DNA of 64,000 bases, from positions 1 through 64,000 of the forward strand of contig NZ_JAUSKL010000030.1 of NCBI RefSeq assembly GCF_030646925.1, written 5' to 3'. How positions within the stretch are numbered: position 1 is the first letter of the stretch; every line of letters starts with the position of its first letter. Below the pieces are notes generated by a model. The model had not been told where the DNA came from, searched no databases, and saw only the letters and a program-made list of their open reading frames with translations. Shown here in pieces: positions 1 to 64,000 of this stretch. Source of the DNA: Candidatus Binatus sp. GTDB lineage: Bacteria; Desulfobacterota; Binatia; Binatales; Binataceae. A program made the position numbers and the translations under genes.

Positions 1-1
1 A

Positions 2-1444
2 ATGGCGACGGTCATCACGAGCGAGTGCATCAATTGCGGGGCGTGCGAGCCCGAATGCCCCAACACCGCGATTTATGGCGGCGGTGTGACATGGGAATTG
101 AATGGCGCGACCAGTCCGGCGATCGCGCAGGATATCTATTACATCGTGCCGTCGAAGTGCACCGAATGCGTCGGCTTTCACGATCACGAAGCGTGCGCCG
201 CGGTATGCCCGGTCGATTGCTGCGTGCCTGATCCCAATATTCCGGAAACTGAATCGGTGCTGCTCGAGCGCGCGCGCGTATTGCATCCCGAATTGACGAT
301 TCCCGACGACGCGCCGTCGCGCTTTCGCAAGGAAGGCGGTGCGCCCGCACCGGCCGGCGATGGCGCGGAAGCCAAGCCTGCGGCGCCAGCAGCGGCCAAC
401 GTCGCGGCCCCGGCTCCCGCTAAAGCGGCAGCACCGGCAGCGCCGCCGCCTGCACCGGTCGCGACTGCGCCGGCGATCGCCGCGCCGATCGCGATGCTGA
501 ATCTTCCCAAGGATATCGGCGCTCTGCCCGGTCCGCTCGCCGAAAAACATTTTCCCGGCGAACTCGAAGCGGATTTCGACGCGGTGCTCGCGACGGTCGA
601 GGACAAGCCGACTAGCTCAGCGCCCGGCGCGGTTCGCGTTGCACTCAGACTCGCCGAGCCGATTCTCGGCGCGATGCCCGATGAAACCAAGCTTCAGCTC
701 GAAAGCGCGGTGGGCAGCACCTCGGGATTCTCGCGAATCCGCGCGACCGCGCTGAACATGATCCTGAATCTGATCGCGTATCCGGCGGCGCTGATTGCCT
801 TCGCGGTCGTAGTGCTCGGCGATCCGCTGTTTTCGCAGCAAACCGGCGGATGGATCATGCTCGGCCTCGCGCTTGCCTCGGGCGAAGCGGCGTGGCGTCT
901 CCGCGAGGGTATCGTGCACGCCAGGCCGGCGTCCGAGCTGACCTATCGCGGATGCTGGTACGGGCTCGCGCTCGCGCCGGTGGGTTCGATCCTCGCGAAA
1001 CCGGGTGGCAAGGCACGTCCCACGAATCGCAAGGTGGCGTTCGACGGTTTTGAGAGCACGATGCACGACGACAAGCTCGAGCGCGATCGCCGCTACGGTA
1101 CGGTTTATAAGGTCGCGGAGTATTCGAATGCGTATCTGGTCCGGCTCGAGATGCCGCGCAAATTGCCCCAATCGTCATTGAAGCGGCTGTGGAATCTCCC
1201 CGACGAGATGCCCGATTACGACTACACGGTCGCGCTCGGCGACTCGGTGCTCGCGATCAGCGGGAGCGCGCGGGGCGAGGCGCTCAGGAAATTGTCGTAT
1301 GTGTCGTCGTCGTTCCCGGCGGACTTTTCGACCCGCATCGAGTTCGGCAAGCCGGTGACCGCGTTCAAGCATCGGATGCGCGCGAAGATCCTCGAAGTGA
1401 TCGTGCTCAAAGGTGAGGCAGGCGAGCTGCAGAGCGCTGCTTGA
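2..1444 (+). CDS. Ferredoxin-Hsp20 fusion membrane protein
   Basis: 480 aa. Residues 1-80 form a YfhL-type 2x[4Fe-4S] ferredoxin: C9, C12, C15, C19-Pro in the first set and C53, C56, C65, C69-Pro in the second. Residues about 110-165 are an Ala/Pro-rich linker. Two hydrophobic segments lie near 252-275 and 282-300. Residues about 365-470 look like an Hsp20/alpha-crystallin beta-sandwich, judged from the pattern YLVRLEMP, DYDYTVALGDSVLAISG, SFPADF and KILEVIVLK. The Met at base 2 is where YfhL ferredoxins normally begin, so the gene is probably complete although it sits at the window edge. The ferredoxin call is firm; the Hsp20 call is a fold inference. The combined role (electron transfer tied to membrane or protein quality control) is unknown. 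Confidence 0.8.
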   Translation: MATVITSECINCGACEPECPNTAIYGGGVTWELNGATSPAIAQDIYYIVPSKCTECVGFHDHEACAAVCPVDCCVPDPNIPETESVLLERARVLHPELTIPDDAPSRFRKEGGAPAPAGDGAEAKPAAPAAANVAAPAPAKAAAPAAPPPAPVATAPAIAAPIAMLNLPKDIGALPGPLAEKHFPGELEADFDAVLATVEDKPTSSAPGAVRVALRLAEPILGAMPDETKLQLESAVGSTSGFSRIRATALNMILNLIAYPAALIAFAVVVLGDPLFSQQTGGWIMLGLALASGEAAWRLREGIVHARPASELTYRGCWYGLALAPVGSILAKPGGKARPTNRKVAFDGFESTMHDDKLERDRRYGTVYKVAEYSNAYLVRLEMPRKLPQSSLKRLWNLPDEMPDYDYTVALGDSVLAISGSARGEALRKLSYVSSSFPADFSTRIEFGKPVTAFKHRMRAKILEVIVLKGEAGELQSAA

Positions 1445-1489
1445 TAACACTGTTTGGAGAGTCGTCGGCAGCCCTGCTTCCGGTGACGA

Positions 1490-1525
1490 GCGCTCCGCGA
1501 GCGTGACGCCGCGTTCACGGAGCGC
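1490..1525. repeat. Short inverted repeat
   Basis: Perfect 8-bp arms GCGCTCCG (1490-1497) and CGGAGCGC (1518-1525) enclose 20 nt between the ferredoxin fusion and rimI. No T-run follows on either strand, so it is not a standard intrinsic terminator. Confidence 0.4.
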
Positions 1526-1561
1526 GAACCAGGGACTCCTTCAAGGTCGAGGTTAGGTCAG

Positions 1562-2029
1562 ATGGCGATCCAAATCCGGGACGCCACGAGTCGCGACCTG
1601 CCGCATATCCTTGAAATCGAGCGCCTGTCGTTCCCTTCGCCGTGGACGCTCGCATCGTTCAAAAGAGAGCTCACGCTGCCATTTTCGCGCGTGATCGTGG
1701 CGATTTCGGAGGATTATACTCCGAATCGGGGTGCCACATCGCCGATTCTGGGCTTCCTATGCCGATGGCTGATCGCCGACGAATGCCACATCCTAAATAT
1801 TGCGGTTCATCCGGACGCGCGGCGGCTGGGCGTCGGCGCGATGCTGATGATTGAAGCGATCAGAGAGGCTCAGGCCGAGAGAGCGGAGCTGGTGACGCTC
1901 GAAGTTCGTCGCTCGAATCTGGCGGCGCGACAGCTCTATCGCAAGTTCGGATTTGAAGAACGACGTTTGAAAAAGAACTACTACGGTCCCGGCGAGGACG
2001 CGATAATCATGGAACTGCGATTTGACTGA
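1562..2029 (+). CDS. rimI: Ribosomal-protein-alanine N-acetyltransferase (RimI-like GNAT)
   Basis: 155 aa, the usual RimI length. It transfers acetyl from acetyl-CoA to a protein N-terminus, classically ribosomal protein S18, in the cytoplasm. Visible signatures are the N-terminal FPSPWTLASF segment typical of RimI (residues 24-33), the acetyl-CoA loop RRLGVG (87-92) preceded by the ILNIAVHPD strand, and the late LEVRRSNLAARQLYRKFGF block (113-131). The start ATG follows a purine-rich AGGTTAGG stretch. Other GNAT peptides could be the target, since RimI and generic GNATs are hard to separate by eye. Confidence 0.85.
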   Translation: MAIQIRDATSRDLPHILEIERLSFPSPWTLASFKRELTLPFSRVIVAISEDYTPNRGATSPILGFLCRWLIADECHILNIAVHPDARRLGVGAMLMIEAIREAQAERAELVTLEVRRSNLAARQLYRKFGFEERRLKKNYYGPGEDAIIMELRFD

Positions 2030-2093
2030 GCGCGTCGGTCAGTGACTTTGTTCTATTTGGGACCCTGATCACCGCAATATATTCATCGTGGGG

Positions 2094-2122
2094 TTACAAG
2101 CCAGCAAGAATTATGGCATACT
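2094..2122 (+). promoter_or_regulatory. Possible sigma70-type promoter of carD
   Basis: A TTACAA hexamer (2094-2099) and CATACT (2117-2122) are 17 bp apart, about 80 bp before the carD start, in a locally AT-richer gap. Match to consensus is only moderate. Confidence 0.3.
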
Positions 2123-2202
2123 GGTAAGCACATTCCAGGCCGATCGGACCGGTAAACTTGCCGCCTCGAAATCCAAGGCTTGCGATTAGGTACGAAAATA
2201 GC

Positions 2203-2697
2203 ATGAATCTGCCGTTCAAAAAGGGCGAGAAGGTGGTCTACCCTGCTCACGGCGTAGCGGTGATCGAGGACATCCAGATGCGCGTCATCTCGGGGACCGA
2301 GCGGCGTTTCTATATGCTGCGAATCCTCGGCACCGAAAAGATGACGATCATGATCCCCACCGAAAACGTCGAATCGGTCGGACTGCGGCGCGTGATCGGC
2401 AAGGACATGGTCGAAAAGATCTACCGCATCCTGCGCCAGCGGAAAGTCGAAGTCGATACGCAGACGTGGAATCGGCGCTATCGCGAATACACCGAAAAGA
2501 TCAAAACGGGCTCGCCGCTCGAGATCGCGAAGGTGCTGCGCGATCTGCTGGTGCTGAAAGGCGACAAGGAATTGTCGTTCGGCGAGCGCAAGATGCTCGA
2601 TACGGCGCGGAGCCTGCTGGTGAAGGAACTTTCGATCGCGAAAGCCAACACCGAAGAGAAAATCATGGAAGAGTTGAAGACGATTTTCGCGAACTAG
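2203..2697 (+). CDS. carD: CarD/CdnL-family transcription regulator
   Basis: 164 aa. CarD/CdnL proteins bind the RNA polymerase beta lobe through an N-terminal Tudor-like domain and stabilise open promoter complexes. That domain is visible at residues 1-65 (FKKGEKVVYPAHGVAVIEDI and a basic strand region), followed by an all-helical C-terminal DNA-binding region with many Arg/Lys residues. The ATG at 2203 begins the conserved MNLPFKKGEKVVYPAHGV block; an upstream TTG at 2158 would add 15 residues unlike the family. The gene is followed at once by a strong terminator and then ispD, a neighbourhood seen in other deltaproteobacterial-type genomes. Confidence 0.9.
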   Translation: MNLPFKKGEKVVYPAHGVAVIEDIQMRVISGTERRFYMLRILGTEKMTIMIPTENVESVGLRRVIGKDMVEKIYRILRQRKVEVDTQTWNRRYREYTEKIKTGSPLEIAKVLRDLLVLKGDKELSFGERKMLDTARSLLVKELSIAKANTEEKIMEELKTIFAN

Positions 2698-2724
2698 CCG
2701 TAGCTCTGTTCGAGGATGTTTCGA

Positions 2725-2754
2725 GGGCCGGGGATCGCTCCCGGCCCTTTTTTT
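2725..2754 (+). terminator. Rho-independent terminator after carD
   Basis: Perfect 8-bp stem GGGCCGGG (2725-2732) / CCCGGCCC (2740-2747) with a 7-nt loop, followed directly by seven Ts. It separates carD from ispD. Confidence 0.93.
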
Positions 2755-2852
2755 GTTGAAGCTGCGAATTCGGTGTGCGACTCTGCCAGCGATGACCTCG
2801 TGATGCTGCCGGCTACATTTTTGATGTCGATTGACGGCGAACCCGCGATGAA

Positions 2853-3539
2853 ATGAAAGCGTCGGCGATCATTGTCGCGGCGGGCAGTGGCGTGCGCCTG
2901 GGCAAGCAGGAACCGAAGGCTTTCGTGAAGATCGGCGGTCGCACGATCCTGTCGTACTCGCTCGCAGTGATCGCCGAACTCGACGAGATCGGCGAAGTCG
3001 TAATTACGGTGCCGGCGGGATTCGAATCGATTGCGCGCGCTGAAGTGAGCTCGGTAGGGATCGGGATTCCAGTGAAGATCACCGTGGGCGGCGTCGAGCG
3101 GCAGGACTCGGTGCGAATCGCGCTCGCGCTGACGTCGGCGGAGAGCGAGTTGGTGATCGTCCACGATGCGGCGCGGCCGTTCGCGGACGCGGATATTTTC
3201 CGCCGATGTCTCGACGCAGCATCGCGAGTCGGCGCTGCAATCGCGGCGGTACCGGTCGCGGATACGCTGAAGCGCGTCGATGGCGATCGCGCGATCGTCG
3301 AGACGGTCGCACGCGCGGGGCTATGGCAGGCGCAGACGCCGCAAGCCTTTCGCCGCGAGTTGCTGGTGTCCGCGCACGATCGCGCGTTCGAGCAAAAAAT
3401 CGCCGCGACCGACGACGCCGACCTAGTCGAGCGGAGCGGCGCGCGAGTCGAGGTGGTCCCGGCTTCGTCGCGGAATCTGAAAATTACGACGCTCGCGGAT
3501 CTCGCGCTCGCCGAAGCGCTCGTGACGTCGCGCGCGTAG
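2853..3539 (+). CDS. ispD: 2-C-methyl-D-erythritol 4-phosphate cytidylyltransferase
   Basis: 228 aa, full length. It joins CTP and MEP to give CDP-methylerythritol in the MEP isoprenoid pathway. The CTP-binding glycine loop AAGSGVRLGKQEPKAF is at residues 9-24 (Arg15, Lys22), VHDAARPF is at 103-110, and QTPQAFRR carries the substrate-site Arg. The first ATG gives the standard N-terminus just before the loop. The later MEP gene ispH lies at 54.3 kb in this window, so the MEP route is used. Confidence 0.95.
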   Translation: MKASAIIVAAGSGVRLGKQEPKAFVKIGGRTILSYSLAVIAELDEIGEVVITVPAGFESIARAEVSSVGIGIPVKITVGGVERQDSVRIALALTSAESELVIVHDAARPFADADIFRRCLDAASRVGAAIAAVPVADTLKRVDGDRAIVETVARAGLWQAQTPQAFRRELLVSAHDRAFEQKIAATDDADLVERSGARVEVVPASSRNLKITTLADLALAEALVTSRA

Positions 3540-3864
3540 CGGCGCGCTCACCGCCGGAGATCGGCAACTTGCACGGAGTTGGTGAATTTTCGAGGAATTC
3601 TTCCTCGGGGCGAGCATAGCTTTCTGTCATTCAGAGCGGAGGCTGCCGGAGCGAAGAATCCCGGAGGGATGCGGAGCAAAGTAAAAGATCCGGGATTCTT
3701 CGCTGCGCTCTGAATGACAGGAGTGAGATGCCGAGACGGCTTACTCGGGTTCGCGAGGTCGACGTTTCGCGTTGCTCGATCGAGATCCCTCGACTCCGGC
3801 AGCCTTCGCTCGGGATGACGGATAGAGGCGCCTTCTCAGGACACCGGGGAAAATGCGCCTTCGC
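3540..3864. other. Intergenic region with repeats only
   Basis: Between convergent ispD and the diiron protein gene. It holds the long palindrome at 3624-3720 and a diverged half-copy of the same element near 3783-3825 (CCTCGACTCCGGCAGCC followed by CGCTCGGGATGAC). No credible reading frame is visible. Confidence 0.6.
3624..3720. repeat. Family A palindromic repeat, complete nested copy
   Basis: Outer arms CTGTCATTCAGAGCG (3624-3638) and CGCTCTGAATGACAG (3706-3720) are perfect reverse complements, as are inner arms GCGAAGAATCCCGG (3651-3664) and CCGGGATTCTTCGC (3690-3703). Related whole or half copies occur near 6201, 6310, 30832, 30918, 42615 and 50090. The outer text resembles the widely dispersed 'GTCATTCCGAGCG...GGAATC' intergenic repeats of many bacteria. 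Confidence 0.85.
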
Positions 3865-4623
3865 TCACGCCAGCGTGTGCGGATAGTCGGGCGTCAGTGC
3901 GGGAAACTCGAGGCCGAGCTGTTCGCATCGCCGCGAGAGCATCGTGGTGAAAAGCTCGGCCAGTTCCTCGTTGTCGCGGGTTTTGAGACCGTAACGGATG
4001 CAATCGTAAGTAAAGCCGGTGCCCGGCGGGCCGAAGAAATTCACCGCGCGCGGAATCCATTTGCGGAACGCGTCATTGACTGCCTCGACGCCGAACTTTT
4101 CGACCGCTTCGCCTAGTTGCCGCGACGCGAAAATTTCGTGGTCCGCTTCTTCTTCGAGAATGATCTCGGCGGCGGCGGCGTGCGGCGCGTAGCTTGAGTC
4201 CTTGTAATTGACGCCGATCATGATGAGGCCGGTGGTGTCGAGGCTGATCGACGCCATCAGCAGATCGAGCTCGCCGCTCGCGTGGCCGGCGAAGTAGCTG
4301 GGCGCGTCGAAGGACGGCGCCTTGAGCACGGCGATCATCGAGCGGTCGGCGGCCTGCTGGTTCATCCCGATTTCTTCGAGCGCCCGGTAAATCAGGCGCG
4401 CATGTTTTCGTTCCTCGGCCAGATTTTTCTGAATCGTCGGCGTCAGCGCCGGATTGTCGATCGTCTCGAGCGCGCGCTGATAGCCGAGCGCGGTGAGTTT
4501 TTCCGCGAGCGCATGCGCCGCCATCAGGCGCATCAGGATTTTGGTGTAGTGCGGATCGACGCGGCCCGCGTTGATCGCTGCGGCGTTGATCGATCGCGGC
4601 GAAATTTCGCGCCGGATCGGCAT
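3865..4623 (-). CDS. PaaA/PaaC-like ferritin-fold diiron protein
   Basis: 252 aa, mostly helical. Two diiron ligand motifs are present, E71-x2-H74 (EERKH) and E159-x2-H162 (EEEADHE), with further Glu41 and Glu118 as possible ligands. This is the layout of the phenylacetic acid catabolic family, PaaA and PaaC oxygenase subunits. Both ExxH pairs are intact, so it should bind metal like PaaA rather than the structural PaaC. Directly upstream on the same strand are two hot-dog hydratase genes, suggesting a role in CoA-thioester chemistry. No other paaABCDE subunit is nearby, so epoxidation of phenylacetyl-CoA is not supported; the substrate is unknown. Confidence 0.75.
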   Translation of the reverse strand: MPIRREISPRSINAAAINAGRVDPHYTKILMRLMAAHALAEKLTALGYQRALETIDNPALTPTIQKNLAEERKHARLIYRALEEIGMNQQAADRSMIAVLKAPSFDAPSYFAGHASGELDLLMASISLDTTGLIMIGVNYKDSSYAPHAAAAEIILEEEADHEIFASRQLGEAVEKFGVEAVNDAFRKWIPRAVNFFGPPGTGFTYDCIRYGLKTRDNEELAELFTTMLSRRCEQLGLEFPALTPDYPHTLA

Positions 4624-4647
4624 CGTGACTACCCCGACCTCACGTGC

Positions 4648-5085
4648 TCACTTGGCACTGCGCGAGGGCAAAATAACGGTGGCCGTGCCGGGCGTGGTTT
4701 TTTCGCCCTTGGCATTCTCGAGCCAGATTTCGCAATCGACCAGGTGATGTCCGTTGTCGGTGTACTTCTTGATGACCTTGCCGCGCGCGACGACTTTGGC
4801 GCCCGGCTGATCCATCCCGCGATACTGCACGCCGAGCTTGCGCAGCCATCCGTGCTCGCCGGCGAAGTCGGTCATCAGATGCCCCAGAAATGCGTTCTTC
4901 AGCGCGCCATGCAGAATCACGCCGGGCAAGTTGTTGTTCAGCGCAAAATCCTTGTCGTAATGAATTTGATAAAAGTCGCCCGACGCGCCCGCATACTTGA
5001 CGAGTTGCTGCGTGGTTGGATTTTTCTCGAGTGGACCGATCTCGGTGCCGACTTCGACGTCTTCGAAATAATTCTGCTTTGCCAT
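4648..5085 (-). CDS. MaoC-like hot-dog dehydratase subunit
   Basis: 145 aa single hot-dog fold. The hydratase signature with catalytic Asp37 and His42 (GDFYQIHYD) is intact, so this is the catalytic partner of a (R)-specific enoyl-CoA or acyl-ACP hydratase pair. The ATG at 5085 was chosen because AGGAGGC stands 5-6 nt upstream and the family N-terminus starts here; a longer frame to 5277 is non-homologous. It starts 11 nt after the stop of the companion subunit, so the two are translated together, as in HadA-HadB or ChsH1-ChsH2 type heterodimers. Confidence 0.85.
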   Translation of the reverse strand: MAKQNYFEDVEVGTEIGPLEKNPTTQQLVKYAGASGDFYQIHYDKDFALNNNLPGVILHGALKNAFLGHLMTDFAGEHGWLRKLGVQYRGMDQPGAKVVARGKVIKKYTDNGHHLVDCEIWLENAKGEKTTPGTATVILPSRSAK

Positions 5086-5096
5086 CGGAGCGCCTC

Positions 5097-5546
5097 CTAG
5101 TAGCGGATTCCGGTCGAGCGCTGAATCACGCAGACTTCGCCGAACTGATTGGTGTAGGTGGTTTCGACCGTGGTGAAGACCATCGGTCCGAGGCGGCCGG
5201 CGGCTTCGCGCAAATCGACCAGCTTGGATTGCACGCTGATGCGATCGCCGGGGCGAATCGGCACCAGGTATTCCCAATCGGAGCCGCCGTCCAAGCCGCG
5301 CGCAGTCGGCATATCGAGCTTGATGTCGGGAATCGCCATCCCGAGCGAGCGGCAGAAGGTCGGCGGCGCGATCATGCCGCCGAAGCGGCTTTTGCGGGCG
5401 TCGTGGTCGCTGTTGAAGAGCGGATTGGAGTCGCCGATCGCCTCGGCGAAGCGGCGGATCGCGCCGCGCTCGACTTCATGCGTACGCGATTCGGTGACCT
5501 TGCCGATTTGCTTGCGGGCTTCGTCGGTAACGTATTTGTTCGCCAT
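5097..5546 (-). CDS. FAS1-like (HadA-type) dehydratase subunit
   Basis: 149 aa, MaoC N-terminal-domain/FAS1-type hot-dog protein. The region RFAEAIGDSNPLFNSD aligns with the hydratase signature, but the catalytic His position is replaced (NPLFNSD in place of NPIHxD), typical of the substrate-tunnel subunit of heterodimeric hydratases. It is the first gene of a three-gene minus-strand unit with the catalytic MaoC subunit and the diiron protein. Likely substrates are long or bulky acyl-CoA thioesters; this is inference. Confidence 0.82.
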   Translation of the reverse strand: MANKYVTDEARKQIGKVTESRTHEVERGAIRRFAEAIGDSNPLFNSDHDARKSRFGGMIAPPTFCRSLGMAIPDIKLDMPTARGLDGGSDWEYLVPIRPGDRISVQSKLVDLREAAGRLGPMVFTTVETTYTNQFGEVCVIQRSTGIRY

Positions 5547-5575
5547 CGTGATGCTCTCCGCTGACTAACTTTATA

Positions 5576-5651
5576 GCGACTCGGCCCTGCGGCCCGAGAT
5601 CGGCTTCGCGCTTCCAGCGACTCGGCCCTGCGGCCCGAGGTCGGCTTCGCG
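5576..5651. repeat. Family B repeat, two tandem copies
   Basis: Two 35-bp copies (5576-5610 and 5617-5651), differing at one base, of GCGACTCGGCCCTGCGGCCC followed by GAGRTCGGCTTCGCG. The period is 41 bp. The reverse complement of the same family is found three times at 33943-34065, and a diverged copy at 40733-40766. Confidence 0.9.
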
Positions 5652-5787
5652 GGTGCAACGCGTGTATCGCCGATCTTTTATCACAGCGAGCCACGATGCG
5701 TATAACCCCGCTGCGGCTTGGGTTGCGGCGAGACGCGGGCCTACAATGGGTACGCATCATCGATCAAACCAGCGGAGGAATCCCGAG

Positions 5788-6084
5788 ATGGCGGCTAAAC
5801 TCAGCGCGGAGCAAATCGCGGACAAGCTAAAGGCGCTTCCCGGATGGGAGTACAAGGACAATGCCATCACCAAGATATTCCGCTTCGAGGAATTTCTTTC
5901 GGGGATCGAGTTCGTGCAGAAGGTCGCGGAAATCGCGGAAGGCGCGGACCATCACCCCGACATCGCGATCAACTATAAGCGCGTGACGTTTTCGTGCACG
6001 ACTCACGATTCCGGCGGCGTGACCGACAAGGATTTCAAGCTGGCCGAGAATATCGAGATCGCGTACACCGATCGCCAAGGGTGA
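5788..6084 (+). CDS. phhB: Pterin-4a-carbinolamine dehydratase
   Basis: 98 aa, normal length for PCD/DCoH. It dehydrates 4a-hydroxytetrahydropterin during pterin recycling. The active-site motif GADHHPDI with the downstream Tyr (NYKRVTF) and THDSGGVTDKDF tail is complete. The ATG at 5788 is preceded by GGAGGAA at good spacing; an earlier ATG at 5653 would add a non-homologous leader. No phenylalanine hydroxylase gene lies next to it, so the partner enzyme is elsewhere or the protein has another role. Confidence 0.92.
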   Translation: MAAKLSAEQIADKLKALPGWEYKDNAITKIFRFEEFLSGIEFVQKVAEIAEGADHHPDIAINYKRVTFSCTTHDSGGVTDKDFKLAENIEIAYTDRQG

Positions 6085-6377
6085 GACAGGATCCGGATTC
6101 CTCGAGTCCTGCAACCCCGGTCAGGATGACGGATGAGGCTGTCGTGACTTTCCGCGACTCAACACACCACCGCTGACCCAAGTGCTATCTTGTCGAGCCC
6201 CTCCGTGTCATTTCGAGCGTAGCGAGAAATCCGGGATCCGGGTTCCCTCGTCGCTTCGCTCGCTCGGGATGACACGGAGAGAGCGGCCCAATTCGCGATT
6301 CGTCCCTCCTGTCATCTTGAGCGGAGGCTGCCGGAGTCGAAAGATCCCGATCCTCGCGACGGCATCGCGCGCGGCGG
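6085..6377. other. Intergenic region with family A repeats
   Basis: Between convergent phhB and the dioxygenase beta gene. It holds a degenerate half-copy near 6095-6132, a full palindrome at 6201-6279 and another half-copy starting at 6310 (CTGTCATCTTGAGCGGAGGC). No reading frame is credible. Confidence 0.6.
6201..6279. repeat. Family A palindromic repeat
   Basis: Perfect 11-bp outer arms CTCCGTGTCAT (6201-6211) and ATGACACGGAG (6269-6279) enclose inner text with GAGCGTAGCGAGAAATCCGG and a second GCTTCGCTCGCTCGGG arm. It has the same architecture as the copy at 3624. Confidence 0.8.
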
Positions 6378-6854
6378 CTAGACGATGAAGGTCAGGTTGT
6401 CGATGACTTCGTCGTTGTTCGCCAGCACCGCTTTTTTCGCGGCGATTTTCCAGCGCCCGTCCTCGAAGCGCATCCGATGCTCGTAGCGGCCGGCGAACAC
6501 GCGCTCCCTGCCGCGCCTGAGTTCATACATGATAAACGCCGAACAAACCGCCGCGATGCTTTCAGCGGAATCCTCGATCTGAACGTTCGAGATCAGCCGC
6601 TTGGTGATTGACGGCGGACTTTGCGCGTGCGCGATTCCCGACGCGAGCCGTGCGATTCGATCACGAAGCTTCGGCACGTCATCGTAAACCAGCGAGATCG
6701 TTTGCTTCGGATCGCCGCCATCGCCGTTGCATGGAATCCAGTAAATGGCGTCTTCGGTGAGCATCGATGTCCATTCGCTGTAGCGCCGATCGTCCAGCAG
6801 GCTCGCCTCCTGATAGAGAATGTCTTCCGCCTGGGAACGGCTGAGCGTGGGCAT
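6378..6854 (-). CDS. Aromatic-ring-hydroxylating dioxygenase, beta subunit
   Basis: 158 aa, SnoaL/NTF2-like fold of the small subunit of Rieske non-heme iron oxygenases. Typical features are the opening AEDILYQEASLLDDRRYSEW, the central acidic strand, and the C-terminal RYEHRMRFEDGRWKIAAKKAVL. It stands 21 nt after the alpha-subunit gene with a GGAG ribosome site, so both are one transcript. The beta subunit is structural; substrate choice lies in alpha. No ferredoxin or reductase gene for the electron chain is adjacent. Confidence 0.88.
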   Translation of the reverse strand: MPTLSRSQAEDILYQEASLLDDRRYSEWTSMLTEDAIYWIPCNGDGGDPKQTISLVYDDVPKLRDRIARLASGIAHAQSPPSITKRLISNVQIEDSAESIAAVCSAFIMYELRRGRERVFAGRYEHRMRFEDGRWKIAAKKAVLANNDEVIDNLTFIV

Positions 6855-6875
6855 CGCGGCACTCCGCCCTGGCGC

Positions 6876-8201
6876 TCAGATCGTACGCGCGATGCGCAAT
6901 GTTTTCGGCTGCTGCGACTCTGCGACGACATTGCACATCAGCGATTTCCATCGGCGATAGAAGGCGCGCTGCGGCGTTTCATCGGTGATGTGCCCGACCA
7001 CTACGCCGTCGCCGCCGGTGCGCTCGCGCTCAATTCCGCGCGAGAGCTCGAGCCATTCGGCGCCTTTCACGCGGAGCCCGTCGCTGCATCGATTGAACAT
7101 CTCGACGTCGTCGGGCGCGCCGCCGCCCGCGGAACCATAGAAACTCTCATGCGCACGCAATCTCGCGACGTTGATTTCATCGGGCACGCCTTTCAGCGTA
7201 GTCGGCAGCAGGTGAACGTCGGTGCGCTTCGCGCTCACCGGTATGGTCATGCGCAACTGGACGCCGATTATCAGCAGATTCGGGAAAATCGCGAGATTGA
7301 CGTTCGAGGCGGCGAAAATCTCTTCGGTCCGCGCCTCGCCGTAGCGGCGAATCATGCTGCTAGAGTAGGCGTCGCTGCTCGCCTGCGATGTTGCTCCGCG
7401 CAGTAGGTTGGACACCGGCCCCTTGGCGGAGCGATGCCGCGGCGCCATGTCGAGAATCGAGTGGCCGTTGCCGAGATCCTTGCTTTCGAACTCGGAATTG
7501 CCGGTGAAGAGTTGCATCACCTTGCGGCCGAATCCCTTGCCCTGGGCTTCGAAGAACGCCTGATGAACGAAATTCGGATGGTAGCCATCGACGCCGTTCT
7601 CCATCTGGAATTTCCAGTTGCCGTCGTAGCCGTACTTGTGCACGCCGGCGCGCGCCTCGACTTCGCCGTCCGGGGACAGTTCCATGAACAGATCGATATA
7701 GTGCCGCGCGTTCGCGAGGTAATCGGTGAGTGGCGCGACCTCGGGATTGAGGCTCGCGAAGACCAGCCCGCGATATTTCTCGACCCGCGCCGCCTTGATC
7801 AAACTGAACCTGCGCCGATCGAAGCTGGCGCCGTAACCGTCGGCATACGGCACGCCGATCAGGTCGCCTTTGTTGCTGTAAGTCCAGCCGTGATACCAGC
7901 ATCGGAAGGTGCTCGCATTGCCGCGATGCTCCTGGCAAATCGTCGAGCCGCGATGCATGCATCGATTCATCAGCAGGTGGATATCGCCGTTCTCGTCGCG
8001 CGTCATGATCGCGGGCTGGGTGCCGATCGGCACGGTCTTGTAGTCGCCGGCCGCCGCGACCTCGCTCTCGTGCCCGACGAAGACCCAATTGGCTTCGAAG
8101 ATGTGCTCCATTTCCAGGTCGAAGATCTCCTGTTCGAGATAGATCCTCCGATGGACCCTGGAATCCTGCACCAGTTCTTCGAGATTCAAATGTGACGGCA
8201 T
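6876..8201 (-). CDS. Rieske ring-hydroxylating dioxygenase, alpha subunit
   Basis: 441 aa, full length. The Rieske [2Fe-2S] ligands are C81-x-H83 and C101-x2-H104. The mononuclear iron site shows Asp205 bridging, His208 and His213 (NGVDGYHPNFVH), with an Asp in PDDVEMFNR as the likely third ligand. It adds O2 across an aromatic ring or related substrate, using electrons from a ferredoxin not encoded here. GGAG lies upstream of the ATG at 8201. It is divergent from a flavin-type oxygenase at 8383, so the 180-bp gap probably carries both promoters. The substrate cannot be read from sequence. Confidence 0.9.
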   Translation of the reverse strand: MPSHLNLEELVQDSRVHRRIYLEQEIFDLEMEHIFEANWVFVGHESEVAAAGDYKTVPIGTQPAIMTRDENGDIHLLMNRCMHRGSTICQEHRGNASTFRCWYHGWTYSNKGDLIGVPYADGYGASFDRRRFSLIKAARVEKYRGLVFASLNPEVAPLTDYLANARHYIDLFMELSPDGEVEARAGVHKYGYDGNWKFQMENGVDGYHPNFVHQAFFEAQGKGFGRKVMQLFTGNSEFESKDLGNGHSILDMAPRHRSAKGPVSNLLRGATSQASSDAYSSSMIRRYGEARTEEIFAASNVNLAIFPNLLIIGVQLRMTIPVSAKRTDVHLLPTTLKGVPDEINVARLRAHESFYGSAGGGAPDDVEMFNRCSDGLRVKGAEWLELSRGIERERTGGDGVVVGHITDETPQRAFYRRWKSLMCNVVAESQQPKTLRIARTI

Positions 8202-8382
8202 TGACGCATCTCCTGCTGGCCGCTCGCGACATCGCGGCTATTCTCGATTCGGCGACTACCTCGCGTCAACCGCGACGACGCATCGAAAAGCGCGTCGATC
8301 TATGCAAGGACATCTCAATTGTGCAAGTGCTTGGGCCGAGTGATTCCCGATTGGTTCGCGCGCTTGATACGGAGATTTGTTT

Positions 8383-9582
8383 ATGGCGACACAGCACGAT
8401 TCTCGCGCATCGCAAGATATTTTAGCATCGACTATTCTCGCAGCGACGCAAGCATTGGCGCCGCTCATCCGCGAATCCGTCCCCGCGATGGATGCGGAGC
8501 GGCGGTTGCCCGCCAACCTCGTCGATGCGCTCAGAGAGCTTGGCGCTTTCCGGATGGCAATTCCGCGCGCCTACGGCGGGCTCGAGCTCGATCCGATGAT
8601 GCAGGTCAGAGTGGTCGAGGAACTCTCGCGGATCGACGGCTCGGTCGGATGGTGCTCAATGATCTCGTCGGCCGGCAGTTTCGCGAGCGCGTTTCTCGCA
8701 CCGGCGGTCGCGCAACGACTTTGCGGCGACGTGGGATTCTCACTCGCCGGCCAGGTGGTGCCGGTCGGACGCGCCGAACTGGTCGATGGCGGCTATCGCG
8801 TCAGCGGCCGCTACCGATTCGGCAGCGGATGCCATCACGCGTCGATGATCGTCGGCGGATGCGTGGTCTTCGAGGGCGGCAATCCGCGCCTGGTGAATGG
8901 ACGGCCGGAAATTCGCGTGATGATATTTCCGCCCGGATCGTGCACGATTCTCGATACCTGGTATACGACCGGCCTCGTTGGCACCGGCAGCAACGACTAC
9001 GTGGTCGAGAATGCATTCGTGCCGTTCGAAGAGAGTTGGAACTTCGCCGAGCGTCCGCGATGCGCGACCGCGCTCTACCGATTCGCTCCGCTCTTCTTGG
9101 TGTCGCACGCCGGAGTGCCGCTCGGAATTGCGCGCGCAGCAATCGACGCAGTCATGGAACTGGCGAGCCGCAAAGAGCTGATGCCGGATCCGCACAAGCT
9201 CTTCGGCAGCCGCAAGCTGGGTGATGACTCGCGCACTCATGAAGCGCTCGCGATTGCCGAAGGCGAATTGGCGGCGGCTCGCAGCTTCGCCTACTCCAGC
9301 ATCGAGGAGCTTTGGCAGACGCTCGAGCGCGGCGAGCGGCTGTCATCGCGCCAGCGCGCGCTCTATCGAATCATGCTGGTGTACGTGCATCGGGTGGCCA
9401 AAACAGTGACCGCCACGATGTACGATCTCGCCGCGACCAGCGCCATCTATCGCAGCAATCCGCTGGACCGCCTGATGCGAGACATCCTGACTGCGTGCCA
9501 GCACGGAATTGTGCATCCCAAGATGTATCGGCCCGCGGGACGGATGCTGCTTGGGCTCGAAGCCGGCGACCCGATGTTCTAA
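8383..9582 (+). CDS. Acyl-CoA-dehydrogenase-fold flavoprotein (group D monooxygenase-like)
   Basis: 399 aa with the acyl-CoA dehydrogenase fold: an N-terminal helical domain, the mid-domain FRMAIPRAYGGLELDP and GSVGWCSMISSAG segments, and a C-terminal helical domain. Opening and closing segments resemble HsaA/HpaH-type reduced-flavin monooxygenases and IBD/DszC relatives more than true acyl-CoA dehydrogenases, and the usual catalytic Glu region is not evident. Start at 8383 because GGAG lies 8 nt upstream; a TTG 6 nt earlier is possible. Divergent orientation to the Rieske genes suggests shared use in degrading a cyclic compound. Its stop codon overlaps that of miaB on the other strand. Confidence 0.75.
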   Translation: MATQHDSRASQDILASTILAATQALAPLIRESVPAMDAERRLPANLVDALRELGAFRMAIPRAYGGLELDPMMQVRVVEELSRIDGSVGWCSMISSAGSFASAFLAPAVAQRLCGDVGFSLAGQVVPVGRAELVDGGYRVSGRYRFGSGCHHASMIVGGCVVFEGGNPRLVNGRPEIRVMIFPPGSCTILDTWYTTGLVGTGSNDYVVENAFVPFEESWNFAERPRCATALYRFAPLFLVSHAGVPLGIARAAIDAVMELASRKELMPDPHKLFGSRKLGDDSRTHEALAIAEGELAAARSFAYSSIEELWQTLERGERLSSRQRALYRIMLVYVHRVAKTVTATMYDLAATSAIYRSNPLDRLMRDILTACQHGIVHPKMYRPAGRMLLGLEAGDPMF

Positions 9583-10919
9583 AGAATCGGCGTCCCGAGG
9601 AGTGAGTGGCCAGTGGCCGAATCGACGCGCATCGTGACGGTGTCGCCGATGTGGACGGTGCTGTTGCCTGAAAAAATCGCGGTTTTGAATTGCGGCGTCT
9701 TGCCCGCGAGCCGGCCCTCGCCACGGCGCGCCGGACCTTCGACCAATACCGGGAACGTCCTGCCGATGAGCGCGCGGTAACGCGTTAGCGACATCTCTTC
9801 CTGCAGCGCGATCAGCGCGGTCAGCCGGCGTTGCTTGTCCTCTTCGGGAACCGAGTCACCCAGCTTGAAAGCGCGCGTATGCTCGCGCACCGAGTACTTG
9901 AACATGAATGACGAGTCGTAGCCGACCGCGCACATCACGTTTGCGGTCGCATCGAAATCGGACTCGGTCTCGCCGTGAAAGCCGACGATGATGTCGGTCG
10001 AGAGCGCGACATCTGGAATTGCGGCGCGAACCCGCTCGACGAGATTCAGATACTGCGCGACGGTGTAGCCGCGTTCCATCGCTGCGAGCACTCGATCGGA
10101 GCCCGACTGAATCGGCAGATGAAGATGCGGCTGGACTTTGGGCTCGGTCGCCATCGCGTCGATCATCGAGTCGCTGACGTCACTCGGATGCGGCGAGGTG
10201 AAGCGGATGCGCTCGATGCCGTCGATGCGCGCGATCATCTTGAGCAGTGCGCCGAAGTCAGTGTCGTTGTGCCGATACGCGTTGACGGTCTGCCCCAGCA
10301 GCACGACTTCCTTGACGCCGCGCGCGGCGAGCCCGCGAATCTCGCGCAGCAGATCGGCTGGAGCGATCGAGCGCTCGCGTCCGCGCACATACGGCACGAC
10401 GCAAAACGCGCAGAATTTGTCGCATCCGCGCATCGCGGTGACGTAGGCGCGCACGCCGCCGCCGAACTCCGGAGAAATGTCGGCATAGGTCTCGGCGCGA
10501 TCGAGGCGCACGTCTATCATTGGATCGAAAGCCGCGTTGCCGATCTCGCCGAGCATCTCGGGCAGGCGGCGATAAGCGTCGGGACCGGCGACCACGTCGA
10601 GGCACGCGGCCTTCTCGATCAGCGCGGCGCGGTAGTGCTGCGCCATGCATCCGAGCAGGCCTAGCTTCACCCCGGGCCGCGACTGCTTGATGCGCGCGAG
10701 CGCCGTCAGGCGACCGAGCACGCGCTCTTCGGCATGCTCGCGAATCGCGCAGGTATTGAGGAGAATCACGTCGGCGGCGTCGGGGCGATCGACGCTCTCG
10801 TAGCCGGCGCGCCGCAGAATCGCGGTGATCGTCTGCGAATCGGCGACATTCATCTGGCATCCGTAGGTTTCGAGATAAACCCGCGGCGGCCGCGTCGAGG
10901 TAGTGCGATCGTGAATCAT
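9579..10919 (-). CDS. miaB: tRNA-2-methylthio-N6-dimethylallyladenosine synthase
   Basis: 446 aa. This radical-SAM methylthiotransferase modifies i6A37 in tRNAs reading UNN codons. N-terminal UPF0004 cluster ligands are C21, C57 and C91; the radical-SAM cluster is C166-x3-C170-x2-C173. The C-terminal 65 residues form a TRAM RNA-binding domain (RALIGRTFPVLVEGPARR onward). Lengths and motifs all match MiaB; RimO would carry a different N-terminus. The gene converges on the flavoprotein gene and shares 4 nt at the stops. Confidence 0.94.
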   Translation of the reverse strand: MIHDRTTSTRPPRVYLETYGCQMNVADSQTITAILRRAGYESVDRPDAADVILLNTCAIREHAEERVLGRLTALARIKQSRPGVKLGLLGCMAQHYRAALIEKAACLDVVAGPDAYRRLPEMLGEIGNAAFDPMIDVRLDRAETYADISPEFGGGVRAYVTAMRGCDKFCAFCVVPYVRGRERSIAPADLLREIRGLAARGVKEVVLLGQTVNAYRHNDTDFGALLKMIARIDGIERIRFTSPHPSDVSDSMIDAMATEPKVQPHLHLPIQSGSDRVLAAMERGYTVAQYLNLVERVRAAIPDVALSTDIIVGFHGETESDFDATANVMCAVGYDSSFMFKYSVREHTRAFKLGDSVPEEDKQRRLTALIALQEEMSLTRYRALIGRTFPVLVEGPARRGEGRLAGKTPQFKTAIFSGNSTVHIGDTVTMRVDSATGHSLLGTPIL

Positions 10920-11052
10920 GGGCGAGCAAGAATCTTAGGCCGTCGCGGGCGCGCGGCACAATGCAGCGCCTCCGCCGCGACAATCCGCGAACGTGCCACG
11001 AAATATGGACGTTGCGGGAGTGTCACGTCGATACTATCTTTCGTCAGAGCCT

Positions 11053-11268
11053 ATGAGTGAGGACCGCAAACCGTGGTTCGACAAGATGGAGGCGAGCCTG
11101 CTCGCGTGTCCGAAATGTAAACGCGCGGTCAAGCCTCGTAAACGGCTGCTGATTGTCCTGCCCGAAGGCGACAAGTACGAATATCTATGTCCGCAATGCG
11201 GCTCGGTCTGCGGCGATACGATCGAAACGCCGGCGCCAATCCCGCCGCCGCGATCGAATCTGCGGTAG
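11053..11268 (+). CDS. Small zinc-ribbon protein
   Basis: 71 aa from ATG 11053. Two CxxC knuckles (CPKC and CPQC) about 30 residues apart form a probable zinc ribbon; the tail is Pro-rich. The frame can extend to ATG 10993, but the extension (MPRNMDVAGVSRRYYLSSEP) looks like upstream DNA. It may bind nucleic acid or protein; the function is unknown. It resembles the Trm112/UPF0434 size class, but the Cys spacing alone does not prove that. Confidence 0.65.
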   Translation: MSEDRKPWFDKMEASLLACPKCKRAVKPRKRLLIVLPEGDKYEYLCPQCGSVCGDTIETPAPIPPPRSNLR

Positions 11269-11303
11269 AGCAGCCGTCACGCTTGCGACGCTAGACGCGG
11301 TGT

Positions 11304-12140
11304 TCAGCGCGACAGGAACACCGGACAGGGTGAGTTGCGCAGCACGTACTCGGTGGTCGAGCCGAGCACCATCTCGATGATCCTGCTGTGGCCGTAGGCG
11401 CCGATGAATAGCAGGTCGGCGTCGTACTCCTTCAAAAATTTCACGATCTCTTCGTTGGCGTGGCCCGGCAGCAACTTGAATTCGGCTTTGGGCGTGTAGG
11501 ATTGAAAATACGCGCGAGCCTCCTCGAGCGTGCGCTCGCCAAGTTTGGGATCGCGCGCGACCGTGACGACCGTCAGCGGCGCGCCGATGCCGTTGGCGAA
11601 TTCCGCCGCCGCGCGCATCGCTTGTGATGCCCGCTCGCTGCCGTCGTAAGCGAGCACTGGCCGCCTGATTTCGCGGAATCGCATCGGCGAGATGAAGAGC
11701 GGGCGCGGGCACTTGCGCGCGACACTTTCCGCGGTCGAGCCGAGCAGCCCGGTCGAAAAACGCTCGTTAACGCCGCGATGACCGATCATCACGAGGTCGG
11801 CGCTGCGGGCGCGCTCGCAAATCTGGTTCGCGACGATGCCCATGTCGAGCGCGGTCTCGGCGCTGAGGCCCTCGCGATGCGCCGATTCCGCGAAAGTATC
11901 GAGCACGCCGCGCCCGCGATTGGTCAGCACCTCGCGCATCTTCGACGAGAAATCCAGATATGGTTCCAGCCCCAGCGAACCTGATATATCATGGAAAAAC
12001 GAGCCTTCGATCGACACGATATCGACCACATGCAGACCAGTCAGCGACGCGCCGAAGATCCGGGCGAAATGAAATGCATACGCCTGCGCGTTGCGCGAAT
12101 GCTCCGAAGTGTCGATGCCGACCAGGATTTTTTTGATCAA
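11304..12140 (-). CDS. Tandem universal stress protein (UspA-type)
   Basis: 278 aa with two Usp domains, residues 1-145 and 155-278. Each ends with an ATP-loop of the form G-x2-G-x(8-9)-GS: GHRGVNERFSTGLLGST in the first and GAYGHSRIIEMVLGST in the second. Such tandem Usps are cytoplasmic nucleotide-binding stress proteins. It is divergent from the small gene at 12225. The closing PCPVFLSR is typical for the family. Confidence 0.9.
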   Translation of the reverse strand: MIKKILVGIDTSEHSRNAQAYAFHFARIFGASLTGLHVVDIVSIEGSFFHDISGSLGLEPYLDFSSKMREVLTNRGRGVLDTFAESAHREGLSAETALDMGIVANQICERARSADLVMIGHRGVNERFSTGLLGSTAESVARKCPRPLFISPMRFREIRRPVLAYDGSERASQAMRAAAEFANGIGAPLTVVTVARDPKLGERTLEEARAYFQSYTPKAEFKLLPGHANEEIVKFLKEYDADLLFIGAYGHSRIIEMVLGSTTEYVLRNSPCPVFLSR

Positions 12141-12224
12141 GGGCCTGACCTCAGCCTCAACTATCGCGATAACACGCGGCGCGGTTCTGTCTCAAGAGCG
12201 GATGCGGACGGGGAGTAAATCGGA

Positions 12225-12518
12225 ATGAGCGAACTCAGCGAAGCGCGCATCATGAAAATCGTGGACGAGCTCGCGGGCGCCGCCGAGCGCGCCGGCCTGC
12301 AGGTGCGGCGCGAGAAAATCATGCGCGAGATCGGATATCGCACGCGGGGCGGCGCGTGCCGCCTGCGCGACCAGGATTTGGTGATCATCGATCGCGATCA
12401 GCCGGCGGCCGAGCAGCTCGAGGTATTGGCGGAGGCGTTGCGCTCGCGCGATCTCGAGGCGATGTATCTCTCGCCGGCGGCGCGCCGAATCGTTCACGCA
12501 GGAGAACCGCAATCTTAA
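12225..12518 (+). CDS. Conserved small protein of unknown function
   Basis: 97 aa, charged and predicted alpha/beta: SELSEARIMKIVDELAGAAE helix, then a basic segment with GGACRLRDQDLVIIDRD. The stop is 8 nt before the fur-family start, so the two genes are probably co-transcribed. No family is recognised. GGAG-like bases (GGGGAGT) precede the ATG. Confidence 0.7.
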   Translation: MSELSEARIMKIVDELAGAAERAGLQVRREKIMREIGYRTRGGACRLRDQDLVIIDRDQPAAEQLEVLAEALRSRDLEAMYLSPAARRIVHAGEPQS

Positions 12519-12526
12519 GAGGCGAG

Positions 12527-13030
12527 ATGCCGCGACCGGGCGAAACAGCGGTGGCCGGCCATACTGTCGTCGATCGCAAGCCGGCGGTCAGCGCGGATGC
12601 GCGGATGGAAACCTTCCACGCGCGCCTCAAGGAGCGGGGGCTTAAATCGACCGGCCAGCGCGACGATATCGCGCGCGTGTTCTTCGAGCTGCCGCATCAT
12701 ATCAGCGCGGAAGAACTGTACGCCGAAGTCAAGAAGGTCAATCCGCACGTCGGCTACGCGACGATCTACCGGACGCTGCGCCTGCTGAAAGAATGCGCGC
12801 TGCTGTACGAACGGCACTTCGACGAAGGCCAGGCGCGCTACGAGGCGGTCGGCGAGCGGCATCACGATCATTTTATCTGCGAGCAATGCGGCCGCATCAT
12901 CGAGTTCGAGAATGTGGCGATCGAGCGCATCCAAAATGTCATCGCGCGCGATCTCGGCGTGACGCTCACCCGGCACAAGATGGAACTTTACGGCACCTGC
13001 CCTGATTGCAAATCCCGGCGCGGACTGTAA
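12527..13030 (+). CDS. Fur-family metal-responsive repressor
   Basis: 167 aa. The N-terminal winged helix (GLKSTGQRDDIARVFFELPHHISAEEL, YATIYRTLRLLKE) and dimerisation domain with metal ligands HHDHF and two zinc-binding pairs (CEQC, CPDC) are complete. Whether it senses iron, zinc, manganese or peroxide cannot be told by eye. The start ATG 12527 is preceded by AAGAGG; a second ATG at 12605 (METFHARLKERGL) would give the core length without the 26-residue leader. It is co-directional with and 8 nt after the 97-aa gene. Confidence 0.88.
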   Translation: MPRPGETAVAGHTVVDRKPAVSADARMETFHARLKERGLKSTGQRDDIARVFFELPHHISAEELYAEVKKVNPHVGYATIYRTLRLLKECALLYERHFDEGQARYEAVGERHHDHFICEQCGRIIEFENVAIERIQNVIARDLGVTLTRHKMELYGTCPDCKSRRGL

Positions 13031-13046
13031 GCGCGCATTTTTTTTT
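13018..13046 (+). terminator. Possible terminator after the fur-family gene
   Basis: GCGCG (13018-13022) and CGCGC (13032-13036) can pair around a 9-nt loop and are followed by A then nine Ts. The stem is short and overlaps the stop codon, so it is only a moderate candidate. Confidence 0.45.
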
Positions 13047-13172
13047 CTCTGTTGCCTCGACCTCCTTCAGTTCAGATCAATTACAGCTCTGCTTTCACGA
13101 AAACCGGCGACGCGCATTCCTCGTTGCCATTTTGGCTTGACGGCGCCGGACCTGATTGAGAGATATTCCGGC

Positions 13173-14414
13173 ATGGACCAGAAACCCCGGATGCTCGAAG
13201 GCTATCGCGTGCTGGATTTCACGCATTTTGTCGCGGGTCCGACCTGCACCCGGATTCTCGCCGAGATGGGCGCGGACGTGATCAAGGTCGAGCGCAGCCT
13301 AAGCGGCGATCACGTGCGAAAGCTCGGCCTCGTTCGCGACGGACTCAGCACTTACTATTTTCAGCACAATCATTCGAAGCGCAGCCTCGCGCTCGATCTG
13401 CGCAACCCGCGCGCGCGCGAACTGATTCTCGCGATGATTCCGAAAATCGACGTGGTGGTGGAGAACTTCGCGCCCGGAGTGATCGCGGAGATGGGCTTCG
13501 GCTACGCGGCGGTCCGCAGGATCAATCCGCGCATCATCATGTGTTCGATCTCGGTCGCGGGGCAGACCGGGCCGCTAAGCTACAAGCCGGGCTACGACTT
13601 CCTGGGCGCGTCGCTCGCCGGCGTGCTCGATCAGATCGGCGAGCCCGATCGCGCGCCGTCGGTGCCCGCGATGGCGATCGGAGATGTCTCGACCGGCGTC
13701 GCATCCGCGATGGCGGTGGGCTTCGCGCTGCTCAATCGCGAGCGCAGCGGCGAGGGTCAATACCTCGATGCGTCATTACTCGACACCTACTTCCACATGC
13801 ACGACGCGTCGGTGCCGGTGGTATCGCTGCGGCCCGGCAAGTGGTCGCCGAAGCGTGGCGGATCATTGCATCCGACCGGTAGCCCGTGCGGCGCCTATCA
13901 GGCACCGGGCGGCTACATTTTTCTGATCATGCAGCAGCACGAAATCGCACGACTGTGGCGCGCGATGAAGCGTCCGGACCTCGCCGAGGACGCGCGCTTC
14001 AAGACCAATCGCGATCGGTTGAAGAACAACCTCGAGTTCAAGCGCATCTTCGAGGAATGGCTCGCGACGTTTCCCGATCGCGACGCGGCACTCAAGGTGC
14101 TGGATGCGGAGCGCGTGCCATGCGCGCCGGTTTACAAGGTCGAAGAAACGATCGCGCAGCCGCATATGCGCCAGCGCAAAACCGTACGCCGCGTGAAATA
14201 CGGCACGATGGGCGAGTTCGACATTCCGGGATTGCCGGTGAAATTCTCGACCTGGCCGGATCGCACCGACCTGAAGGCGTCGGCGGTCGGCGGCGACAAC
14301 GATGCGATTCTGAACGAAGTGCTCGGGCTGACGCCGGCCGAGATCGCGGTGCTATATGAAGATAAGGTACTGATCGCCGCGCGGGCTCCGGTCAGCCAGG
14401 ATAAGCCCGCGTAG
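13173..14414 (+). CDS. CaiB/BaiF family III CoA-transferase
   Basis: 413 aa from ATG 13173. The family fold is clear: LEGYRVLDFTHFVAGPTCTR with AEMGADVIKVE near the N-terminus, a catalytic-region segment GYDFLGASLAGVLDQIGEP, AMAVGFALLNRERSGEGQYLDASLLDT, and the Trp-rich C-terminus. These enzymes move CoA between carboxylic acids (formyl, carnitine, bile acid or succinyl-CoA types). The substrate is unknown; nearby hydratase, flavoprotein and dioxygenase genes suggest organic-acid degradation. A TTG at 13137 could extend the protein by 12 residues. Confidence 0.88.
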   Translation: MDQKPRMLEGYRVLDFTHFVAGPTCTRILAEMGADVIKVERSLSGDHVRKLGLVRDGLSTYYFQHNHSKRSLALDLRNPRARELILAMIPKIDVVVENFAPGVIAEMGFGYAAVRRINPRIIMCSISVAGQTGPLSYKPGYDFLGASLAGVLDQIGEPDRAPSVPAMAIGDVSTGVASAMAVGFALLNRERSGEGQYLDASLLDTYFHMHDASVPVVSLRPGKWSPKRGGSLHPTGSPCGAYQAPGGYIFLIMQQHEIARLWRAMKRPDLAEDARFKTNRDRLKNNLEFKRIFEEWLATFPDRDAALKVLDAERVPCAPVYKVEETIAQPHMRQRKTVRRVKYGTMGEFDIPGLPVKFSTWPDRTDLKASAVGGDNDAILNEVLGLTPAEIAVLYEDKVLIAARAPVSQDKPA

Positions 14415-14509
14415 ATAAACCGGCGTGATGTGAGTAGCGACGGAAACGAACACCTGGAAGCGACTAACTATCGATGTAGCTATTGCAGTAGCTATCCAGA
14501 GATTACTCA

Positions 14510-14773
14510 GTGAAGCACGCGGGGCCAACGGCGCTCGGTAGTCTCGAGCCGATCATTGCGGAGATTCGGAAGCTCGCGGGCTTGAAGGAAAAGAAGCGCG
14601 GCACGTTCTATCGCGGCTCGGTCGGCTTCCTGCACTTTCACGAAGATCCGGCGGGATTCTTCGCCGATCTGAAAGTCGGCGTCGAATTCGAGCGGATGCC
14701 GGTCAACAATCGCCGCGAGATCGATGAGTTCATCCGGCAGGTCCGCCGCGCGGCCGCGATACCAAGTAGCTAA
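14510..14773 (+). CDS. Small hypothetical protein
   Basis: 87 aa with a GTG start. Helical opening (LEPIIAEIRKLAGLKEKKRG), then FYRGSVGFLHFHEDPAGFFADLKVG, then a terminal helix. The His-x-His and compact alpha/beta pattern look like a genuine folded domain and codon use matches the neighbours. It lies between the CoA-transferase and a convergent hydrolase. No family is recognised with confidence. Confidence 0.6.
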   Translation: MKHAGPTALGSLEPIIAEIRKLAGLKEKKRGTFYRGSVGFLHFHEDPAGFFADLKVGVEFERMPVNNRREIDEFIRQVRRAAAIPSS

Positions 14774-14796
14774 TCCCGGCGCCGCTGAGTAGCCAA

Positions 14797-15639
14797 TCAG
14801 TGAGTTTTGAGCCACTCGAGCAACGTCGCGTCGAACAACTCCTGCTCCTCGAAATGCGGATAATGCCCGCTTTTTTCGAACGCGCGAAACGTATGATTCG
14901 AGATCAGATCCTTGGTCTTGTGCCATGCGGTCGAGACGGTAGCGAAATCGAAATTCCCCGACGCGATGAAAACCGGACATTTGATCTTGGGCAATGCCGT
15001 TTTTGGATCGAACTTGCTGAACTCGCCGCCGGGTCCCCAGAAGCGCTCGAAAATTTTCGCGCTTGGCCTTTGCCCGCCCCATAGTTCGGTGCAATCGAAC
15101 TCGGCGTCGTACCAGAAGAGCGGACCGTTCGCGACGTAGCCGGCGATCATCGCTTCGTCGGTCGCCGCGTTGCGCATCAGGTCGCCGACGCGTTCGTGAT
15201 TGCGCGCCAGGATGTCCTTGCGTCTCTGCGAGGCGAGCGTATCCCAGCTTCGCGCCTGCTCCGCCTCGAGCGCGGGACCGAACATCGGGGCGGTGGCGAC
15301 CATGATCGCGTGCGAGATGCGCTCCGGATGCCGCACCGCGTACTGCAAGGCAAGGAAGCCGTGCCCCGAATGCCCCAGCACCGCGATTCGCTCGAGATTC
15401 AGCGCGGCGCGGAAGCGATCGAGGTCGTCCACGATCGAGTCGAGCGTGAGCGCGTTCACGTCGCCGACGTCGGATCGATTCGCCCGCAACTCGACGAATA
15501 TCAGTTGCAGATGCTCCCGCAATTTCTTCGAGAACGTGCGCTCATAGATCGGCGATCCCGCCAGCGTCGGAATCACGCACGGCAGTCCGTTGCCTTCGGC
15601 CAAGTAGTGGATGCGAGTGCCATTGATGTTTACAAACAT
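14797..15639 (-). CDS. Alpha/beta hydrolase
   Basis: 280 aa. The nucleophile elbow GHSGHG (Ser in LGHSGHGFLALQYA) and the C-terminal His in KSGHYPHFEEQ are present, as in the classic hydrolase triad. ATG 15639 was chosen because AGGAG is 5-6 nt upstream and the family-like opening MFVNINGTRIHYLAEG begins there; the longer frame to 15714 runs through a repeat. Probably an esterase, lactonase or C-C hydrolase; the substrate is unknown. Confidence 0.87.
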   Translation of the reverse strand: MFVNINGTRIHYLAEGNGLPCVIPTLAGSPIYERTFSKKLREHLQLIFVELRANRSDVGDVNALTLDSIVDDLDRFRAALNLERIAVLGHSGHGFLALQYAVRHPERISHAIMVATAPMFGPALEAEQARSWDTLASQRRKDILARNHERVGDLMRNAATDEAMIAGYVANGPLFWYDAEFDCTELWGGQRPSAKIFERFWGPGGEFSKFDPKTALPKIKCPVFIASGNFDFATVSTAWHKTKDLISNHTFRAFEKSGHYPHFEEQELFDATLLEWLKTH

Positions 15640-15692
15640 CGGACTCCTTTGACGACCGCAAGTCCGGCCGCGATCGATCACCGTCTGGGTGG

Positions 15693-15710
15693 CACAGGCT
15701 TTAGCCTGTG
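15693..15710. repeat. Family E palindrome ACAGGCT-TT-AGCCTGT
   Basis: Perfect 8-bp arms CACAGGCT and AGCCTGTG around TT, just upstream of the hydrolase. Copies recur at 30763-30778 and 49955-49972. Confidence 0.85.
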
Positions 15711-15730
15711 GCATAGCTGTGCGATTACTT

Positions 15731-15955
15731 CTAGTGTCGGCGTTTAGGGCGGCGCAAGTCGGAGGCGGCGCGCGGAACAGGCTCTGGTCCGGCGCGATGC
15801 TTGAACATCATGTCGTTGCCACAGTGCGGGCAGTTGACATCGTCGTATTTTACGTAACGCCCGCAGATTGGACATTTGTAGCGATGCCGCGCGACCCAAT
15901 AAAAATAGGCCGCGGTCACCCCGACCATCACGAGGCCGACGATCGTCTCTTTCAT
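15731..15955 (-). CDS. Small membrane-anchored zinc-ribbon protein
   Basis: 74 aa. One N-terminal membrane segment (residues 5-21, TIVGLVMVGVTAAYFYW) is followed by a zinc ribbon with CPIC and CPHC knuckles and a basic tail. It probably sits on the inner membrane with the ribbon in the cytoplasm. Function unknown. Confidence 0.65.
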   Translation of the reverse strand: MKETIVGLVMVGVTAAYFYWVARHRYKCPICGRYVKYDDVNCPHCGNDMMFKHRAGPEPVPRAASDLRRPKRRH

Positions 15956-16042
15956 GAGCCTTACCGGAACGTTTCGATATGCGGATTCATCGCGCTCGTC
16001 TCGAGGTTGAATCTAACAAATTCGCGCCTCCCGCGGCGAAGT

Positions 16043-17794
16043 CTAGAGCACCGGAATTATCGGGCAATAGACCGCCCGGAACACACTGCGCCCGCTGAGC
16101 GCCGCGCGAATCAACTGGATCAGCGGATCCGCAAATCGATTGGTCGCGCCCGCGCCGAGTGACGCGCCAATCTTGCCGCTCAACAGCGATTGCAGCAGTC
16201 CCGGACGCTCCGGCAGTTCGATGATACCGACTGGCTGATCGACCGACAGCCGCGCCATCGATTTTGCCGCCGTCATCGCGTCGTCGAAGCCGCCGAGCGA
16301 ATCGACCAGCTTGATCTTGAGCGCCTGCTCGCCGGTCCAGACCCGCCCTTGGGCTACCGCATCGACTTCTTCGGTCTTCATGTGCCGTCCGTCCGCGACG
16401 ATCTTCAGAAAATCCCGGTAGGTATCGCCGAGCATCTGGTCGTGGAACAGTTTCGCCTGTCCGGGGGTGAAATCGGTCCACATGCTGAACATCTCGACGT
16501 TGGCGCCGCGGGTCACGGCGCCAGTGTTGGCGTACAGCTTCTGCACCGCGGGCGAGACGTTGAATTTTCCGCCGACCACGCCGATCGAGCCGGTGATCGT
16601 GCCGGGCTCGGCGAAAATCTTCGCGGCCGGCGCCGACACCCAGTAACCGCCGGATGCGGCGAAACTCGACATACTGACGACCACCGGCTTGGATTTGGCG
16701 GTCAACTCGACTTCGCGCCGAATCAGTTCGGAGGCGATCACCGAGCCGCCCGGCGAGTCCACCCGGAACAGCACGGCGCGGACGTTGTCGTCCTCGCGCG
16801 CGGTCTTGAACGCCTCGGTGAGATCGTCGGAGGTCATCGCGGGCGCGCCCGGACCGGAGAGCGGATTGATCCCGCTATCGCCGCGCTGGATATCGCCTTC
16901 GCCATAGATCACCGCGATCTCGTCGCCCGGGCCCTTAAGCCTGGAGAACATCCCCGGCCGCCGGTAGTTCGCGTACTCGACGATCTTGTGCTCGGCGCCG
17001 CCGCCATGATGCTTCACGCGCTCGGTGAATTGATCGTGGTACTCGATTCGATCGACCAGATGCGCCTTCAGCGAAGCTTGCGCATTGAGAGGCGCCTGAT
17101 CGATCAGCGACTTCACATTCTCGGATGTGAGTTTGCGCTGCGCGACCGTCGCCGCGACGATCTGATCGAACATGCTGCCGACCAGCGCCTCATCCTCGAG
17201 TTTCTGCTCGGCAGTGAAATCCTTGTTGAGGAACATGTTGGCCGCCGACTTGTATTGCCCGAAGGCGGAGAAGTTCGGCACGATTCCGAGCCAGTCGAGC
17301 GTGCCGCGCGCGAACAACTCGCGCACGCCTACGCCGATCAGATTGAGCTCGCCCTGCGGCATCAGCGAGACTTCGTCGGCGGTGCTCGCGACCATGTACG
17401 GCAAATTGCCCGGGTCGGCTTCGCCCGCCGTCTCGATATACGCGCTTGTCCATTTGTTGTTCGCCTTGAAGCCCTTGATTAGCTGCACGATCTCCTGCGC
17501 CTGCGCGAGTTCCATCTCGGGATCGATCACCTCGATCGCGATGCCCACGATGCGCTCGTCCTTGGCGGCGTGATCGATCGCGCTGCGCAGTTCGTTGAGC
17601 GGAGTCTGATGCGGGTTCATCAGGCCGAGCAGTCCGCCGTCGCCGCGCTCGACCACCGGTCCCCTCATGCTGACCAAAAGCACGGAGCCGGGCTGCACGC
17701 GATGCGCGATGTACTCGGAGATCACGACGACCAGAAAAAATGCGAACAGGATGAGCGCTGTTCGTAAAATCCATCTGAAGAATCTTCTCAGCAT
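16043..17794 (-). CDS. sppA: Signal peptide peptidase SppA, 67K type
   Basis: 583 aa from ATG 17794, preceded by AGGGAG. An N-terminal membrane anchor (residues 5-28) is followed by two homologous crotonase-like halves. The general-base Lys is K182 in GQYKSAANMF and the nucleophile Ser is S381 in FAASGGYW, matching the E. coli Lys/Ser dyad split over both halves. It cleaves leftover signal peptides in the inner membrane, with the active site on the periplasmic side. An 18-residue upstream extension to 17848 is possible but has a poor ribosome site. Confidence 0.92.
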   Translation of the reverse strand: MLRRFFRWILRTALILFAFFLVVVISEYIAHRVQPGSVLLVSMRGPVVERGDGGLLGLMNPHQTPLNELRSAIDHAAKDERIVGIAIEVIDPEMELAQAQEIVQLIKGFKANNKWTSAYIETAGEADPGNLPYMVASTADEVSLMPQGELNLIGVGVRELFARGTLDWLGIVPNFSAFGQYKSAANMFLNKDFTAEQKLEDEALVGSMFDQIVAATVAQRKLTSENVKSLIDQAPLNAQASLKAHLVDRIEYHDQFTERVKHHGGGAEHKIVEYANYRRPGMFSRLKGPGDEIAVIYGEGDIQRGDSGINPLSGPGAPAMTSDDLTEAFKTAREDDNVRAVLFRVDSPGGSVIASELIRREVELTAKSKPVVVSMSSFAASGGYWVSAPAAKIFAEPGTITGSIGVVGGKFNVSPAVQKLYANTGAVTRGANVEMFSMWTDFTPGQAKLFHDQMLGDTYRDFLKIVADGRHMKTEEVDAVAQGRVWTGEQALKIKLVDSLGGFDDAMTAAKSMARLSVDQPVGIIELPERPGLLQSLLSGKIGASLGAGATNRFADPLIQLIRAALSGRSVFRAVYCPIIPVL

Positions 17795-17918
17795 TCGGGG
17801 CTCCCTTTGGCGATCGATTTTCGCGCGCGCGGGCGTCGCGGCTAACAATAGCCAGCCAACTATACCCGATCGGATGTAACCAGTGCTCGGCGACCTGCGA
17901 TCAGCGCGTCGGCGCAGC

Positions 17919-18548
17919 TTATCTCATGTTGCGAGTCTTCTGATTCGCGTCGCGCGCGAGACATTTTTCCAGCCAGCGCCGCAGCGCCGGCGTCGATGCC
18001 AGCCCGACGCTCATGAGCATCGCGAGATTCAGGATCGATGCGACGTTGAGATCGGCGATCGTAAAGTCATTGCCGAGGATGTATTCGCGTCCCTGCAGAT
18101 GATCGTCGAGCACCTTGAACGGCGCCTTCAATGCCTCGGCAGCCGCAATCGCGGCGTTTTCGTCGCGCAACTCGGGCGCGAAGAAAATCCGATGCATCAA
18201 GAGCGTGCCCAGATGCGGCTCGACTTCGCACATCCCCCAGAAACTCCACTGGTAGGTCGCCGCGCGATCCTCGATCGACTTAGGCCACCGCGATCCCTGT
18301 CCGTACTTCTCTGCGAGATAGAGATTGATCGCCATCGATTCCGAAAAAATCTGGCCGTCGTCGTCGAGCGCCGGGATGTGTCCGTTGGGATTAATTTTCA
18401 GAAAGTCGGGCTGACGAGTCGGACTGGCGGGCGTGACCGGATATCCCGGAAATGAAACCGGGATATGCTCGTACTTGAGATTCAATTCCTCCAGCGCCCA
18501 CAGGCATCGCGCCGCACGCGACATCGAGGTGCCATACAACTTGATCAT
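17919..18548 (-). CDS. Glutathione S-transferase family protein
   Basis: 209 aa with the thioredoxin-like N-terminal domain (MIKLYGTSMSRAARCLWALE; Ser9 is the probable glutathione-activating residue) and an all-helical C-terminal domain. The QPDFLKINPNGHIPALDDDG and FSESMAINLYLAEKYG blocks contain the cis-Pro and the E-S glutathione site. A closely similar paralogue is at 34822-35430. Target electrophile unknown. Confidence 0.9.
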   Translation of the reverse strand: MIKLYGTSMSRAARCLWALEELNLKYEHIPVSFPGYPVTPASPTRQPDFLKINPNGHIPALDDDGQIFSESMAINLYLAEKYGQGSRWPKSIEDRAATYQWSFWGMCEVEPHLGTLLMHRIFFAPELRDENAAIAAAEALKAPFKVLDDHLQGREYILGNDFTIADLNVASILNLAMLMSVGLASTPALRRWLEKCLARDANQKTRNMR

Positions 18549-18575
18549 GCAAGCTACCTCCGGTTCATGTGCACA

Positions 18576-20456
18576 CTACGGCGAGCTGCCGAGCGGCACG
18601 CGCGCGACCGACGAGCTATCAAGATACGGTTCGTCGCCGATCCAGGTCACGCGGATGCTCGCGACGGCCTTGACGCCCTGCAGTTCGAGGCTGGTCGTCA
18701 TCGTCTGTGTATGCGCGCCGCCCGCGGAACGCTGCCCGTCCACCAGCGCCTCGGTCATCACGCGCCCGGTGGGAATCACGCCGCCCGGACCGACGTTCGG
18801 CAGCGTGCCGAGTATCCGCGTGATCGTCGGCGCGACGTCGATATTCGAAGTCGGATTCAAGTCCACGTAGCCGCGGCGGAAGTCCGGTCCGGTCGCCGCG
18901 CAAAAATTGTGAATCTCGCGCTCGCCCGCAGAACCGTGCATGCCCATGCCCGTGGTGAATTTGTCGTTGTCGCCGACGTCGGCGTACATCAGGCCCTTAA
19001 CCGGATGAATCAGTTCCTTAGAACGGTTCGGCGACGACATCTGGCCGGATTTGCCGAGCGCGAAGCCCGGATGTGCCGGGCCGGTGTAGTCGCGATTGTC
19101 GATATCGGGCAGCTCGCCGAACGAGATCACCAGATCGGGCGAGCGCTCCGAATTGTAAAGGCCGATGATTGACTGGCTGAACGTGCCATCGATCCAGCCG
19201 AGGAACGGCCGCGCGGGATTGCGGGCGCGCCGCTTGCGCGGAGTATCGGCGGCGGGTTGCGCGAGGTCGCGCGAGAAGATCGGACCGCACCATTCCTGCG
19301 CTTCAGCGAAGTTCACGATTTTCTGCAGGATCGCGCGGCGCTGCTCACGCGTCGGAAACTCGCTGGGCGAGAGATAGATGAGGTCGGCGCCGCCATTCGG
19401 CGCGACGGTAATCTCGGGACTGTCGAGCGCTCTCTTGACGCCCGCAGATACCAGCAGCTCGGACAGCACCAATCGATATTTGACGGTCGCGAAGCCGTGA
19501 TCCGACACGACGATCAGATCGGTTTTATCCGCGATGCCGCCGGAATCTATCGCGGTGCGAATCTTCAGCAGATTGCTGTCGGCGAGGTTGAGCGCCTCCT
19601 CCGCCGGCAACGTCCCGAGGCCAGCGGCGTGCTGCGTTACATCGGGATTGTGCTGCCACAAAACGATCAGCGCGGGACGGCCCGCCTCGGCCGCGCGCCT
19701 GGCCGCGGGAATCGCCTTCTCGACCACCAGCCGCGTGAAATACAAATCGCGCTGATCGTCAAGGACGCCGGCCCTCGAACGCGCCGGCATCGCAGCCTGA
19801 ATCTTCTCCGCCTCGGCGGCCGGCTCGACCACGTCGTCCGAGACGAACAGGTAGTCCGCGTGCGCCTGCCCGAGCGAATCCTTGCCGTTGGCGACGCCAT
19901 GAACGCGATCGTCGAACAAGATCGTCGGACCCTGCTTGCCGATGATCGCGAGATAGCCGCCCTCGCGCTCGACCTCCTGCGCGCCGGTATCCAGTCCGAG
20001 CAGCCGTCCCGCGAACCCGGTCGGCTCGTTCAAATCGATGAGCGTCTTGGTATTCTCGACGAACACCATGCGGCCGGCCGGATCGGTCGCGATCGCCGGC
20101 GAAGTCGTGCCCTGCACGCCGGCCGGCGGCTTCAGAAAAACCACGTTGCCGGCGAGACCGTTGACGCCGGGCGACGCGCCAGTCGCGAGCGCGGCCCCGT
20201 TGACCATCGTGAGCGTCGGAAACAGCGAATGATGGCGATCGAAACGCACGCCCTCGCGCATCATGCGGTAAAGATTCGGCGTATCGCGCTGCGTGACGAG
20301 GTCGGGCCGCAGGCCGTCCAACACCATCAGGATGACGATTCGTCCGCGTCCATGAACGTTCGCGGCTGGATGAAGACGATCCTCCGCTCGCGACGCCGGC
20401 GGCGCGAACATCGCCAGCGCCACGATCACAATCGCGATTCTGCGGATGAATTTCAT
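18576..20456 (-). CDS. Secreted alkaline-phosphatase-superfamily phosphodiesterase
   Basis: 626 aa from ATG 20456 with a clear signal peptide (FIRRIAIVIVALAMFAPPASRA). Metal and catalytic positions of the nucleotide pyrophosphatase/phosphodiesterase clan are visible: MVLDGLRPD, the nucleophile Thr in FPTLTMVNG, the D-x3-H of NPDVTQH, and VVSDHGFATV. It should hydrolyse a phosphodiester or phosphonate in the periplasm. The frame can extend to ATG 20510, but that would bury the signal peptide. The 3' end stops 28 nt before the GST start. Confidence 0.85.
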   Translation of the reverse strand: MKFIRRIAIVIVALAMFAPPASRAEDRLHPAANVHGRGRIVILMVLDGLRPDLVTQRDTPNLYRMMREGVRFDRHHSLFPTLTMVNGAALATGASPGVNGLAGNVVFLKPPAGVQGTTSPAIATDPAGRMVFVENTKTLIDLNEPTGFAGRLLGLDTGAQEVEREGGYLAIIGKQGPTILFDDRVHGVANGKDSLGQAHADYLFVSDDVVEPAAEAEKIQAAMPARSRAGVLDDQRDLYFTRLVVEKAIPAARRAAEAGRPALIVLWQHNPDVTQHAAGLGTLPAEEALNLADSNLLKIRTAIDSGGIADKTDLIVVSDHGFATVKYRLVLSELLVSAGVKRALDSPEITVAPNGGADLIYLSPSEFPTREQRRAILQKIVNFAEAQEWCGPIFSRDLAQPAADTPRKRRARNPARPFLGWIDGTFSQSIIGLYNSERSPDLVISFGELPDIDNRDYTGPAHPGFALGKSGQMSSPNRSKELIHPVKGLMYADVGDNDKFTTGMGMHGSAGEREIHNFCAATGPDFRRGYVDLNPTSNIDVAPTITRILGTLPNVGPGGVIPTGRVMTEALVDGQRSAGGAHTQTMTTSLELQGVKAVASIRVTWIGDEPYLDSSSVARVPLGSSP

Positions 20457-20546
20457 CGGCGGTTTTTCGGCGCAGGCGCGGCGAGAATCGATAATGCCGC
20501 CGAATTTCATCTACTCGCGCTCAATCACAGCCCAGCTAATTTCGGG

Positions 20547-21746
20547 CTAACTCGAGAGTTTCGCGACCGCGCGCTCGATTCGATCGAACCCCTCGTTCAG
20601 ATTTTCGATCGAGGTCGCATACGAAATCCTCACGTGATCGGGCGCGCCAAAATCGTTACCGCCGACCAGCGAGACGTGCGCCTGGTCGAGCAGATAGGCC
20701 GCCAGCGAATCGCCGTCGGTGATTTTCGCGCCGTTGTGCGACGTGCCGAGCAGGCCCGATACGTTGGGAAAAACATAGAACGCGCCCTGCGGCACGGTCG
20801 GCAGCGCGAACCCCGGGATTCGCCGGACGCGCTCGACGACCAGCGCATTGCGCGCGCGAAACGCCTCGAGCATCGGCGCGAGCTCGTCCTGCGGACCGGT
20901 CAGCGCCTCGATCGCCGCGGCCTGCGTCACTGAACTCGGATTGCCGCTGTTCTGGCTCTGCAAGCGTCCCGCCGCCGCGATAACTTCCTGCGGGCCCGCC
21001 GCGAATCCGATTCGCCATCCGGTCATCGCGTAGGTTTTCGACAGCGAGTTGAACACGATTCCGCGCGGCTTCAGTTGCGGCTCGATATCAAAAAGATGCG
21101 GTATCGTTCCCTCATACACGATGTGCTCGTAAACGTCGTCCGACATCACCCAGATGTCAGCATCGAGCAGCACCTTCGCGATCGCCGAGAGTTGCTCCGC
21201 GCCGTACACCGCGCCGGTTGGATTCGACGGCGAGTTGAGCATGATTCCGCGCGTGCGCGGCGTGATCGCGCGCCGCAGCGCGTCGGGCTCGAGGATGAAG
21301 CCCGATTCCTCGGAGCACGGCAGGAACTTCGGCTCGGCGCCCGACAGCGAAACCATCGCGGCGAAGCTGACCCACGCGGGCGTCGGGATGATGACCTCGT
21401 CGCCTTCGTCGAACAGCGCCGCGATCACGTTGGCCTCGGACTGCTTCGCGCCGGCCGACGCGATTATTTCGTTCAGCTCGTAGTCGAGTTGATTGTCGCG
21501 CTTCAGCTTCTGCTGGATCGCTTTTTTCAGCGCGGAGGTGCCGCCGACCGGCGTGTACTTGGTCTGGCCGCCCGCGATTGCTTTGCGCGCCGCATCCTTG
21601 ATTCGCTCAGGCGTGTCGAAGTCCGGCTCGCCCGCCGCGAGCGGGACGACGTCGATTCCCGCGAGCCTCATTTCGGTGGCGCGCGCATCCGCCGCCATCG
21701 TGGCCGAGGTTTTTATCGCGGCAATTCTCCGGTTCAACTTGAGCAT
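20547..21746 (-). CDS. aspC: Class I pyridoxal-phosphate aminotransferase (aspartate type)
   Basis: 399 aa. The PLP lysine is K237 in NSLSKTYAMTGWRIGF; NSPSNPTGAVY (residues 171-181), MSDDVYEHIVYEG and the C-terminal VRISYATSIENLNEGF Arg segment are typical of the aspartate/prephenate aminotransferase Ib subgroup. It interconverts aspartate and oxaloacetate and may also use prephenate. It is monocistronic between the phosphodiesterase and coaD. Confidence 0.9.
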   Translation of the reverse strand: MLKLNRRIAAIKTSATMAADARATEMRLAGIDVVPLAAGEPDFDTPERIKDAARKAIAGGQTKYTPVGGTSALKKAIQQKLKRDNQLDYELNEIIASAGAKQSEANVIAALFDEGDEVIIPTPAWVSFAAMVSLSGAEPKFLPCSEESGFILEPDALRRAITPRTRGIMLNSPSNPTGAVYGAEQLSAIAKVLLDADIWVMSDDVYEHIVYEGTIPHLFDIEPQLKPRGIVFNSLSKTYAMTGWRIGFAAGPQEVIAAAGRLQSQNSGNPSSVTQAAAIEALTGPQDELAPMLEAFRARNALVVERVRRIPGFALPTVPQGAFYVFPNVSGLLGTSHNGAKITDGDSLAAYLLDQAHVSLVGGNDFGAPDHVRISYATSIENLNEGFDRIERAVAKLSS

Positions 21747-21862
21747 CCTTTATTCTCGATTGAGAGTGCGCGCGCCGCGAATGGCGCGTCGCTCGCCGAG
21801 ATTGTACCGTTAGCGCGGAGCTGAAAACACCGCACCCTCGAATGCGCGCGAAGCGCCGCCGC

Positions 21863-22378
21863 TCAACTCAGCTTTAGTTTCGAGCGCAGCCGGGTCATCA
21901 CCAGCTCGGGCACCAGTTCCGGCACCCGTTTGCCGTAGCTCGCGACTTCCTTGATCAGCCGCGACGCGGTGAAGAACAGCTTGGGATCGGAGAACATGAA
22001 GACGGTCTCGATATTCGGCGCCATCTTCTTGTTCATCTGAGTCATTTCCATTTCGTAATCGAAGTCGGTCACCGAGCGCAGCGAACGCAGCAGCACCTTC
22101 GCGCCGATTCGCTCCGCATAATCGACCGAGAGTCCGCTGAATTTGTCCACCCGCGCGCGCGGCTCGAGGTCGTGGATCACTTCGCGAATTATCTCGACGC
22201 GTTCGTCGGCCGAGAACAGCGCCGTATCCTTGTGCGGATTGTAGGTGACGGCGACGATCACCTCGTCGAACACCAGCACGCTGCGCCGAATCACGTCGAT
22301 ATGCCCGTTGTGAATCGGATCGAAGCTGCCGGGATAGACCGCAATCAACGGCGCGCGCTCTTTTGTTCTGTTCGCCAT
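21863..22378 (-). CDS. coaD: Phosphopantetheine adenylyltransferase
   Basis: 171 aa. Penultimate step of CoA synthesis (4'-phosphopantetheine + ATP to dephospho-CoA). The nucleotidyltransferase motif YPGSFDPIHNGH and the RSLRSVTDFDYEMEMTQMNK block are diagnostic. ATG 22378 gives MANRTKER..; an ATG at 22399 that overlaps the rsmD stop by 8 nt is an equally possible start. It is coupled to rsmD, the common rsmD-coaD order. Confidence 0.93.
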   Translation of the reverse strand: MANRTKERAPLIAVYPGSFDPIHNGHIDVIRRSVLVFDEVIVAVTYNPHKDTALFSADERVEIIREVIHDLEPRARVDKFSGLSVDYAERIGAKVLLRSLRSVTDFDYEMEMTQMNKKMAPNIETVFMFSDPKLFFTASRLIKEVASYGKRVPELVPELVMTRLRSKLKLS

Positions 22379-22391
22379 AACGTTCAGACCG

Positions 22392-22976
22392 TCACCCATT
22401 ATTTATCGGCATTGTCGCGTTTCGTCGATACAAGGCGATCCGATGGTCGCCGATAGTTGCCACGTAGATGCGCTCATGGCCGGCCGGCGCGGGCGGCGCT
22501 TCTGGTGCGCGCTTCGATTGCTCCACCACTACCATTCCGCCCGGCGCGACCAGGTCGAACTGCGCGAGCATCCGCATCACGTCGTTGCTCATGTCGTCCT
22601 TGAACGGCGCATCGACGAACACCAGATCGAACGCATTGTGCGCGGCGTCGAGTTCCGCGAGCGCGCGATGAACGTCGGTCGTCATCAATCGCGCACGATC
22701 GGCGATCTCCAACTGCGCGAGGTTGTCGCGAATCACCGCCGCAGAGTCGCGCGAAGAATCGACGAAAGTCGCATGCGCCGCGCCGCGCGAAATCGCCTCG
22801 ATACCGAGCGAGCCGCTGCCCGCGAAAATATCGAGCACACGCGCGCCCGCAAAATCCATCCGGACTGCCAGCCGCGAGAAGATCGATTCGCGTGCGCGCG
22901 CCGAGGTCGGCCGCGTTCGCAAACCGCGCGGCGCCTTGAGCCGCCGTCCGTGCGCATTTCCCGCAATTACCCTCAT
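22392..22976 (-). CDS. rsmD: 16S rRNA (guanine966-N2)-methyltransferase
   Basis: 194 aa from ATG 22976 (MRVIAGNAHGRRL, the family N-terminus). SAM loop VLDIFAGSGSLGIEAISRGA is intact, as is the RPTSARARESIFSRL entry. The catalytic motif IV, usually (N/D)PPY/F, reads DAPF here, with Ala in place of the first Pro. It methylates G966 in 16S rRNA. It lies upstream of coaD on the same transcript. Confidence 0.88.
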   Translation of the reverse strand: MRVIAGNAHGRRLKAPRGLRTRPTSARARESIFSRLAVRMDFAGARVLDIFAGSGSLGIEAISRGAAHATFVDSSRDSAAVIRDNLAQLEIADRARLMTTDVHRALAELDAAHNAFDLVFVDAPFKDDMSNDVMRMLAQFDLVAPGGMVVVEQSKRAPEAPPAPAGHERIYVATIGDHRIALYRRNATMPINNG

Positions 22977-23191
22977 CGCCAGCCGAATTTTTCGCGCGCC
23001 CTCTTGCCTCAAGGTCGCGGACGATAGATAACCCGTTCTGACTGGACCCGCAAGTTCACTGTCGAAATTCCGGCGAGTCTGCGGGGCTCTGGCGGAGTCG
23101 CGGAATTTCGGCTACCTAACATTGGATTCTCGAACTCGTAAAATTTAGGGGTTGCACAAAATCTCGCTGTAAGGTCGGGTAATAATTCGCC

Positions 23192-23689
23192 ATGTCGTCT
23201 CCTGAATTCAAGTTCTCCGACGCCGCACTGCAGGAGTATCGCGACATTCTCGGCCATTATCCGACTCGCCAGGCGGCCCTGCTGCCGACGCTATGGATTG
23301 CGCAGCGTGAATTCGGATGGCTCCCCGACGCTGTGCAGGATTACGTCGCCTCGCTGATGGAATTGCCGCCGGCGCACGTCCGCGCCGTCGTATCATTCTA
23401 TACGATGTTCCATCGCAAGCCCGTCGGCCGCTTTCTCCTCGACGTATGCACCAATCTGTCGTGCCGGCTGCGGGGCGCCGACCAGATCGTCGATTGCCTC
23501 AGCCGCAAGCTGGGCGTTCGCCTCGGCGAGACCACTCCCGACGGAAAATTCACGCTGGCGTCGGTCGAATGCCTCGCGTCCTGCGGCACCGCGCCGATGC
23601 TCCAGCTTAACCAGGCCGAGTTCTACGAGAATCTCACCGAGGCGAGCACCCTGAAACTCATCGACGAGCTGGCTTCCCGTGACGTTTGA
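23192..23689 (+). CDS. nuoE: NADH-quinone oxidoreductase subunit E
   Basis: 165 aa. The [2Fe-2S] thioredoxin-like subunit of the complex I NADH-input module. Cluster ligands C86, C91, C127 and C131 are all present in the usual VCTNLSC and ECLASC contexts. It begins a nuo operon but is followed at once by nuoH instead of nuoF, so the gene order is rearranged. No strong ribosome site is visible before the ATG. Its last 11 nt overlap the nuoH start. Confidence 0.93.
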   Translation: MSSPEFKFSDAALQEYRDILGHYPTRQAALLPTLWIAQREFGWLPDAVQDYVASLMELPPAHVRAVVSFYTMFHRKPVGRFLLDVCTNLSCRLRGADQIVDCLSRKLGVRLGETTPDGKFTLASVECLASCGTAPMLQLNQAEFYENLTEASTLKLIDELASRDV

Positions 23690-24794
23690 CCTGATTGCCT
23701 CAGCTATCAAGGCAGTCCTGATGATCCTCATCGGGTTGAACCTGTCTATTTTCCTGCTCTATTTCGAGCGCAAGGGCAGCGCCCTGATCCAGAATCGCAT
23801 CGGATCGAATCGCGTGACCGTCACCGGCATCGGCAAGCGCCTCGGGATGCCCAATCTCGGCATCATCAATACGCTCGTCGCCGATCCGCTGAAGCTGTTC
23901 ACCAAGGAAGATTTCGTGCCCGCCGGCGCCGACAAATTTCTGCACACGCTCGCGCCATTCCTCGCGTTGTTCCCGGTGATGATCACGTTCGTCGTGATTC
24001 CGTTCGGCGACTCGATCACAATCGCGGGGCATCGCGTCGGTCTCGAGGCCGCCAATCTCGATTCTGGCGCGCTCTATCTGCTCGCGACGATCGGACTTGG
24101 CGTGTACGGCGTCGTGCTCGCCGGATGGTCGTCGAACAATCGATGGTCGCTGCTCGGCGGTATTCGCGCCACGGCGCAGATGATCTCGTATGAACTCGCG
24201 ATGGGTCTCGCGATCGTCTCGGTGATCATGACCTTCGGCACGCTGAATCTGCAGGAAATCGTGCGCGGACAGGGCGGCAGTTGGTTCGGCATCATCCCGC
24301 GATGGGGCCTCTTCACGCAGCCGCTCGCGTTCATAATTTTTCTGGTCGCGGGCGTCGCGGAATCCAAGCGCGTGCCGTTCGATTTGCCCGAAAGCGAATC
24401 GGAACTCATCCTCGGCTACTTCACCGAATATTCCGGCGGCAAGCAGGCCGTCTTCATGCTCACCGATCTCGCCGAGCAGGCGCTGGTCGCGATGCTGCTG
24501 ACGACGTTTTTTCTCGGCGGATGGCAGGTGCCGTGGCTGATGCCCGACGGCTTTCATCTGCCCGGCGGCGCACTCCTCGCGGTCCCGGCGCTGCTCGTCT
24601 CGATCCTCGGCGTGCTCGCGTTCATGGTCAAAGTCGTCGCGCTCTGCATCTTTCTCGGCATGGTGCGATGGACCCTGCCGCGCTTCCGCTACGACCAACT
24701 GATGCGCCTCGGCTGGAAGGGCCTCGTCCCGCTCGGGTTGCTCAACGTGCTGGTCACCGCATTCGTGATCGTCGCGACCGGGAGCGTCCAGTGA
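23679..24794 (+). CDS. nuoH: NADH-quinone oxidoreductase subunit H
   Basis: 371 aa membrane protein with a GTG start inside the end of nuoE. This subunit forms the quinone tunnel of complex I. Conserved segments include IQNRIGSNRV, FTKEDFVPAGADK, and the acidic loop VPFDLPESESELILGYFTEYSG that connects quinone binding to proton pumping. Its stop overlaps the nuoJ ATG by one base (ATGA-like junction), so translation is coupled. Confidence 0.95.
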   Translation: MTFDLIASAIKAVLMILIGLNLSIFLLYFERKGSALIQNRIGSNRVTVTGIGKRLGMPNLGIINTLVADPLKLFTKEDFVPAGADKFLHTLAPFLALFPVMITFVVIPFGDSITIAGHRVGLEAANLDSGALYLLATIGLGVYGVVLAGWSSNNRWSLLGGIRATAQMISYELAMGLAIVSVIMTFGTLNLQEIVRGQGGSWFGIIPRWGLFTQPLAFIIFLVAGVAESKRVPFDLPESESELILGYFTEYSGGKQAVFMLTDLAEQALVAMLLTTFFLGGWQVPWLMPDGFHLPGGALLAVPALLVSILGVLAFMVKVVALCIFLGMVRWTLPRFRYDQLMRLGWKGLVPLGLLNVLVTAFVIVATGSVQ

Positions 24795-25348
24795 TGCCAC
24801 CGTTTCTCTACATATTCCTCGGTGCGCTCGCGATCGTGTCGGCGCTCGGCGTCGTTATCCAGCGCAACCCGATCCATTCGCTATTGTCACTGATCGGCAC
24901 GCTGCTGACAGTCGCGCTGCTCTTCATCGCCGAAGATGCGGTCGTTGTCGGCCTGCTGCAAATCATCGTGTACGCAGGCGCTATCATGGTGCTGTTTCTG
25001 TTCGTCATCTGGCTCCTGAATCTGCAAACCGAATCGAGACCGACCGGCCATCTGTTTTTGAAATTCATCGGATGGCTCGGCGCGGCCGCGCTCGCGACCG
25101 AACTATTTTTCATCCTCGCGCCGCCGCATCTGCAGGTGCAGTTCGCGGGCGCACCTGCGGGCTACGGATCGATGGAGAGCCTCGCGCAGAAGCTCTTCAC
25201 CGATTACCTGGTCGCCTTCGAGGTGACGTCATTCCTGCTGCTCGCCGCGATCGTCGGCGCGGTTGCGCTCGCGCGCCGCCTTCCCGCACCGGCCGCCGAC
25301 GCAGTCTCCGCTGCCGAGTCAGTTCCCGCGATGGAGCAGATGCGATGA
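24794..25348 (+). CDS. nuoJ: NADH-quinone oxidoreductase subunit J
   Basis: 184 aa, five membrane segments. The third helix with the family pattern LLQIIVYAGAIMVLFLFVIWL (residues about 54-74) carries the pi-bulge region of NuoJ. ATG 24794 overlaps the nuoH TGA; a long in-frame extension to 24281 is not real. It ends in an ATGA overlap with nuoK. Confidence 0.93.
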   Translation: MPPFLYIFLGALAIVSALGVVIQRNPIHSLLSLIGTLLTVALLFIAEDAVVVGLLQIIVYAGAIMVLFLFVIWLLNLQTESRPTGHLFLKFIGWLGAAALATELFFILAPPHLQVQFAGAPAGYGSMESLAQKLFTDYLVAFEVTSFLLLAAIVGAVALARRLPAPAADAVSAAESVPAMEQMR

Positions 25349-25647
25349 TTCCGCTGACCTACATGATGTCGCTCAGCGCGATCCTATTTTCGATCGGCGT
25401 CGCCGGCGTGATCATCCGCCGCAACATCCTCGTGATGTTCATGTCGATCGAGTTGATGCTCAATGCAGTCAACCTCGCGTTCATCTCGCTCGGCAGCCGG
25501 CTTGGCTCGATGGACGGGCAGGTGATCGTGTTCTTCGTGATGACCGTCGCGGCGGCCGAAGCCGCTGTCGGCCTCGGCATCATACTTTCGATTTTCCGCA
25601 GTCGCGGAACCATCCACGCCGACGAAATGACCCTGATGAGATGGTGA
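25345..25647 (+). CDS. nuoK: NADH-quinone oxidoreductase subunit K
   Basis: 100 aa, exactly the normal length, three membrane helices. Both buried glutamates of the proton path are present: one in SIELMLNAVNLAF and one in AAAEAAVGLGI. It overlaps nuoJ by 4 nt. Confidence 0.95.
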   Translation: MIPLTYMMSLSAILFSIGVAGVIIRRNILVMFMSIELMLNAVNLAFISLGSRLGSMDGQVIVFFVMTVAAAEAAVGLGIILSIFRSRGTIHADEMTLMRW

Positions 25648-25665
25648 CCAAATGACTTTGACGAG

Positions 25666-27597
25666 ATGGCAATAGTGACAGTCGAGTTTCCAGCCCTTGC
25701 ACTGATTTTGCTCTTCCCCGCGCTCGGCGTCGTATTCAATATGTTCGCCGGCCCGCGGATGGGCCGCACTGCAGTCAACCTGGTCGGCCCCGGCGTGATG
25801 TTTGCCGCGTTCGGCGTCGCGACGTGGGCGTTTTTGACGCTCTACTCGATGCCCGCGGGCGGCGCGCTTTCAGCTCATCTCTGGCGATGGATCGAGGCGG
25901 GCAAGTTCCACACCGATTTCGCGCTTCGGCTCGACGCGCTCTCCGGCGTGATGGTGATGATCGTCACCGGCGTCGGCGCGCTGATTCATCTTTATTCCGT
26001 CGGCTACATGGCGCACGACGAAGACGTTGCGCGCTTCTTCACTTACATGAACCTGTTCGCGCTCTCGATGCTCATCCTCGTGCTCGCGAACAACTTGCTG
26101 CTGATGTTCGTCGGATGGGAAGGCGTCGGCCTCTGCTCGTACCTGCTGATCGCGTTCTGGTACACCAATCCGCAATACGCGTATAACGGGCGCAAGGCGT
26201 TCGTCGTCAATCGAATCGGCGATGCGGGCTTTTTGCTCGCGATCTTCACGATCGTCGCTACGCTCGGCGCGCAAGGAGTCTGGACGCTCGATTTCACCGC
26301 GTTGCGCGACAACGCCCCGATGCTCGGCGGCGCCGCCGCGACAGCGATCGGCATCCTGCTGTTCATCGGCGCGACCGGCAAATCCGCGCAGATTCCGCTC
26401 TACGTATGGCTGCCCGACGCGATGGTCGGTCCCACGCCGGTCAGCGCGCTGATCCACGCCGCCACGATGGTCACCGCCGGCGTGTACATGATCGCTCGCC
26501 TCAATTTCCTGTTCGTGCTGGCGCCCAATGCGCTCGACCTCGTCGCCGCGATCGGCGCCTTGACCGCGCTCTTCGCCGCGACCATCGCGATCGTGCAGCC
26601 CGACATCAAGAAAGTGCTCGCCTACTCGACCATCAGCCAACTCGGCTACATGTTCCTCGGCGTTGGCTCGGGCGCGTTCGCATCGGGCATCTTTCACCTC
26701 ATGACGCACGCATTCTTCAAAGGACTGCTGTTTCTGTGCGCCGGCTCCGTGATTCACGCGCTCGGTGGCGAGCAGGACATGACCAAGATGGGCGCGCTGC
26801 GGTCGCGCCTGCCGATCACGTTCGGGACGATGTTCATCGCTACGCTCGCGATCACCGCGGTGCCACCCTTCTCCGGTTATTTCTCCAAGGACCTGATTCT
26901 CGAGGCCGCCTACACCTCGGGACATTTCTGGCTCTGGATTCTCGGCGTCATCACCGCCGGGCTGACCTCCTTCTATATGTTCCGCCTCATCTTCATGACG
27001 TTCTTCGGCGAATCGCGCGTCGATCCCGACAAAGATCATCACATCCACGAATCGCCTTCCTCGATGACGATTCCGCTGATCGTGCTCGCGATCCTCGCGA
27101 CCGTCGGCGGATGGGTCGGGCTGCCCGATGGACTCTTGTGGGGCAACGCCTTCGCGCGATTCTTGGGGCCGGTCGTCGGCACTTTCAGACCCGCGTTGGA
27201 GGCGAGCGCCGCTTCATTGTCGATGGTCGCGAGCATCGCGTCCGCCGTCGGAATCCTGCTGGCTTATGTGTTCTACCTGCGCCTGCCGGGAATTCCGATG
27301 CTGCTGGCGTGGCGTCTGAAGGATGTCTTCAACTTGCTGCTCAACAAGTACTACATCGACGAACTGTACAATTTCGTCGTGACGCGTCCGCTGTTTTGGG
27401 GATCCCAGAATGTCCTCAATCGCGGCATCGATACCTACGCGATCGATGGCGCCGCCAACGGCGCGGGACTCTCGGTCGCGACCTCCGGGCAAATCGCGCG
27501 CCGCGCCGAAACCGGCAACGTGCAGCATTATGCCTTCGTCTATCTGCTCGGCGCGCTCGGCGTCGTCGGCTATTACCTCTACCTGGTGGCGCGCTGA
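25666..27597 (+). CDS. nuoL: NADH-quinone oxidoreductase subunit L
   Basis: 643 aa antiporter-like subunit at the distal end of the membrane arm. The essential Glu is E152 in GWEGVGLCSYLLI; the HAATMVTAGVYM helix and the C-terminal lateral amphipathic helix with trailing anchor are present. 18 nt after nuoK, and its stop is fused to the nuoM start by one base. Confidence 0.96.
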   Translation: MAIVTVEFPALALILLFPALGVVFNMFAGPRMGRTAVNLVGPGVMFAAFGVATWAFLTLYSMPAGGALSAHLWRWIEAGKFHTDFALRLDALSGVMVMIVTGVGALIHLYSVGYMAHDEDVARFFTYMNLFALSMLILVLANNLLLMFVGWEGVGLCSYLLIAFWYTNPQYAYNGRKAFVVNRIGDAGFLLAIFTIVATLGAQGVWTLDFTALRDNAPMLGGAAATAIGILLFIGATGKSAQIPLYVWLPDAMVGPTPVSALIHAATMVTAGVYMIARLNFLFVLAPNALDLVAAIGALTALFAATIAIVQPDIKKVLAYSTISQLGYMFLGVGSGAFASGIFHLMTHAFFKGLLFLCAGSVIHALGGEQDMTKMGALRSRLPITFGTMFIATLAITAVPPFSGYFSKDLILEAAYTSGHFWLWILGVITAGLTSFYMFRLIFMTFFGESRVDPDKDHHIHESPSSMTIPLIVLAILATVGGWVGLPDGLLWGNAFARFLGPVVGTFRPALEASAASLSMVASIASAVGILLAYVFYLRLPGIPMLLAWRLKDVFNLLLNKYYIDELYNFVVTRPLFWGSQNVLNRGIDTYAIDGAANGAGLSVATSGQIARRAETGNVQHYAFVYLLGALGVVGYYLYLVAR

Positions 27598-29180
27598 TGG
27601 GCCCGGGATTGCTCACCGCTCTCATTTTTCTGCCGCTGCTCGGCGCGCTGTTCGTCCTGATGCAGAGCGACGAACGCACGATCTGGAATTCCGCGTTTGT
27701 CTTCTCGCTGATCCCGCTCGCGCTCAGCATTTATTTGTTCATCGTGTTCGACGGTCGCCGCGCCGATTACCAGTTCGTCGAGGAGTATCCGTGGATACCC
27801 GCGTTCGGCATCTCGTATCACCTCGGCGTTGACGGCATCAGCCTGTTCCTCGTCCTGCTGACGACCATCCTCATCTCGCTCTCGATTCTTTATTCCGGCG
27901 GCGGCGACATCGAGGAACGCGCGCGCGAGTTCTGCTTCTTCGTGCTCGTGCTTGAAACTGGCTTGCTCGGCGCTCTGCTCGCGGTCGATCTCTTCCTTTT
28001 CTACATTTTCTGGGAAGTGATGCTGATTCCGATGTACTTCATGATCGGCATCTGGGGCCACGGCGAGCGGATTTACGCCGCGATCAAGTTCGTGCTGTTC
28101 ACGATGGTTGGCTCGCTGCTGATGCTCGTCGCGATTCTGTATCTCGTCTTCGCCGCCCGCGAGCATATCGGCCGCCTCACCTTCGATTTGCCGCAGCTCT
28201 ACCAGGTACCGCTCACGATGACCGAAGCGCGCTGGCTGTTCGCGGCTTTCGCGCTCGCCTTCGCGATCAAAGTCCCGATGTGGCCGGTGCATACGTGGCT
28301 GCCCGACGCGCATACCAACGCGCCCACCGCCGGCTCCGTGATCCTCGCGGGCGTGATGCTCAAGATGGGCACCTACGGATTTCTCCGCTTCGCGATTCCG
28401 CTGTTCCCCGACGTTGCGATCGAAGCGATTCCGCTTTTCATGGCGCTCGCGGTAATCGGAATCATCTACGGCGCGCTGGTCGCGATGATGCAGCCCGACC
28501 TGAAACGGCTCATCGCATATTCGTCGGTGAGCCACTTGGGTTTCGTGATGCTCGGAATCTTCGCGCTCAATCCGCAAGGCATCGAAGGTGCGATCTATCA
28601 AATGCTGAATCACGGCATTTCGACCGGCGGCTTGTTCCTGCTGGTCGGGATGCTCTATATGCGGCGTCACACGCGCGAAATTTCCGAGTTCGGCGGATTG
28701 TGGCATCGCGTGCCCGTGTACGCCGCGATTTTCATGCTCGTGATGCTCTCGTCGATCGGACTGCCCGGCCTCAACGGCTTCGTCGGCGAATTTCTGATCA
28801 TGCTCGGCGGCTTTTTGCGGATTCGCCTCGCGACCGTGTTCGCCGTCGTCGGCGTAATCCTCGGCGCGCTCTACATGCTGTGGACCTACGAGCGCGTGAT
28901 GTTCGGGCCGATCACCAAAGCCATCAATGAAAAAATCGCCGACCTCACGACCCGCGAAATCGCCGTGATGGTCCCCATAATCGCACTCATGTTTTTCATG
29001 GGCCTTTATCCGCGCCCGCTGATCAGCCGGATGGAGCCGTCGGTAAATCTGATGCTCGCGCGCGTCCATGTCGCGCAGGCCCGCATCGATCGGCGTACCG
29101 ATACGCCTCGGCTCGCGAGCGTCGCACCGCTTTCTCCCCTGAATGATCGCGTAGCCCGAGTAACGGCGGCCGCACGATGA
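27597..29180 (+). CDS. nuoM: NADH-quinone oxidoreductase subunit M
   Basis: 527 aa antiporter-like subunit. The key Glu is E140 in FYIFWEVMLIPMYFMIGIWG, and the lysine-bearing helices AFAIKVPMWPVHTWLPDAH are intact. A hydrophilic C-terminal extension of about 30 residues (RIDRRTDTPRLASVAP..) follows the last helix. Start ATG overlaps the nuoL TGA; its own end overlaps nuoN by 4 nt. Confidence 0.96.
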   Translation: MGPGLLTALIFLPLLGALFVLMQSDERTIWNSAFVFSLIPLALSIYLFIVFDGRRADYQFVEEYPWIPAFGISYHLGVDGISLFLVLLTTILISLSILYSGGGDIEERAREFCFFVLVLETGLLGALLAVDLFLFYIFWEVMLIPMYFMIGIWGHGERIYAAIKFVLFTMVGSLLMLVAILYLVFAAREHIGRLTFDLPQLYQVPLTMTEARWLFAAFALAFAIKVPMWPVHTWLPDAHTNAPTAGSVILAGVMLKMGTYGFLRFAIPLFPDVAIEAIPLFMALAVIGIIYGALVAMMQPDLKRLIAYSSVSHLGFVMLGIFALNPQGIEGAIYQMLNHGISTGGLFLLVGMLYMRRHTREISEFGGLWHRVPVYAAIFMLVMLSSIGLPGLNGFVGEFLIMLGGFLRIRLATVFAVVGVILGALYMLWTYERVMFGPITKAINEKIADLTTREIAVMVPIIALMFFMGLYPRPLISRMEPSVNLMLARVHVAQARIDRRTDTPRLASVAPLSPLNDRVARVTAAAR

Positions 29181-30673
29181 CGCCATTTAACGTCTCCGCC
29201 ATCAACATTGTCTGGCTGCCGATCATCCCGATGATCGTCGTCGCCGTCGCCGCGATGGTCGTCCTGCTCGTCGGCATTCGCATGAATGAAGACGACAGCG
29301 AGGGCCTCGGCTGGCTGACGCTCGCGGCGCTTTTCGCCGCGACCGTTCTGACGTTCGGAATCGTCGGGCAAAGCGGCGTCGCATTTGCCGGCGCGATCTC
29401 GATCGACAGCTTCGCCGCGTACTTTGAACTCGCGATTCTAATCGCCGCGATGTTCACAGTCCTGATGTCGCTGGACTACGCCGGCGAGCATCATCTTCCC
29501 GGCGCCGAGTATTATTCGCTGCTGCTCTTCTCCGTCCTCGGCATGATGCTGATGGCGACCGCCGGCGATTTGATCATCATTTTTCTCGGCCTCGAAACGA
29601 TGTCGCTCTCGGTGTACGTGCTCGCGGGCATCGCGCGGCGCGATCCCAGGTCGAACGAAGCCGCAATCAAATATTTTCTGCTCGGCGCGTTCTCGACCGG
29701 CTTCTTGCTCTATGGAATCGCGCTGGTATATGGCGCGACCGGCACGATCAAGCTCGGTCCCATCCACAATGCGCTCGCGTCGGGCGCGATGGCCTCCAAC
29801 TCGATGCTGCTGCTCGGCATCGGCATGATGCTGATCGGATTCGGCTTCAAGGTCGCGGCGGTGCCGTTCCACATGTGGACCCCCGACGTTTACGAAGGCG
29901 CGCCGACGCCAGTGACGGCCTTCATGGCGGTGGGCGTGAAGCTCGCGGCGTTCGCCGCTTTCATCCGCGTCTTCCTGGTCGATCTGACGCCGCTGACTGC
30001 GCAGTGGTCGTCAGTGCTGTGGGTGATTACCGCGCTCACGATGACCGCCGGCAACCTGATCGCAATCTCGCAAACCAACATCAAGCGGATGCTCGCGTAC
30101 TCCGCGATCGCCCACGCAGGCTACCTGCTGCTCGGCATGACCGCCGGCGCGAGCGCTGGCGGCGCGATTCTCTACTACCTGGTCGCGTACGCGTTCACCA
30201 ATCTGGGCGCCTTCGCCGTCGTGATCGCGCTCGAACGAACCGGCGCCGTCGGCAATCGAATCGCCGACTATCGCGGCCTCGCGACGGCGCATCCGATGCT
30301 CGCCGCCGCGATGGCGGTGTTCCTGCTCTCGCTCACCGGCGTCCCGCCGATGGCCGGCTTCGTCGGCAAGTTCTATCTATTTTACGCCGCGCTGCATCAA
30401 GGATACGTCGGCCTGGTCGTGATCGCGGTGCTGAACAGCGTCATCTCGGCCTACTACTATTTTTCGGTGCTGGTCGCGATGTACATGCAGGAGGGCGGCG
30501 TCGAGGTATCGCGGATGAGCGCGCGCCCCGCGCTGGTCGCGGCAATCGGGCTCGCCGCAATCGCGACCGTGCTGATCGGTGTCTATCCGCAGCCGTATAT
30601 CGCGATCGCGTCGAACGCGTTTCATTCCGCCAGCGGCGCCGAAGGAATCCACTCCGCCTCGCTGGAACCCTGA
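29177..30673 (+). CDS. nuoN: NADH-quinone oxidoreductase subunit N
   Basis: 498 aa, third antiporter-like subunit. E140 in FLGLETMSLSVYVLAG and the VAAVPFHMWTPDVYEGAP helix carry the conserved proton-path residues. Last gene of the operon. nuoA-D, F, G and I are not in the window, so the peripheral arm and the rest of the membrane arm must be encoded elsewhere. Confidence 0.96.
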   Translation: MTPFNVSAINIVWLPIIPMIVVAVAAMVVLLVGIRMNEDDSEGLGWLTLAALFAATVLTFGIVGQSGVAFAGAISIDSFAAYFELAILIAAMFTVLMSLDYAGEHHLPGAEYYSLLLFSVLGMMLMATAGDLIIIFLGLETMSLSVYVLAGIARRDPRSNEAAIKYFLLGAFSTGFLLYGIALVYGATGTIKLGPIHNALASGAMASNSMLLLGIGMMLIGFGFKVAAVPFHMWTPDVYEGAPTPVTAFMAVGVKLAAFAAFIRVFLVDLTPLTAQWSSVLWVITALTMTAGNLIAISQTNIKRMLAYSAIAHAGYLLLGMTAGASAGGAILYYLVAYAFTNLGAFAVVIALERTGAVGNRIADYRGLATAHPMLAAAMAVFLLSLTGVPPMAGFVGKFYLFYAALHQGYVGLVVIAVLNSVISAYYYFSVLVAMYMQEGGVEVSRMSARPALVAAIGLAAIATVLIGVYPQPYIAIASNAFHSASGAEGIHSASLEP

Positions 30674-30965
30674 TTCTCAGTTCACGCGCTCGCATTCCGA
30701 CTCACCCAGTTCTTTCTTTTCATCAGCCTGAGTGGGCTGCCTGCGGCCGTTTCACTGTGGGAACAGGCTTTAGCCTGTGGAGTTTCTTGGAAGTCTGTGA
30801 ATTTTTCGTCTATGCGTGCTCTCTCGATTTTTGTCATCCCGAGGCGAAGGCTGCGTCCTATACCTCGGGTTCCATCCTCGCCGTCACAGCACAAACGCGC
30901 GCATCCTCACTCACGTCATTCCGAGCGAAGTCTTCGCCGCGAGGAATCCCGGATCTTTCTCTGCG
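30674..30965. repeat. Intergenic repeat cluster (families A and E)
   Basis: Between convergent nuoN and the RidA gene. Contains family E ACAGGCTTTAGCCTGT (30763-30778), an A half-element beginning GTCATCCCGAGGCGAAGGC (near 30833), and a compact A hairpin at about 30918-30955 (GTCATTCCGAGCGAAG ... CGAGGAATCCCGG). No reading frame is credible. Confidence 0.75.
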
Positions 30966-31511
30966 CTATTTTTTTCGGATGGATTTTTTCGGCGCAGGCT
31001 TTTTCTTCGCCGATTTTTTCGCGGCTGCGATGCCTTTCGATTTAGCCGCCGGCGCAGCCTTCTTGCTCTCGACCGGTACGCTACTCGACGGTGCCTGATC
31101 GGATCGCTCCTTCTCCGCGGCGCCCGCGTATGCATCCGCTTCGATCTCGATCAGCATGTCTGGATTGACCAGCCGCCGCACTTCGACCATCGTGCTCGCC
31201 GGCGGAAAGTCCCCGAAGAATTCCTTGTGCGCGCGCGCCGCTTCCGCGAACCGGCCGATATCCGTGACGAACATCCGCGTGCGGATCACGTTCTCCAGCA
31301 AGAGCCCCGCGCGTTCCAGCGCCGCGCGGATATTGCCGATCGCCTGGCGCGCCTGCACGTACATCTGGCCCGCGCCGACGATAAGTCCGCGCTCGTCGGT
31401 GGCCGTGGTGCCCGACACCGCGACGATATCGCCCGCTCTCACCAGTCGCGAATAGCCCGCGATCGGCTCCCACGGCGCATTGCTCGAGATCCGCGTGATC
31501 GCGCTCATCAT
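30966..31511 (-). CDS. RidA-family protein with Lys/Ala-rich C-terminal tail
   Basis: 181 aa. Residues 1-140 are a RidA/YjgF/UK114 domain (Rid proteins deaminate reactive enamines from PLP enzymes); the conserved Arg appears in ENVIRTRMFVTDI and the last strand includes IEIEADAYAG. Residues 147-181 form a histone-H1-like tail rich in Lys, Ala and Pro (KKAAPAAKSKG, KKSAKKKPAPKK). The tail is not part of standard RidA and could bind nucleic acid, polyphosphate or membranes. AGGGGG precedes the two adjacent start ATGs. Confidence 0.85.
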   Translation of the reverse strand: MMSAITRISSNAPWEPIAGYSRLVRAGDIVAVSGTTATDERGLIVGAGQMYVQARQAIGNIRAALERAGLLLENVIRTRMFVTDIGRFAEAARAHKEFFGDFPPASTMVEVRRLVNPDMLIEIEADAYAGAAEKERSDQAPSSSVPVESKKAAPAAKSKGIAAAKKSAKKKPAPKKSIRKK

Positions 31512-31543
31512 CGCCCCCTTGCTGAGCCCGGCAGATCGCCGCG

Positions 31544-31786
31544 CTAGTGATCGCTCGCCGGAAACGCCTCTTCCAGTTCGCGCGCGACCGATCGCATCGG
31601 CGGTCCCACCGACCCGCTGGTTGGCATCAGCCAGTTGAGAATTCTTGAAATCCGGTTGGCGACAACGGGAGGCCGCTCGGTGCGTCTCACCATGTCGAGT
31701 TCGTGTTCAATGATTCGATAATCGTGACGCGAGGCCGGTCCGCCGCCAGCCAACAATGCCCGCCGCACTTCCACCGCACCCTCCAC
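31544..31786 (-). CDS. Hypothetical protein, uncertain
   Basis: 80 aa frame upstream of the RidA gene. Codon third positions look coding and the central helix HDYRIIEHELDMVRRTERPP is plausible, but no family is recognised and the ribosome site is weak. It may be co-transcribed with the RidA gene, 32 nt downstream. It could be chance. Confidence 0.35.
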   Translation of the reverse strand: MEGAVEVRRALLAGGGPASRHDYRIIEHELDMVRRTERPPVVANRISRILNWLMPTSGSVGPPMRSVARELEEAFPASDH

Positions 31787-32001
31787 TTCGCACGTTCATC
31801 AGGCAGAGAAACTTTGACGATCGGATCATACAGATGATTGCGAAATAGTCAAAATATTTTCTGGAGGTAGTCGAACTCGCGCGTCATGTCGTATACTATC
31901 CGTGCGAACGCAAGCTTGAAGTTGTTCAGCGCCTATCGTATTCTTGGCGCGTTTCGAGTTCTTGCGCGCCACGTGTGCACCGATCAATCAAGGAGGAAGC
32001 G
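31787..32001. other. Upstream region of the small lipoprotein gene
   Basis: AT-richer stretch containing a TATACT box (31892-31897) about 105 nt before the lipoprotein start, without a good -35 element. A GGCGCG/CGCGCC hairpin can form in the leader (about 31946-31970). A promoter is likely here but cannot be fixed. Confidence 0.3.
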
Positions 32002-32166
32002 ATGCGCAAAGTCCTGCTTCTGGTACTAGTTTCGATGTTCTTCGCAGCCGCTGCTTGCAGCAAGTCTGAGGAGACCGCACCCGCAGCTCCGGACGCGGCA
32101 GCCTCGCCCGAGGCTCCTGCCGCGATGGCAAGTCCTGCTGAGGCTCCCAGTCCGGCCGCGCCGTAA
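32002..32166 (+). CDS. Small lipoprotein
   Basis: 54 aa. Preceded by AGGAGG at ideal spacing. A type II signal peptide (MRKVLLLVLVSMFFAAAAC) ends with a lipobox Cys at residue 19, followed by an Ala/Pro/Glu-rich low-complexity tail (PAAPDAAASPEAPAAM). It would be lipid-anchored in the inner or outer membrane, like entericidin-type or other short lipoproteins. Function unknown. Confidence 0.7.
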   Translation: MRKVLLLVLVSMFFAAAACSKSEETAPAAPDAAASPEAPAAMASPAEAPSPAAP

Positions 32167-32502
32167 TCTACATTCTCGAAGCGAGTTCCCGCGCGCCGTC
32201 CAGAGCCGTCGGCGTGCGGGACACTCGCTGCGGCACTCGCGGACTGTGATCGCAGAGCGCTCGGCTCGCCTTCGATCAGGCGTCGAGGCAGCCTGATCGC
32301 CGGATCTCCAATCCACGCCGCTCAGCGCTGAATCGGCACGCCGATCTCCGATCGCCCTGCTAGCGATCGATCCTGAGTCGTTCAGTCTCTCACGCGGGCA
32401 ACCCCATGGCCCTCGACGCTGAACTCGTCGTGCAGCCTCGATAACTATTGATTCCGGCCTCCGATCAATCGCGCGCCTAATGCGCGCTCGCGCGCGCTCC
32501 GG
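32167..32502. other. Intergenic region, nothing recognised
   Basis: 336 bp between the lipoprotein and the permease. No convincing gene, tRNA, terminator or repeat family was found; base composition is like the surrounding chromosome. Confidence 0.5.
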
Positions 32503-33981
32503 ATGCTACCATCGGTCGCGATGACAACCGCCGCGCCGCGAACTACTCGATCGCCGCAGAAGCTCAAGCCGGGCCTCTCGCTGTTCGATTCGACCACGCT
32601 GGTGGCCGGCTCGATGATCGGCTCCGGCATCTTTATCGTCTCGGCCGATATCACGCGCCAGGTCGGCACTCCCGCGGCATTGCTGCTCGTATGGCTGGTG
32701 GCGGGCGTGATGACGATCGCGGGCGCACTGGCCTACGGCGAACTGGCCGCGATGATGCCCGAGGCAGGCGGCCAATACGTCTATCTGCGCGAGGCGTACG
32801 GCGGGATGTGGGCGTTCATGTTCGGCTGGACGCTGCTGCTGGTGATCCAGACCGGCACGATCGCCGCGGTCGCAGTGGCGTTCGCAAGATTCGCCGGCGT
32901 GATCTGGCCTGCGCTCGGTTCGAACTTGTTCGTTGGCAGCGGCGGCGCCGGACTATCCGGCGAGCGAATCGGCGCGATCGCGGTGATCGCGCTACTCACT
33001 GCCGCGAATCTGCGCGGGCTCGATCTCGGCAAATGGCTGCAGAATTCGTTCACCAGCGCAAAGATTCTCTCGCTGCTGTTGATCGTGGTGCTGGGCTGCC
33101 TGATCGCGCCGAACGCCGCCGCGATCCGCGCCAATTTCGGCAGCGCCGCCGCGTTTACCGGTGTCGGCGGCGGCTTCTCGATCGCAACCGCGGGCGTCTT
33201 CGGCGCCGCGATGGTCGGTGCGCTGTTCTCCGCCGACGCGTGGGCCAGCGTCACCTTCGCCGCGGCCGAAATCAAAAACCCCAAGCGCGACTTGCCGCTC
33301 GCGCTCGCGATCGGCACCGGCGTCGTGATCGCACTCTACATCCTCACTAATGTGGCGTACCTGTGTGAACTGCCCGCCGCCGGAACCGCCGGCGCATCGA
33401 CGGTCTTTGCGCGCGGCATCGCGCACGCGACCAGCGATCGCGTGGCCGCCGCCGCGATGGAAATGGTATGGGGCGGCGCCGGCGCCAGACTGACTGCCGT
33501 ACTCGTGATGATCTCGGGCTTCGGATGCGCCAACGGACTCATCCTGACTGGCGCGCGCGTCATCTATGCGATGGCGCACGACGGCGTATTTTTTGCCGCT
33601 GCCGGCCGCCTGAATCGCAACAGCGTCCCCGCGATCGCGCTCATCCTGCAAGGCATCTGGGCGTGCGTGCTGACGCTCTCGGGCACTTACTCCGAACTGC
33701 TGGATTACGTGATCTTCGCGCAGTTGATGTTCTACGTCCTCACCGTGTCCGCGGTGTTCGTCTTGCGCCGCCGCCTCCCCGGCGCAGCGCGGCCGTATCG
33801 CGCGTGGGGTTATCCGATTGTCCCTGCGCTCTACGTGATTGCTGCTTCCGCGCTGATGATCGATCTGCTGATTCTTAAGCCGCGCTTCACCTGGCCAGGA
33901 CTGTTGATCGCGCTGAGCGGCGTGCCGATCTACTTCGCGACCGCGAAGCCGACTTCGGGCCGCAGGGCCGAATCGCAATAG
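32503..33981 (+). CDS. APC-superfamily amino acid permease
   Basis: 492 aa with about 12 membrane helices. The first helix has the broken-helix signature VAGSMIGSGIFIVSADI (substrate-binding G-S/M-I-G-S-G) of the APC fold, and AYGELAAMMPEAGGQYVYLREAYGG is the classic second block. It imports or exchanges an amino acid or polyamine. Start may instead be ATG 32521. The last 12 codons (AKPTSGRRAESQ) and the stop lie inside the first copy of a family B repeat, so the natural C-terminus was probably extended or replaced by repeat insertion. Confidence 0.88.
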   Translation: MLPSVAMTTAAPRTTRSPQKLKPGLSLFDSTTLVAGSMIGSGIFIVSADITRQVGTPAALLLVWLVAGVMTIAGALAYGELAAMMPEAGGQYVYLREAYGGMWAFMFGWTLLLVIQTGTIAAVAVAFARFAGVIWPALGSNLFVGSGGAGLSGERIGAIAVIALLTAANLRGLDLGKWLQNSFTSAKILSLLLIVVLGCLIAPNAAAIRANFGSAAAFTGVGGGFSIATAGVFGAAMVGALFSADAWASVTFAAAEIKNPKRDLPLALAIGTGVVIALYILTNVAYLCELPAAGTAGASTVFARGIAHATSDRVAAAAMEMVWGGAGARLTAVLVMISGFGCANGLILTGARVIYAMAHDGVFFAAAGRLNRNSVPAIALILQGIWACVLTLSGTYSELLDYVIFAQLMFYVLTVSAVFVLRRRLPGAARPYRAWGYPIVPALYVIAASALMIDLLILKPRFTWPGLLIALSGVPIYFATAKPTSGRRAESQ

Positions 33982-34065
33982 AACGCGAAGCCGACTTCGG
34001 GCCGCAGGGCCGAATCGCATTAGAACGCGAAGCCGACTTCGGGCCGCAGGGCCGAATCGCATTAG
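33943..34065. repeat. Family B repeat, three tandem copies
   Basis: Three copies with 42-bp period (starts 33943, 33985, 34027) of GCGAAGCCGACTTCGGGCCG followed by CAGGGCCGAATCGCAWTAG. This is the reverse complement of the 5576 copies. The first copy is inside the permease coding region. Copies are almost identical, implying recent tandem duplication. Confidence 0.93.
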
Positions 34066-34099
34066 ATGAAGATGCCGCGCATAGCTCGCGCCGCGCGCT

Positions 34100-34768
34100 T
34101 CAACTCCGCGGCGTCGGGATGGCCGCCGCCGGCGTCTGGTTCGCGCCCGGCGTCGATTGCTGCGGGCATGCGGACATCGTGAGCGCTCCGCTTTGAAACT
34201 CGCGCGCCAGTGTCGTCAAAATGAAAATGCTGCGCTCGAAGTTTCGATTGCCCGGCAGCTTGAACAAATCCTCGGAGTGGCGCGCTACGTCGGCCGCCTC
34301 ATTGTCGTCCTTCGGGATTCCGTAAATTTTCACCGTCTGACAAATCGAGACGAGTCCGTCCGCGCGATCCGCGTCCGTGAGCGGGCTCTCCGACGGTTGA
34401 GGACTCGCCGAAATCATTGTCTTGATCGACGACTTTGCCCCGCCGAGGAACATCCGCAACAAAAAAAGAATCATCAACAGCGCGAGCAGGATCGCGGTCG
34501 CACGCCCGGCCTTTTGTCCGGCGGACATCTCGCTCCACGGAATCCATTCGATTCCGCCGCTCGATTTCGCCGCGCGCCCGGCCTGAATCGGCGTCGCCCG
34601 CTTGATCGGCTTCGCCGCGGCCGGCGGCGTGAATACGACCTTATGAACTTGCGGCGGCGTCTCCTGCTGAGCCGCCCCTTTCGAGTCGGCTGAAATCGGA
34701 GTCGCGCAATAACTACAAACAGTCGTGCCGGCGGGATTCTCTTTGCCGCATTGCCTGCAAGCAGGCAT
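34100..34768 (-). CDS. Zinc-ribbon membrane protein of unknown function
   Basis: 222 aa. N-terminal zinc ribbon with C4, C7, C18 and C21, a Pro/Lys-rich linker, one membrane helix (ATAILLALLMILFLLRMFLG, about residues 90-109) and a C-terminal soluble domain with NFERSIFILTTLAREFQ. The C-terminal part lies outside if the ribbon is cytoplasmic. No family recognised. Confidence 0.65.
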   Translation of the reverse strand: MPACRQCGKENPAGTTVCSYCATPISADSKGAAQQETPPQVHKVVFTPPAAAKPIKRATPIQAGRAAKSSGGIEWIPWSEMSAGQKAGRATAILLALLMILFLLRMFLGGAKSSIKTMISASPQPSESPLTDADRADGLVSICQTVKIYGIPKDDNEAADVARHSEDLFKLPGNRNFERSIFILTTLAREFQSGALTMSACPQQSTPGANQTPAAAIPTPRS

Positions 34769-34821
34769 CAGGTCACCCTCGTCCCTTCCACGACTTCAAA
34801 AACCACCCGCATCGAGCGCCG

Positions 34822-35430
34822 TCATTTCATCGCAGCGGCCTTTTGATTTGCGGGGCGCCCGTGACACTTCTGCAGGTACGCGCTCGCAGTCGGCGTCGCC
34901 GAAATATCCAGCTTGACCAGGTTTGCGAGACTCAGCACCGATGCGACGTTGAGGTCTGCGATCGTAAACTGATTGCCGAGGATATACTCGCGGCCCTTCA
35001 GGTAGTCGTCGAGCACCTTGAACGGCGGGCGAAGCGCCGCTTCCGCGTTGGCGACCGCTTTCTCGTCGCGCTGGTCGGGCGGCGCGAACAACCGGTTGAT
35101 CAGCATCGTGATCAGATGCGGCTCGACTTCGGTCATCGCCCAGAAACTCCACTGATAGGTGGCGCCGCGATCGGCCACGCTCGCCGGCCACAAACCATTC
35201 TTGCCGTATTTTTCGGCGAGGTAGAGATTGATCGCCATCGATTCCCACAGAATCAATCCGTTGTCATCGAGCGCCGGCACATGCCCGTTGGGATTTATCT
35301 TGAGATGCTCGGGCGTGCGCGTTCCGCCGTCGAAACTGGTGGGGATGTGCTCATACTGTAGGCCGGCTTCCTCGAGCGCCCAGAGGCATCGCGCCGCCCG
35401 CGACATCGAGGTTCCGTAAAGTTTGATCAT
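34822..35430 (-). CDS. Glutathione S-transferase family protein (paralogue)
   Basis: 202 aa. It shares the N-terminus MIKLYGTSMSRAARCLWALE, the LKINPNGHVPALDDNG and WESMAINLYLAEKYG blocks, and the whole C-terminal domain plan with the GST at 17919. Gene duplication within this genome is evident. Role in conjugation or isomerisation unknown. Confidence 0.9.
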   Translation of the reverse strand: MIKLYGTSMSRAARCLWALEEAGLQYEHIPTSFDGGTRTPEHLKINPNGHVPALDDNGLILWESMAINLYLAEKYGKNGLWPASVADRGATYQWSFWAMTEVEPHLITMLINRLFAPPDQRDEKAVANAEAALRPPFKVLDDYLKGREYILGNQFTIADLNVASVLSLANLVKLDISATPTASAYLQKCHGRPANQKAAAMK

Positions 35431-35564
35431 TGCTCATTCCTCCGCTTTTCATGGGATCGGTTCGCGCGGCAGAATCTCGCTGGCGATTCCGATCCTCGAC
35501 ACGATTTTCTAGCACGCGCGCGAGCCGCGTGCATCGCGGACGTTTTTTGTGAAACCGCGAACGA

Positions 35565-35681
35565 CTATTCGCGGTGCGCGACGAAGCGAGCCTGCATGAT
35601 CTTCCCGGCACGCGACATCGCGCCGAGAAAGCGGAACCCGTAAGTGACCTCTGCCAATCCGGCGCCCGTGATCGACTTCAC
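35565..35681 (-). CDS. Possible 38-aa peptide downstream of arsM
   Basis: A GTG at 35681, 12 nt after the arsM stop and 7-8 nt after GAGG, opens a 38-codon frame (MKSITGAGLAEVTYGFRFLG.., ending ARFVAHRE). The composition is protein-like, with a Gly-rich hydrophobic middle. A CCGCGAA/TTCGCGG hairpin (35555-35574) overlaps its stop. It could be a real small arsenic-operon peptide, a gene remnant, or chance. Confidence 0.33.
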   Translation of the reverse strand: MKSITGAGLAEVTYGFRFLGAMSRAGKIMQARFVAHRE

Positions 35682-35693
35682 AATCCTGCCTCA

Positions 35694-36512
35694 CTACTGA
35701 AGAGTGGGCTTCTGCGCGCGCACGAAAGCGCTCATGAACTTGCCGTCGATCAGCGGCGCCACTTTCTCGGGATCGAGGTTCGCGCTCCGCAAAAACTCCG
35801 CCGCGTCGGCGGCCGCATAGACTCGCGTCGGTTCAACCTCGATCGAGCTGAAGCCGGATGCCGCCAGTTTCGCGCGATACTCGGATTCCTCCAATGCGCC
35901 CGCGATACATCCGATCCACGACTCGACGCTGCGCCGTATTTCCGCCGGCACCTCGCCGCGCACCACGACATCCGACACCGCGAATCGTCCGCCCGGCTTC
36001 AGCACGCGAAACGCTTCGCTCAGTACGCGATCCTTGTCGCTCGAAAGGTTGATCACGCAGTTCGAGATGATCACATCGACGGAATTGTCGGGCAGCGGAA
36101 TATGCTCGATCTCGCCCTTCAGAAACTCGACGTTCTCGACGCCCGCCTTGCGCTGATTCTCGCGCGCGAGCGCCAGCATTTCGTCGGTCATGTCGAGTCC
36201 ATACGCCTTTCCAGCCGGGCCGACGCGACGCGCCGAGAGCAACACGTCGATTCCGCCGCCCGAGCCCAAGTCGAGCACGGTTTCACCGGGCTTCAGCGCA
36301 GCCAACGCCGTCGGATTGCCGCATCCGAGCGAGGCCGCCATCGCCTCCGCAGGCACCGTCGCGCTGTCGGCGTCGGCATAGAGATTCGACGTGATCGGAT
36401 TTCCCGCCGGCGCAGCCGAACCGCAACAGGCGCCGCCGCCCTTGTTCGCAACCCTCAGCGCCGCCTGCGCGTACTCCTCTCTGACTTTCTCTCTTATTGA
36501 TTCGTTGCTCAT
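35694..36512 (-). CDS. arsM: Arsenite S-adenosylmethionine methyltransferase
   Basis: 272 aa from ATG 36512, with GGAGG upstream. It methylates As(III) stepwise to mono-, di- and trimethyl arsenicals. SAM loop [20 protein letters not shown] (79-98), [14 protein letters not shown] and SNCVINL are typical. All catalytic Cys positions of ArsM are present: C29/C30, C64, C152 and C202; the last two are 50 residues apart, as in characterised algal ArsM. It follows an arsR gene by 45 nt, giving an arsR-arsM operon. Confidence 0.93.
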
Positions 36513-36557
36513 CGTGGCCTCCGTGCCTGCGTGAATCGCCGGCAAGTTTTTTGCAAT

Positions 36558-36908
36558 TCAGTTTTTGCCATCTCGACGCTTCCGCTTCGATGACGCCGCG
36601 TCGCTTCCAGCCACGTCGAACGCCTTATGCAGGTCGGCGCAGCAGTCCTCGGTCAGGAAGCGAATCAACTTTGCGGTCTTGGCCCAGTTCACCGAGTAGT
36701 AAATAAATCGGCCCGAGCGCCGCGCCGCCAAAAGACCGCATCGCGTCAGCGCGTCCAGATGATGAGACAGCGTCGAGCCCGGCATCTCGACCCGCCGCTT
36801 GATTTCATCGACGCAGCGTCCCTGCGGTCCGTCGCGAACCAGCAGGCGGAAGATCTCGAGCCGCCCCGACTGTCCGAGCGCCCCGAGCTGCGATACGTAC
36901 GGTTCCAT
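36558..36908 (-). CDS. arsR: ArsR/SmtB-family repressor
   Basis: 116 aa winged-helix repressor. Recognition helix EMPGSTLSHHLDALTRCGLL and wing RRSGRFIYYSVNW are clear. The helix-5 area has adjacent C89-C90 with H94 (DCCADLH), like the C-terminal As(III) site of Acidithiobacillus-type ArsR rather than the ELCVCDLC site of E. coli ArsR. First gene of the arsRM unit, with an operator-like palindrome at its start. Confidence 0.9.
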   Translation of the reverse strand: MEPYVSQLGALGQSGRLEIFRLLVRDGPQGRCVDEIKRRVEMPGSTLSHHLDALTRCGLLAARRSGRFIYYSVNWAKTAKLIRFLTEDCCADLHKAFDVAGSDAASSKRKRRDGKN

Positions 36909-36934
36909 TACGATAATTCTAGTATCATCGAAAT
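36907..36934 (-). promoter_or_regulatory. Likely ArsR operator
   Basis: Imperfect inverted repeat ATTACGATAAT (36907-36917) / ATCATCGAAAT (36924-36934), 9 of 11 pairs, with a 6-bp centre. It is AT-rich in a GC-rich chromosome and lies directly on the arsR start, consistent with autorepression. TTGCCC-like and GATACT/TAGAAT-like promoter boxes for arsR fall in and above it, implying a very short leader. Confidence 0.55.
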
Positions 36935-37014
36935 GTTAATCGGGCAAGAGCCTTACGAATCGTTAATGCGGCGAGCGTGTAATTGCGCGTCTATCGATGT
37001 AAAAATTGATCGAT

Positions 37015-37350
37015 ATGCCGAGTCTGCGCGCCATCTCCACGATCGCACTAGTCGCCGCGATGCTCGCCGCATCCAGCGCGTTCGCTCAGGAAGGCGCGCT
37101 GCCGCTCCCCGATCCGTCGTACGGCGGGGGGCCCACCGCGCTCCAAGCGCCGACCGCTCTCGCGATGCCCGCGCCCGACGATATGAGCAATCCGAACAGC
37201 GTGACGATTCCGATTCCGGGCGGTGGTGAAATCCACGTCGACGGGCCCGACGCGCCGAGCGCTGCTCCCTTGCCGACGCTACCGGGCTCGCAATGGGGCA
37301 ACGAGAAGCAGAATCCGTTTCTTCGCGGCACAGGCCCGCTCGGCCCCTGA
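37015..37350 (+). CDS. Secreted Pro-rich small protein
   Basis: 111 aa from ATG 37015. A signal peptide ends after AMLAASSAFAQ; the mature part is Pro/Gly-rich and low in charge (DPSYGGGPTALQAPTALAMP..), ending NPFLRGTGPLGP. No domain recognised. It is divergent from arsR, but no functional link to arsenic is visible. Confidence 0.6.
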   Translation: MPSLRAISTIALVAAMLAASSAFAQEGALPLPDPSYGGGPTALQAPTALAMPAPDDMSNPNSVTIPIPGGGEIHVDGPDAPSAAPLPTLPGSQWGNEKQNPFLRGTGPLGP

Positions 37351-37372
37351 ATTTCTTTTCTTCGTCCTGCTA

Positions 37373-37519
37373 CTAACAGCGCGTAGCGCGCATGTTTAAC
37401 TTTTGCGACTCAGTACTGCTGCCCGAAGACGGCTCCGCGTCTCAATGCGATTAGTTTCGCGAGGCGAAGTCCGCTTCGCATCGCGACAGGAAGCCCGAAA
37501 CCCGTAAGGGGTTTCGGAA
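37373..37519. repeat. Composite repeat: family C, diverged B, family D
   Basis: Family C CTAACAGCGCGTAGCGCGCA (37373 on), then a GCGA..GAAGTCCGCTTCGC element (near 37448-37470) and a family D hairpin CCGAAACCC-GTAAG-GGGTTTCGG (37495-37517). The same order recurs after the lytic transglycosylase. Confidence 0.85.
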
Positions 37520-37549
37520 CTCTGCTCTTTTCCTTGTGTTGCGCTTTGC

Positions 37550-37966
37550 CTAAACCGCCGGCGTCTTCATCCGGCCGCTCGCGTTGCGCTGATATCTCGT
37601 CGCCGCGATTCGCTTGTACTGCCGATCCGCGAGCCACGCGAAGGGCGGGACGTACCAAAGATAGGCGAGCAGGCCCTTAAGCCCGCGCTGCCGCCGCAGG
37701 ATTTCATTGATCGCGCGCGCGCCGCGATACACGCGCCCGCGATCGTCCACCGCGTGCAGTTCCTCGATTAGATTTTCGAGCTTCAGGTCGGGGAATTTTG
37801 CGCGTGCGTTCGGATCGTTGAGATCGAGCGGCTCGATCGTTCCCGAGTTGTCGAACTTCTCAAAACCCTCGGCGCCGCTGCGGCACATCTCGCACGACCC
37901 GTCGAACAGGATCGCGAGTTTCCCCGGCGCCGCTTTGCCGCTCGACGTTGTCGGCCTGGCGCTCAT
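37550..37966 (-). CDS. DCC-family thiol-disulfide oxidoreductase-like protein (DUF393)
   Basis: 138 aa from ATG 37966. The DxxCxxC signature is FDGSCEMC (Cys25, Cys28) with Leu/Pro-rich helices after it (LLAYLWYVPPFAWLADRQYK). DCC proteins are predicted small redox proteins, sometimes membrane-associated. It starts 2 nt after the stop of the LeuA-domain gene, so they are translationally coupled. Confidence 0.83.
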   Translation of the reverse strand: MSARPTTSSGKAAPGKLAILFDGSCEMCRSGAEGFEKFDNSGTIEPLDLNDPNARAKFPDLKLENLIEELHAVDDRGRVYRGARAINEILRRQRGLKGLLAYLWYVPPFAWLADRQYKRIAATRYQRNASGRMKTPAV

Positions 37967-37968
37967 CG

Positions 37969-38484
37969 CTACCGCTGCGAGAGCCGCGGATTCGCGCCGC
38001 TCCGGCGCTGCTTCATATTCTCGGTGTAGATTCGCCACTCGTAGCCGTCGAGCAGCGAGACCCATCCCGCCTCGACCGTGTTCGCCGATTTCGCGAGCGT
38101 CGTCCATTGCAATTGGCCGTCAGTGAACTTCTTCACCGACACCACATCGGCTTCGGTCGACGCGCCCGTCGCGTGCGTGTAAGTCTCGGCGACGATCACC
38201 GAATCGAGGTACGGAAAATACTTGAGCAGCGCCTTCCGGAGCGCCACGTCGAGCGCGTGAACCACGCCGACGCCCGACGCCGCTTCGGTCTCTTCGACGT
38301 TGCCGATTCGTATCACGATCGTCGCATCGACCGTCATTTTGCCTTCGTGAACGTCGTCGATCACGCGCCGCCGCACGATCTCGAAGGGCGCCACGTAGTC
38401 GCGGGAAGCTCTTAATATGGCTAGCTCGCGCGAAGCCTGGGGCGGCTCCGCATCGTAGAAATCAACCTGCCGTTCTACACTCAT
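37969..38484 (-). CDS. Free-standing LeuA-type regulatory (dimer) domain
   Basis: 171 aa. Residues about 50-155 match the C-terminal allosteric domain of 2-isopropylmalate/citramalate synthases: GNVEETEAASGVGVVHALDVALRK..., the ATGAST segment and WTTLAKSANTVEAGWVSLLDG. The catalytic TIM barrel is absent and no leuA or cimA lies nearby. It may regulate a separate synthase by hetero-assembly or sense leucine-like ligands; this is inference. Coupled to the DCC gene. Confidence 0.82.
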   Translation of the reverse strand: MSVERQVDFYDAEPPQASRELAILRASRDYVAPFEIVRRRVIDDVHEGKMTVDATIVIRIGNVEETEAASGVGVVHALDVALRKALLKYFPYLDSVIVAETYTHATGASTEADVVSVKKFTDGQLQWTTLAKSANTVEAGWVSLLDGYEWRIYTENMKQRRSGANPRLSQR

Positions 38485-38624
38485 CGATCGTCACCACGAT
38501 GATTATCGTAAGCGCGCCTCGCTGTTTCAAGAACGATTCCATTTGCATTGCGGGTTGACTCGTGACCCGACGACGCACGCGCAACCATTTTGATTTTGTG
38601 GCAAGCTACCAGGCCGGTATTTTC

Positions 38625-40685
38625 ATGACAATTGACGGAGTCGCCCCGATTCGTATCGCGCGCAACGCACGCCGCGCATCGCGCCGGCTCGTCCTGTGGA
38701 TGATCGTCGCCGCGATCGTTATTTCCGCCGCGACGCCGCGTCCCGTCCGCGCCGCGCAAATAAAAGTTCCGCTCACGATCGATTACCTCGCACTCCGCGA
38801 AGCGCTGCAGCACACGCTCTACACCGCGCCCGGCAATCGCGCCCCGCTCTGGAACGGCGCCGACGAATGCCAGTTTCTCTTCGCCGAAAATCCCAACTTC
38901 ATGCGCGCGTCCGCCGACGTCAAACTCGAGACCGCCGCCAGCCTCGGGATGGGCGTCAGCCTCGGCGGCCGATGCATCAGTCCGATCGCGTGGGACGGAA
39001 TCGTCGAAGCGATCGGCAAGCCTTACATCGCAAGCGGTCTCCAGCTCAAATTTCATTTCGCCGATTTGAACCTCTACAAGTCGAACCACGAAAAATCGAT
39101 GCTCGTCAGCAAGGGCTTCGACCTCATCAAGCAGTACCTAATCCCACGCCTCGAACTGTTCTCGTACGACCTCAATCCCGCGATTCAGCAACTCGGCTCG
39201 ATGGCCGAAGACGCCGGGACGCCCGCGGTCGCCGCGCGCATCCATGCCGCGATGGCGTCGCTCACCGCCGATCCGCAAATCGTCGCGCTCGACGACGGCG
39301 TCCGCGTGACGCTGCTGATCAACGTGCCCGATCTCCCGGCGCCGACGCCCGCCGAGGGAATCGCGCCGACGCCCGCGCCGCTGACGCCCGCCGAAATCGC
39401 CGCCTTCCAGACGCTGCTCGATCAATGGGACGCGTTCCTCGTCTTCGCGGTGAAGCAACTCGGCAGCAGCGTCGGCGACCAGCAGTTCCGCGGCGAGTTG
39501 CTGAAAATCCTGCTCGATAGCCGCTATCGACTCGTCCAGGCGCTGCGCGATCCGGCCGCGAGCGCCGGCCCCGATCCGGTGCGCGAGATTTTTCTCGATG
39601 AATGGCGCCAACTGCACGACGCGGTGAAAGCCGCCGCCGCGCGCGGGATGCTCGGTGCGCGCGCGCTCGAGTTCCTCTCTTTCATCTCGGCTGGCGACGC
39701 GCTATTCGCCCTCGATCAAGCGGCGCCCGCACTCGGGATGCGCATCTCGGCCGCCGATCTGCGCCGACTCGCCCATCTGATGGCGCCGCAGGCCGCCGGC
39801 GATCCGCTCAAGTTCAATTTCGACGAGGACGCCGATCTCAAAAAACTCTTCGACGTTCCCGAACCCGCCGAAAGCAGCGGCCCGCTCGACACTTCGGAGG
39901 AAATCGTCGCGACGCCCACCGCGTCGCCATCCGCGCTCGCCACTCCTACATCGCCACTTTTGCCCGAACCGAGTCCTGCACCTTCCGCTGCTCCAACGCC
40001 GACGCCGGCGCCGATCTCGATGATTCCCGCATCCTTCTCGGTCCTGTCGCCGCGCGCCGCCTTCGCCGCCGAAGGAGAGTTGTTGCCGCGCCTCGAAAGC
40101 GTCGCCAAAAAACTTCGTCGCGTCGTCGTCACCGAAGAAAATTTCGAACGCTATCGCGATGACATGAAACGACTGCTCGAGCTAAGCGCCGATCAGCAAA
40201 TCGCCGAGGGCGGCGTGGACCGGCGCTTCCGCACGATGTACCCGCTGCTCGTGCAGAGCGTCGCATGGCAGGAAAGCTGCTGGCGGCAATTCATCGTCGC
40301 CAACTCGCGCATCAAGTGGCTCGAGTCCGCCACCGGCGATATCGGCCTGATGCAGGTGAACAAGCACGTCTGGCGCGGCTTCTACAGTGTCGAACGCCTG
40401 AAATGGGACGTGCTCTACAACGCCGGCGCCGGCAGCGAAATCCTGACCCGCATGATGATGTATGCGCTGGCGCATCCGGCGAACGATCCCGCGCCGGTCG
40501 CCGATCATCTCTCGCGCTCCACCTACGCCGCCTACAACGGCGGCCCCAACGCCTGCAATCGATGGCGCTCCGACGAACTCCCGCCGCTTCGCAAAATCGA
40601 CGAATCGTTCTGGGAGAAGTTCCGCGCCGTGAAGCACGGCGAGCCGATCGATATCCTCGCCTGCGCCGCCCACTGGGGCACCTGA
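38625..40685 (+). CDS. Lytic murein transglycosylase-like protein with SLT domain
   Basis: 686 aa from ATG 38625 with an N-terminal signal peptide (RLVLWMIVAAIVISAATPRPVRA). The large middle part is unrecognised, with a Pro/Ala/Thr-rich spacer near residues 430-480. The C-terminal 150 residues form an SLT/lysozyme-like domain: catalytic Glu in WQESCW, GLMQVNKHVW and AYNGGP. It should cleave peptidoglycan glycan strands in the periplasm. A GTG at 38562 could extend the N-terminus. Confidence 0.82.
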   Translation: MTIDGVAPIRIARNARRASRRLVLWMIVAAIVISAATPRPVRAAQIKVPLTIDYLALREALQHTLYTAPGNRAPLWNGADECQFLFAENPNFMRASADVKLETAASLGMGVSLGGRCISPIAWDGIVEAIGKPYIASGLQLKFHFADLNLYKSNHEKSMLVSKGFDLIKQYLIPRLELFSYDLNPAIQQLGSMAEDAGTPAVAARIHAAMASLTADPQIVALDDGVRVTLLINVPDLPAPTPAEGIAPTPAPLTPAEIAAFQTLLDQWDAFLVFAVKQLGSSVGDQQFRGELLKILLDSRYRLVQALRDPAASAGPDPVREIFLDEWRQLHDAVKAAAARGMLGARALEFLSFISAGDALFALDQAAPALGMRISAADLRRLAHLMAPQAAGDPLKFNFDEDADLKKLFDVPEPAESSGPLDTSEEIVATPTASPSALATPTSPLLPEPSPAPSAAPTPTPAPISMIPASFSVLSPRAAFAAEGELLPRLESVAKKLRRVVVTEENFERYRDDMKRLLELSADQQIAEGGVDRRFRTMYPLLVQSVAWQESCWRQFIVANSRIKWLESATGDIGLMQVNKHVWRGFYSVERLKWDVLYNAGAGSEILTRMMMYALAHPANDPAPVADHLSRSTYAAYNGGPNACNRWRSDELPPLRKIDESFWEKFRAVKHGEPIDILACAAHWGT

Positions 40686-40699
40686 TTTTCACTATCCTT

Positions 40700-40846
40700 C
40701 TAACAGCGCGTAGCGCGCATCTTAATCTCGATGCGATTCGGCCTTACGGCCGGAAGTCGGCTTCGCACCTCAGTGTGACAATGCTCCGCGACGCGAAGTC
40801 CTCTTCGCGGCGTGGCAGGAAGCGCGAAACCCGTGAGGGGTTTCGA
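40700..40846. repeat. Composite repeat: C, B, diverged element, D
   Basis: Family C (40700-40725), family B GCGATTCGGCCTTACGGCCG... (40733-40766), a CGACGCGAAGTCCTCTTCGCG hairpin (about 40790-40812), and family D CGAAACCC-GTGAG-GGGTTTCG (40825-40845). The order parallels 37373-37519. Confidence 0.87.
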
Positions 40847-40882
40847 AAGTTTTGCTATCTTCCTTCCTCAGCAGGGCGACGA

Positions 40883-42508
40883 TCAGCCGCGCGCGATCCA
40901 CTCGCCCGCGCGGACGCCGTCGCCGCACCACTTCCCCTCCGCGACCACCGACGTCCCATTCACCAGCACGTGCTCGATTCCGATCGGCTCGATCGCCGGC
41001 GCGGTCGCGTCAGCGCCGCTCGCGATCGTATCAGGATTGAACAGCACCAAATCCGCCGCGTATCCACGACGCACAATGCCGCGCCCCGCAAGCCGCATCC
41101 GCTTCGCGGCCATGCCCGTCGCCTTGTGCACCGCGTCCTCCAGCGTGAGCAGTTTCAACTGGCGCACGTAGTGCCCCATGATGCGCGGATAGGCGCCGAA
41201 GCTCGCCGGATTATGATGCCCATGCGAAGTCAGGATCGTGTCCATCTCGAACAGATTCAGCGGATGGCTCATCGCGGCCCGCAGCGCGTGCTCGTCGGCG
41301 TCATCGCCGCTATATAGATGTATCAGCACGCGCCCGCGCGTTTCGCTCTCGCGCGCGATCGTCAGGTACGCCTCGATCGGATCGACTTTCAGCTCGTCCG
41401 CGATCTCTCCGAAAAATTTGCCCTCGAGATATTTGAGCTCCGGCTTCACCGCCCACATCAACTGGATCGATTCCGCGATAAACTCGCCCAGCGGACGAAA
41501 TCCCTCCTTCAGCCTCGCCCATCCGTCCTTGCTGTCGAGCAGCGCCTCCAGCCCGGTCTGCGACCACGCCGGAAAAATGATCCGAATCGTCGTATTGCCG
41601 CAGGTGTAGGGGAAGGTATCGAACGCGATATCCACGCCGTCATTCCGATGCCGTTCGATTTCGCCCAGCGTCTCGTCGACGGTCTCCCACGTGCGGCGCC
41701 CGACGAAAATCAGATGCGACACCTGCAGTGGCACGCCCGCCTCGCGCGCGACATTCGCCATCTCGCGCACCGCCAGGATGTTGTGCGGAACGCGGCTGTC
41801 GAAAAATAGCGATCGCACCGAGTATGCGCGCAGATGAGACGTCAGCACTCCGCCCGCCGCCGCCGCGACCCGCGCGAGACTCGCAAGCTCCGCCGGCTTC
41901 GCGATCATCCCGGGAAAATATCCAAGCCCCGTCGAAAGCCCGACTGCGCCGTCCGCCATCGCGCGCTCGACCATCGCCTGCATCTCGCGCAACTGCTCGG
42001 CCGACGGCTCGCCCGCGTCGGCGCCCATCACGCTGAGCCTGATACTGCCGTGACCGGCGAGGTGCGCGACGTTGAGCGCGAGCCCCTGCCGCCTGAGCGC
42101 ACCGGCGAAGCCCGCGACCGTGTCCCAGCTCCAATCGAACTTGCGCTCCGCGCACAGCCGTCCCGATTCATCGAGCATCCGCTGCCGCTCGGGTTTTATC
42201 GGCGCCGTCGAAAATCCGCAGTTGCCGCCGACGAATGTGGTAACGCCCTGCATCAGGAACGGCTTCAGGATTTCGCCGTGCTCGGGCGTCGGCACGACCC
42301 AGTCCGAATGCGAATGCAGATCGATAAAGCCCGGCGCGATCACCAGGCCGGTCGCATCGATCTCGCGCGCCGCGGCGATGCTCGACGTATCCGGCGGGGC
42401 CGCGACTTCCGCGATCCTGCGCCCGGCGATCGCGACGTCGGCGCGCACGCGCGGCGCGCCGCTGCCATCGACTACCGTGCCGTTTCGAATGACCAGGTCG
42501 TAGTCCAT
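40883..42508 (-). CDS. N-acyl-D-amino-acid deacylase (D-aminoacylase family)
   Basis: 541 aa amidohydrolase. The zinc motif H65-x-H67 (FIDLHSHSDW) and Cys97 in GNCGFS are the D-aminoacylase markers, together with VTTFVGGNC. Later GHHNPASFGAYPRIMGHYVR and the small-barrel closing domain are present. It removes acyl groups from N-acyl-D-amino acids or related lactams. Standalone gene between repeat clusters. Confidence 0.9.
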   Translation of the reverse strand: MDYDLVIRNGTVVDGSGAPRVRADVAIAGRRIAEVAAPPDTSSIAAAREIDATGLVIAPGFIDLHSHSDWVVPTPEHGEILKPFLMQGVTTFVGGNCGFSTAPIKPERQRMLDESGRLCAERKFDWSWDTVAGFAGALRRQGLALNVAHLAGHGSIRLSVMGADAGEPSAEQLREMQAMVERAMADGAVGLSTGLGYFPGMIAKPAELASLARVAAAAGGVLTSHLRAYSVRSLFFDSRVPHNILAVREMANVAREAGVPLQVSHLIFVGRRTWETVDETLGEIERHRNDGVDIAFDTFPYTCGNTTIRIIFPAWSQTGLEALLDSKDGWARLKEGFRPLGEFIAESIQLMWAVKPELKYLEGKFFGEIADELKVDPIEAYLTIARESETRGRVLIHLYSGDDADEHALRAAMSHPLNLFEMDTILTSHGHHNPASFGAYPRIMGHYVRQLKLLTLEDAVHKATGMAAKRMRLAGRGIVRRGYAADLVLFNPDTIASGADATAPAIEPIGIEHVLVNGTSVVAEGKWCGDGVRAGEWIARG

Positions 42509-42643
42509 CCGCCGATTATTCTGTCCGCGTCCTCCGAGCGCAAACCCTTCTCTCCTTTCGACAACCCCGCCAGTCTCGAGTCATCTCTTTCTGGGTGCGT
42601 GATCCACCACTTGGTCATCCTGACCCGAAGGCTGCCGTCCTTT

Positions 42644-42708
42644 ACCTCGCCCGCTTGGTTGCGGGAGAGGTCGCCGAAGCGCGCAGCGACAAGGCGGGTG
42701 AGGGTGCA
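42644..42708. repeat. Family F repeat
   Basis: Begins ACCTCGCCCGCTTGGTTGCG and ends GGCGGGTGAGGGTGC, with TCGCCGAAGCGC in the middle. The ends pair imperfectly. Preceded by an A half-element (TCATCCTGACCCGAAGGC). A second copy is at 50052-50141. Confidence 0.75.
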
Positions 42709-42784
42709 GCTCAACGTCCCAACTATCTCTCCTCGCCGCTCTTACATCTTTGTTTTGCTTCCCGCGATGCTACAATTCGGCGCC

Positions 42785-43435
42785 ATGCACGACGCGATTC
42801 GCACCTTTCGCAATGTCATTGGAGTTCTACTGATCGTTGCATCGATCTTTTCGATCCTGCCGATCGCGATCACCCCGTCGCTTGCCCAACCGATCGCCGC
42901 CGTGACGAAGACCGAGGTCATCACATTCGCGCCACCACTCCCGACGGGCAGCGCGCGCGAAGGCAGTTGCTGGACGACCTCGATCGCAGTGACGCGGCCC
43001 GGCGCCTATCGATGCATGGTCGGCAACAGCATCGAGGACCCATGCTTTGCAGTACCGCCGAATCGCGACAAACTGGTCTGCGGCGCGAATCCGATCCTCA
43101 AACAAGATGGCTTTGTCCTCAAATTGACCAAGCCGCTCCCGACCGACGTCCCGCCGCCATCTGTTTCGCCGCAGCCGTGGATAATCAAGCTCGCCGACGG
43201 TTCGAGTTGCGTCGCGATGACGGGAACGCTGGTCGCCGTGAACGGGGAGCCGGCGCGATGGTCATGCGCGATTCACATCCGCGATCAAATCCGGCGGATG
43301 GGCGTCATCACAACTATCACTCCCGGAAAAATCTGGACCGCCGAGCGCTTCGCCGAAAGCGCGATCGCCAATCCGGCCAGCGGCGCGCGCCGGGTCACCG
43401 GCGAGACGTTACCGATCAAAACAATCTGGGAGTGA
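42785..43435 (+). CDS. Secreted protein of unknown function
   Basis: 216 aa from ATG 42785. A signal peptide (VIGVLLIVASIFSILPIAITPSLAQ) precedes a mature part with Cys pairs (EGSCWTTS, YRCMVGN, DPCFAVP, KLVCGANP, SSCVAMTG, WSCAIHI), suggesting disulfides in the periplasm. The continuous upstream frame to 41834 runs through the D-aminoacylase gene and repeats and is not real. No family recognised. Confidence 0.68.
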   Translation: MHDAIRTFRNVIGVLLIVASIFSILPIAITPSLAQPIAAVTKTEVITFAPPLPTGSAREGSCWTTSIAVTRPGAYRCMVGNSIEDPCFAVPPNRDKLVCGANPILKQDGFVLKLTKPLPTDVPPPSVSPQPWIIKLADGSSCVAMTGTLVAVNGEPARWSCAIHIRDQIRRMGVITTITPGKIWTAERFAESAIANPASGARRVTGETLPIKTIWE

Positions 43436-43440
43436 CGCCG

Positions 43441-43941
43441 CTACTTGCGCATTTGACGCAATTGCCGATGCGTCAGCATCCAGCGCAGTTCGCCGCCGCC
43501 GCGATCGAAGCGCGCCGGCAGATCGATCGCGATGCATCCGCCGGTCTTCAGCTTCGCCTGGATCACGTCGCCGGCGCCGGTCAGCACGATCGACGCGATC
43601 GCCGACAGTTGCGGCTCGTGTCCGACGATCATCACGTGATCGTTCTTGGCGAACGCGCGCAGCGCCGCGACCGCGTCCGACGGCGGCACTCCGGTCGCCA
43701 GCGCGGGCAACACTTGCGGCGACGGCGTGTTGTCGTAAGCCGCCGCGACAAGTTCCGCAGTCTCCGTTGCGCGCGCGAGCGGGCTGGTCAAGATCACGTC
43801 GAACTTGAGTTGCATTTCGCGGAACCCGGCCGCCGCTCCAACCATTTTTTCCTTCGATTTTTGCGTGAGCTGCCGCGCGCCGTCGTCGCCGCTCGACGAT
43901 GTTTCTTCGGCAGTCGCGTGGCGCAAAATGTAGAGCATCAT
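43441..43941 (-). CDS. sixA: SixA-type phosphohistidine phosphatase
   Basis: 166 aa histidine-phosphatase fold. Catalytic R7-H8 in YILRHATAEE; substrate-side SPLARATETAEL and VGHEPQLSAIAS with the second His are present. SixA removes phosphate from phosphohistidine on HPt domains or PTS proteins. Last gene of the ppx-TMK-TMK-CHAD-sixA unit; its ATG overlaps the CHAD stop (TGATG). Confidence 0.88.
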   Translation of the reverse strand: MMLYILRHATAEETSSSGDDGARQLTQKSKEKMVGAAAGFREMQLKFDVILTSPLARATETAELVAAAYDNTPSPQVLPALATGVPPSDAVAALRAFAKNDHVMIVGHEPQLSAIASIVLTGAGDVIQAKLKTGGCIAIDLPARFDRGGGELRWMLTHRQLRQMRK

Positions 43942-45047
43942 CAGTGGGTACCTGTCTCGGCCGCCGCTTCCGGGCTGAACTCGGGCGCCGGTTCGACAAT
44001 GGAATTATCGTCCGGCGATTGCGCGTTTGCCTCCGCGCCGCGCGACTCTGCCGCCGCGATCGCCTCGACACCCGTGGCTTCCGGCGCGATCAGGTTCGCC
44101 TCCACCGGCGCGAGTTGCCCGGCGCGCCGAATCTCGTCGAGTGCGTCATCGAGCACGCCGGAGGTTTGGAATTTCCGCCACTCCTTGATCGATTGACGGC
44201 GCAGATTTTTCGCGCGGCTGCCGAGCGAATGGATCAGCGCGCCCGCCGCCAGCACCGTCCGCGCCGGCATCTCGAGGTTGTCCGCGAACGACATCAGCCA
44301 CGCGCCGGTAACGTTGGCGTCGTTATACTCGCCGAGCAGATCTTGCAATTCTTCGAGCCGCGCGAGCGTTTTCTTGTGATTCTTCGCGCCCAGCGCGGAC
44401 AGCATCTCGAGCGCATAGCGAAGCCGCTTCAGTCTCACGCGCAACTTGTGAAAGCCGCGCGGCGGCGATTCGACGTTGAGCTTGCGGCCGCGCTTCTGCG
44501 CGTCTTCGACGATCGGATCGAGCACTTCGTCCGCGATTATCCCGAGCTTGCGCTCGGCCCACGCTTTCTTGAACGACGGCGCCGCGAGTTTTTCGATCAG
44601 TGCGCGATATCGCTTCGATGTCAGCGCCGCGCACAGCGCAGCATGCTCGATGCTTCTCTGATTGGCGAGCGCCGACACGATTGGCTCGATCGATTTGGCG
44701 AGCTCCGGATCGATCTTCTGCGCGCGCTCCTGCACCAGCATCGCCTTGATGTCGCAATCGCGCACCGCGCCCCCCAGTCCGGCGATCCATTTAATTTCGC
44801 GCGTAAAGATTCGCACCTGCGCGGCGTACAAAACTTTTTCGAACACCTGCAGTGAAGCGCGCAGCCGCCGCGACGACACCCGCAACTGATGCATCGCCTC
44901 GGCTTCGCCCTCGATCGCCGCCGGCTGATTGCTCCGCAGCACCACGAGCCCCGCCGCGATTGCCTTGCGCGCGCATTCGCCCGCCTTTTCAGCCGGCGCC
45001 AGCGTCACTTTTCGCGGACGCGAATCGTCGATGCCCGCCTCGGCCAT
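43941..45047 (-). CDS. CHAD-domain protein
   Basis: 368 aa. The core is a CHAD domain (conserved histidine alpha-helical domain) with MHQLRVSSRRLRASL and GFHKLRVRLKRLRYALE repeat helices, rich in Arg/Lys. CHAD domains bind inorganic polyphosphate. The C-terminus from about residue 310 is a low-complexity Ala/Glu tail. Lies between the TMK-like pair and sixA; cotranscription is supported by 4-nt spacing to the kinase gene. Confidence 0.9.
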   Translation of the reverse strand: MAEAGIDDSRPRKVTLAPAEKAGECARKAIAAGLVVLRSNQPAAIEGEAEAMHQLRVSSRRLRASLQVFEKVLYAAQVRIFTREIKWIAGLGGAVRDCDIKAMLVQERAQKIDPELAKSIEPIVSALANQRSIEHAALCAALTSKRYRALIEKLAAPSFKKAWAERKLGIIADEVLDPIVEDAQKRGRKLNVESPPRGFHKLRVRLKRLRYALEMLSALGAKNHKKTLARLEELQDLLGEYNDANVTGAWLMSFADNLEMPARTVLAAGALIHSLGSRAKNLRRQSIKEWRKFQTSGVLDDALDEIRRAGQLAPVEANLIAPEATGVEAIAAAESRGAEANAQSPDDNSIVEPAPEFSPEAAAETGTH

Positions 45048-45050
45048 CAG

Positions 45051-45821
45051 CTATTCCTTGCGCGTCGATGGACCATTCGCGCTCTCAGCCGTGGCTGGCT
45101 CCGCCGCTGGCCCGACCGCTGCGCCGCGCAGGTATTCCGCGATATGCCGGCGCAGTTCCGCCTGAACCTCGTCGGCTGGCGCGCGCGCATCAACCGTGAT
45201 GAAGCCGAACTCGTCTGCCAGCCGCCGATACTCTTCGATCAGCCGGCTCTGGTAGCGCTCGAATGAGTCGAACAGATCGCTGCCGAGCGCGAGATGCATC
45301 CCCGATTCCCAGTAGTCCATGCCCTTGCCCATGATCACGCGCGGGATCAGCGTCTCGACGTCGATATCGAGGTAGAGCACCAGGTCGGGCACCAGCGCCA
45401 TGCCGAACACGTCGCGCGTCCACGCGGGATTCGCGCCCATCACCGTGTTGCGCGCAAACGCGGTGTACATGTAGCGATCCGCGATCACGATAAACCCCGC
45501 TTGCAGCGCAGGCAGAATCTCGTGCTCGAGGCGATCGGCAAAATCCGCCGCATAGAGCAGGCTGAAAGTCGTCACCGTCAATTGATGACCCGCCTTCGCT
45601 TCGTTGATCGTCTCGGAGAGCAGCGGCGACCGCGTCCATCCGGTGTTGCTGACCGCGTAGCCCTCGAGTTCGAGCCACGGCCGCAGCAACTGGATTTGTG
45701 TCGAGCGTCCGACGCCGTCGGTGCCCTCGATCGCGATCAGATGCCCCGGCAGGCGCTTCTTCGCGATGTACGGCAGGCCGTGGCCGTACCAGTTCTTAGC
45801 TTGTGGCGGGCGCGATTCCAT
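45051..45821 (-). CDS. Thymidylate-kinase-like protein with Walker A Lys changed to Arg
   Basis: 256 aa from ATG 45821. Thymidylate kinase fold: P-loop GTDGVGRST at residues 33-41, where the invariant Lys is Arg39 (codon CGC); DRYMYTAFARN carries the DR motif. Its paralogue upstream retains Lys. The Ala/Pro/Glu tail follows the domain. Loss of the P-loop Lys normally cripples ATP hydrolysis, so it may be a pseudokinase partner or bind another ligand. The gene overlaps its paralogue by 26 nt. Confidence 0.85.
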   Translation of the reverse strand: MESRPPQAKNWYGHGLPYIAKKRLPGHLIAIEGTDGVGRSTQIQLLRPWLELEGYAVSNTGWTRSPLLSETINEAKAGHQLTVTTFSLLYAADFADRLEHEILPALQAGFIVIADRYMYTAFARNTVMGANPAWTRDVFGMALVPDLVLYLDIDVETLIPRVIMGKGMDYWESGMHLALGSDLFDSFERYQSRLIEEYRRLADEFGFITVDARAPADEVQAELRRHIAEYLRGAAVGPAAEPATAESANGPSTRKE

Positions 45822-46644
45822 GATTGCCGCGGGCGCGTTGCCGATCGTAGTCGCGCAGAATTTCCTGCACCATCGTGCGCACGATTTTTTGCTGCGCCGG
45901 AATTTCCGCAGTCGCGTCGATCGAACGCATGCCAAATTCAAACGTAAGCTGATCGTAGATCGTTAGCACCCGGCTTTGAAACAGCCGGAAACTCTCGACC
46001 GGATCGGTGGACAGTCCCACGTCCATCCCGGCCTCGTGATACTTCAGCTTGGCGCGGCCCGAGAGCAATCGCTCCAGCGACACGTCGATCGGCACCCTGA
46101 AGTACAACGTGAGATCGGGTCGCAGCGCGCCGCTGTACACCGCCCGCACCCAGTCGGGATGCACCCCGCGCGCCACGTCGCGCGCAAACGCCGTGTACAC
46201 GTATCGATCCGCGAGCACGATCATGCCGGCCTTGAGCGGCGGCAAAATCTGGTAGGTAAATCGATCCGCGAAATCCACCGCGTGCAGCAGGCTGAACGTG
46301 GTCGGCGTCAGCAGGTTCTTTTTCTTGCCGCGCTGCATCGAGTGGCGCACCAGCCGCGACGAATTCCACTCCGTAAAATGCACCGGATAGCCGCGCGACC
46401 GGAGCCATCGTTCGAGCAGCAGCAGTTGCGTCGATTTGCCCGAGCCGTCGATTCCCTCGACCGCGATCAGCCGCCCGGGATACGGATGCGGCGTGTCGAG
46501 CAGGCTCTTCGCCGCGGGCTTGGCCTCGGCTGCGGGCGCGCTCGGGTGACCGTTGGCCGACGGCTCGATCGCCGCTATCGCTGCAGCACCACCTGCCGGT
46601 CCAGCAGTCTCGATAACAGGTCGGTCCTTCTCTCGCATGTCCAT
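45796..46644 (-). CDS. Thymidylate-kinase-like P-loop kinase
   Basis: 282 aa. A 55-residue Ala/Pro-rich N-terminal extension precedes the kinase domain. P-loop GIDGSGKST (64-72), TPTTFSLLHAVDFADR, and DRYVYTAFARD are intact. Length and LID differ from housekeeping Tmk, so dTMP is not assured as substrate. Located directly after a Ppx/GppA gene with 70-nt overlap and before a degenerate paralogue and CHAD, hinting at polyphosphate or nucleotide metabolism (inference). A later non-ATG start could remove the overlap. Confidence 0.83.
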   Translation of the reverse strand: MDMREKDRPVIETAGPAGGAAAIAAIEPSANGHPSAPAAEAKPAAKSLLDTPHPYPGRLIAVEGIDGSGKSTQLLLLERWLRSRGYPVHFTEWNSSRLVRHSMQRGKKKNLLTPTTFSLLHAVDFADRFTYQILPPLKAGMIVLADRYVYTAFARDVARGVHPDWVRAVYSGALRPDLTLYFRVPIDVSLERLLSGRAKLKYHEAGMDVGLSTDPVESFRLFQSRVLTIYDQLTFEFGMRSIDATAEIPAQQKIVRTMVQEILRDYDRQRARGNHGIAPATS

Positions 46645-48089
46645 AGCTCGAGGTCCGCCTTTTCGTTTCCCGAATCGACTCCGATAATCACGCGCCCGGG
46701 CGAGTAGCTCACCCCAATATCCTTAACCACGCCGAAGTGCGTCCGATCCAGCGCGTCGGCGACTCGAAGAATCGCGGCCAGACCTCGCACCACGCGGCGT
46801 CGCGCGGGATTCAGCGCCTTCAAGTCGGGCGAATCGAGCTTCGGCGCTTGCTTGCGATGACCCCGCGCGGCTTGCGCGATCACTTCGATTTCGTCCGGAT
46901 CGAAGCCGAATAATTCCGCGTTGCGGATCAAGTAGTAAGAATGGCGATTGTGCCGATCGTGATCAATGGCATGCCCGATATCGTGCAAAAGCGCCGCAAA
47001 TTCGAGTAGTTCCCGCGAGGCTTTCGGCAATCCCAGCACCGGCGCGGTCGCGTCGAACAGCGTCAGCGCCAGCTTCGCGACTTGCTTGCCGTGCTTGTTG
47101 GCGCCCGCGAATCGCGACGACAATGCATTCACCGATCTCCGCCGCGAATCGCTCGCCGAGTGCGAATCGATCCCGCGCGCGAGTCCCAGCAGCACCCCCT
47201 CGCGCAGCGCCCATGTGCACGCCACCAGCTCCGGCGCCCCCGATTTCCGCATCACGTAGTTCACCAGCGTCGCCGCCGCCGGCATCAGGTCCGCGCGCTT
47301 CGCATCCATCCCCGGCAACTCGACGCGCATCGCGGCATTCGCCTCGACCAGGTCGCGCTTCAGCTCCGCGATCTCGCCCGCCGACGCGCTCGCGCCATGC
47401 AGCCGTCCGAGCTCCTCGCCGCGCGCCGCACGCGCCATCGCGACCAGCGTGTTGATCGTCCCCGACGTTCCCACCGCGCGCACCACGCCGGCCTTGCGCG
47501 TCGCGCGCATCAGCGTGCCGATCTCGCGCTCGAGATGCGCTTCCAGCCGCGCGAGTTGTGCGCGAGTTGGCGGATCGTCGCCGAAGAATCGCTCCGCGAG
47601 CCGCGCCACCCCCAGCTTCACGCTGCGCATCCACAGCGGGCGCCCGTCGCGCACCAGCACCAACTCCACGCTGCCGCCGCCCACATCGACCAGCAGATGC
47701 GGCCCGCCGTCGAGCCCGAGCGCATGATGCGCCGCCTGAAAAATCAGCCGCGCTTCGTCGAGTCCCGAAATGATCTCGACCGTCAGTCCGGTCTCGCGCT
47801 TGATGCGCGCGATAAAATCCGCGCGATTGCGCGCCTCGCGCACTGCGCTGGTCGCCACCGCCCGCAGCCGATCCACCTTGCGCATGCGCGCGAGCCGCTT
47901 GAAGTTCACCAGCGCGCGCACCGCCAGATCCATCGCTTCCGGCGTCAGCCGCCCCGTGGTGAATGAGCGCCGCCCCAGCCGCACCATCTCCTTCACCCGA
48001 TCGACGACTTCGATATGCCCTTCGCGCGACACCTCGGCGACCAGCATATGAACCGAATTTGAACCGACGTCGATCGCAGCAAGACGCAT
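46575..48089 (-). CDS. Exopolyphosphatase / guanosine pentaphosphatase (Ppx/GppA)
   Basis: 504 aa from ATG 48089 (MRLAAIDVGSNSVHMLVAEV). Acetate/sugar-kinase/Hsp70 ATPase fold with phosphate loops DVGSNSVHM, VDVGGGSVELVL and VGTSGTINTL, then a C-terminal HD-like domain (HDIGHAIDHDRHNRHSYYLI). It removes terminal phosphate from inorganic polyphosphate and/or converts pppGpp to ppGpp. First gene of the five-gene unit. Confidence 0.9.
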   Translation of the reverse strand: MRLAAIDVGSNSVHMLVAEVSREGHIEVVDRVKEMVRLGRRSFTTGRLTPEAMDLAVRALVNFKRLARMRKVDRLRAVATSAVREARNRADFIARIKRETGLTVEIISGLDEARLIFQAAHHALGLDGGPHLLVDVGGGSVELVLVRDGRPLWMRSVKLGVARLAERFFGDDPPTRAQLARLEAHLEREIGTLMRATRKAGVVRAVGTSGTINTLVAMARAARGEELGRLHGASASAGEIAELKRDLVEANAAMRVELPGMDAKRADLMPAAATLVNYVMRKSGAPELVACTWALREGVLLGLARGIDSHSASDSRRRSVNALSSRFAGANKHGKQVAKLALTLFDATAPVLGLPKASRELLEFAALLHDIGHAIDHDRHNRHSYYLIRNAELFGFDPDEIEVIAQAARGHRKQAPKLDSPDLKALNPARRRVVRGLAAILRVADALDRTHFGVVKDIGVSYSPGRVIIGVDSGNEKADLELWTCERRTDLLSRLLDRQVVLQR

Positions 48090-48216
48090 CGCATGCAAAG
48101 GTTAGCCGTCCGATCAGGCGATGTCATCTCGATCGATCGCGCATCGCGAAAAATTCGGCGATCGCCGCGGCGCTCGGCGTGAAATGAATGTTACGCTGCG
48201 ACGATCAAGTCGCGTG

Positions 48217-49881
48217 ATGAAACCATTCGCGTATGATGATCGTATCGGCGCGCCGAATCGCGCCTGGTACTGGTATCTCCCCTTGGCTGCCGCAGCTCCA
48301 ACCACGATTGAAACCGTCGAATACGGCACCTCCCGCCATAAGTGGCTGATCGCGCTCGCCGTGATGCTCGGCACGACGCTCGAAGTGCTCGACACCTCGA
48401 TCGTCAACGTCGCGCTGCCGCACATGCAGGGCAGCTTCTCCGCCAGCGTCGATGAAATCGCGTGGGTGCTGACGAGCTATCTCGTCGCCAACGGCATCAT
48501 GATTCCGATGACCGGATGGATCTCCTCGCGCTTCGGCCGCAAGCGATACTTCCTCACCTCGGTCGCCGTGTTCGTGGTCGCCTCGGGCTTCTGCGGCGCG
48601 GCGCGTTCGCTCGATCAGATGGTGCTCTTCCGCCTGATCCAGGGCGCGGCCGGCGCCGCGATGGTTCCGTCGTCGCAGGCAATCCTGATCGAAACCTTCC
48701 CGCCCAACGAGCAACAGATGGCGATGGCGACCTGGGGGATGGGCCTGATGGTCGCGCCGATCATGGGCCCCACGCTCGGCGGATGGATCACCGACAACTG
48801 GAATTGGCGCTGGAATTTTTTCATCAACCTCCCGATCGGCGCCGCCGCCTTCCTGATGGTCACCACCTTCGTTCACGATCCCGCCTACTTGCAGAAGCGC
48901 CGCGCCAAAGGCGGCAAGACCGACTACACCGGCATCATCCTGCTCGTCGTCGGACTCGGCGTGGCGCAACTCGTCCTCGATCGCGGCCAGCGCGCCGATT
49001 GGTTCAACTCGCCGTGGATCCTGTGGGGCGCCGTCTTCGCCGCGATTTGCCTGATCGGCTTGACCATCAACGAATTGCATTTTCCCGAGCCGATTCTCGA
49101 TTTGTCGATCCTCGGAATTCCGGTCTTTACGATGTCCGTGCTGTTGATGGTCGCAATGAGCTTCGCACTGTACGGCACCGGCCTGCTAAATCCGATTTTT
49201 TTGCAAGAGTTGATGGGTTATACCGCTTGGCGAGCTGGTTTAGTCCTCGCTCCGCGCGGAATTGGCACGATGGCCGCCATGCTGATGGTCGGACAACTCG
49301 CGCGTTTTCGCTATGACACCCGCCCACTGATCGGCGTCGGCTTCCTTCTGATGGCGGTTTCCTTGTGGACGATGTCCGGCTGGAACACCCAGGTCAGCAC
49401 CTGGACCGTCACCTGGCCAAGCCTCGTGATGGGCGTCGGCATGGGCATGATCTTTCCAACACTCTCGGCGACCACTCTCTCATGCGTGAGCCGCGAGCGC
49501 GTCGGTTATGCCGCCAGCCTCTACAACATGATGCGCAATACGGGCGCCGCGATCGGCATCTCCTACATGACGACCGTGCTGGTGAATCACGAACAGACCC
49601 ATCAGTCATACCTCGCCGAACATTTTTCGGTGTTCGACGCGTGGAAGATGAGCAACGCCGCGCGGTTCGCTCCCGGCAGTCACGGATTTGACTACTCGGC
49701 GCAGATTATCGGCGGTCAAAAGCAAGGCTTGGGGATCGTCTATGGAATGATCCAGCGCCAGGCCGCGATGCTTTCCTTCAACGACATCTATCGCGCCCTC
49801 GCGATCGTCATGATGCTGCTGATTCCGGTTTTCTTGTTCCTGCGCAAGCCTCAGTCCGGCGCCTCCTCCACCGCCCACTAA
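48217..49881 (+). CDS. DHA2-family MFS drug exporter (EmrB/QacA-like)
   Basis: 554 aa from ATG 48217, about 14 membrane helices. Motif D1 LDTSIVNVALPHMQGS, loop motif GWISSRFGRKRYFL and the long central loop between helices 6 and 7 are typical of EmrB. It exports hydrophobic compounds by proton antiport. Starts at 48121 and 48184 are also in frame. Divergent from ppx/gppA with about 127 nt between; no EmrA or TetR neighbour is visible. Confidence 0.88.
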   Translation: MKPFAYDDRIGAPNRAWYWYLPLAAAAPTTIETVEYGTSRHKWLIALAVMLGTTLEVLDTSIVNVALPHMQGSFSASVDEIAWVLTSYLVANGIMIPMTGWISSRFGRKRYFLTSVAVFVVASGFCGAARSLDQMVLFRLIQGAAGAAMVPSSQAILIETFPPNEQQMAMATWGMGLMVAPIMGPTLGGWITDNWNWRWNFFINLPIGAAAFLMVTTFVHDPAYLQKRRAKGGKTDYTGIILLVVGLGVAQLVLDRGQRADWFNSPWILWGAVFAAICLIGLTINELHFPEPILDLSILGIPVFTMSVLLMVAMSFALYGTGLLNPIFLQELMGYTAWRAGLVLAPRGIGTMAAMLMVGQLARFRYDTRPLIGVGFLLMAVSLWTMSGWNTQVSTWTVTWPSLVMGVGMGMIFPTLSATTLSCVSRERVGYAASLYNMMRNTGAAIGISYMTTVLVNHEQTHQSYLAEHFSVFDAWKMSNAARFAPGSHGFDYSAQIIGGQKQGLGIVYGMIQRQAAMLSFNDIYRALAIVMMLLIPVFLFLRKPQSGASSTAH

Positions 49882-50316
49882 GCGTCCGCGACTCCCTATG
49901 TCACAGGCGTCAGCCCGTGGTCTTTCTGAGGGCAGTCACCGTGGCACAAAGTGGCACAGGCTTTAGCCTGTGGAGTTACTGACCAACAGTTAGAGGTACT
50001 CATTCCGCTCCGGCGCCATTCCATCAGCCTGAGCGGCGGCGGCCGTCCGATACCTCGCCCGTTGTTCAATCGAAGAGAGCCTGCCTTGAGCGAAGTCGAA
50101 GGGTCGCCGAAGCGCGTCCGCGATGAGGCGGGTGAGGGTGCAGGGATCGCGCGCCACAGAAAAAAACCGCGATCCTTCGACTCCGGAAGCACTCCGCTCA
50201 GAGTTTTGTGAAGATTTGCCGTGTGTTATTCACCTGGTTGTCATTCTGAGGTGAAGCCCTAAGCTCTCGAATGAGGCAGGCTGCCGGTGCCGAGAATCTC
50301 GGCCCGGAATTTTTCC
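49882..50316. repeat. Intergenic repeat cluster (families A, E, F)
   Basis: 435 bp between convergent MFS and PNPOx genes. Contains a degenerate palindrome near 49902-49920, a perfect family E copy (49955-49972), and family F (50052-50141) whose middle contains an A-type stretch (GCCTGCCTTGAGCGAAGTCG) absent from the 42644 copy. An A-like tail occurs to about 50200 (CGATCCTTCGACTCCGGAAG). No gene seen. Confidence 0.8.
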
Positions 50317-50778
50317 TTAGCGCTCTTTCCAGATCGAGTACTTCGGCGGCCAGGTGCCGTGACCGCCCGGATACTTCGCATGCATCGCGCGTTCGATTCC
50401 AAACTCGAATGCAAGTTCGTCATTGGTGCTGGTCATCCCGCGCGCGACCTGGTCCTTGCGCACCATTTCGGCAACCTCAGGATCTTCGATCAACTTCGCG
50501 CGCCCCATCACGAGGAACTCGTCATCGACGTCAACCGGTGGAAACGTATGCAGCGCGTAGCGGCCGTCCCGGCGCAAATCGTTGCGCTTGTGCGAATCAA
50601 CAATCAGCGCATAGAGGCGGCCGTTCACGACGGTCGGACAAATCGGATGCAATCGCGGCGCGCCATCCTTCCGCACCGTCGCCAGAAAGGCCAGCCCGAC
50701 GCCAAACTGGTACAGCAGTTTCTTCCCCGCCTCGGCCATTTCTGGCTCGGCGTTTTCGAAATCGCTCCAGGTAGCCAT
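50317..50778 (-). CDS. Pyridoxamine 5'-phosphate oxidase-like flavin/heme protein
   Basis: 153 aa split-barrel fold. AFLATVRKDGAPRLHPICPTVVNGRLYALI and KRNDLRRDGRYALHTFP are the FMN-binding-type signature. AGGAGG is well placed before the ATG. These proteins may bind FMN, F420 or heme; true PdxH activity is unlikely at this length. Likely a monocistronic enzyme of unknown substrate. Confidence 0.82.
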   Translation of the reverse strand: MATWSDFENAEPEMAEAGKKLLYQFGVGLAFLATVRKDGAPRLHPICPTVVNGRLYALIVDSHKRNDLRRDGRYALHTFPPVDVDDEFLVMGRAKLIEDPEVAEMVRKDQVARGMTSTNDELAFEFGIERAMHAKYPGGHGTWPPKYSIWKER

Positions 50779-50874
50779 CGCGAGACACCTCCTGAATTCG
50801 TCGCTTAGGGAAAACTGCGCAGGCGGAATACGAACTAGTTTCGCTATCTGTTCGTCAATGTCAAGCCGCGAAAC

Positions 50875-51513
50875 TCAGCTCTTGCGCGGGACGAAGTATT
50901 GAGTGCCGGGGCCAGCATCGTCGATCTCGCGGATCAGGCTGGCGAGGTCCTCGGGATTCGCGACGAAATCGATCTCCGAAGTATCGACCACCAGCAGCGG
51001 CGCTTCGTCGTAGTAGAAAAAGAAATCGCGATACGCCACCGAGACGCGCTCGAGATACTCGAAACTGATGTGCCGCTCGAAATCGCGATTGCGCTTGCGG
51101 AGCCGCTCGCCCAGAACCTCGATCGTAGCGCGCACGTACACCACAAGGTCCGGCTTTTTCATCTCGGCGTCGAGCAATTTGTAAACGCCGTCGTAGAGCT
51201 TCAGCTCGTCGGGCGCGAGATTCATGGTCGCGAAGATTCGATCCTTGGCAAAGAGATAGTCGGCGACGGTTGCGGGCGCGAATAGATCCTGCTGCAGCAG
51301 TTCGCGCTGCTGATGATGCCGCGTCAGCAGGAAATAAAGCTGCGCCGGGAACGCGTACTTGTCGGGATCCTGGTAGAAGCGCGCGAGGAACGGATTGTTG
51401 TCCGCATCCTCGAGAATCAGGCGCGCCTTGAGCTCGCGGCTGAGTGCCTGCGCGAGGCTGGTCTTGCCGACTCCGATGGGACCTTCGACTGCGATATAGC
51501 CGCGCGAGCGCAT
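50875..51513 (-). CDS. Deoxynucleoside kinase
   Basis: 212 aa, dNK/dGK family. P-loop GPIGVGKTSLAQ (residues 11-22), LEDADNNPFLARFYQDP and the ERLRKRNRDFE LID-like segment are typical for bacterial deoxyadenosine/deoxyguanosine kinases. It phosphorylates salvaged deoxynucleosides. It is separate from the TMK-like genes of the 44-46 kb unit. Confidence 0.88.
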   Translation of the reverse strand: MRSRGYIAVEGPIGVGKTSLAQALSRELKARLILEDADNNPFLARFYQDPDKYAFPAQLYFLLTRHHQQRELLQQDLFAPATVADYLFAKDRIFATMNLAPDELKLYDGVYKLLDAEMKKPDLVVYVRATIEVLGERLRKRNRDFERHISFEYLERVSVAYRDFFFYYDEAPLLVVDTSEIDFVANPEDLASLIREIDDAGPGTQYFVPRKS

Positions 51514-51589
51514 CGGGGGTCGATTGTAGCGCTACGGCGCCACTATCGCGCGTGCCGGATTTTCGGATCGAAATTCGCCGACGCGTCGA

Positions 51590-52450
51590 TCATTTCTTGC
51601 GATGCTTCTTCGCTTCGTCGCGCAGCTTGCGGACTTCGTCGTCGGGCGCGTTGGCGCGCTCTTCCAGGTCGGCGGCGGTGTCGTAGTCGGGCGGCGACTT
51701 GCGCAGATAGACCTGCGCGAGTTCCATGTTGGCGGCCTTGTCGTCCGGATATGCGCCGATCACGTCGTTCAGCAGCTTGAAGGTCGCGTCCGGAGTGCCC
51801 GCGGCTTTGGCGGCATCGTTGATTTTATGCATCAGCGAGTTGCCCTGCGGACCGAGGTCCGGATTTTTGTGCGCCTGCGCGAGCAGCATCGCGGCCCGCA
51901 CGCCCTGATCGTAAGTGTTCATCGCCGCGGCGTATTTCTTTTCCTGCAACTGTTGGTCGCCTTGCTTTTCGATCTCGGGAAGCGCGTCGCTGAGCGCGGT
52001 CAGAGCCTTTTCGCGCGCCGCCTTGATACGCGTCTGCAAAAGGATGTCCTTTAGTTGGCGGAGCCCGTCTTCGGTCTTGCCGGCCTTGATCTCGTCGAGC
52101 GCCTTGCCGGACGAGTTGGCCAGGTCCTGCAGTTGTTTGTAGAGCCGCGTCTTGTCCATCAGCTTCTGATCGGTGGGATCGAGCATCGAGGCAGCCGTGT
52201 ATTCGCGCGCGGCGCCTTCCTGATCGCCGAGCGCTTCATCGATATGCGCGAGCGACTTGTGCGCATCGACGTCGTTCGGATCGGCCTTGATGGAAAGTTC
52301 GAGTTCCTTTTTCGCGCCTTCGAGATCGCGCTTTTCGAACAAATCCTCCGCCTTGTAGAGATGCTTCTTGCCCTCGGACTGGCATCCGGTGACGACCGGG
52401 ATGGCAATCAATAGCGACAAGATCAGCGCGCGCGATATCGCAGTTCGCAT
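51590..52450 (-). CDS. TPR-repeat lipoprotein
   Basis: 286 aa. Type II signal peptide with lipobox VTGC (Cys23), then TPR helices (HLYKAEDLFEKRDLEGAKKE, DVDAHKSLAHIDEALGDQEG and later pairs). Probably an outer- or inner-membrane scaffold facing the periplasm. GAGGGA precedes the start. Confidence 0.83.
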   Translation of the reverse strand: MRTAISRALILSLLIAIPVVTGCQSEGKKHLYKAEDLFEKRDLEGAKKELELSIKADPNDVDAHKSLAHIDEALGDQEGAAREYTAASMLDPTDQKLMDKTRLYKQLQDLANSSGKALDEIKAGKTEDGLRQLKDILLQTRIKAAREKALTALSDALPEIEKQGDQQLQEKKYAAAMNTYDQGVRAAMLLAQAHKNPDLGPQGNSLMHKINDAAKAAGTPDATFKLLNDVIGAYPDDKAANMELAQVYLRKSPPDYDTAADLEERANAPDDEVRKLRDEAKKHRKK

Positions 52451-52757
52451 CGGATTATTCCCTCATCAAGGTTTGTCCGCAGGGGACGGAAATCCGGATG
52501 AGTCTGCAAGCATCCGCGCCAAATTGTCAAGGCACCGCCCCCCGCAGGGGCACGGCACATTGCCGGCGCAAGACGTTGATCGTAATCGCCTGCCGCGGGA
52601 CCGAAACCTCACGCAGGTTTCGGACTTCCCGCTGTGATGAAGATGCGGCCTCCCGGCCTGTTGGTAATGGGGGTATCAACGTGCGCGCGTGTTTTCCTCA
52701 ATTTGGATCAGTTTTGAGAAACAGGCCGCTCCGAAAGGGCTACGAGGGAGCCTACGA
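52451..52757. other. Intergenic region with family D hairpin
   Basis: A GCCCCCCGCAGGGGC-like palindrome (about 52538-52553) and the D hairpin at 52595-52632 occupy this gap. Base composition becomes AT-richer towards 52690, where the nuclease island begins. Confidence 0.55.
52595..52632. repeat. Family D hairpin, left arm of nuclease island
   Basis: CCGAAACCT (52601-52609) and AGGTTTCGG (52615-52623) pair around CACGC; GCGGGA/TCCCGC form outer arms. Bases 52601-52631 are a perfect 31-bp reverse complement of 54218-54248. Confidence 0.93.
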
Positions 52758-54008
52758 TTATTTCAGCGCTTTTTTTGCGGTTTTCAGGATCTGAGCAGCC
52801 TCTTTGATTCCCCTTCGGAACCAATCGCTAGACGCTTTAGTGAAGGGACCGCCCAGAAAAGTCTCCGGGTCGCAAACCTTCAGGAAGAGTGAGTAAGAGC
52901 CCTCGTCATCAGTAATCTTGGGAGACACGGTCCACCCTTTCTCTTCCAGCTCGGTTTTCTCCTTGGCAGGAGGAAGCGGGATCAGTGTCCCGTCGTAATC
53001 CGACTCAATGCACACGAAGGCTTGAACCTTAGCACCCTTGGCCGCTTTGGCGTTTGGGCATTGGAATCCCCATCCGACGTACCATTTAAGCTTCATTAAC
53101 TCCCAATCTTTTGTGCCGCTATCATAGCAGTAGGCGAAGTCGCCGATTGCGTTCTCGACGTCCGACCGTACATTGCTCGCCGGCAGCGATGCGGGGAGTA
53201 ACTGTTTTTTGTACTGAGGAAGCGTTTTTTCGGCGACTTTCCGTGCATCTTTAAGAATTTCTCTGAGTTTGTTGTCGAACGTTTCTAGGTAGTCACAAAC
53301 AACCGGAAGTGACTTACCGAAACGCTGAAATTCCTTCGCATCTATATCGTCCATGTTTTTTTCCTTCAAGAAGAGAATGAACTCGCGGATGAATACCAAT
53401 AATTCCGGCTCAAGGTTGTTTCGGCTCGCTAGTTTCGTAAGCCATAGCCAGACCTGAGGCCACCGACAAACTGACCTAAAACTAGCCGGATATCTCTTCT
53501 CGTCGCTTAGAAAATCGCCTGGCCCTTCATCAATGCTAAGAAGTACCAAGCCCGCGTCGGATCGTTCACCTCTTAGGTATTGCGCATACTCCTCAAGCTG
53601 TTTAGCCGTTTTGCTTGGATCGTCAGTGACGTATTCCGCGCGTCCTCGCGTTTCTCTGACCTTGTTCTCTATCACCAAGGCAAGTGCCTTGTCCGCATAA
53701 AGACAGAGGTCGAGCCTCCTCGGTCTGTTGCCTTTCAAAAAGACTCGGCGCTGCGTGCCGAAGATCAGCCGCTCCGCCGAGCGTAGGCGCTGATCCAGAT
53801 CCTTTCCCTGACCATCACAAAGAACCTGAGTTAGGAAAACCTCCGTTGCCCGTCGGGTTGGTCCTTTTTTTTCGAGCAGACGATTGAGGAGATCGGCGAG
53901 AGCTTCCGTCGAGAAATCCTCGAGAGGACTGCGCTTCTCGCGCGGCACATATCTAAACAAGTTGCTATAAAGAGAATTATCGGCAAGACCCATGTGCATT
54001 ACCGCCAT
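52758..54008 (-). CDS. PD-(D/E)XK-superfamily nuclease
   Basis: 416 aa. Catalytic pattern: Glu30 in SPLEDFSTEALADLL, Asp100 in RPRRLDLCLY, E114-N-K116 in LVIENKV and Gln137-Leu in QLEEYAQYL, as in the PDDEXK_4-type family. The C-terminal half is a separate unrecognised domain. The gene is clearly AT-richer than neighbours with AAA/TTA/ATA codons, pointing to acquisition. Starts at 53999 or 53993 are also possible. It stands alone, without methylase or helicase, between inverted repeats. A defence role is possible but unproven. Confidence 0.82.
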   Translation of the reverse strand: MAVMHMGLADNSLYSNLFRYVPREKRSPLEDFSTEALADLLNRLLEKKGPTRRATEVFLTQVLCDGQGKDLDQRLRSAERLIFGTQRRVFLKGNRPRRLDLCLYADKALALVIENKVRETRGRAEYVTDDPSKTAKQLEEYAQYLRGERSDAGLVLLSIDEGPGDFLSDEKRYPASFRSVCRWPQVWLWLTKLASRNNLEPELLVFIREFILFLKEKNMDDIDAKEFQRFGKSLPVVCDYLETFDNKLREILKDARKVAEKTLPQYKKQLLPASLPASNVRSDVENAIGDFAYCYDSGTKDWELMKLKWYVGWGFQCPNAKAAKGAKVQAFVCIESDYDGTLIPLPPAKEKTELEEKGWTVSPKITDDEGSYSLFLKVCDPETFLGGPFTKASSDWFRRGIKEAAQILKTAKKALK

Positions 54009-54289
54009 CGGATTTGGTGCATTGACTGATGGTTTCTAGCTTTTGGTCTTAGTTCGGTGCAATCGGCGTAGGCCTGCTCTTCGAACCGAGCGATGCCTGA
54101 TTCTTAATGCGAGTGACAAGAGGCGGCGTTCTTAGGGCTTTAGATAGATCGATTTAGCGCATTCGAGACTCTTTTTGATTCCACTACTAACAGCGCGGAG
54201 CGCGCATCTTATCGCCACGGGAAGTCCGAAACCTGCGTGAGGTTTCGGGTGAAGTTTTCCGAACAATTTCGTGCAGGATAGTGGAGTGG
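54009..54289. other. Intergenic region upstream of the nuclease
   Basis: AT-richer stretch that should carry the nuclease promoter on the minus strand, followed by family C and D repeats at 54187-54249. No gene seen. Confidence 0.5.
54187..54249. repeat. Composite repeat: family C then D, right arm of nuclease island
   Basis: Family C CTAACAGCGCGGAGCGCGCA.. (54187-54211) followed by D CGGGAAGT + CCGAAACCT-GCGTG-AGGTTTCGG (54218-54248). The D part is in inverted orientation relative to 52595. Confidence 0.92.
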
Positions 54290-55231
54290 TCAGTTGGACG
54301 GGAGCGGGAGCGGGAAGTGGACGCGCTCTTTGGCGACGCTCATCAGCTCGACCTCGGCGCCGCCGCGTGCGAATGCGCCGATAATCTCCTCGACCAGCCA
54401 TTCCGGTGACGACGCACTTGCGGTGAGGCCGAGCGCGCGAACGCCTTCGAGCATGTCGGGTAGCACGTCGGCGATAGAATCGACCAGGAATGCGCGCGCA
54501 CCGCGCATCCGCGCGACTTCGACCAGCCGATTCGCGTTGGAGCTTTGCTTCGAGCCGACCACCAGCACCGCATCGCTCACCTGGACGAGTTCCTTGACGG
54601 CGTTCTGGCGATTCTGGGTGGCGTAGCAGATGTCGTCGGTCTTGGGCGTGATCATCGCGGGGAAGCGCTCTTTCAGCGCAGCCATGATTTCGCGCGTATC
54701 ATCGACGCTGAGGGTGGTCTGCGTAACCGCCGCAATCCGATCCGGATTCTCGACGGTGATGGTGCGGGCTTCGTCCACGCTGCCGACCAGTACGACTTTG
54801 CCCGGCGCGACGCCGAGCGTGCCCTTCACTTCCTCATGGCCCGCGTGGCCTATCAGGATGACGGTGCGATCTTCGTTGTCGTAACGTTCGACTTCGTCAT
54901 GGACCTTGGTGACGAGCGGGCAGGTCGCATCGATCACGCGCAGTTGGCGACCTTTGGCGCGATCCCATTCGCTGGGCGCAACGCCGTGGGCGCTGAAAAT
55001 CACGCGCTGCCCCTCGGGGACCGCGTCGAGGCTGTCGACGAAGATGGCGCCTTCTTTTTCGAGCGCCTCGAGCACGAAGCGGTTGTGCACGATCTGATGT
55101 CGCACGTAGAGCGGACGGCCGTACGAGCGGAGCGCGCTGCGAACGGCCTCGACCGCGCGATCGACGCCGGCGCAGAAGCCGCGCGGCTCAGCCAGGATTA
55201 TCTTTTCGACGGATGTTTCGCCTAATACCAT
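54290..55231 (-). CDS. ispH: 4-hydroxy-3-methylbut-2-enyl diphosphate reductase
   Basis: 313 aa. Last enzyme of the MEP pathway, giving IPP and DMAPP. [4Fe-4S] ligands appear in GFCAGVDRA, DATCPLV and DDICYATQNRQ. Substrate His residues are in HQIVHN and GHAGHEEV (with the catalytic Glu). The Met at 55231 opens seven residues before the standard KIILAEPRGFCAGV strand. Pairs functionally with ispD at 2.9 kb. Confidence 0.95.
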   Translation of the reverse strand: MVLGETSVEKIILAEPRGFCAGVDRAVEAVRSALRSYGRPLYVRHQIVHNRFVLEALEKEGAIFVDSLDAVPEGQRVIFSAHGVAPSEWDRAKGRQLRVIDATCPLVTKVHDEVERYDNEDRTVILIGHAGHEEVKGTLGVAPGKVVLVGSVDEARTITVENPDRIAAVTQTTLSVDDTREIMAALKERFPAMITPKTDDICYATQNRQNAVKELVQVSDAVLVVGSKQSSNANRLVEVARMRGARAFLVDSIADVLPDMLEGVRALGLTASASSPEWLVEEIIGAFARGGAEVELMSVAKERVHFPLPLPSN

Positions 55232-55288
55232 CGCGACTATCTAAGCGGTTACTGTCCGCGCGGTCAATAATTCAGGCAAAAAAATGGG

Positions 55289-55996
55289 TCAGACGTGCGG
55301 CGGATGCGAGGTTTGGCATCCGATCCAGATCTCGCCGCCCTCGAAGTGTTCTTTTTTCCAGATCGGCACGATTTCCTTCAGCCGATCGATCGCGAAACGG
55401 CAGGCGTCGAAGGCCTCACCGCGATGCGCCGCCGAGACCGCGATCGCGACCGAGGTCTCGCCGATCTCGACCACGCCGACGCGATGGGCGATCGCGATGC
55501 GCACGATTTTCCAGCGCTCGCCCGCCTCGCGCGCGAGCTTGCGCATCTCGGAGAGCGCCATCGGTTCGTAGGCCTCGTACTCGAGGCGGAGCACATTGCG
55601 GCCGGCATTGTCGGAGCGAGTGGTGCCGGCGAATGTGACGATCGCGCCGGCGTTGGGGGCAGCGACTTCGCGCTCGAGCGCGGTTACATCTATAGTGTCG
55701 CGGCCGATCGTGATTTTGCCGATCCATCCGGGTTTTGCGGCAGCGTCGGCGCCGCCGCTGACCGGCGGGATGAACGCGATCTCGTCGCCCTCACGCGGCT
55801 GGTAATCGCTCTCGACATATTCCTGATTGACGGCGAAGCCGACCGAATCATGATGGCCGCCGAGTTCGGGAAATTCGCGGCCGAGATGCCCCCAGATTTG
55901 CGCGATAGTCGTGCCGGCGGGAAATTCGCGCGTCAGTTCGGAAGTGCGGGCGCGCTCGCGCAGCGTCGCGAACAGCTTCAGCGTCAGTCGATTCAT
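55289..55996 (-). CDS. moaX: MoaD-MoaE fusion, molybdopterin synthase
   Basis: 235 aa from ATG 55996. Residues 1-82 form MoaD (ubiquitin-like sulfur carrier) ending in VSGG (Gly81-Gly82); residues about 90-235 form MoaE with active-site lysines in WKKEHFEGGE. Together they convert precursor Z (cPMP) to molybdopterin. As MoaD needs a free C-terminal Gly, the fusion must be cleaved after Gly82, as reported for mycobacterial MoaX, or act otherwise. ATG overlaps the moaB stop by 4 nt. A longer frame to 56230 runs through moaB and is not real. Confidence 0.9.
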   Translation of the reverse strand: MNRLTLKLFATLRERARTSELTREFPAGTTIAQIWGHLGREFPELGGHHDSVGFAVNQEYVESDYQPREGDEIAFIPPVSGGADAAAKPGWIGKITIGRDTIDVTALEREVAAPNAGAIVTFAGTTRSDNAGRNVLRLEYEAYEPMALSEMRKLAREAGERWKIVRIAIAHRVGVVEIGETSVAIAVSAAHRGEAFDACRFAIDRLKEIVPIWKKEHFEGGEIWIGCQTSHPPHV

Positions 55997-56490
55997 TGAC
56001 TCAGCAGCGAAACGATATGCCCGATTTCGGGGAGGATCAGTTTTTCCATCGCGAGGCGGCAGGCGGTCGGCGACCCCGGAATCGCGGCGACGAACTTGCC
56101 GTGGCGAACGCCCGCGATCGCGCGGCTCATCATCGCGGCGGAACCGATCTCCTGGTATGAGAGCATCCGGAAAATTTCGCCGAAGCCTTCGAGTTCCTTG
56201 TCGATCAGCGACTTGACCACTTCGGTGCATCGATCGCGCGCGGTGATGCCGGTGCCGCCGCTGATCACGATCGCGTCGAGGTTGGGCAGGTTCTTGGCGA
56301 TCGACGCGGAGATTTTTTCGGGCTCGTCGGGCAGGATCTCGTAATAGTTCACCTGATGGCCGGCGGCCTCGAACAGTTGGCGAATCAACTTGCCGCTTTC
56401 GTCAGTTTCGGGATTGCGCGAATCGGAGGCCGAAATCACTCCCACCTTGAGATTGGCGCGCGCGTGACGCTTATGCTCTTGGACCGACAT
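55993..56490 (-). CDS. moaB: Molybdenum cofactor biosynthesis protein MoaB
   Basis: 165 aa from ATG 56490. MoaB/MogA fold with VISGGTGITARD, and SRAIAGVRHGKFVAAIPGSP. It belongs to the MPT-adenylylation branch of cofactor synthesis. Overlaps the moaD-moaE start by 4 nt, forming a two-gene moaB-moaX operon. An upstream ATG (56544) would add 18 residues. Confidence 0.92.
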   Translation of the reverse strand: MSVQEHKRHARANLKVGVISASDSRNPETDESGKLIRQLFEAAGHQVNYYEILPDEPEKISASIAKNLPNLDAIVISGGTGITARDRCTEVVKSLIDKELEGFGEIFRMLSYQEIGSAAMMSRAIAGVRHGKFVAAIPGSPTACRLAMEKLILPEIGHIVSLLSQ

Positions 56491-56852
56491 CACATTTAGG
56501 ATTACATAATCGGCGCTATCAATATAAGCATCCCGATACTGCATCGCTTCGCGGCGCGCGGCAAATCTCGATTCGGCTGGATTCCATCGGCGGAAAAATT
56601 TCAGGCATCAGGATGACCACGGAATCGAAGCGCGGCACGGCGGCGTCGCGGGTGAAGATCGTCGCGATCGCTTCGCGGCGATCGCGATGCTGTACGGGGC
56701 GAATCGCCTCGGCGCGGGCGCGACTTTCGGCGTCGTGCGCGGATCGATCTACTGTTCGATCGCGGCGACGCTCGGCGTGGCGATATACGCGACTCGAATC
56801 GGCGCGCGCGCACTCAACCAAAAGACCTGAAGCAATCCAATCGGAGGCGTCG
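56491..56852. other. Region between moaB and the flavoprotein
   Basis: 362 bp between divergent genes. Contains a candidate short frame at 56687-56830 and a coding-like, out-of-frame stretch before it (ATG 56613). Promoters for both neighbours should lie here but were not pinpointed. Confidence 0.4.
56687..56830 (+). CDS. Possible 47-aa small membrane protein
   Basis: ATG 56687 opens MLYGANRLGAGATFGVVRGS.. with one hydrophobic segment (GSIYCSIAATLGVAIYA) and a basic end (RIGARALNQKT). It stops 22 nt before the flavoprotein start. Codon use is GC3-rich like real genes. In the preceding frame, ATG 56613 opens a coding-like stretch (MTTESKRGTAASRVKIVAIA) that would join this one by a frameshift near 56660-56687. 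Could be a frameshifted gene or chance. Confidence 0.35.
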   Translation: MLYGANRLGAGATFGVVRGSIYCSIAATLGVAIYATRIGARALNQKT

Positions 56853-58376
56853 ATGCCGACCCACGCGCTCGCTCATGCACCGCTCGATGAATACAACCGG
56901 GCGCTCGTCGAAAATTTGCATCCCGCGGGATGGGTCAATCCGGCGCCGGCTCATCGCTACAACCTGGTGGTGATCGGCGCGGGCACCGCGGGCCTGGTGA
57001 CGGCGGCGGGCGGCGCAATCCTGGGCGCAAAAGTCGCGCTGGTCGAGCGCGATTACATGGGCGGCGACTGCCTGAACTTCGGATGCGTGCCGTCGAAGGC
57101 GCTGATTCGCGCGGCGCGCGCCGCGGCGGAAGTCCGCAACGCGTCGCGCTTTGGCGTCGAGGTACCCGCGGGCGTTCGCGTGAATTTTCCGGCAGTGATG
57201 GAACGGATGCGCAAGCTGCGCGCGAAGCTCAGCCCGATCGACTCGGCGAATCGATTCCGCGGACTCGGCGTGGACGTTTTCATCGGCGACGGAAAATTCG
57301 GCGCGCCCGACTGCGTCGAGGTCGAGGGCAAGCAACTGCGTTTCAAAAAGGCGGTAATCGCCACCGGGGCGCGCGCGGCCTCGCTGCCGATTCGCGGCCT
57401 TGCGGAAACGGGTTATCTCACCAATGAGACGGTTTTTTCGCTGACCGAGTTGCCGCGGCGAATCGCGGTGATTGGCGCAGGGCCGATCGGATGCGAGCTT
57501 GCGCAAACTTTTCAGCGCCTCGGCGCGGCGGTGACGCTGCTCGAAGTCGCGCCGCAGATTCTGATTCGGGAAGATCGCGACGCCGCGAATCGGGTCGAAC
57601 GCGCGATGACGCGGGACGGAGTAGCTATCGTAACCGGATGCAAAATAGTCAGTGTCGAGCGGCGCGGTACTGAGAAAGTCGTCTCGACCGAACGCGATGG
57701 CGCGCGTACGGAATACTCAGTCGATGAAATCTTGATCGGAGTGGGGCGGGTTCCCGCGGTCGAAGGCCTCAATCTCGAGGCGGCGATGATTCAATACGAC
57801 GCGCAGAACGGTATCAAAGTCGATGACTACCTGCGCACGACGAATCCGCTGGTGTATGCGGCCGGCGACGTCGCTTCGCCTTACAAGTTTACTCATTTGT
57901 CGGACGCGCATGCGCGAATTGTACTACGCAATGCACTATTCTTCGGGCGGCAGCGCGTTAGTGCATTGACTATTCCATGGTGTACCTACACTGATCCGGA
58001 AATCGCGCATGTGGGATTGCATGAAGCCGAGGCGAAGAGTCGCGGAATCGCGATAACTACCTATAGCCAAGAATTGGCGGAAGTCGATCGCGCGGTGCTC
58101 GACGGCGAGACCGACGGATTCGTGAAAGTGCACGTGCGCGAGGGCAGCGACACGATCGTCGGCGCGACTATCGTCGCGAGCCACGCCGGCGAGATGATCT
58201 CGGAACTGACGACTGCGATCGCGGCGGGCGTCGGGCTCGGCAAGATCGCCGACGTGATTCATCCCTACCCGACGCAGGCCGACGCGATTCGGCGCGCCGG
58301 CGCTCTTTACAATCGGACGCGGCTCACGCCGTTCGTCGCGGGCCTGATGAAGCGATGGTTCGCGCTCACCCGATGA
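56853..58376 (+). CDS. FAD-dependent pyridine nucleotide-disulfide oxidoreductase (MerA-like)
   Basis: 507 aa from ATG 56853 with GGAGG upstream. FAD loop GAGTAGLVTAAGGA, redox-active C73-x4-C78 (GGDCLNFGCVPSK), NAD loop VIGAGPIGCELAQTFQRLG, and C-terminal HPYPTQADAIRRAG. Lipoamide dehydrogenases carry a His-Glu dyad in this position; here Gln occupies the Glu place, and the C-terminal vicinal Cys pair of true MerA is absent. It thus fits the MerA-like family of unknown disulfide substrate. Confidence 0.88.
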   Translation: MPTHALAHAPLDEYNRALVENLHPAGWVNPAPAHRYNLVVIGAGTAGLVTAAGGAILGAKVALVERDYMGGDCLNFGCVPSKALIRAARAAAEVRNASRFGVEVPAGVRVNFPAVMERMRKLRAKLSPIDSANRFRGLGVDVFIGDGKFGAPDCVEVEGKQLRFKKAVIATGARAASLPIRGLAETGYLTNETVFSLTELPRRIAVIGAGPIGCELAQTFQRLGAAVTLLEVAPQILIREDRDAANRVERAMTRDGVAIVTGCKIVSVERRGTEKVVSTERDGARTEYSVDEILIGVGRVPAVEGLNLEAAMIQYDAQNGIKVDDYLRTTNPLVYAAGDVASPYKFTHLSDAHARIVLRNALFFGRQRVSALTIPWCTYTDPEIAHVGLHEAEAKSRGIAITTYSQELAEVDRAVLDGETDGFVKVHVREGSDTIVGATIVASHAGEMISELTTAIAAGVGLGKIADVIHPYPTQADAIRRAGALYNRTRLTPFVAGLMKRWFALTR

Positions 58377-58412
58377 ACGTTTTCATCGGGCAGGAATTAT
58401 ATTTCGATGCGG

Positions 58413-58616
58413 CTAGCGCAGCCGGAGGTTGAACGCTTGCGGCCCCTTGTCGCCAGGACGCACTTCGAACTGGACCTCGTTGCCTTCGCGCAAATCGTCG
58501 AACTGAACTTTCGGGTAGAGTTTCGATCGATGAAAAAATACTTCCTCCGTGCCGTCATCCGGGATAATGAAACCGAAGCCCTTGTCCTTGACTATTTTCT
58601 TGATCGTGCCAAACAC
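58413..58616 (-). CDS. Cold-shock domain protein
   Basis: 67 aa with a GTG start at 58616, GGAGG 8-10 nt upstream. OB-fold RNA-binding protein: RNP1-like KGFGFIIPDDG and RNP2-like EVFFHRSKL are present, with GNEVQFEVRPGDKGPQAFNL at the end. It acts as an RNA chaperone. Confidence 0.92.
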   Translation of the reverse strand: MFGTIKKIVKDKGFGFIIPDDGTEEVFFHRSKLYPKVQFDDLREGNEVQFEVRPGDKGPQAFNLRLR

Positions 58617-58739
58617 CGATTGGACACCTCCGTCCCAAAAGCGGTCGCTGTCTTCAGCTTACGGGGCGAGCGCCCAAAGTAAAGAGCATGGACATCCGGC
58701 GGAGTTGGATCGCATACGATCATGTTGAAAGCAGTCACG

Positions 58740-58955
58740 ATGAAAGAAATCGAGCGCATCTTCGAAGTGATTGATCCGATGGGAATTTCGCGCGAGGCGG
58801 TCGTGATTCCGCTTCGCACCGAGCATCCGGGGCGCATATCGATCATGAAGGACGGCAAGCTCGAAATAGTCGTCGAGCGCGAAGGCGATTTCGACGAATG
58901 GGTGCGCGGACTCGGCGCGCGGATTCAGGAATTGATGAAGCCGGAGGATGACTAA
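58740..58955 (+). CDS. Small hypothetical protein upstream of amidohydrolase
   Basis: 71 aa from ATG 58740 (or 77 aa from 58722). A compact alpha/beta pattern with IERIFEVIDPMGISREAVVIPLRTEHPGRI and a terminal helix WVRGLGARIQELM. Its stop TAA abuts the GTG start of the amidohydrolase, and its end supplies the GGAGG site of that gene. A shared function is likely. No family recognised. Confidence 0.68.
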   Translation: MKEIERIFEVIDPMGISREAVVIPLRTEHPGRISIMKDGKLEIVVEREGDFDEWVRGLGARIQELMKPEDD

Positions 58956-60119
58956 GTGGTTATTCACGAAGAAATTCAGCAATTGAAATTCACTGGCGCC
59001 GTCGATGCCGACGGACACATCCTCGAGGATGCGGGGCTTTGGGAGCGCTATCTCGAAGCGAAGTACAAGGATCGCGCGATCAGAATTCGCAACGACGCCA
59101 AGGGCTTCGAGTATCTGGAAATCGCGGGGCGGCCTTCCAAAATTTTCAACGGCGGCAAGCTCGGCGGTCTCTCCGCGATGGGCACCACGCGCGACGACGA
59201 ATGGGGGAATCGGCCGACCTACGGCGGCATGGCGCCCTTCGGCGCGATGGATCCAAAGGAACGGCTCGCGCGAATCGAGGCGGAAGGTCTCGCCGCCGCG
59301 TTCCTTTATCCAACCCTCAGCCTGGTTTACGAAACCGAACTCGACGATGTCGAACTCGCGCAGGCCTACACGCGCGCCTACAACCGGTACATCGTGGATT
59401 TCTGCGCCGATAGCGGCGGCAAGCTGATTCCGGTGGCGCATCTTTCTCTTGGCGATCCGGGCGCGGCGGCGCAGGAACTCGAGCGCGCGGTGAAGGCCGG
59501 ATGCAAAGGCGGATGGGTCGCTCAATTCACGATGACGCGCAAACCGCACGCGCATCCCGATCACGACGTGCTGTTCGCCAAGGCCGAGGAACTCGGCGTG
59601 CCGCTCGGGATTCATCCGTCGCTCGAGCCGAACTGGGCGCTGCCCGGCCGCTACGATCGCCAGTACACGCGCGGTCAGTATTACTTCCTGAACGTGACCG
59701 CCGCCGACGCGATTCGCCACGCGTTCACCAGCTTCTTTCAGTACGGCGCCTTCGACAAATTTCCGCAGCTCAAGCTGGTGCTGCTCGAGGCGGGCGCCGG
59801 TTGGATTGCATACTGGCTCGATCGGCTCGACGCGGTGTACGGGAGTTTGATGGGCCGCACGGTGCCGCTCAAGGAGAAGCCGAGCTTTTACTTCAAGCGC
59901 AACTGCTGGATTTCGGCGGATCCCGACGAGCGCTCGCTGCCCGCGATGGTCGAGCTATGCGGCGCCGACAAGTTTTTCTGGGCGTCGGACTTTCCGCATC
60001 CCGATCACGTCGGCAATTACATCGAAGAGGTCGAGGAACTGGGGAGCAAGCTCGCACCCGACGCGCGCGCGAAAGTGCTGGGCGAGAACGTGATGAAGGT
60101 GTACGGCTGCGACCGTTGA
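58956..60119 (+). CDS. Amidohydrolase family 2 protein (ACMSD-like TIM barrel)
   Basis: 387 aa, GTG start. VDADGHILE opens the barrel with the first metal motif region (D-x-D-G-H variant of D-x-H-x-H). HLSLGDPGAAAQELERAVKAG, GIHPSLEP and the closing FFWASDFPHPDHVG motif with the catalytic Asp are present. The family includes decarboxylases and hydrolases of cyclic and aromatic acids. Translationally coupled to the preceding small gene. Confidence 0.87.
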   Translation: MVIHEEIQQLKFTGAVDADGHILEDAGLWERYLEAKYKDRAIRIRNDAKGFEYLEIAGRPSKIFNGGKLGGLSAMGTTRDDEWGNRPTYGGMAPFGAMDPKERLARIEAEGLAAAFLYPTLSLVYETELDDVELAQAYTRAYNRYIVDFCADSGGKLIPVAHLSLGDPGAAAQELERAVKAGCKGGWVAQFTMTRKPHAHPDHDVLFAKAEELGVPLGIHPSLEPNWALPGRYDRQYTRGQYYFLNVTAADAIRHAFTSFFQYGAFDKFPQLKLVLLEAGAGWIAYWLDRLDAVYGSLMGRTVPLKEKPSFYFKRNCWISADPDERSLPAMVELCGADKFFWASDFPHPDHVGNYIEEVEELGSKLAPDARAKVLGENVMKVYGCDR

Positions 60120-60140
60120 CCGCGGCGGCCAACGGAATCG

Positions 60141-61670
60141 TCACTCGCGCTTGGGCGTCCAGCGCAGGATCGGGCGGCGCGCGGCCTCGGCCTCGTCCAC
60201 GCGCGAGACCGCGGTCGTCTGCGGCGCATTCTTCACGCTCGCGGGATCCTGCAACGCCTCGTCGTAGATACGCTCCATCACACTGACGAAGTTGTCGAGA
60301 ATCTCCTTGCTCTCGGTCTCGGTCGGCTCGATCATCAGCGCGCCCGGCACCACCAGCGGAAAATAAATCGTCGGCGGATGGATGCCGAAATCGAGCAGCC
60401 GTTTCGCGATTTCGAGCGTGCTGACGTCTGCGCGCTTTTCGAGATCGTGCGAGAGCACGCATTCATGCATCGAGGGTTCCGCGGTCGCGCTCGGGAAATG
60501 TCCCTCGAGCCGCTTGCGGACGTAGTTCGCGCCGAGAATCGCGAGCCGGCTCGTCATCGCGAGTCCGTCGCCGCCGAGCGCCAGGATGTACGCATACGCG
60601 CGCACGATCATGCCGAAGTTGTTGTGGAACGATCGGAGCCGTCCGATCGAATCGGGCCGCTCGGTATCGAACTGATAGCCGCTCGCCGTCTGCTTGATTC
60701 GCGGCATCGGCAGGAACGGCTCGAGATGCTGTTTCACCGCGACGGGTCCCGCGCCGGGACCGCCGCCGCCATGCGGCGTCGAGAACGTCTTGTGCAGGTT
60801 GAGCTGCACGAGATCGGCGCCCATGTGTCCGGGCTTGGCGACGCCCAGCAGCGCATTCATGTTGGCGCCGTCGAGATAGAGCATCGCGCCGCGCTCATGC
60901 AGCGCGGCGGCGATTTCCTGGATCTGCGGCTCGAAGATTCCGAGCGTGTTCGGATTGGTGACCATCATCGCGGCGACGTCGTCGCTCAGCAGGCGCCGCA
61001 CTTCGGCCGCCTCGAGATAGCCGCGCGAACTCGACTTCGCCACCACCACTTCGAATCCCGCAAGCGTGCAACTGGCCGGATTCGTCCCGTGCGCAGTGTC
61101 CGGAATGATCACCTTGTGCCGAGTCTCGCCGCGCTTCCGATGGTACGCGCGAATCAGCAGCAGGCCGGTCAGCTCACCCTGCGCGCCAGCCGCGGGATGC
61201 AACGAGACGGCATCCATGCCGGTGATCTCCGCGAGCGCCGCTTCCATCCGCGCGATCAGTTCGAGCGCGCCCTGCGCCAGATGGGCCGGCGTCGCTGGAT
61301 GGAGTCCCGCAAATCCCGGCAGCGACGCCATCTCGTCGTTGAGCAGCGGGTTGTATTTCATCGTGCACGAGCCGAGCGGATAGAACTGGATCGCCTGCGC
61401 GAAGTTGAGTTGCGAGAGGCGCAGGAAATGACGCAGCACCTGCGGCTCGCTGAGTTCGGGGAATCCGTCGAGTTGCTGGCGGCAAAGTTCCGCGCCCAGG
61501 ATGTCTGCGCCGCGGCGAGCGCCCAAGGCCTTCGGCGATACGTCGGCGCCGCGGCGTCCTTCCGACGACAGTTCGAAGATCAACGGCACGCCGGCGGTCG
61601 GTTCGAGGCCGGTCGCGGCCGGCGCTTTTTCGATCGGCGCGATTTTGCTGATTCTGCCCGCGCTCGCCAT
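60141..61670 (-). CDS. gcvPB: Glycine decarboxylase P-protein, subunit 2
   Basis: 509 aa. PLP lysine in VQLNLHKTFSTPHGGGGPGAG. C-terminal half of the P-protein in the split (two-gene) form. It starts with an ATG that overlaps the gcvPA stop by one base (TGATG); a GTG one codon earlier is also possible. Glycine is decarboxylated and the aminomethyl group passed to lipoylated GcvH. Confidence 0.95.
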   Translation of the reverse strand: MASAGRISKIAPIEKAPAATGLEPTAGVPLIFELSSEGRRGADVSPKALGARRGADILGAELCRQQLDGFPELSEPQVLRHFLRLSQLNFAQAIQFYPLGSCTMKYNPLLNDEMASLPGFAGLHPATPAHLAQGALELIARMEAALAEITGMDAVSLHPAAGAQGELTGLLLIRAYHRKRGETRHKVIIPDTAHGTNPASCTLAGFEVVVAKSSSRGYLEAAEVRRLLSDDVAAMMVTNPNTLGIFEPQIQEIAAALHERGAMLYLDGANMNALLGVAKPGHMGADLVQLNLHKTFSTPHGGGGPGAGPVAVKQHLEPFLPMPRIKQTASGYQFDTERPDSIGRLRSFHNNFGMIVRAYAYILALGGDGLAMTSRLAILGANYVRKRLEGHFPSATAEPSMHECVLSHDLEKRADVSTLEIAKRLLDFGIHPPTIYFPLVVPGALMIEPTETESKEILDNFVSVMERIYDEALQDPASVKNAPQTTAVSRVDEAEAARRPILRWTPKRE

Positions 61671-63019
61671 CACCGCACCTCCGCGATTGCCGCTGCGAGC
61701 GAGCTGAATTCGCCTGTGTGATTCATCTCGGTGACCGCGATCAGTAGCGCGTCGGAAAGCTCGGGATAGTCGATGCCCAATGCCAGCCCTGCGAGGATTT
61801 TTTTCTTTTCCGCCTGTTCGATCGCCGCCGTGGGCCCCGCGACCTTCGCCGTGAACTCATTGAAGAACGGACCCGTGAAGCGCCGCTCGATACCCGCCGC
61901 GAGCAACACGTCGGCCGCCTGATGCGCCAGTTCGACGTTGCGCTCGGCCAAATCGCGCAGCCCCTGCTTGCCCATCAGCGAGAGGTAAACCGTTACCGCC
62001 AGCGCGCACAGCGAATGGTTGGTGCAGATGTTCGAGGTCGCGCGCTCGCGCCGGATATGCTGCTCGCGCGTCGCGAGCGTCAAGGTGAATGCGCGCCGCC
62101 CGTCGCGATCGTGGGTCTGGCCGATCAACCGCCCCGGCATCTGGCGCAGATGGGTCATCCGCGCCGCGAGAAATCCCACGCCCGGTCCGCCGTATTGCAG
62201 CGGCAATCCGATACTCTGGCCCTCGCCGACGGCGATATCGACGCCGAGTTCGCCCGGCGCTCGCAGCAATCCGAGCGCGAGCGGTTCGGTGGTCACGGAA
62301 ATCGCGAGCGCGCCCACGCGATGCGTCGTATCGACGATCGTTTTCAGCGGCTCGATCACGCCGAACGCGTTCGGATAGCCCGTAACGGTGCACAGCAGAC
62401 GATCGTTCGCGACGCGCTCGAGTTCAGCCGCGCTGGTCATTCCCGATTTGTCGTCGAACGGCGCCTCGACGATTTCGAGGCCACCGAGCGCGCTCAGATA
62501 AGTGCGGATCGTCGCGCGATACTCGGGCCACAGCGCGCGCGAGAGGGCGACGACTGGCCGCTTCGGCATCAGGCGCCGGCACATCAGCACCGCTTCTGCC
62601 GCCGCCGACGCGCCGTCGTACATGCTTGCGTTGGCGACTTCCATCGAGGTGAGTTGCGTGATCAGCGTCTGAAATTCGAAGATCGCCTGCGTGGTGCCCT
62701 GGCTCGCCTCGGCCTGGTAGGGCGTGTAGCTCGTCGCAAATTCCGCGCGCGCGGTCACGGCGCGCACCGCGGCCGGCACGTAATGGCGATAGTAGCCGCC
62801 GCCGAGAAAACTCGTGAAGCCGCTGGCGCCCTGATTGAGCGCGGCCAGCGCGCCGAGTTCGCTCGCGACTTCGTATTCGGTGCGTCCCGGCGCGAGATCG
62901 ATTCTGGCGCTCGCGCGCAGGTTCGCCGGCAGATGCGCGATCAAATCCTCAAGACTCTTCGCGCCGATCGTGTCGAGCATCGAGGCGATATCCGCCTCGG
63001 TATGTGGCATGAATCTCAT
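61670..63019 (-). CDS. gcvPA: Glycine decarboxylase P-protein, subunit 1
   Basis: 449 aa, N-terminal half of split P-protein. FMPHTEADIASMLDTIGAKSLEDLIAHLP opens it and FTSFLGGGYYRHYVP, TPYQAEASQGTTQAIFEFQT and SMYDGASAAAEAVLM are diagnostic. Co-translated with gcvPB. Upstream is gcvT with 40 nt between, with no gcvH in that gap. Confidence 0.95.
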   Translation of the reverse strand: MRFMPHTEADIASMLDTIGAKSLEDLIAHLPANLRASARIDLAPGRTEYEVASELGALAALNQGASGFTSFLGGGYYRHYVPAAVRAVTARAEFATSYTPYQAEASQGTTQAIFEFQTLITQLTSMEVANASMYDGASAAAEAVLMCRRLMPKRPVVALSRALWPEYRATIRTYLSALGGLEIVEAPFDDKSGMTSAAELERVANDRLLCTVTGYPNAFGVIEPLKTIVDTTHRVGALAISVTTEPLALGLLRAPGELGVDIAVGEGQSIGLPLQYGGPGVGFLAARMTHLRQMPGRLIGQTHDRDGRRAFTLTLATREQHIRRERATSNICTNHSLCALAVTVYLSLMGKQGLRDLAERNVELAHQAADVLLAAGIERRFTGPFFNEFTAKVAGPTAAIEQAEKKKILAGLALGIDYPELSDALLIAVTEMNHTGEFSSLAAAIAEVR

Positions 63020-63059
63020 CGGTAGTGGAGGTTCCCCCGTTTGAACTTCGACGATTCAA

Positions 63060-64000
63060 TCATATGGCCGACCTTGTCGCACCTGTCGCCGCGCGCCGAT
63101 AGAACGGCCTCGCGACCACCTTCGCCGGCACCTTGCGACCGCGGATTTCAACTTCGAGCGCGCTGCCCGCTTTATCCGAGATCGCGGCGTCGTCGCCGGT
63201 GAGATAGCCCATCGCGACCGGCCGCTCGAGCGAAGGCGCGAAAGTCCCGCTGGTAACGATTCCGGCGCGCCGGCCGTCGCGAAGTATCGGATAACCCTGG
63301 CGCGCGACGTTCTTCCCGTCGTCGGTCATAAGTCCCGCGAGTCTTTTCTTGAGCCCGAGTTGCCGCTGCGCGCTCAGCGCCGGCTCGCCGATAAACGGAC
63401 GCCCAAGCTTCACGAAGATGCCGAGGCCCGCTTCGAGCGGCGAGGTCTCGCGATCGAGTTCGTGGCCATAGAGCGGGAGCCCGGCCTCGAGCCGCAGCGT
63501 ATCGCGCGCGCCGAGCCCGATAGGCTTGATTCCGTCGGGCGCGCCCGCTTCGAAGATCGCCTCGAAGAGATGCTCGGCGCGCGAATTTTCGACGAACAGC
63601 TCGACGCCATCTTCGCCGGTATAGCCGGTGCGCGCGACGATACAAGCGACGCCCGCGACTTTGCCGATAGCAACGCCGAACCGCGCGATCTCCGCTACCG
63701 GGAATTCCGCGACTTTTGCGACGATCTCAATCGCGCGCGGCCCCTGCACGGCGACCAGAGCGCTCGCGTCGCTGACATCCTCGAAATCCGCCAAGCCGGC
63801 ATTCAACTCGACGATCCATTCGCGGTCCACGTCGATATTCGACGCGTTGACGCACAGCATATAGCGCTGGGGACCGAGCCGGTACACGATCAGGTCGTCG
63901 ATCGTGCCGCCGTCCTCCGTGCACATGACAGTGTACTGCGCCTGACCCTCCTTCAGCTTCGAGGCGGAGTTGGTGAACGTCCCCTCGAGCAGGGCGAGCG
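63060..64000 (-). CDS. gcvT: Aminomethyltransferase (glycine cleavage T-protein), partial
   Basis: The frame stays open to the window end; about 313 codons are visible and the N-terminus is missing. MCTEDGGTIDDLIVYRLG carries the folate-site Asp; NASNIDVDREWI, ARTGYTGEDGVELFVE and the barrel domain FVKLGRPFIGEPAL are family blocks. It releases ammonia and makes methylene-THF. First of a gcvT-gcvPA-gcvPB unit. Confidence 0.95.
   Translation of the reverse strand, partial: LALLEGTFTNSASKLKEGQAQYTVMCTEDGGTIDDLIVYRLGPQRYMLCVNASNIDVDREWIVELNAGLADFEDVSDASALVAVQGPRAIEIVAKVAEFPVAEIARFGVAIGKVAGVACIVARTGYTGEDGVELFVENSRAEHLFEAIFEAGAPDGIKPIGLGARDTLRLEAGLPLYGHELDRETSPLEAGLGIFVKLGRPFIGEPALSAQRQLGLKKRLAGLMTDDGKNVARQGYPILRDGRRAGIVTSGTFAPSLERPVAMGYLTGDDAAISDKAGSALEVEIRGRKVPAKVVARPFYRRAATGATRSAI

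Follow-up and report, generated by a model that had tools for sequence, protein, structure and literature searches.

A paired thymidylate-kinase-fold candidate polyphosphate kinase in a five-gene polyphosphate locus of Candidatus Binatus

Two neighbouring genes of Candidatus Binatus sp., TMK1 and TMK2, look like thymidylate (dTMP) kinases, and together they likely encode a heteromeric polyphosphate (polyP) kinase of the TMK fold that works within a polyP operon module. The pair is probably the bacterial counterpart of an enzyme recently reported in archaea. More tentatively, we suggest that it is the polyP synthase of many bacteria without PPK1 (Nitrospira, Omnitrophota and others), now misread as two dTMP kinases: one TMK-fold subunit would be active, and the other would be a pseudokinase on which it depends, impaired along two separate routes. 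If this is true, spare-looking dTMP kinase genes would be a third polyP route in several bacterial phyla, including the nitrite-oxidising Nitrospira. It would also explain the polyP machinery of PPK1-less genomes, link the bacterial and archaeal systems, provide a clean example of an active/pseudokinase nucleotide-kinase pair, and make calls of polyP capacity from genomes via PPK1 and PPK2 alone unreliable.

The five-gene locus

The window, the whole 64,000-nt stretch of Candidatus Binatus sp. DNA that was analysed, carries five intact open reading frames on its minus strand from 43441 to 48089 (Table 1). A sequence-only reading had described these as five tightly packed genes, and the coordinates bear it out: ppx and TMK1 overlap by 70 nt, TMK1 and TMK2 overlap by 26 nt, TMK2 and the CHAD gene are 3 nt apart, and the CHAD gene and sixA overlap by 1 nt. 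The families it had assigned also match those found in Pfam.

Table 1. Coordinates and products of the five genes in the window.
Gene	Position	Strand	Product
ppx	46575..48089	-	504 aa; long Ppx/GppA + domain III/HD type exopolyphosphatase; ATG 48089
TMK1	45796..46644	-	282 aa; TMK-fold kinase, ST1543-type; proposed catalytic subunit
TMK2	45051..45821	-	256 aa; TMK1 paralogue, Walker-A Lys replaced by Arg; proposed non-catalytic partner
CHAD-domain protein	43941..45047	-	368 aa; proposed polyphosphate/granule-binding component
sixA	43441..43941	-	166 aa; SixA-like short histidine phosphatase

By agreement with its homologues, TMK2 starts at ATG 45821, and the frame listed from 45941 is over-extended. 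A TTG at 48098, upstream of the ppx ATG, is a possible alternative start for that gene. A divergent MFS gene lies upstream of ppx on the plus strand (48121), and the next minus-strand gene with a Pfam family match, an amidohydrolase (40883-42508), is about 930 nt past sixA, so the unit probably comprises the five genes ppx, TMK1, TMK2, CHAD and sixA. A sigma-70 consensus scan returned 0 promoter-like sites compared with 0.9 in shuffles, this consensus being little informative for this host.

The ppx protein matches Pfam PF02541 (Ppx-GppA; E 3.3e-66, 224.1 bits, above the cut-off of 27), domain III PF21447 (6e-29) and HD (7.8e-11). Its score against TIGR03706 (exo_poly_only) is 283.9 bits, under the cut-off of 307, so the product is likely, not certainly, Ppx and not GppA. 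The CHAD protein matches PF05235 with 158.5 bits (3.4e-46; cut-off 25.6), a domain described as polyP-binding (PMC6537752). The sixA product matches PF00300 (His_Phos_1; 5.1e-9) and scores 74.5 bits against TIGR00249, the same as the printed cut-off of 74.5.

Conservation of the pair and its association with polyphosphate genes

A neighbourhood confined to close strains would have counted against the sequence-only reading. The arrangement reaches much further: TMK1 adjoins TMK2 in all 83 loci compared, which come from ten phyla by record title, 32 of them from Nitrospirota. Eighty of the loci are the best 80 of 452 confirmed stretches, all bacterial records by title, retrieved by the TMK1 motifs V[FHY][FL]TEWNS or K[YFP][HQ]EAG[MA]D. 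The retrieval itself thus guarantees that these two motifs are conserved in TMK1, a bias that does not touch the counts given below for the Walker position, the Phe, DRY and TMK2. Gene fusions, looked for as further evidence, were absent from the 83 loci. The pairwise distances of TMK1 and TMK2 correlate over 3403 locus pairs (mirror-tree r 0.93), which was not used as evidence because co-inheritance predicts the same.

A ppx gene lies within 5 kb of the pair in at least 77 of the 83 loci, on the same strand and touching it in at least 72. SixA is near the pair in at least 54, CHAD in at least 33, PhoU within 5 kb in at least 9 and PPK2 within 5 kb in at least 4; these counts come from profiles built in this analysis, with contig ends counted as they stand, and are lower bounds. 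Ten neighbouring proteins from three loci (L034, L035, L139) were compared with Pfam; the profiles had given names to nine of them, and each of the nine fell in the expected family. Clustering of conserved neighbours, with antisense frames mixed in, gave nothing past known families.

The same association is seen across genomes, in a survey of 118 Nitrospirota (Fisher tests, which ignore shared ancestry). Among those without PPK1, CHAD was matched in 9/24 genomes with the pair vs 1/81 without it (p 3.7e-6), PPK2 in 18/24 vs 7/81 (p 5e-10), and a long ppx in 22/24 vs 6/81 (p 4e-15). A long ppx was defined as a match of at least 100 bits in an open frame of at least 480 aa, among the matches listed; this rule excludes G237, G249, G276 and G293 (49-77 bits, long frames), all with neither pair nor PPK1, and counting them would give 10/81 in place of 6/81. 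Plain ppx presence was rejected as a test, since Ppx-GppA matches occur in 104 of the 118 genomes. Genomes with PPK1 only resemble the pair genomes (CHAD 6/9, PPK2 8/9, long ppx 7/9), and across the 118 genomes CHAD, PPK2 and long ppx follow the presence of the pair or PPK1. Together with the ppx linkage, this supports the earlier suggestion that the gene set is tied to polyP. The complete genome of Nitrospira moscoviensis has ppx, CHAD and PPK2 matches and no PPK1 match, and two relatives (G252, G312) keep PhoU-PPX-SixA-CHAD with the pair absent and PPK1 present.

Some of the distribution counts against a polyP kinase. PPK1 and PPK2 both occur in the Binatus genome itself, where the pair is therefore one of several candidate synthases; PPK1 occurs in 10 of the 12 Binatota-type genomes searched for it; and five Nitrospirota (G206, G289, G303, G307, G314) match a long ppx and PPK2 but lack matches to the pair and to PPK1. 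The idea that the pair replaces PPK1 was dropped: PPK1 is present in 4/28 Nitrospirota with the pair vs 9/90 others (p 0.50), and the Binatus genome has both.

The linkage evidence would apply equally to a polyP-consuming nucleotide kinase, working in the PPK2-like direction to phosphorylate an NMP or NDP from polymer made by PPK1 or PPK2. The PPK1 already in the Binatus genome and the few PPK2 genes close to the pair fit such an enzyme, which we nevertheless consider unlikely. In a chosen set of 50 out of 80 pair genomes, PPK1 was unmatched in 38, and in 18 (mostly drafts) PPK2 was unmatched as well, which leaves no matched source of polyP. PPK2 is present in 22 of the 28 Nitrospirota pair genomes, where a second consumer would be redundant, and the P-loop of TMK1 is intact in every locus.

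The two TMK-fold proteins and the thymine site

Both proteins match PF02223 (Thymidylate_kin; 2.9e-19 for TMK1 and 3.9e-20 for TMK2). TMK1 has an intact Walker A motif, GIDGSGKST, and a DRY motif, and in TMK2 the Walker A motif reads GTDGVGRST, with Arg in place of Lys. This pairing is fixed: in the 83 loci aligned, TMK1 keeps the Walker Lys and DRY in 83/83, and TMK2 has Arg at the Walker position in 83/83. Their AlphaFold (AF2) models have mean pLDDT of 91.0 and 88.2, and the modelled fold of TMK2 is complete despite the lost Lys. The label "degenerate" that had been given to TMK2 is thus too strong, and it is better described as a conserved second member than as a decaying copy. In a second Nitrospirota clade the partner keeps the Walker Lys, and DRY has become EQY in 9/9 loci examined, chosen from 17 such genomes. 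Impairment of the partner by two routes was counted in favour of the polyP kinase.

The nearest solved structure to both proteins is ST1543 of Sulfolobus tokodaii (PDB 2plr, 4nzy, 4rzx, 5h70), by sequence and by fold among the matches listed. Against 2plr, TMK1 scores 195 bits (next dTMP kinase 55) and TMK2 145 bits (next 52); in the fold search TMK1 matched 5h70 with Z 28.0, and the next entry outside ST1543, among the matches listed, had 23.9. TMK1 and the one ST1543 sequence examined have in common TEWNSS, KK, DF(S/A)DR and ARD motifs. In a quick tree of 85 rows, with long branches flagged and 27 of the 83 loci and 18 of the 28 canonical rows taken in, ST1543, TMK1 and TMK2 cluster apart from canonical dTMP kinases (SH-aLRT 100), and TMK1 and TMK2 each form one clade (91 and 97).

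At the Arg position of the canonical LFxxDR motif (Arg in 28/28), TMK1 has Phe (83/83) and TMK2 has Phe (81/83) or Leu (2/83). Of the canonical AYQ, Y (28/28) and Q (28/28) give way in TMK1 to R (83/83) and D (83/83). The LFxxDR Arg and the AYQ Gln are established thymine-contact residues of TMK. TMK1 also has a basic GKK loop, in a segment neighbouring the thymine site, with a mean net charge of +3.9 vs +1.1 in TMK2 and -0.2 in canonical enzymes. The pair is probably not made of ordinary dTMP kinases, an outcome that would have spoken against the sequence-only reading. The (p)ppGpp substrate that this reading had also considered gained no support from these comparisons, which were aimed at thymine recognition and polyP.

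A pair of dTMP or other nucleotide kinases, placed beside ppx for nucleotide economy, would agree with the TMK fold, the Pfam family and the dTMP kinase titles of the ST1543 entries; these titles count against a polyP kinase. A canonical dTMP kinase match of at least 130 bits was also absent in 7/50 pair genomes, including the complete N. moscoviensis chromosome, so the pair or another enzyme would have to supply dTDP there. This explanation is nonetheless quite improbable: beyond the substituted thymine-contact residues, both members fall below the TIGR00041 dTMP kinase equivalog cut-off of 83.25 (TMK2 narrowly, at 82.2; TMK1 at 72.1), and a separate canonical tmk is found outside the locus in the Binatus genome and in 43/50 pair genomes. 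Least probable of all is a purely regulatory or sensory role, in which the pair would bind nucleotides and thereby switch PPX, CHAD or PhoU, itself inactive as a polyP kinase: one subunit impaired in two different ways and the PhoU neighbours would suit it, but TMK1 retains its Walker Lys and DRY throughout, and the 18 genomes that lack PPK1 and PPK2 matches would be left with no polyP synthase of a known type.

Known systems and a possible mechanism for the pair

A polyP synthase from the crenarchaeon Sulfolobus acidocaldarius has been reported under the title of a family 3 polyphosphate kinase (PMC11677633; PMC13318637), and PMC13318637 calls the PPK-type enzyme distinct. Hofmann et al. 2024 (bioRxiv 10.1101/2024.08.28.610084) and 2026 (JBC 302:111283) reportedly deal with this enzyme, which may be ST1543-like. 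By title, with the comparison made at that level, it is probably of the same kind as the bacterial pair, which differs in being found in ten bacterial phyla by record title and in consisting of an active and a Walker-Arg member. The legend of Fig. 2 of PMC10892726 (2024) draws SixA, PPX, dTMP kinase and CHAD as a cluster in Sulfolobales/biomining archaea, and the excerpt gives the kinase no role. Contrary to the earlier statement that no described system has this exact set, the combination had thus been described in part, with these four families drawn together in archaea.

As a polyP kinase, the pair may form a heteromer, probably a heterodimer by analogy with dimeric TMKs. The intact P-loop of TMK1 would hold ATP, and the gamma-phosphate would pass to a polyP chain lying in a basic groove in place of the dTMP pocket. 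The reaction could be reversible, with ATP formation from ADP and polyP also feasible. TMK2, as a pseudokinase-like partner, may give the active site its shape or regulate it, PPX would trim the polymer, CHAD could anchor the enzymes on polyP granules, and SixA may have an accessory role.

PPK2 is likewise a P-loop kinase acting on polyP, and tandem versions with one inactive domain have been reported. The pair differs in that neither TMK1 nor TMK2 matches PF03976 (PPK2) at E 0.001. PPK2 structures were absent among the 50 matches listed per fold search, which has no bearing on distant fold kinship. In the E. coli ppk-ppx operon the gene of the synthase PPK1, which is unrelated to the TMK-fold pair, lies beside ppx; here the TMK pair occupies that slot.

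The five-gene operon and its distribution

The ppx, TMK1, TMK2, CHAD and sixA operon is real, widespread and unusual. The sequence-only reading had described tight packing of these five minus-strand genes, and this was borne out: the junctions are overlaps of 70, 26 and 1 nt and a single 3-nt gap, close enough to make co-transcription and translational coupling likely. Relatives such as loci L039 and L054 repeat the 70-nt ppx/TMK1 and 26-nt TMK1/TMK2 overlaps. A divergent MFS gene lies upstream; on the downstream side, sixA is followed by about 930 nt before another minus-strand gene with a family match. A few kb upstream, and on the operon's strand, is a deoxynucleoside kinase gene.

Coordinates of the operon, the TMK-fold genes and minor features
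Feature	Location	Coordinates	Strand
ppx, TMK1, TMK2, CHAD, sixA (five genes)	window	43441-48089	minus
TMK1	window	45796-46644	minus
TMK2	window	45051-45821	minus
TMK2 N-terminal motif (F/W)YGxGLPY	window	about 45800-45770	
Deoxynucleoside kinase gene (PF01712, 133.7 bits)	window	50875-51513	minus
Two-domain PPK2	locus L035 (G063)	251-1744	
Small Lys-rich protein (helix-hairpin-helix PF14520, 4.4e-6)	locus L035 (G063)	6156-6683	minus

Within the window's phylum, strong double matches were found in 3 of 148 genomes (its own, G027 and G063); the other matches were weak and resembled ordinary dTMP kinases, 120 genomes being matched in all at E 1e-5. A species-genome collection was scanned with the TMK1 alignment, which confirmed at least 452 stretches; the best 80 were joined by G027, G063 and the window to give the 83 loci compared. 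By record title, these best 80 of at least 452 span ten phyla (Nitrospirota, Omnitrophota, Binatota, Ignavibacteriota, Planctomycetota, Gemmatimonadota, Armatimonadota, Acidobacteriota, Eiseniibacteriota and Bacteroidota); 3 further records are unplaced, and another 20 carry the name Deltaproteobacteria, Betaproteobacteria or Proteobacteria. The records are mostly MAGs, and phyla with one locus only depend on binning. TMK similarity suggests that those 20 records, 3 Binatota and the window form one "Binatota-type" group.

TMK1 and TMK2 are adjacent in all 83 loci. Neighbour counts, which come from home-made profiles and are lower bounds, place ppx within 5 kb of the pair in 77 loci (abutting it in the same orientation in 72), SixA near it in 54, CHAD in 33, PhoU in 9 and PPK2 in 4. 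No ppx was found in L043, L046, L049, L050, L061 and L080 (6/83), some of which reach a contig end. Pfam confirmed all nine profile-named proteins among ten neighbours checked (PPK2, three CHAD, two His_Phos_1, two PhoU and Ppx-GppA); the remaining one proved to be a helix-hairpin-helix protein. The genes flanking the pair come in several arrangements (ppx-pair, sixA-pair-ppx, CHAD-pair), which speaks for selection maintaining the association.

Structure and residues of the TMK-fold pair

The window's own genome carries a separate canonical dTMP kinase, C90, at 171 bits, versus 73 for TMK2 and 71 for TMK1. Among PDB chains, TMK1 matches the Sulfolobus tokodaii protein ST1543 (2plr) at 195 bits and every other chain at 55 bits or less; TMK2 matches it at 145 bits, with the next chain at 52. 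AlphaFold models, each built from window and locus proteins aligned in 39 rows, were both confident (mean pLDDT 91.0 for TMK1 and 88.2 for TMK2). ST1543 entries topped the Foldseek results for both proteins, and VIA-align, used for TMK1 only, scored ST1543 (5h70, ADP-bound) at Z 28.0 and the best non-ST1543 entry at 23.9. The TMK2 N-terminal motif is absent from TMK1; its first Gly is invariant, and its last Tyr nearly so, across 39 rows.

An 85-row maximum-likelihood tree (27 TMK1, 27 TMK2, 12 from a second Nitrospirota clade, 18 canonical and ST1543) gave single clades for TMK1 (support 91) and TMK2 (97) and split both, with ST1543, from canonical dTMP kinases (100); the method was a quick one, long branches were flagged, and the exact placement of ST1543 is unsure. 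In the alignment all 83 TMK1 sequences have Lys at the Walker-A position and all 83 TMK2 sequences have Arg; the direct pattern gives 82/83, because the chosen start of the L063 TMK2 truncates the motif.

At E 1e-20 the TMK1 alignment matches 42 of 118 Nitrospirota genomes: 28 with two strong matches (at least 200 bits; in G305 about 38 kb separates the copies) and 14 with a lone weak match of 75-84 bits. A single strong match occurs in 0/118. The second, lower-scoring clade makes up 17 of the 28, and nine of its loci were inspected (L127-L131, L134-L137). In these the pair order is reversed, and the TMK2-side copy has the Walker Lys, with EQY replacing DRY (9/9); the six such copies in the tree are sister to TMK2 (91). 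On the TMK1 side DRY is intact in the six of nine frames where the pattern found the motif. With Lys to Arg in TMK2 and DRY to EQY in the second clade, it looks as if catalytic residues of the partner were lost by two separate routes while the protein itself was retained, as expected for a pseudokinase partner.

The Arg of canonical LFxxDR (28/28 canonical sequences) is Phe in 83/83 TMK1 and 81/83 TMK2 sequences, with Leu in the other 2. Four places earlier, where canonical sequences have F (21), Y (6) or V (1), TMK1 has His and TMK2 has Tyr (83/83 each). In TMK1, ARD stands in place of canonical AYQ (R 83/83, D 83/83). In TMKs these canonical residues contact thymine, and their replacement speaks against a thymine pocket in the pair. 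A basic GKK loop lies near this segment in TMK1, which may hold a polyphosphate groove.

Association with polyphosphate genes

Polyphosphate genes in 118 Nitrospirota genomes (long ppx: Ppx-GppA match of at least 100 bits in an open frame of at least 480 aa; one counted CHAD match, G241, falls under the Pfam cut-off)
Group	n	CHAD	PPK2	Long ppx
Pair only	24	9	18	22
Pair + PPK1	4	3	4	4
PPK1 only	9	6	8	7
Neither	81	1	7	6

Pair-only genomes differ from those with neither (Fisher tests, which ignore phylogeny: CHAD p 3.7e-6, PPK2 p 5e-10, long ppx p 4e-15), and by these counts the pair accompanies the remaining polyphosphate machinery as PPK1 does. Genomes G252 and G312 have a PhoU-PPX-SixA-CHAD locus without the pair, and both carry PPK1. 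Among 50 picked pair genomes, mostly drafts, PPK1 is found in 12, PPK2 in 28 and neither in 18; PPK1 is present in 10/12 Binatota-type versus 2/38 others (G164 partial, 58 bits).

The pair is best read as a predicted heteromeric TMK-fold polyphosphate kinase with PPX and CHAD partners. Against this, the window's own genome also carries PPK1 and PPK2, the pair and PPK1 show no significant mutual exclusion among the 118 Nitrospirota genomes, and G206, G289, G303, G307 and G314 (loci L141-L145) have long ppx and PPK2 with no pair or PPK1 match. The ST1543 PDB entries are titled dTMP kinase, which also counts against a polyphosphate kinase, and a reference list cites a work whose title names an S. 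tokodaii archaeal thymidylate kinase. A separate canonical tmk match of at least 130 bits is found in 43 of the 50 picked genomes and absent in seven (G149, G161, G166, G168, G175, G184 and G197); in the complete Nitrospira moscoviensis chromosome (G175, L077) the only dTMP kinase matches are the two pair members (75.9 and 67.6 bits), neither of them canonical.

PMC10892726 describes one CHAD context common to all the biomining archaea analysed, and its Fig. 2 legend lists SixA, PPX, dTMP kinase, CHAD and ProC there. According to PMC6537752, CHAD domains bind polyphosphate and several sit in polyphosphate gene clusters. PMC11677633 credits Hofmann et al., whom PMC13318637 also cites, with the recent characterisation of the crenarchaeal polyphosphate synthase in S. 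acidocaldarius. That enzyme is probably the TMK-like protein encoded in the Sulfolobales cluster. In the literature searched, which covered few subscription papers and preprints, no paper on the bacterial pair was recognised, and bacteria may well come up in Hofmann et al. The pair is probably a variant of the family 3 PPK; that family is archaeal (S. acidocaldarius), whereas the operon's version is bacterial and paired.

In the G063 cluster, the small Lys-rich protein, perhaps granule-associated, is encoded between sixA and TMK1, and the two-domain PPK2 lies in the same cluster.
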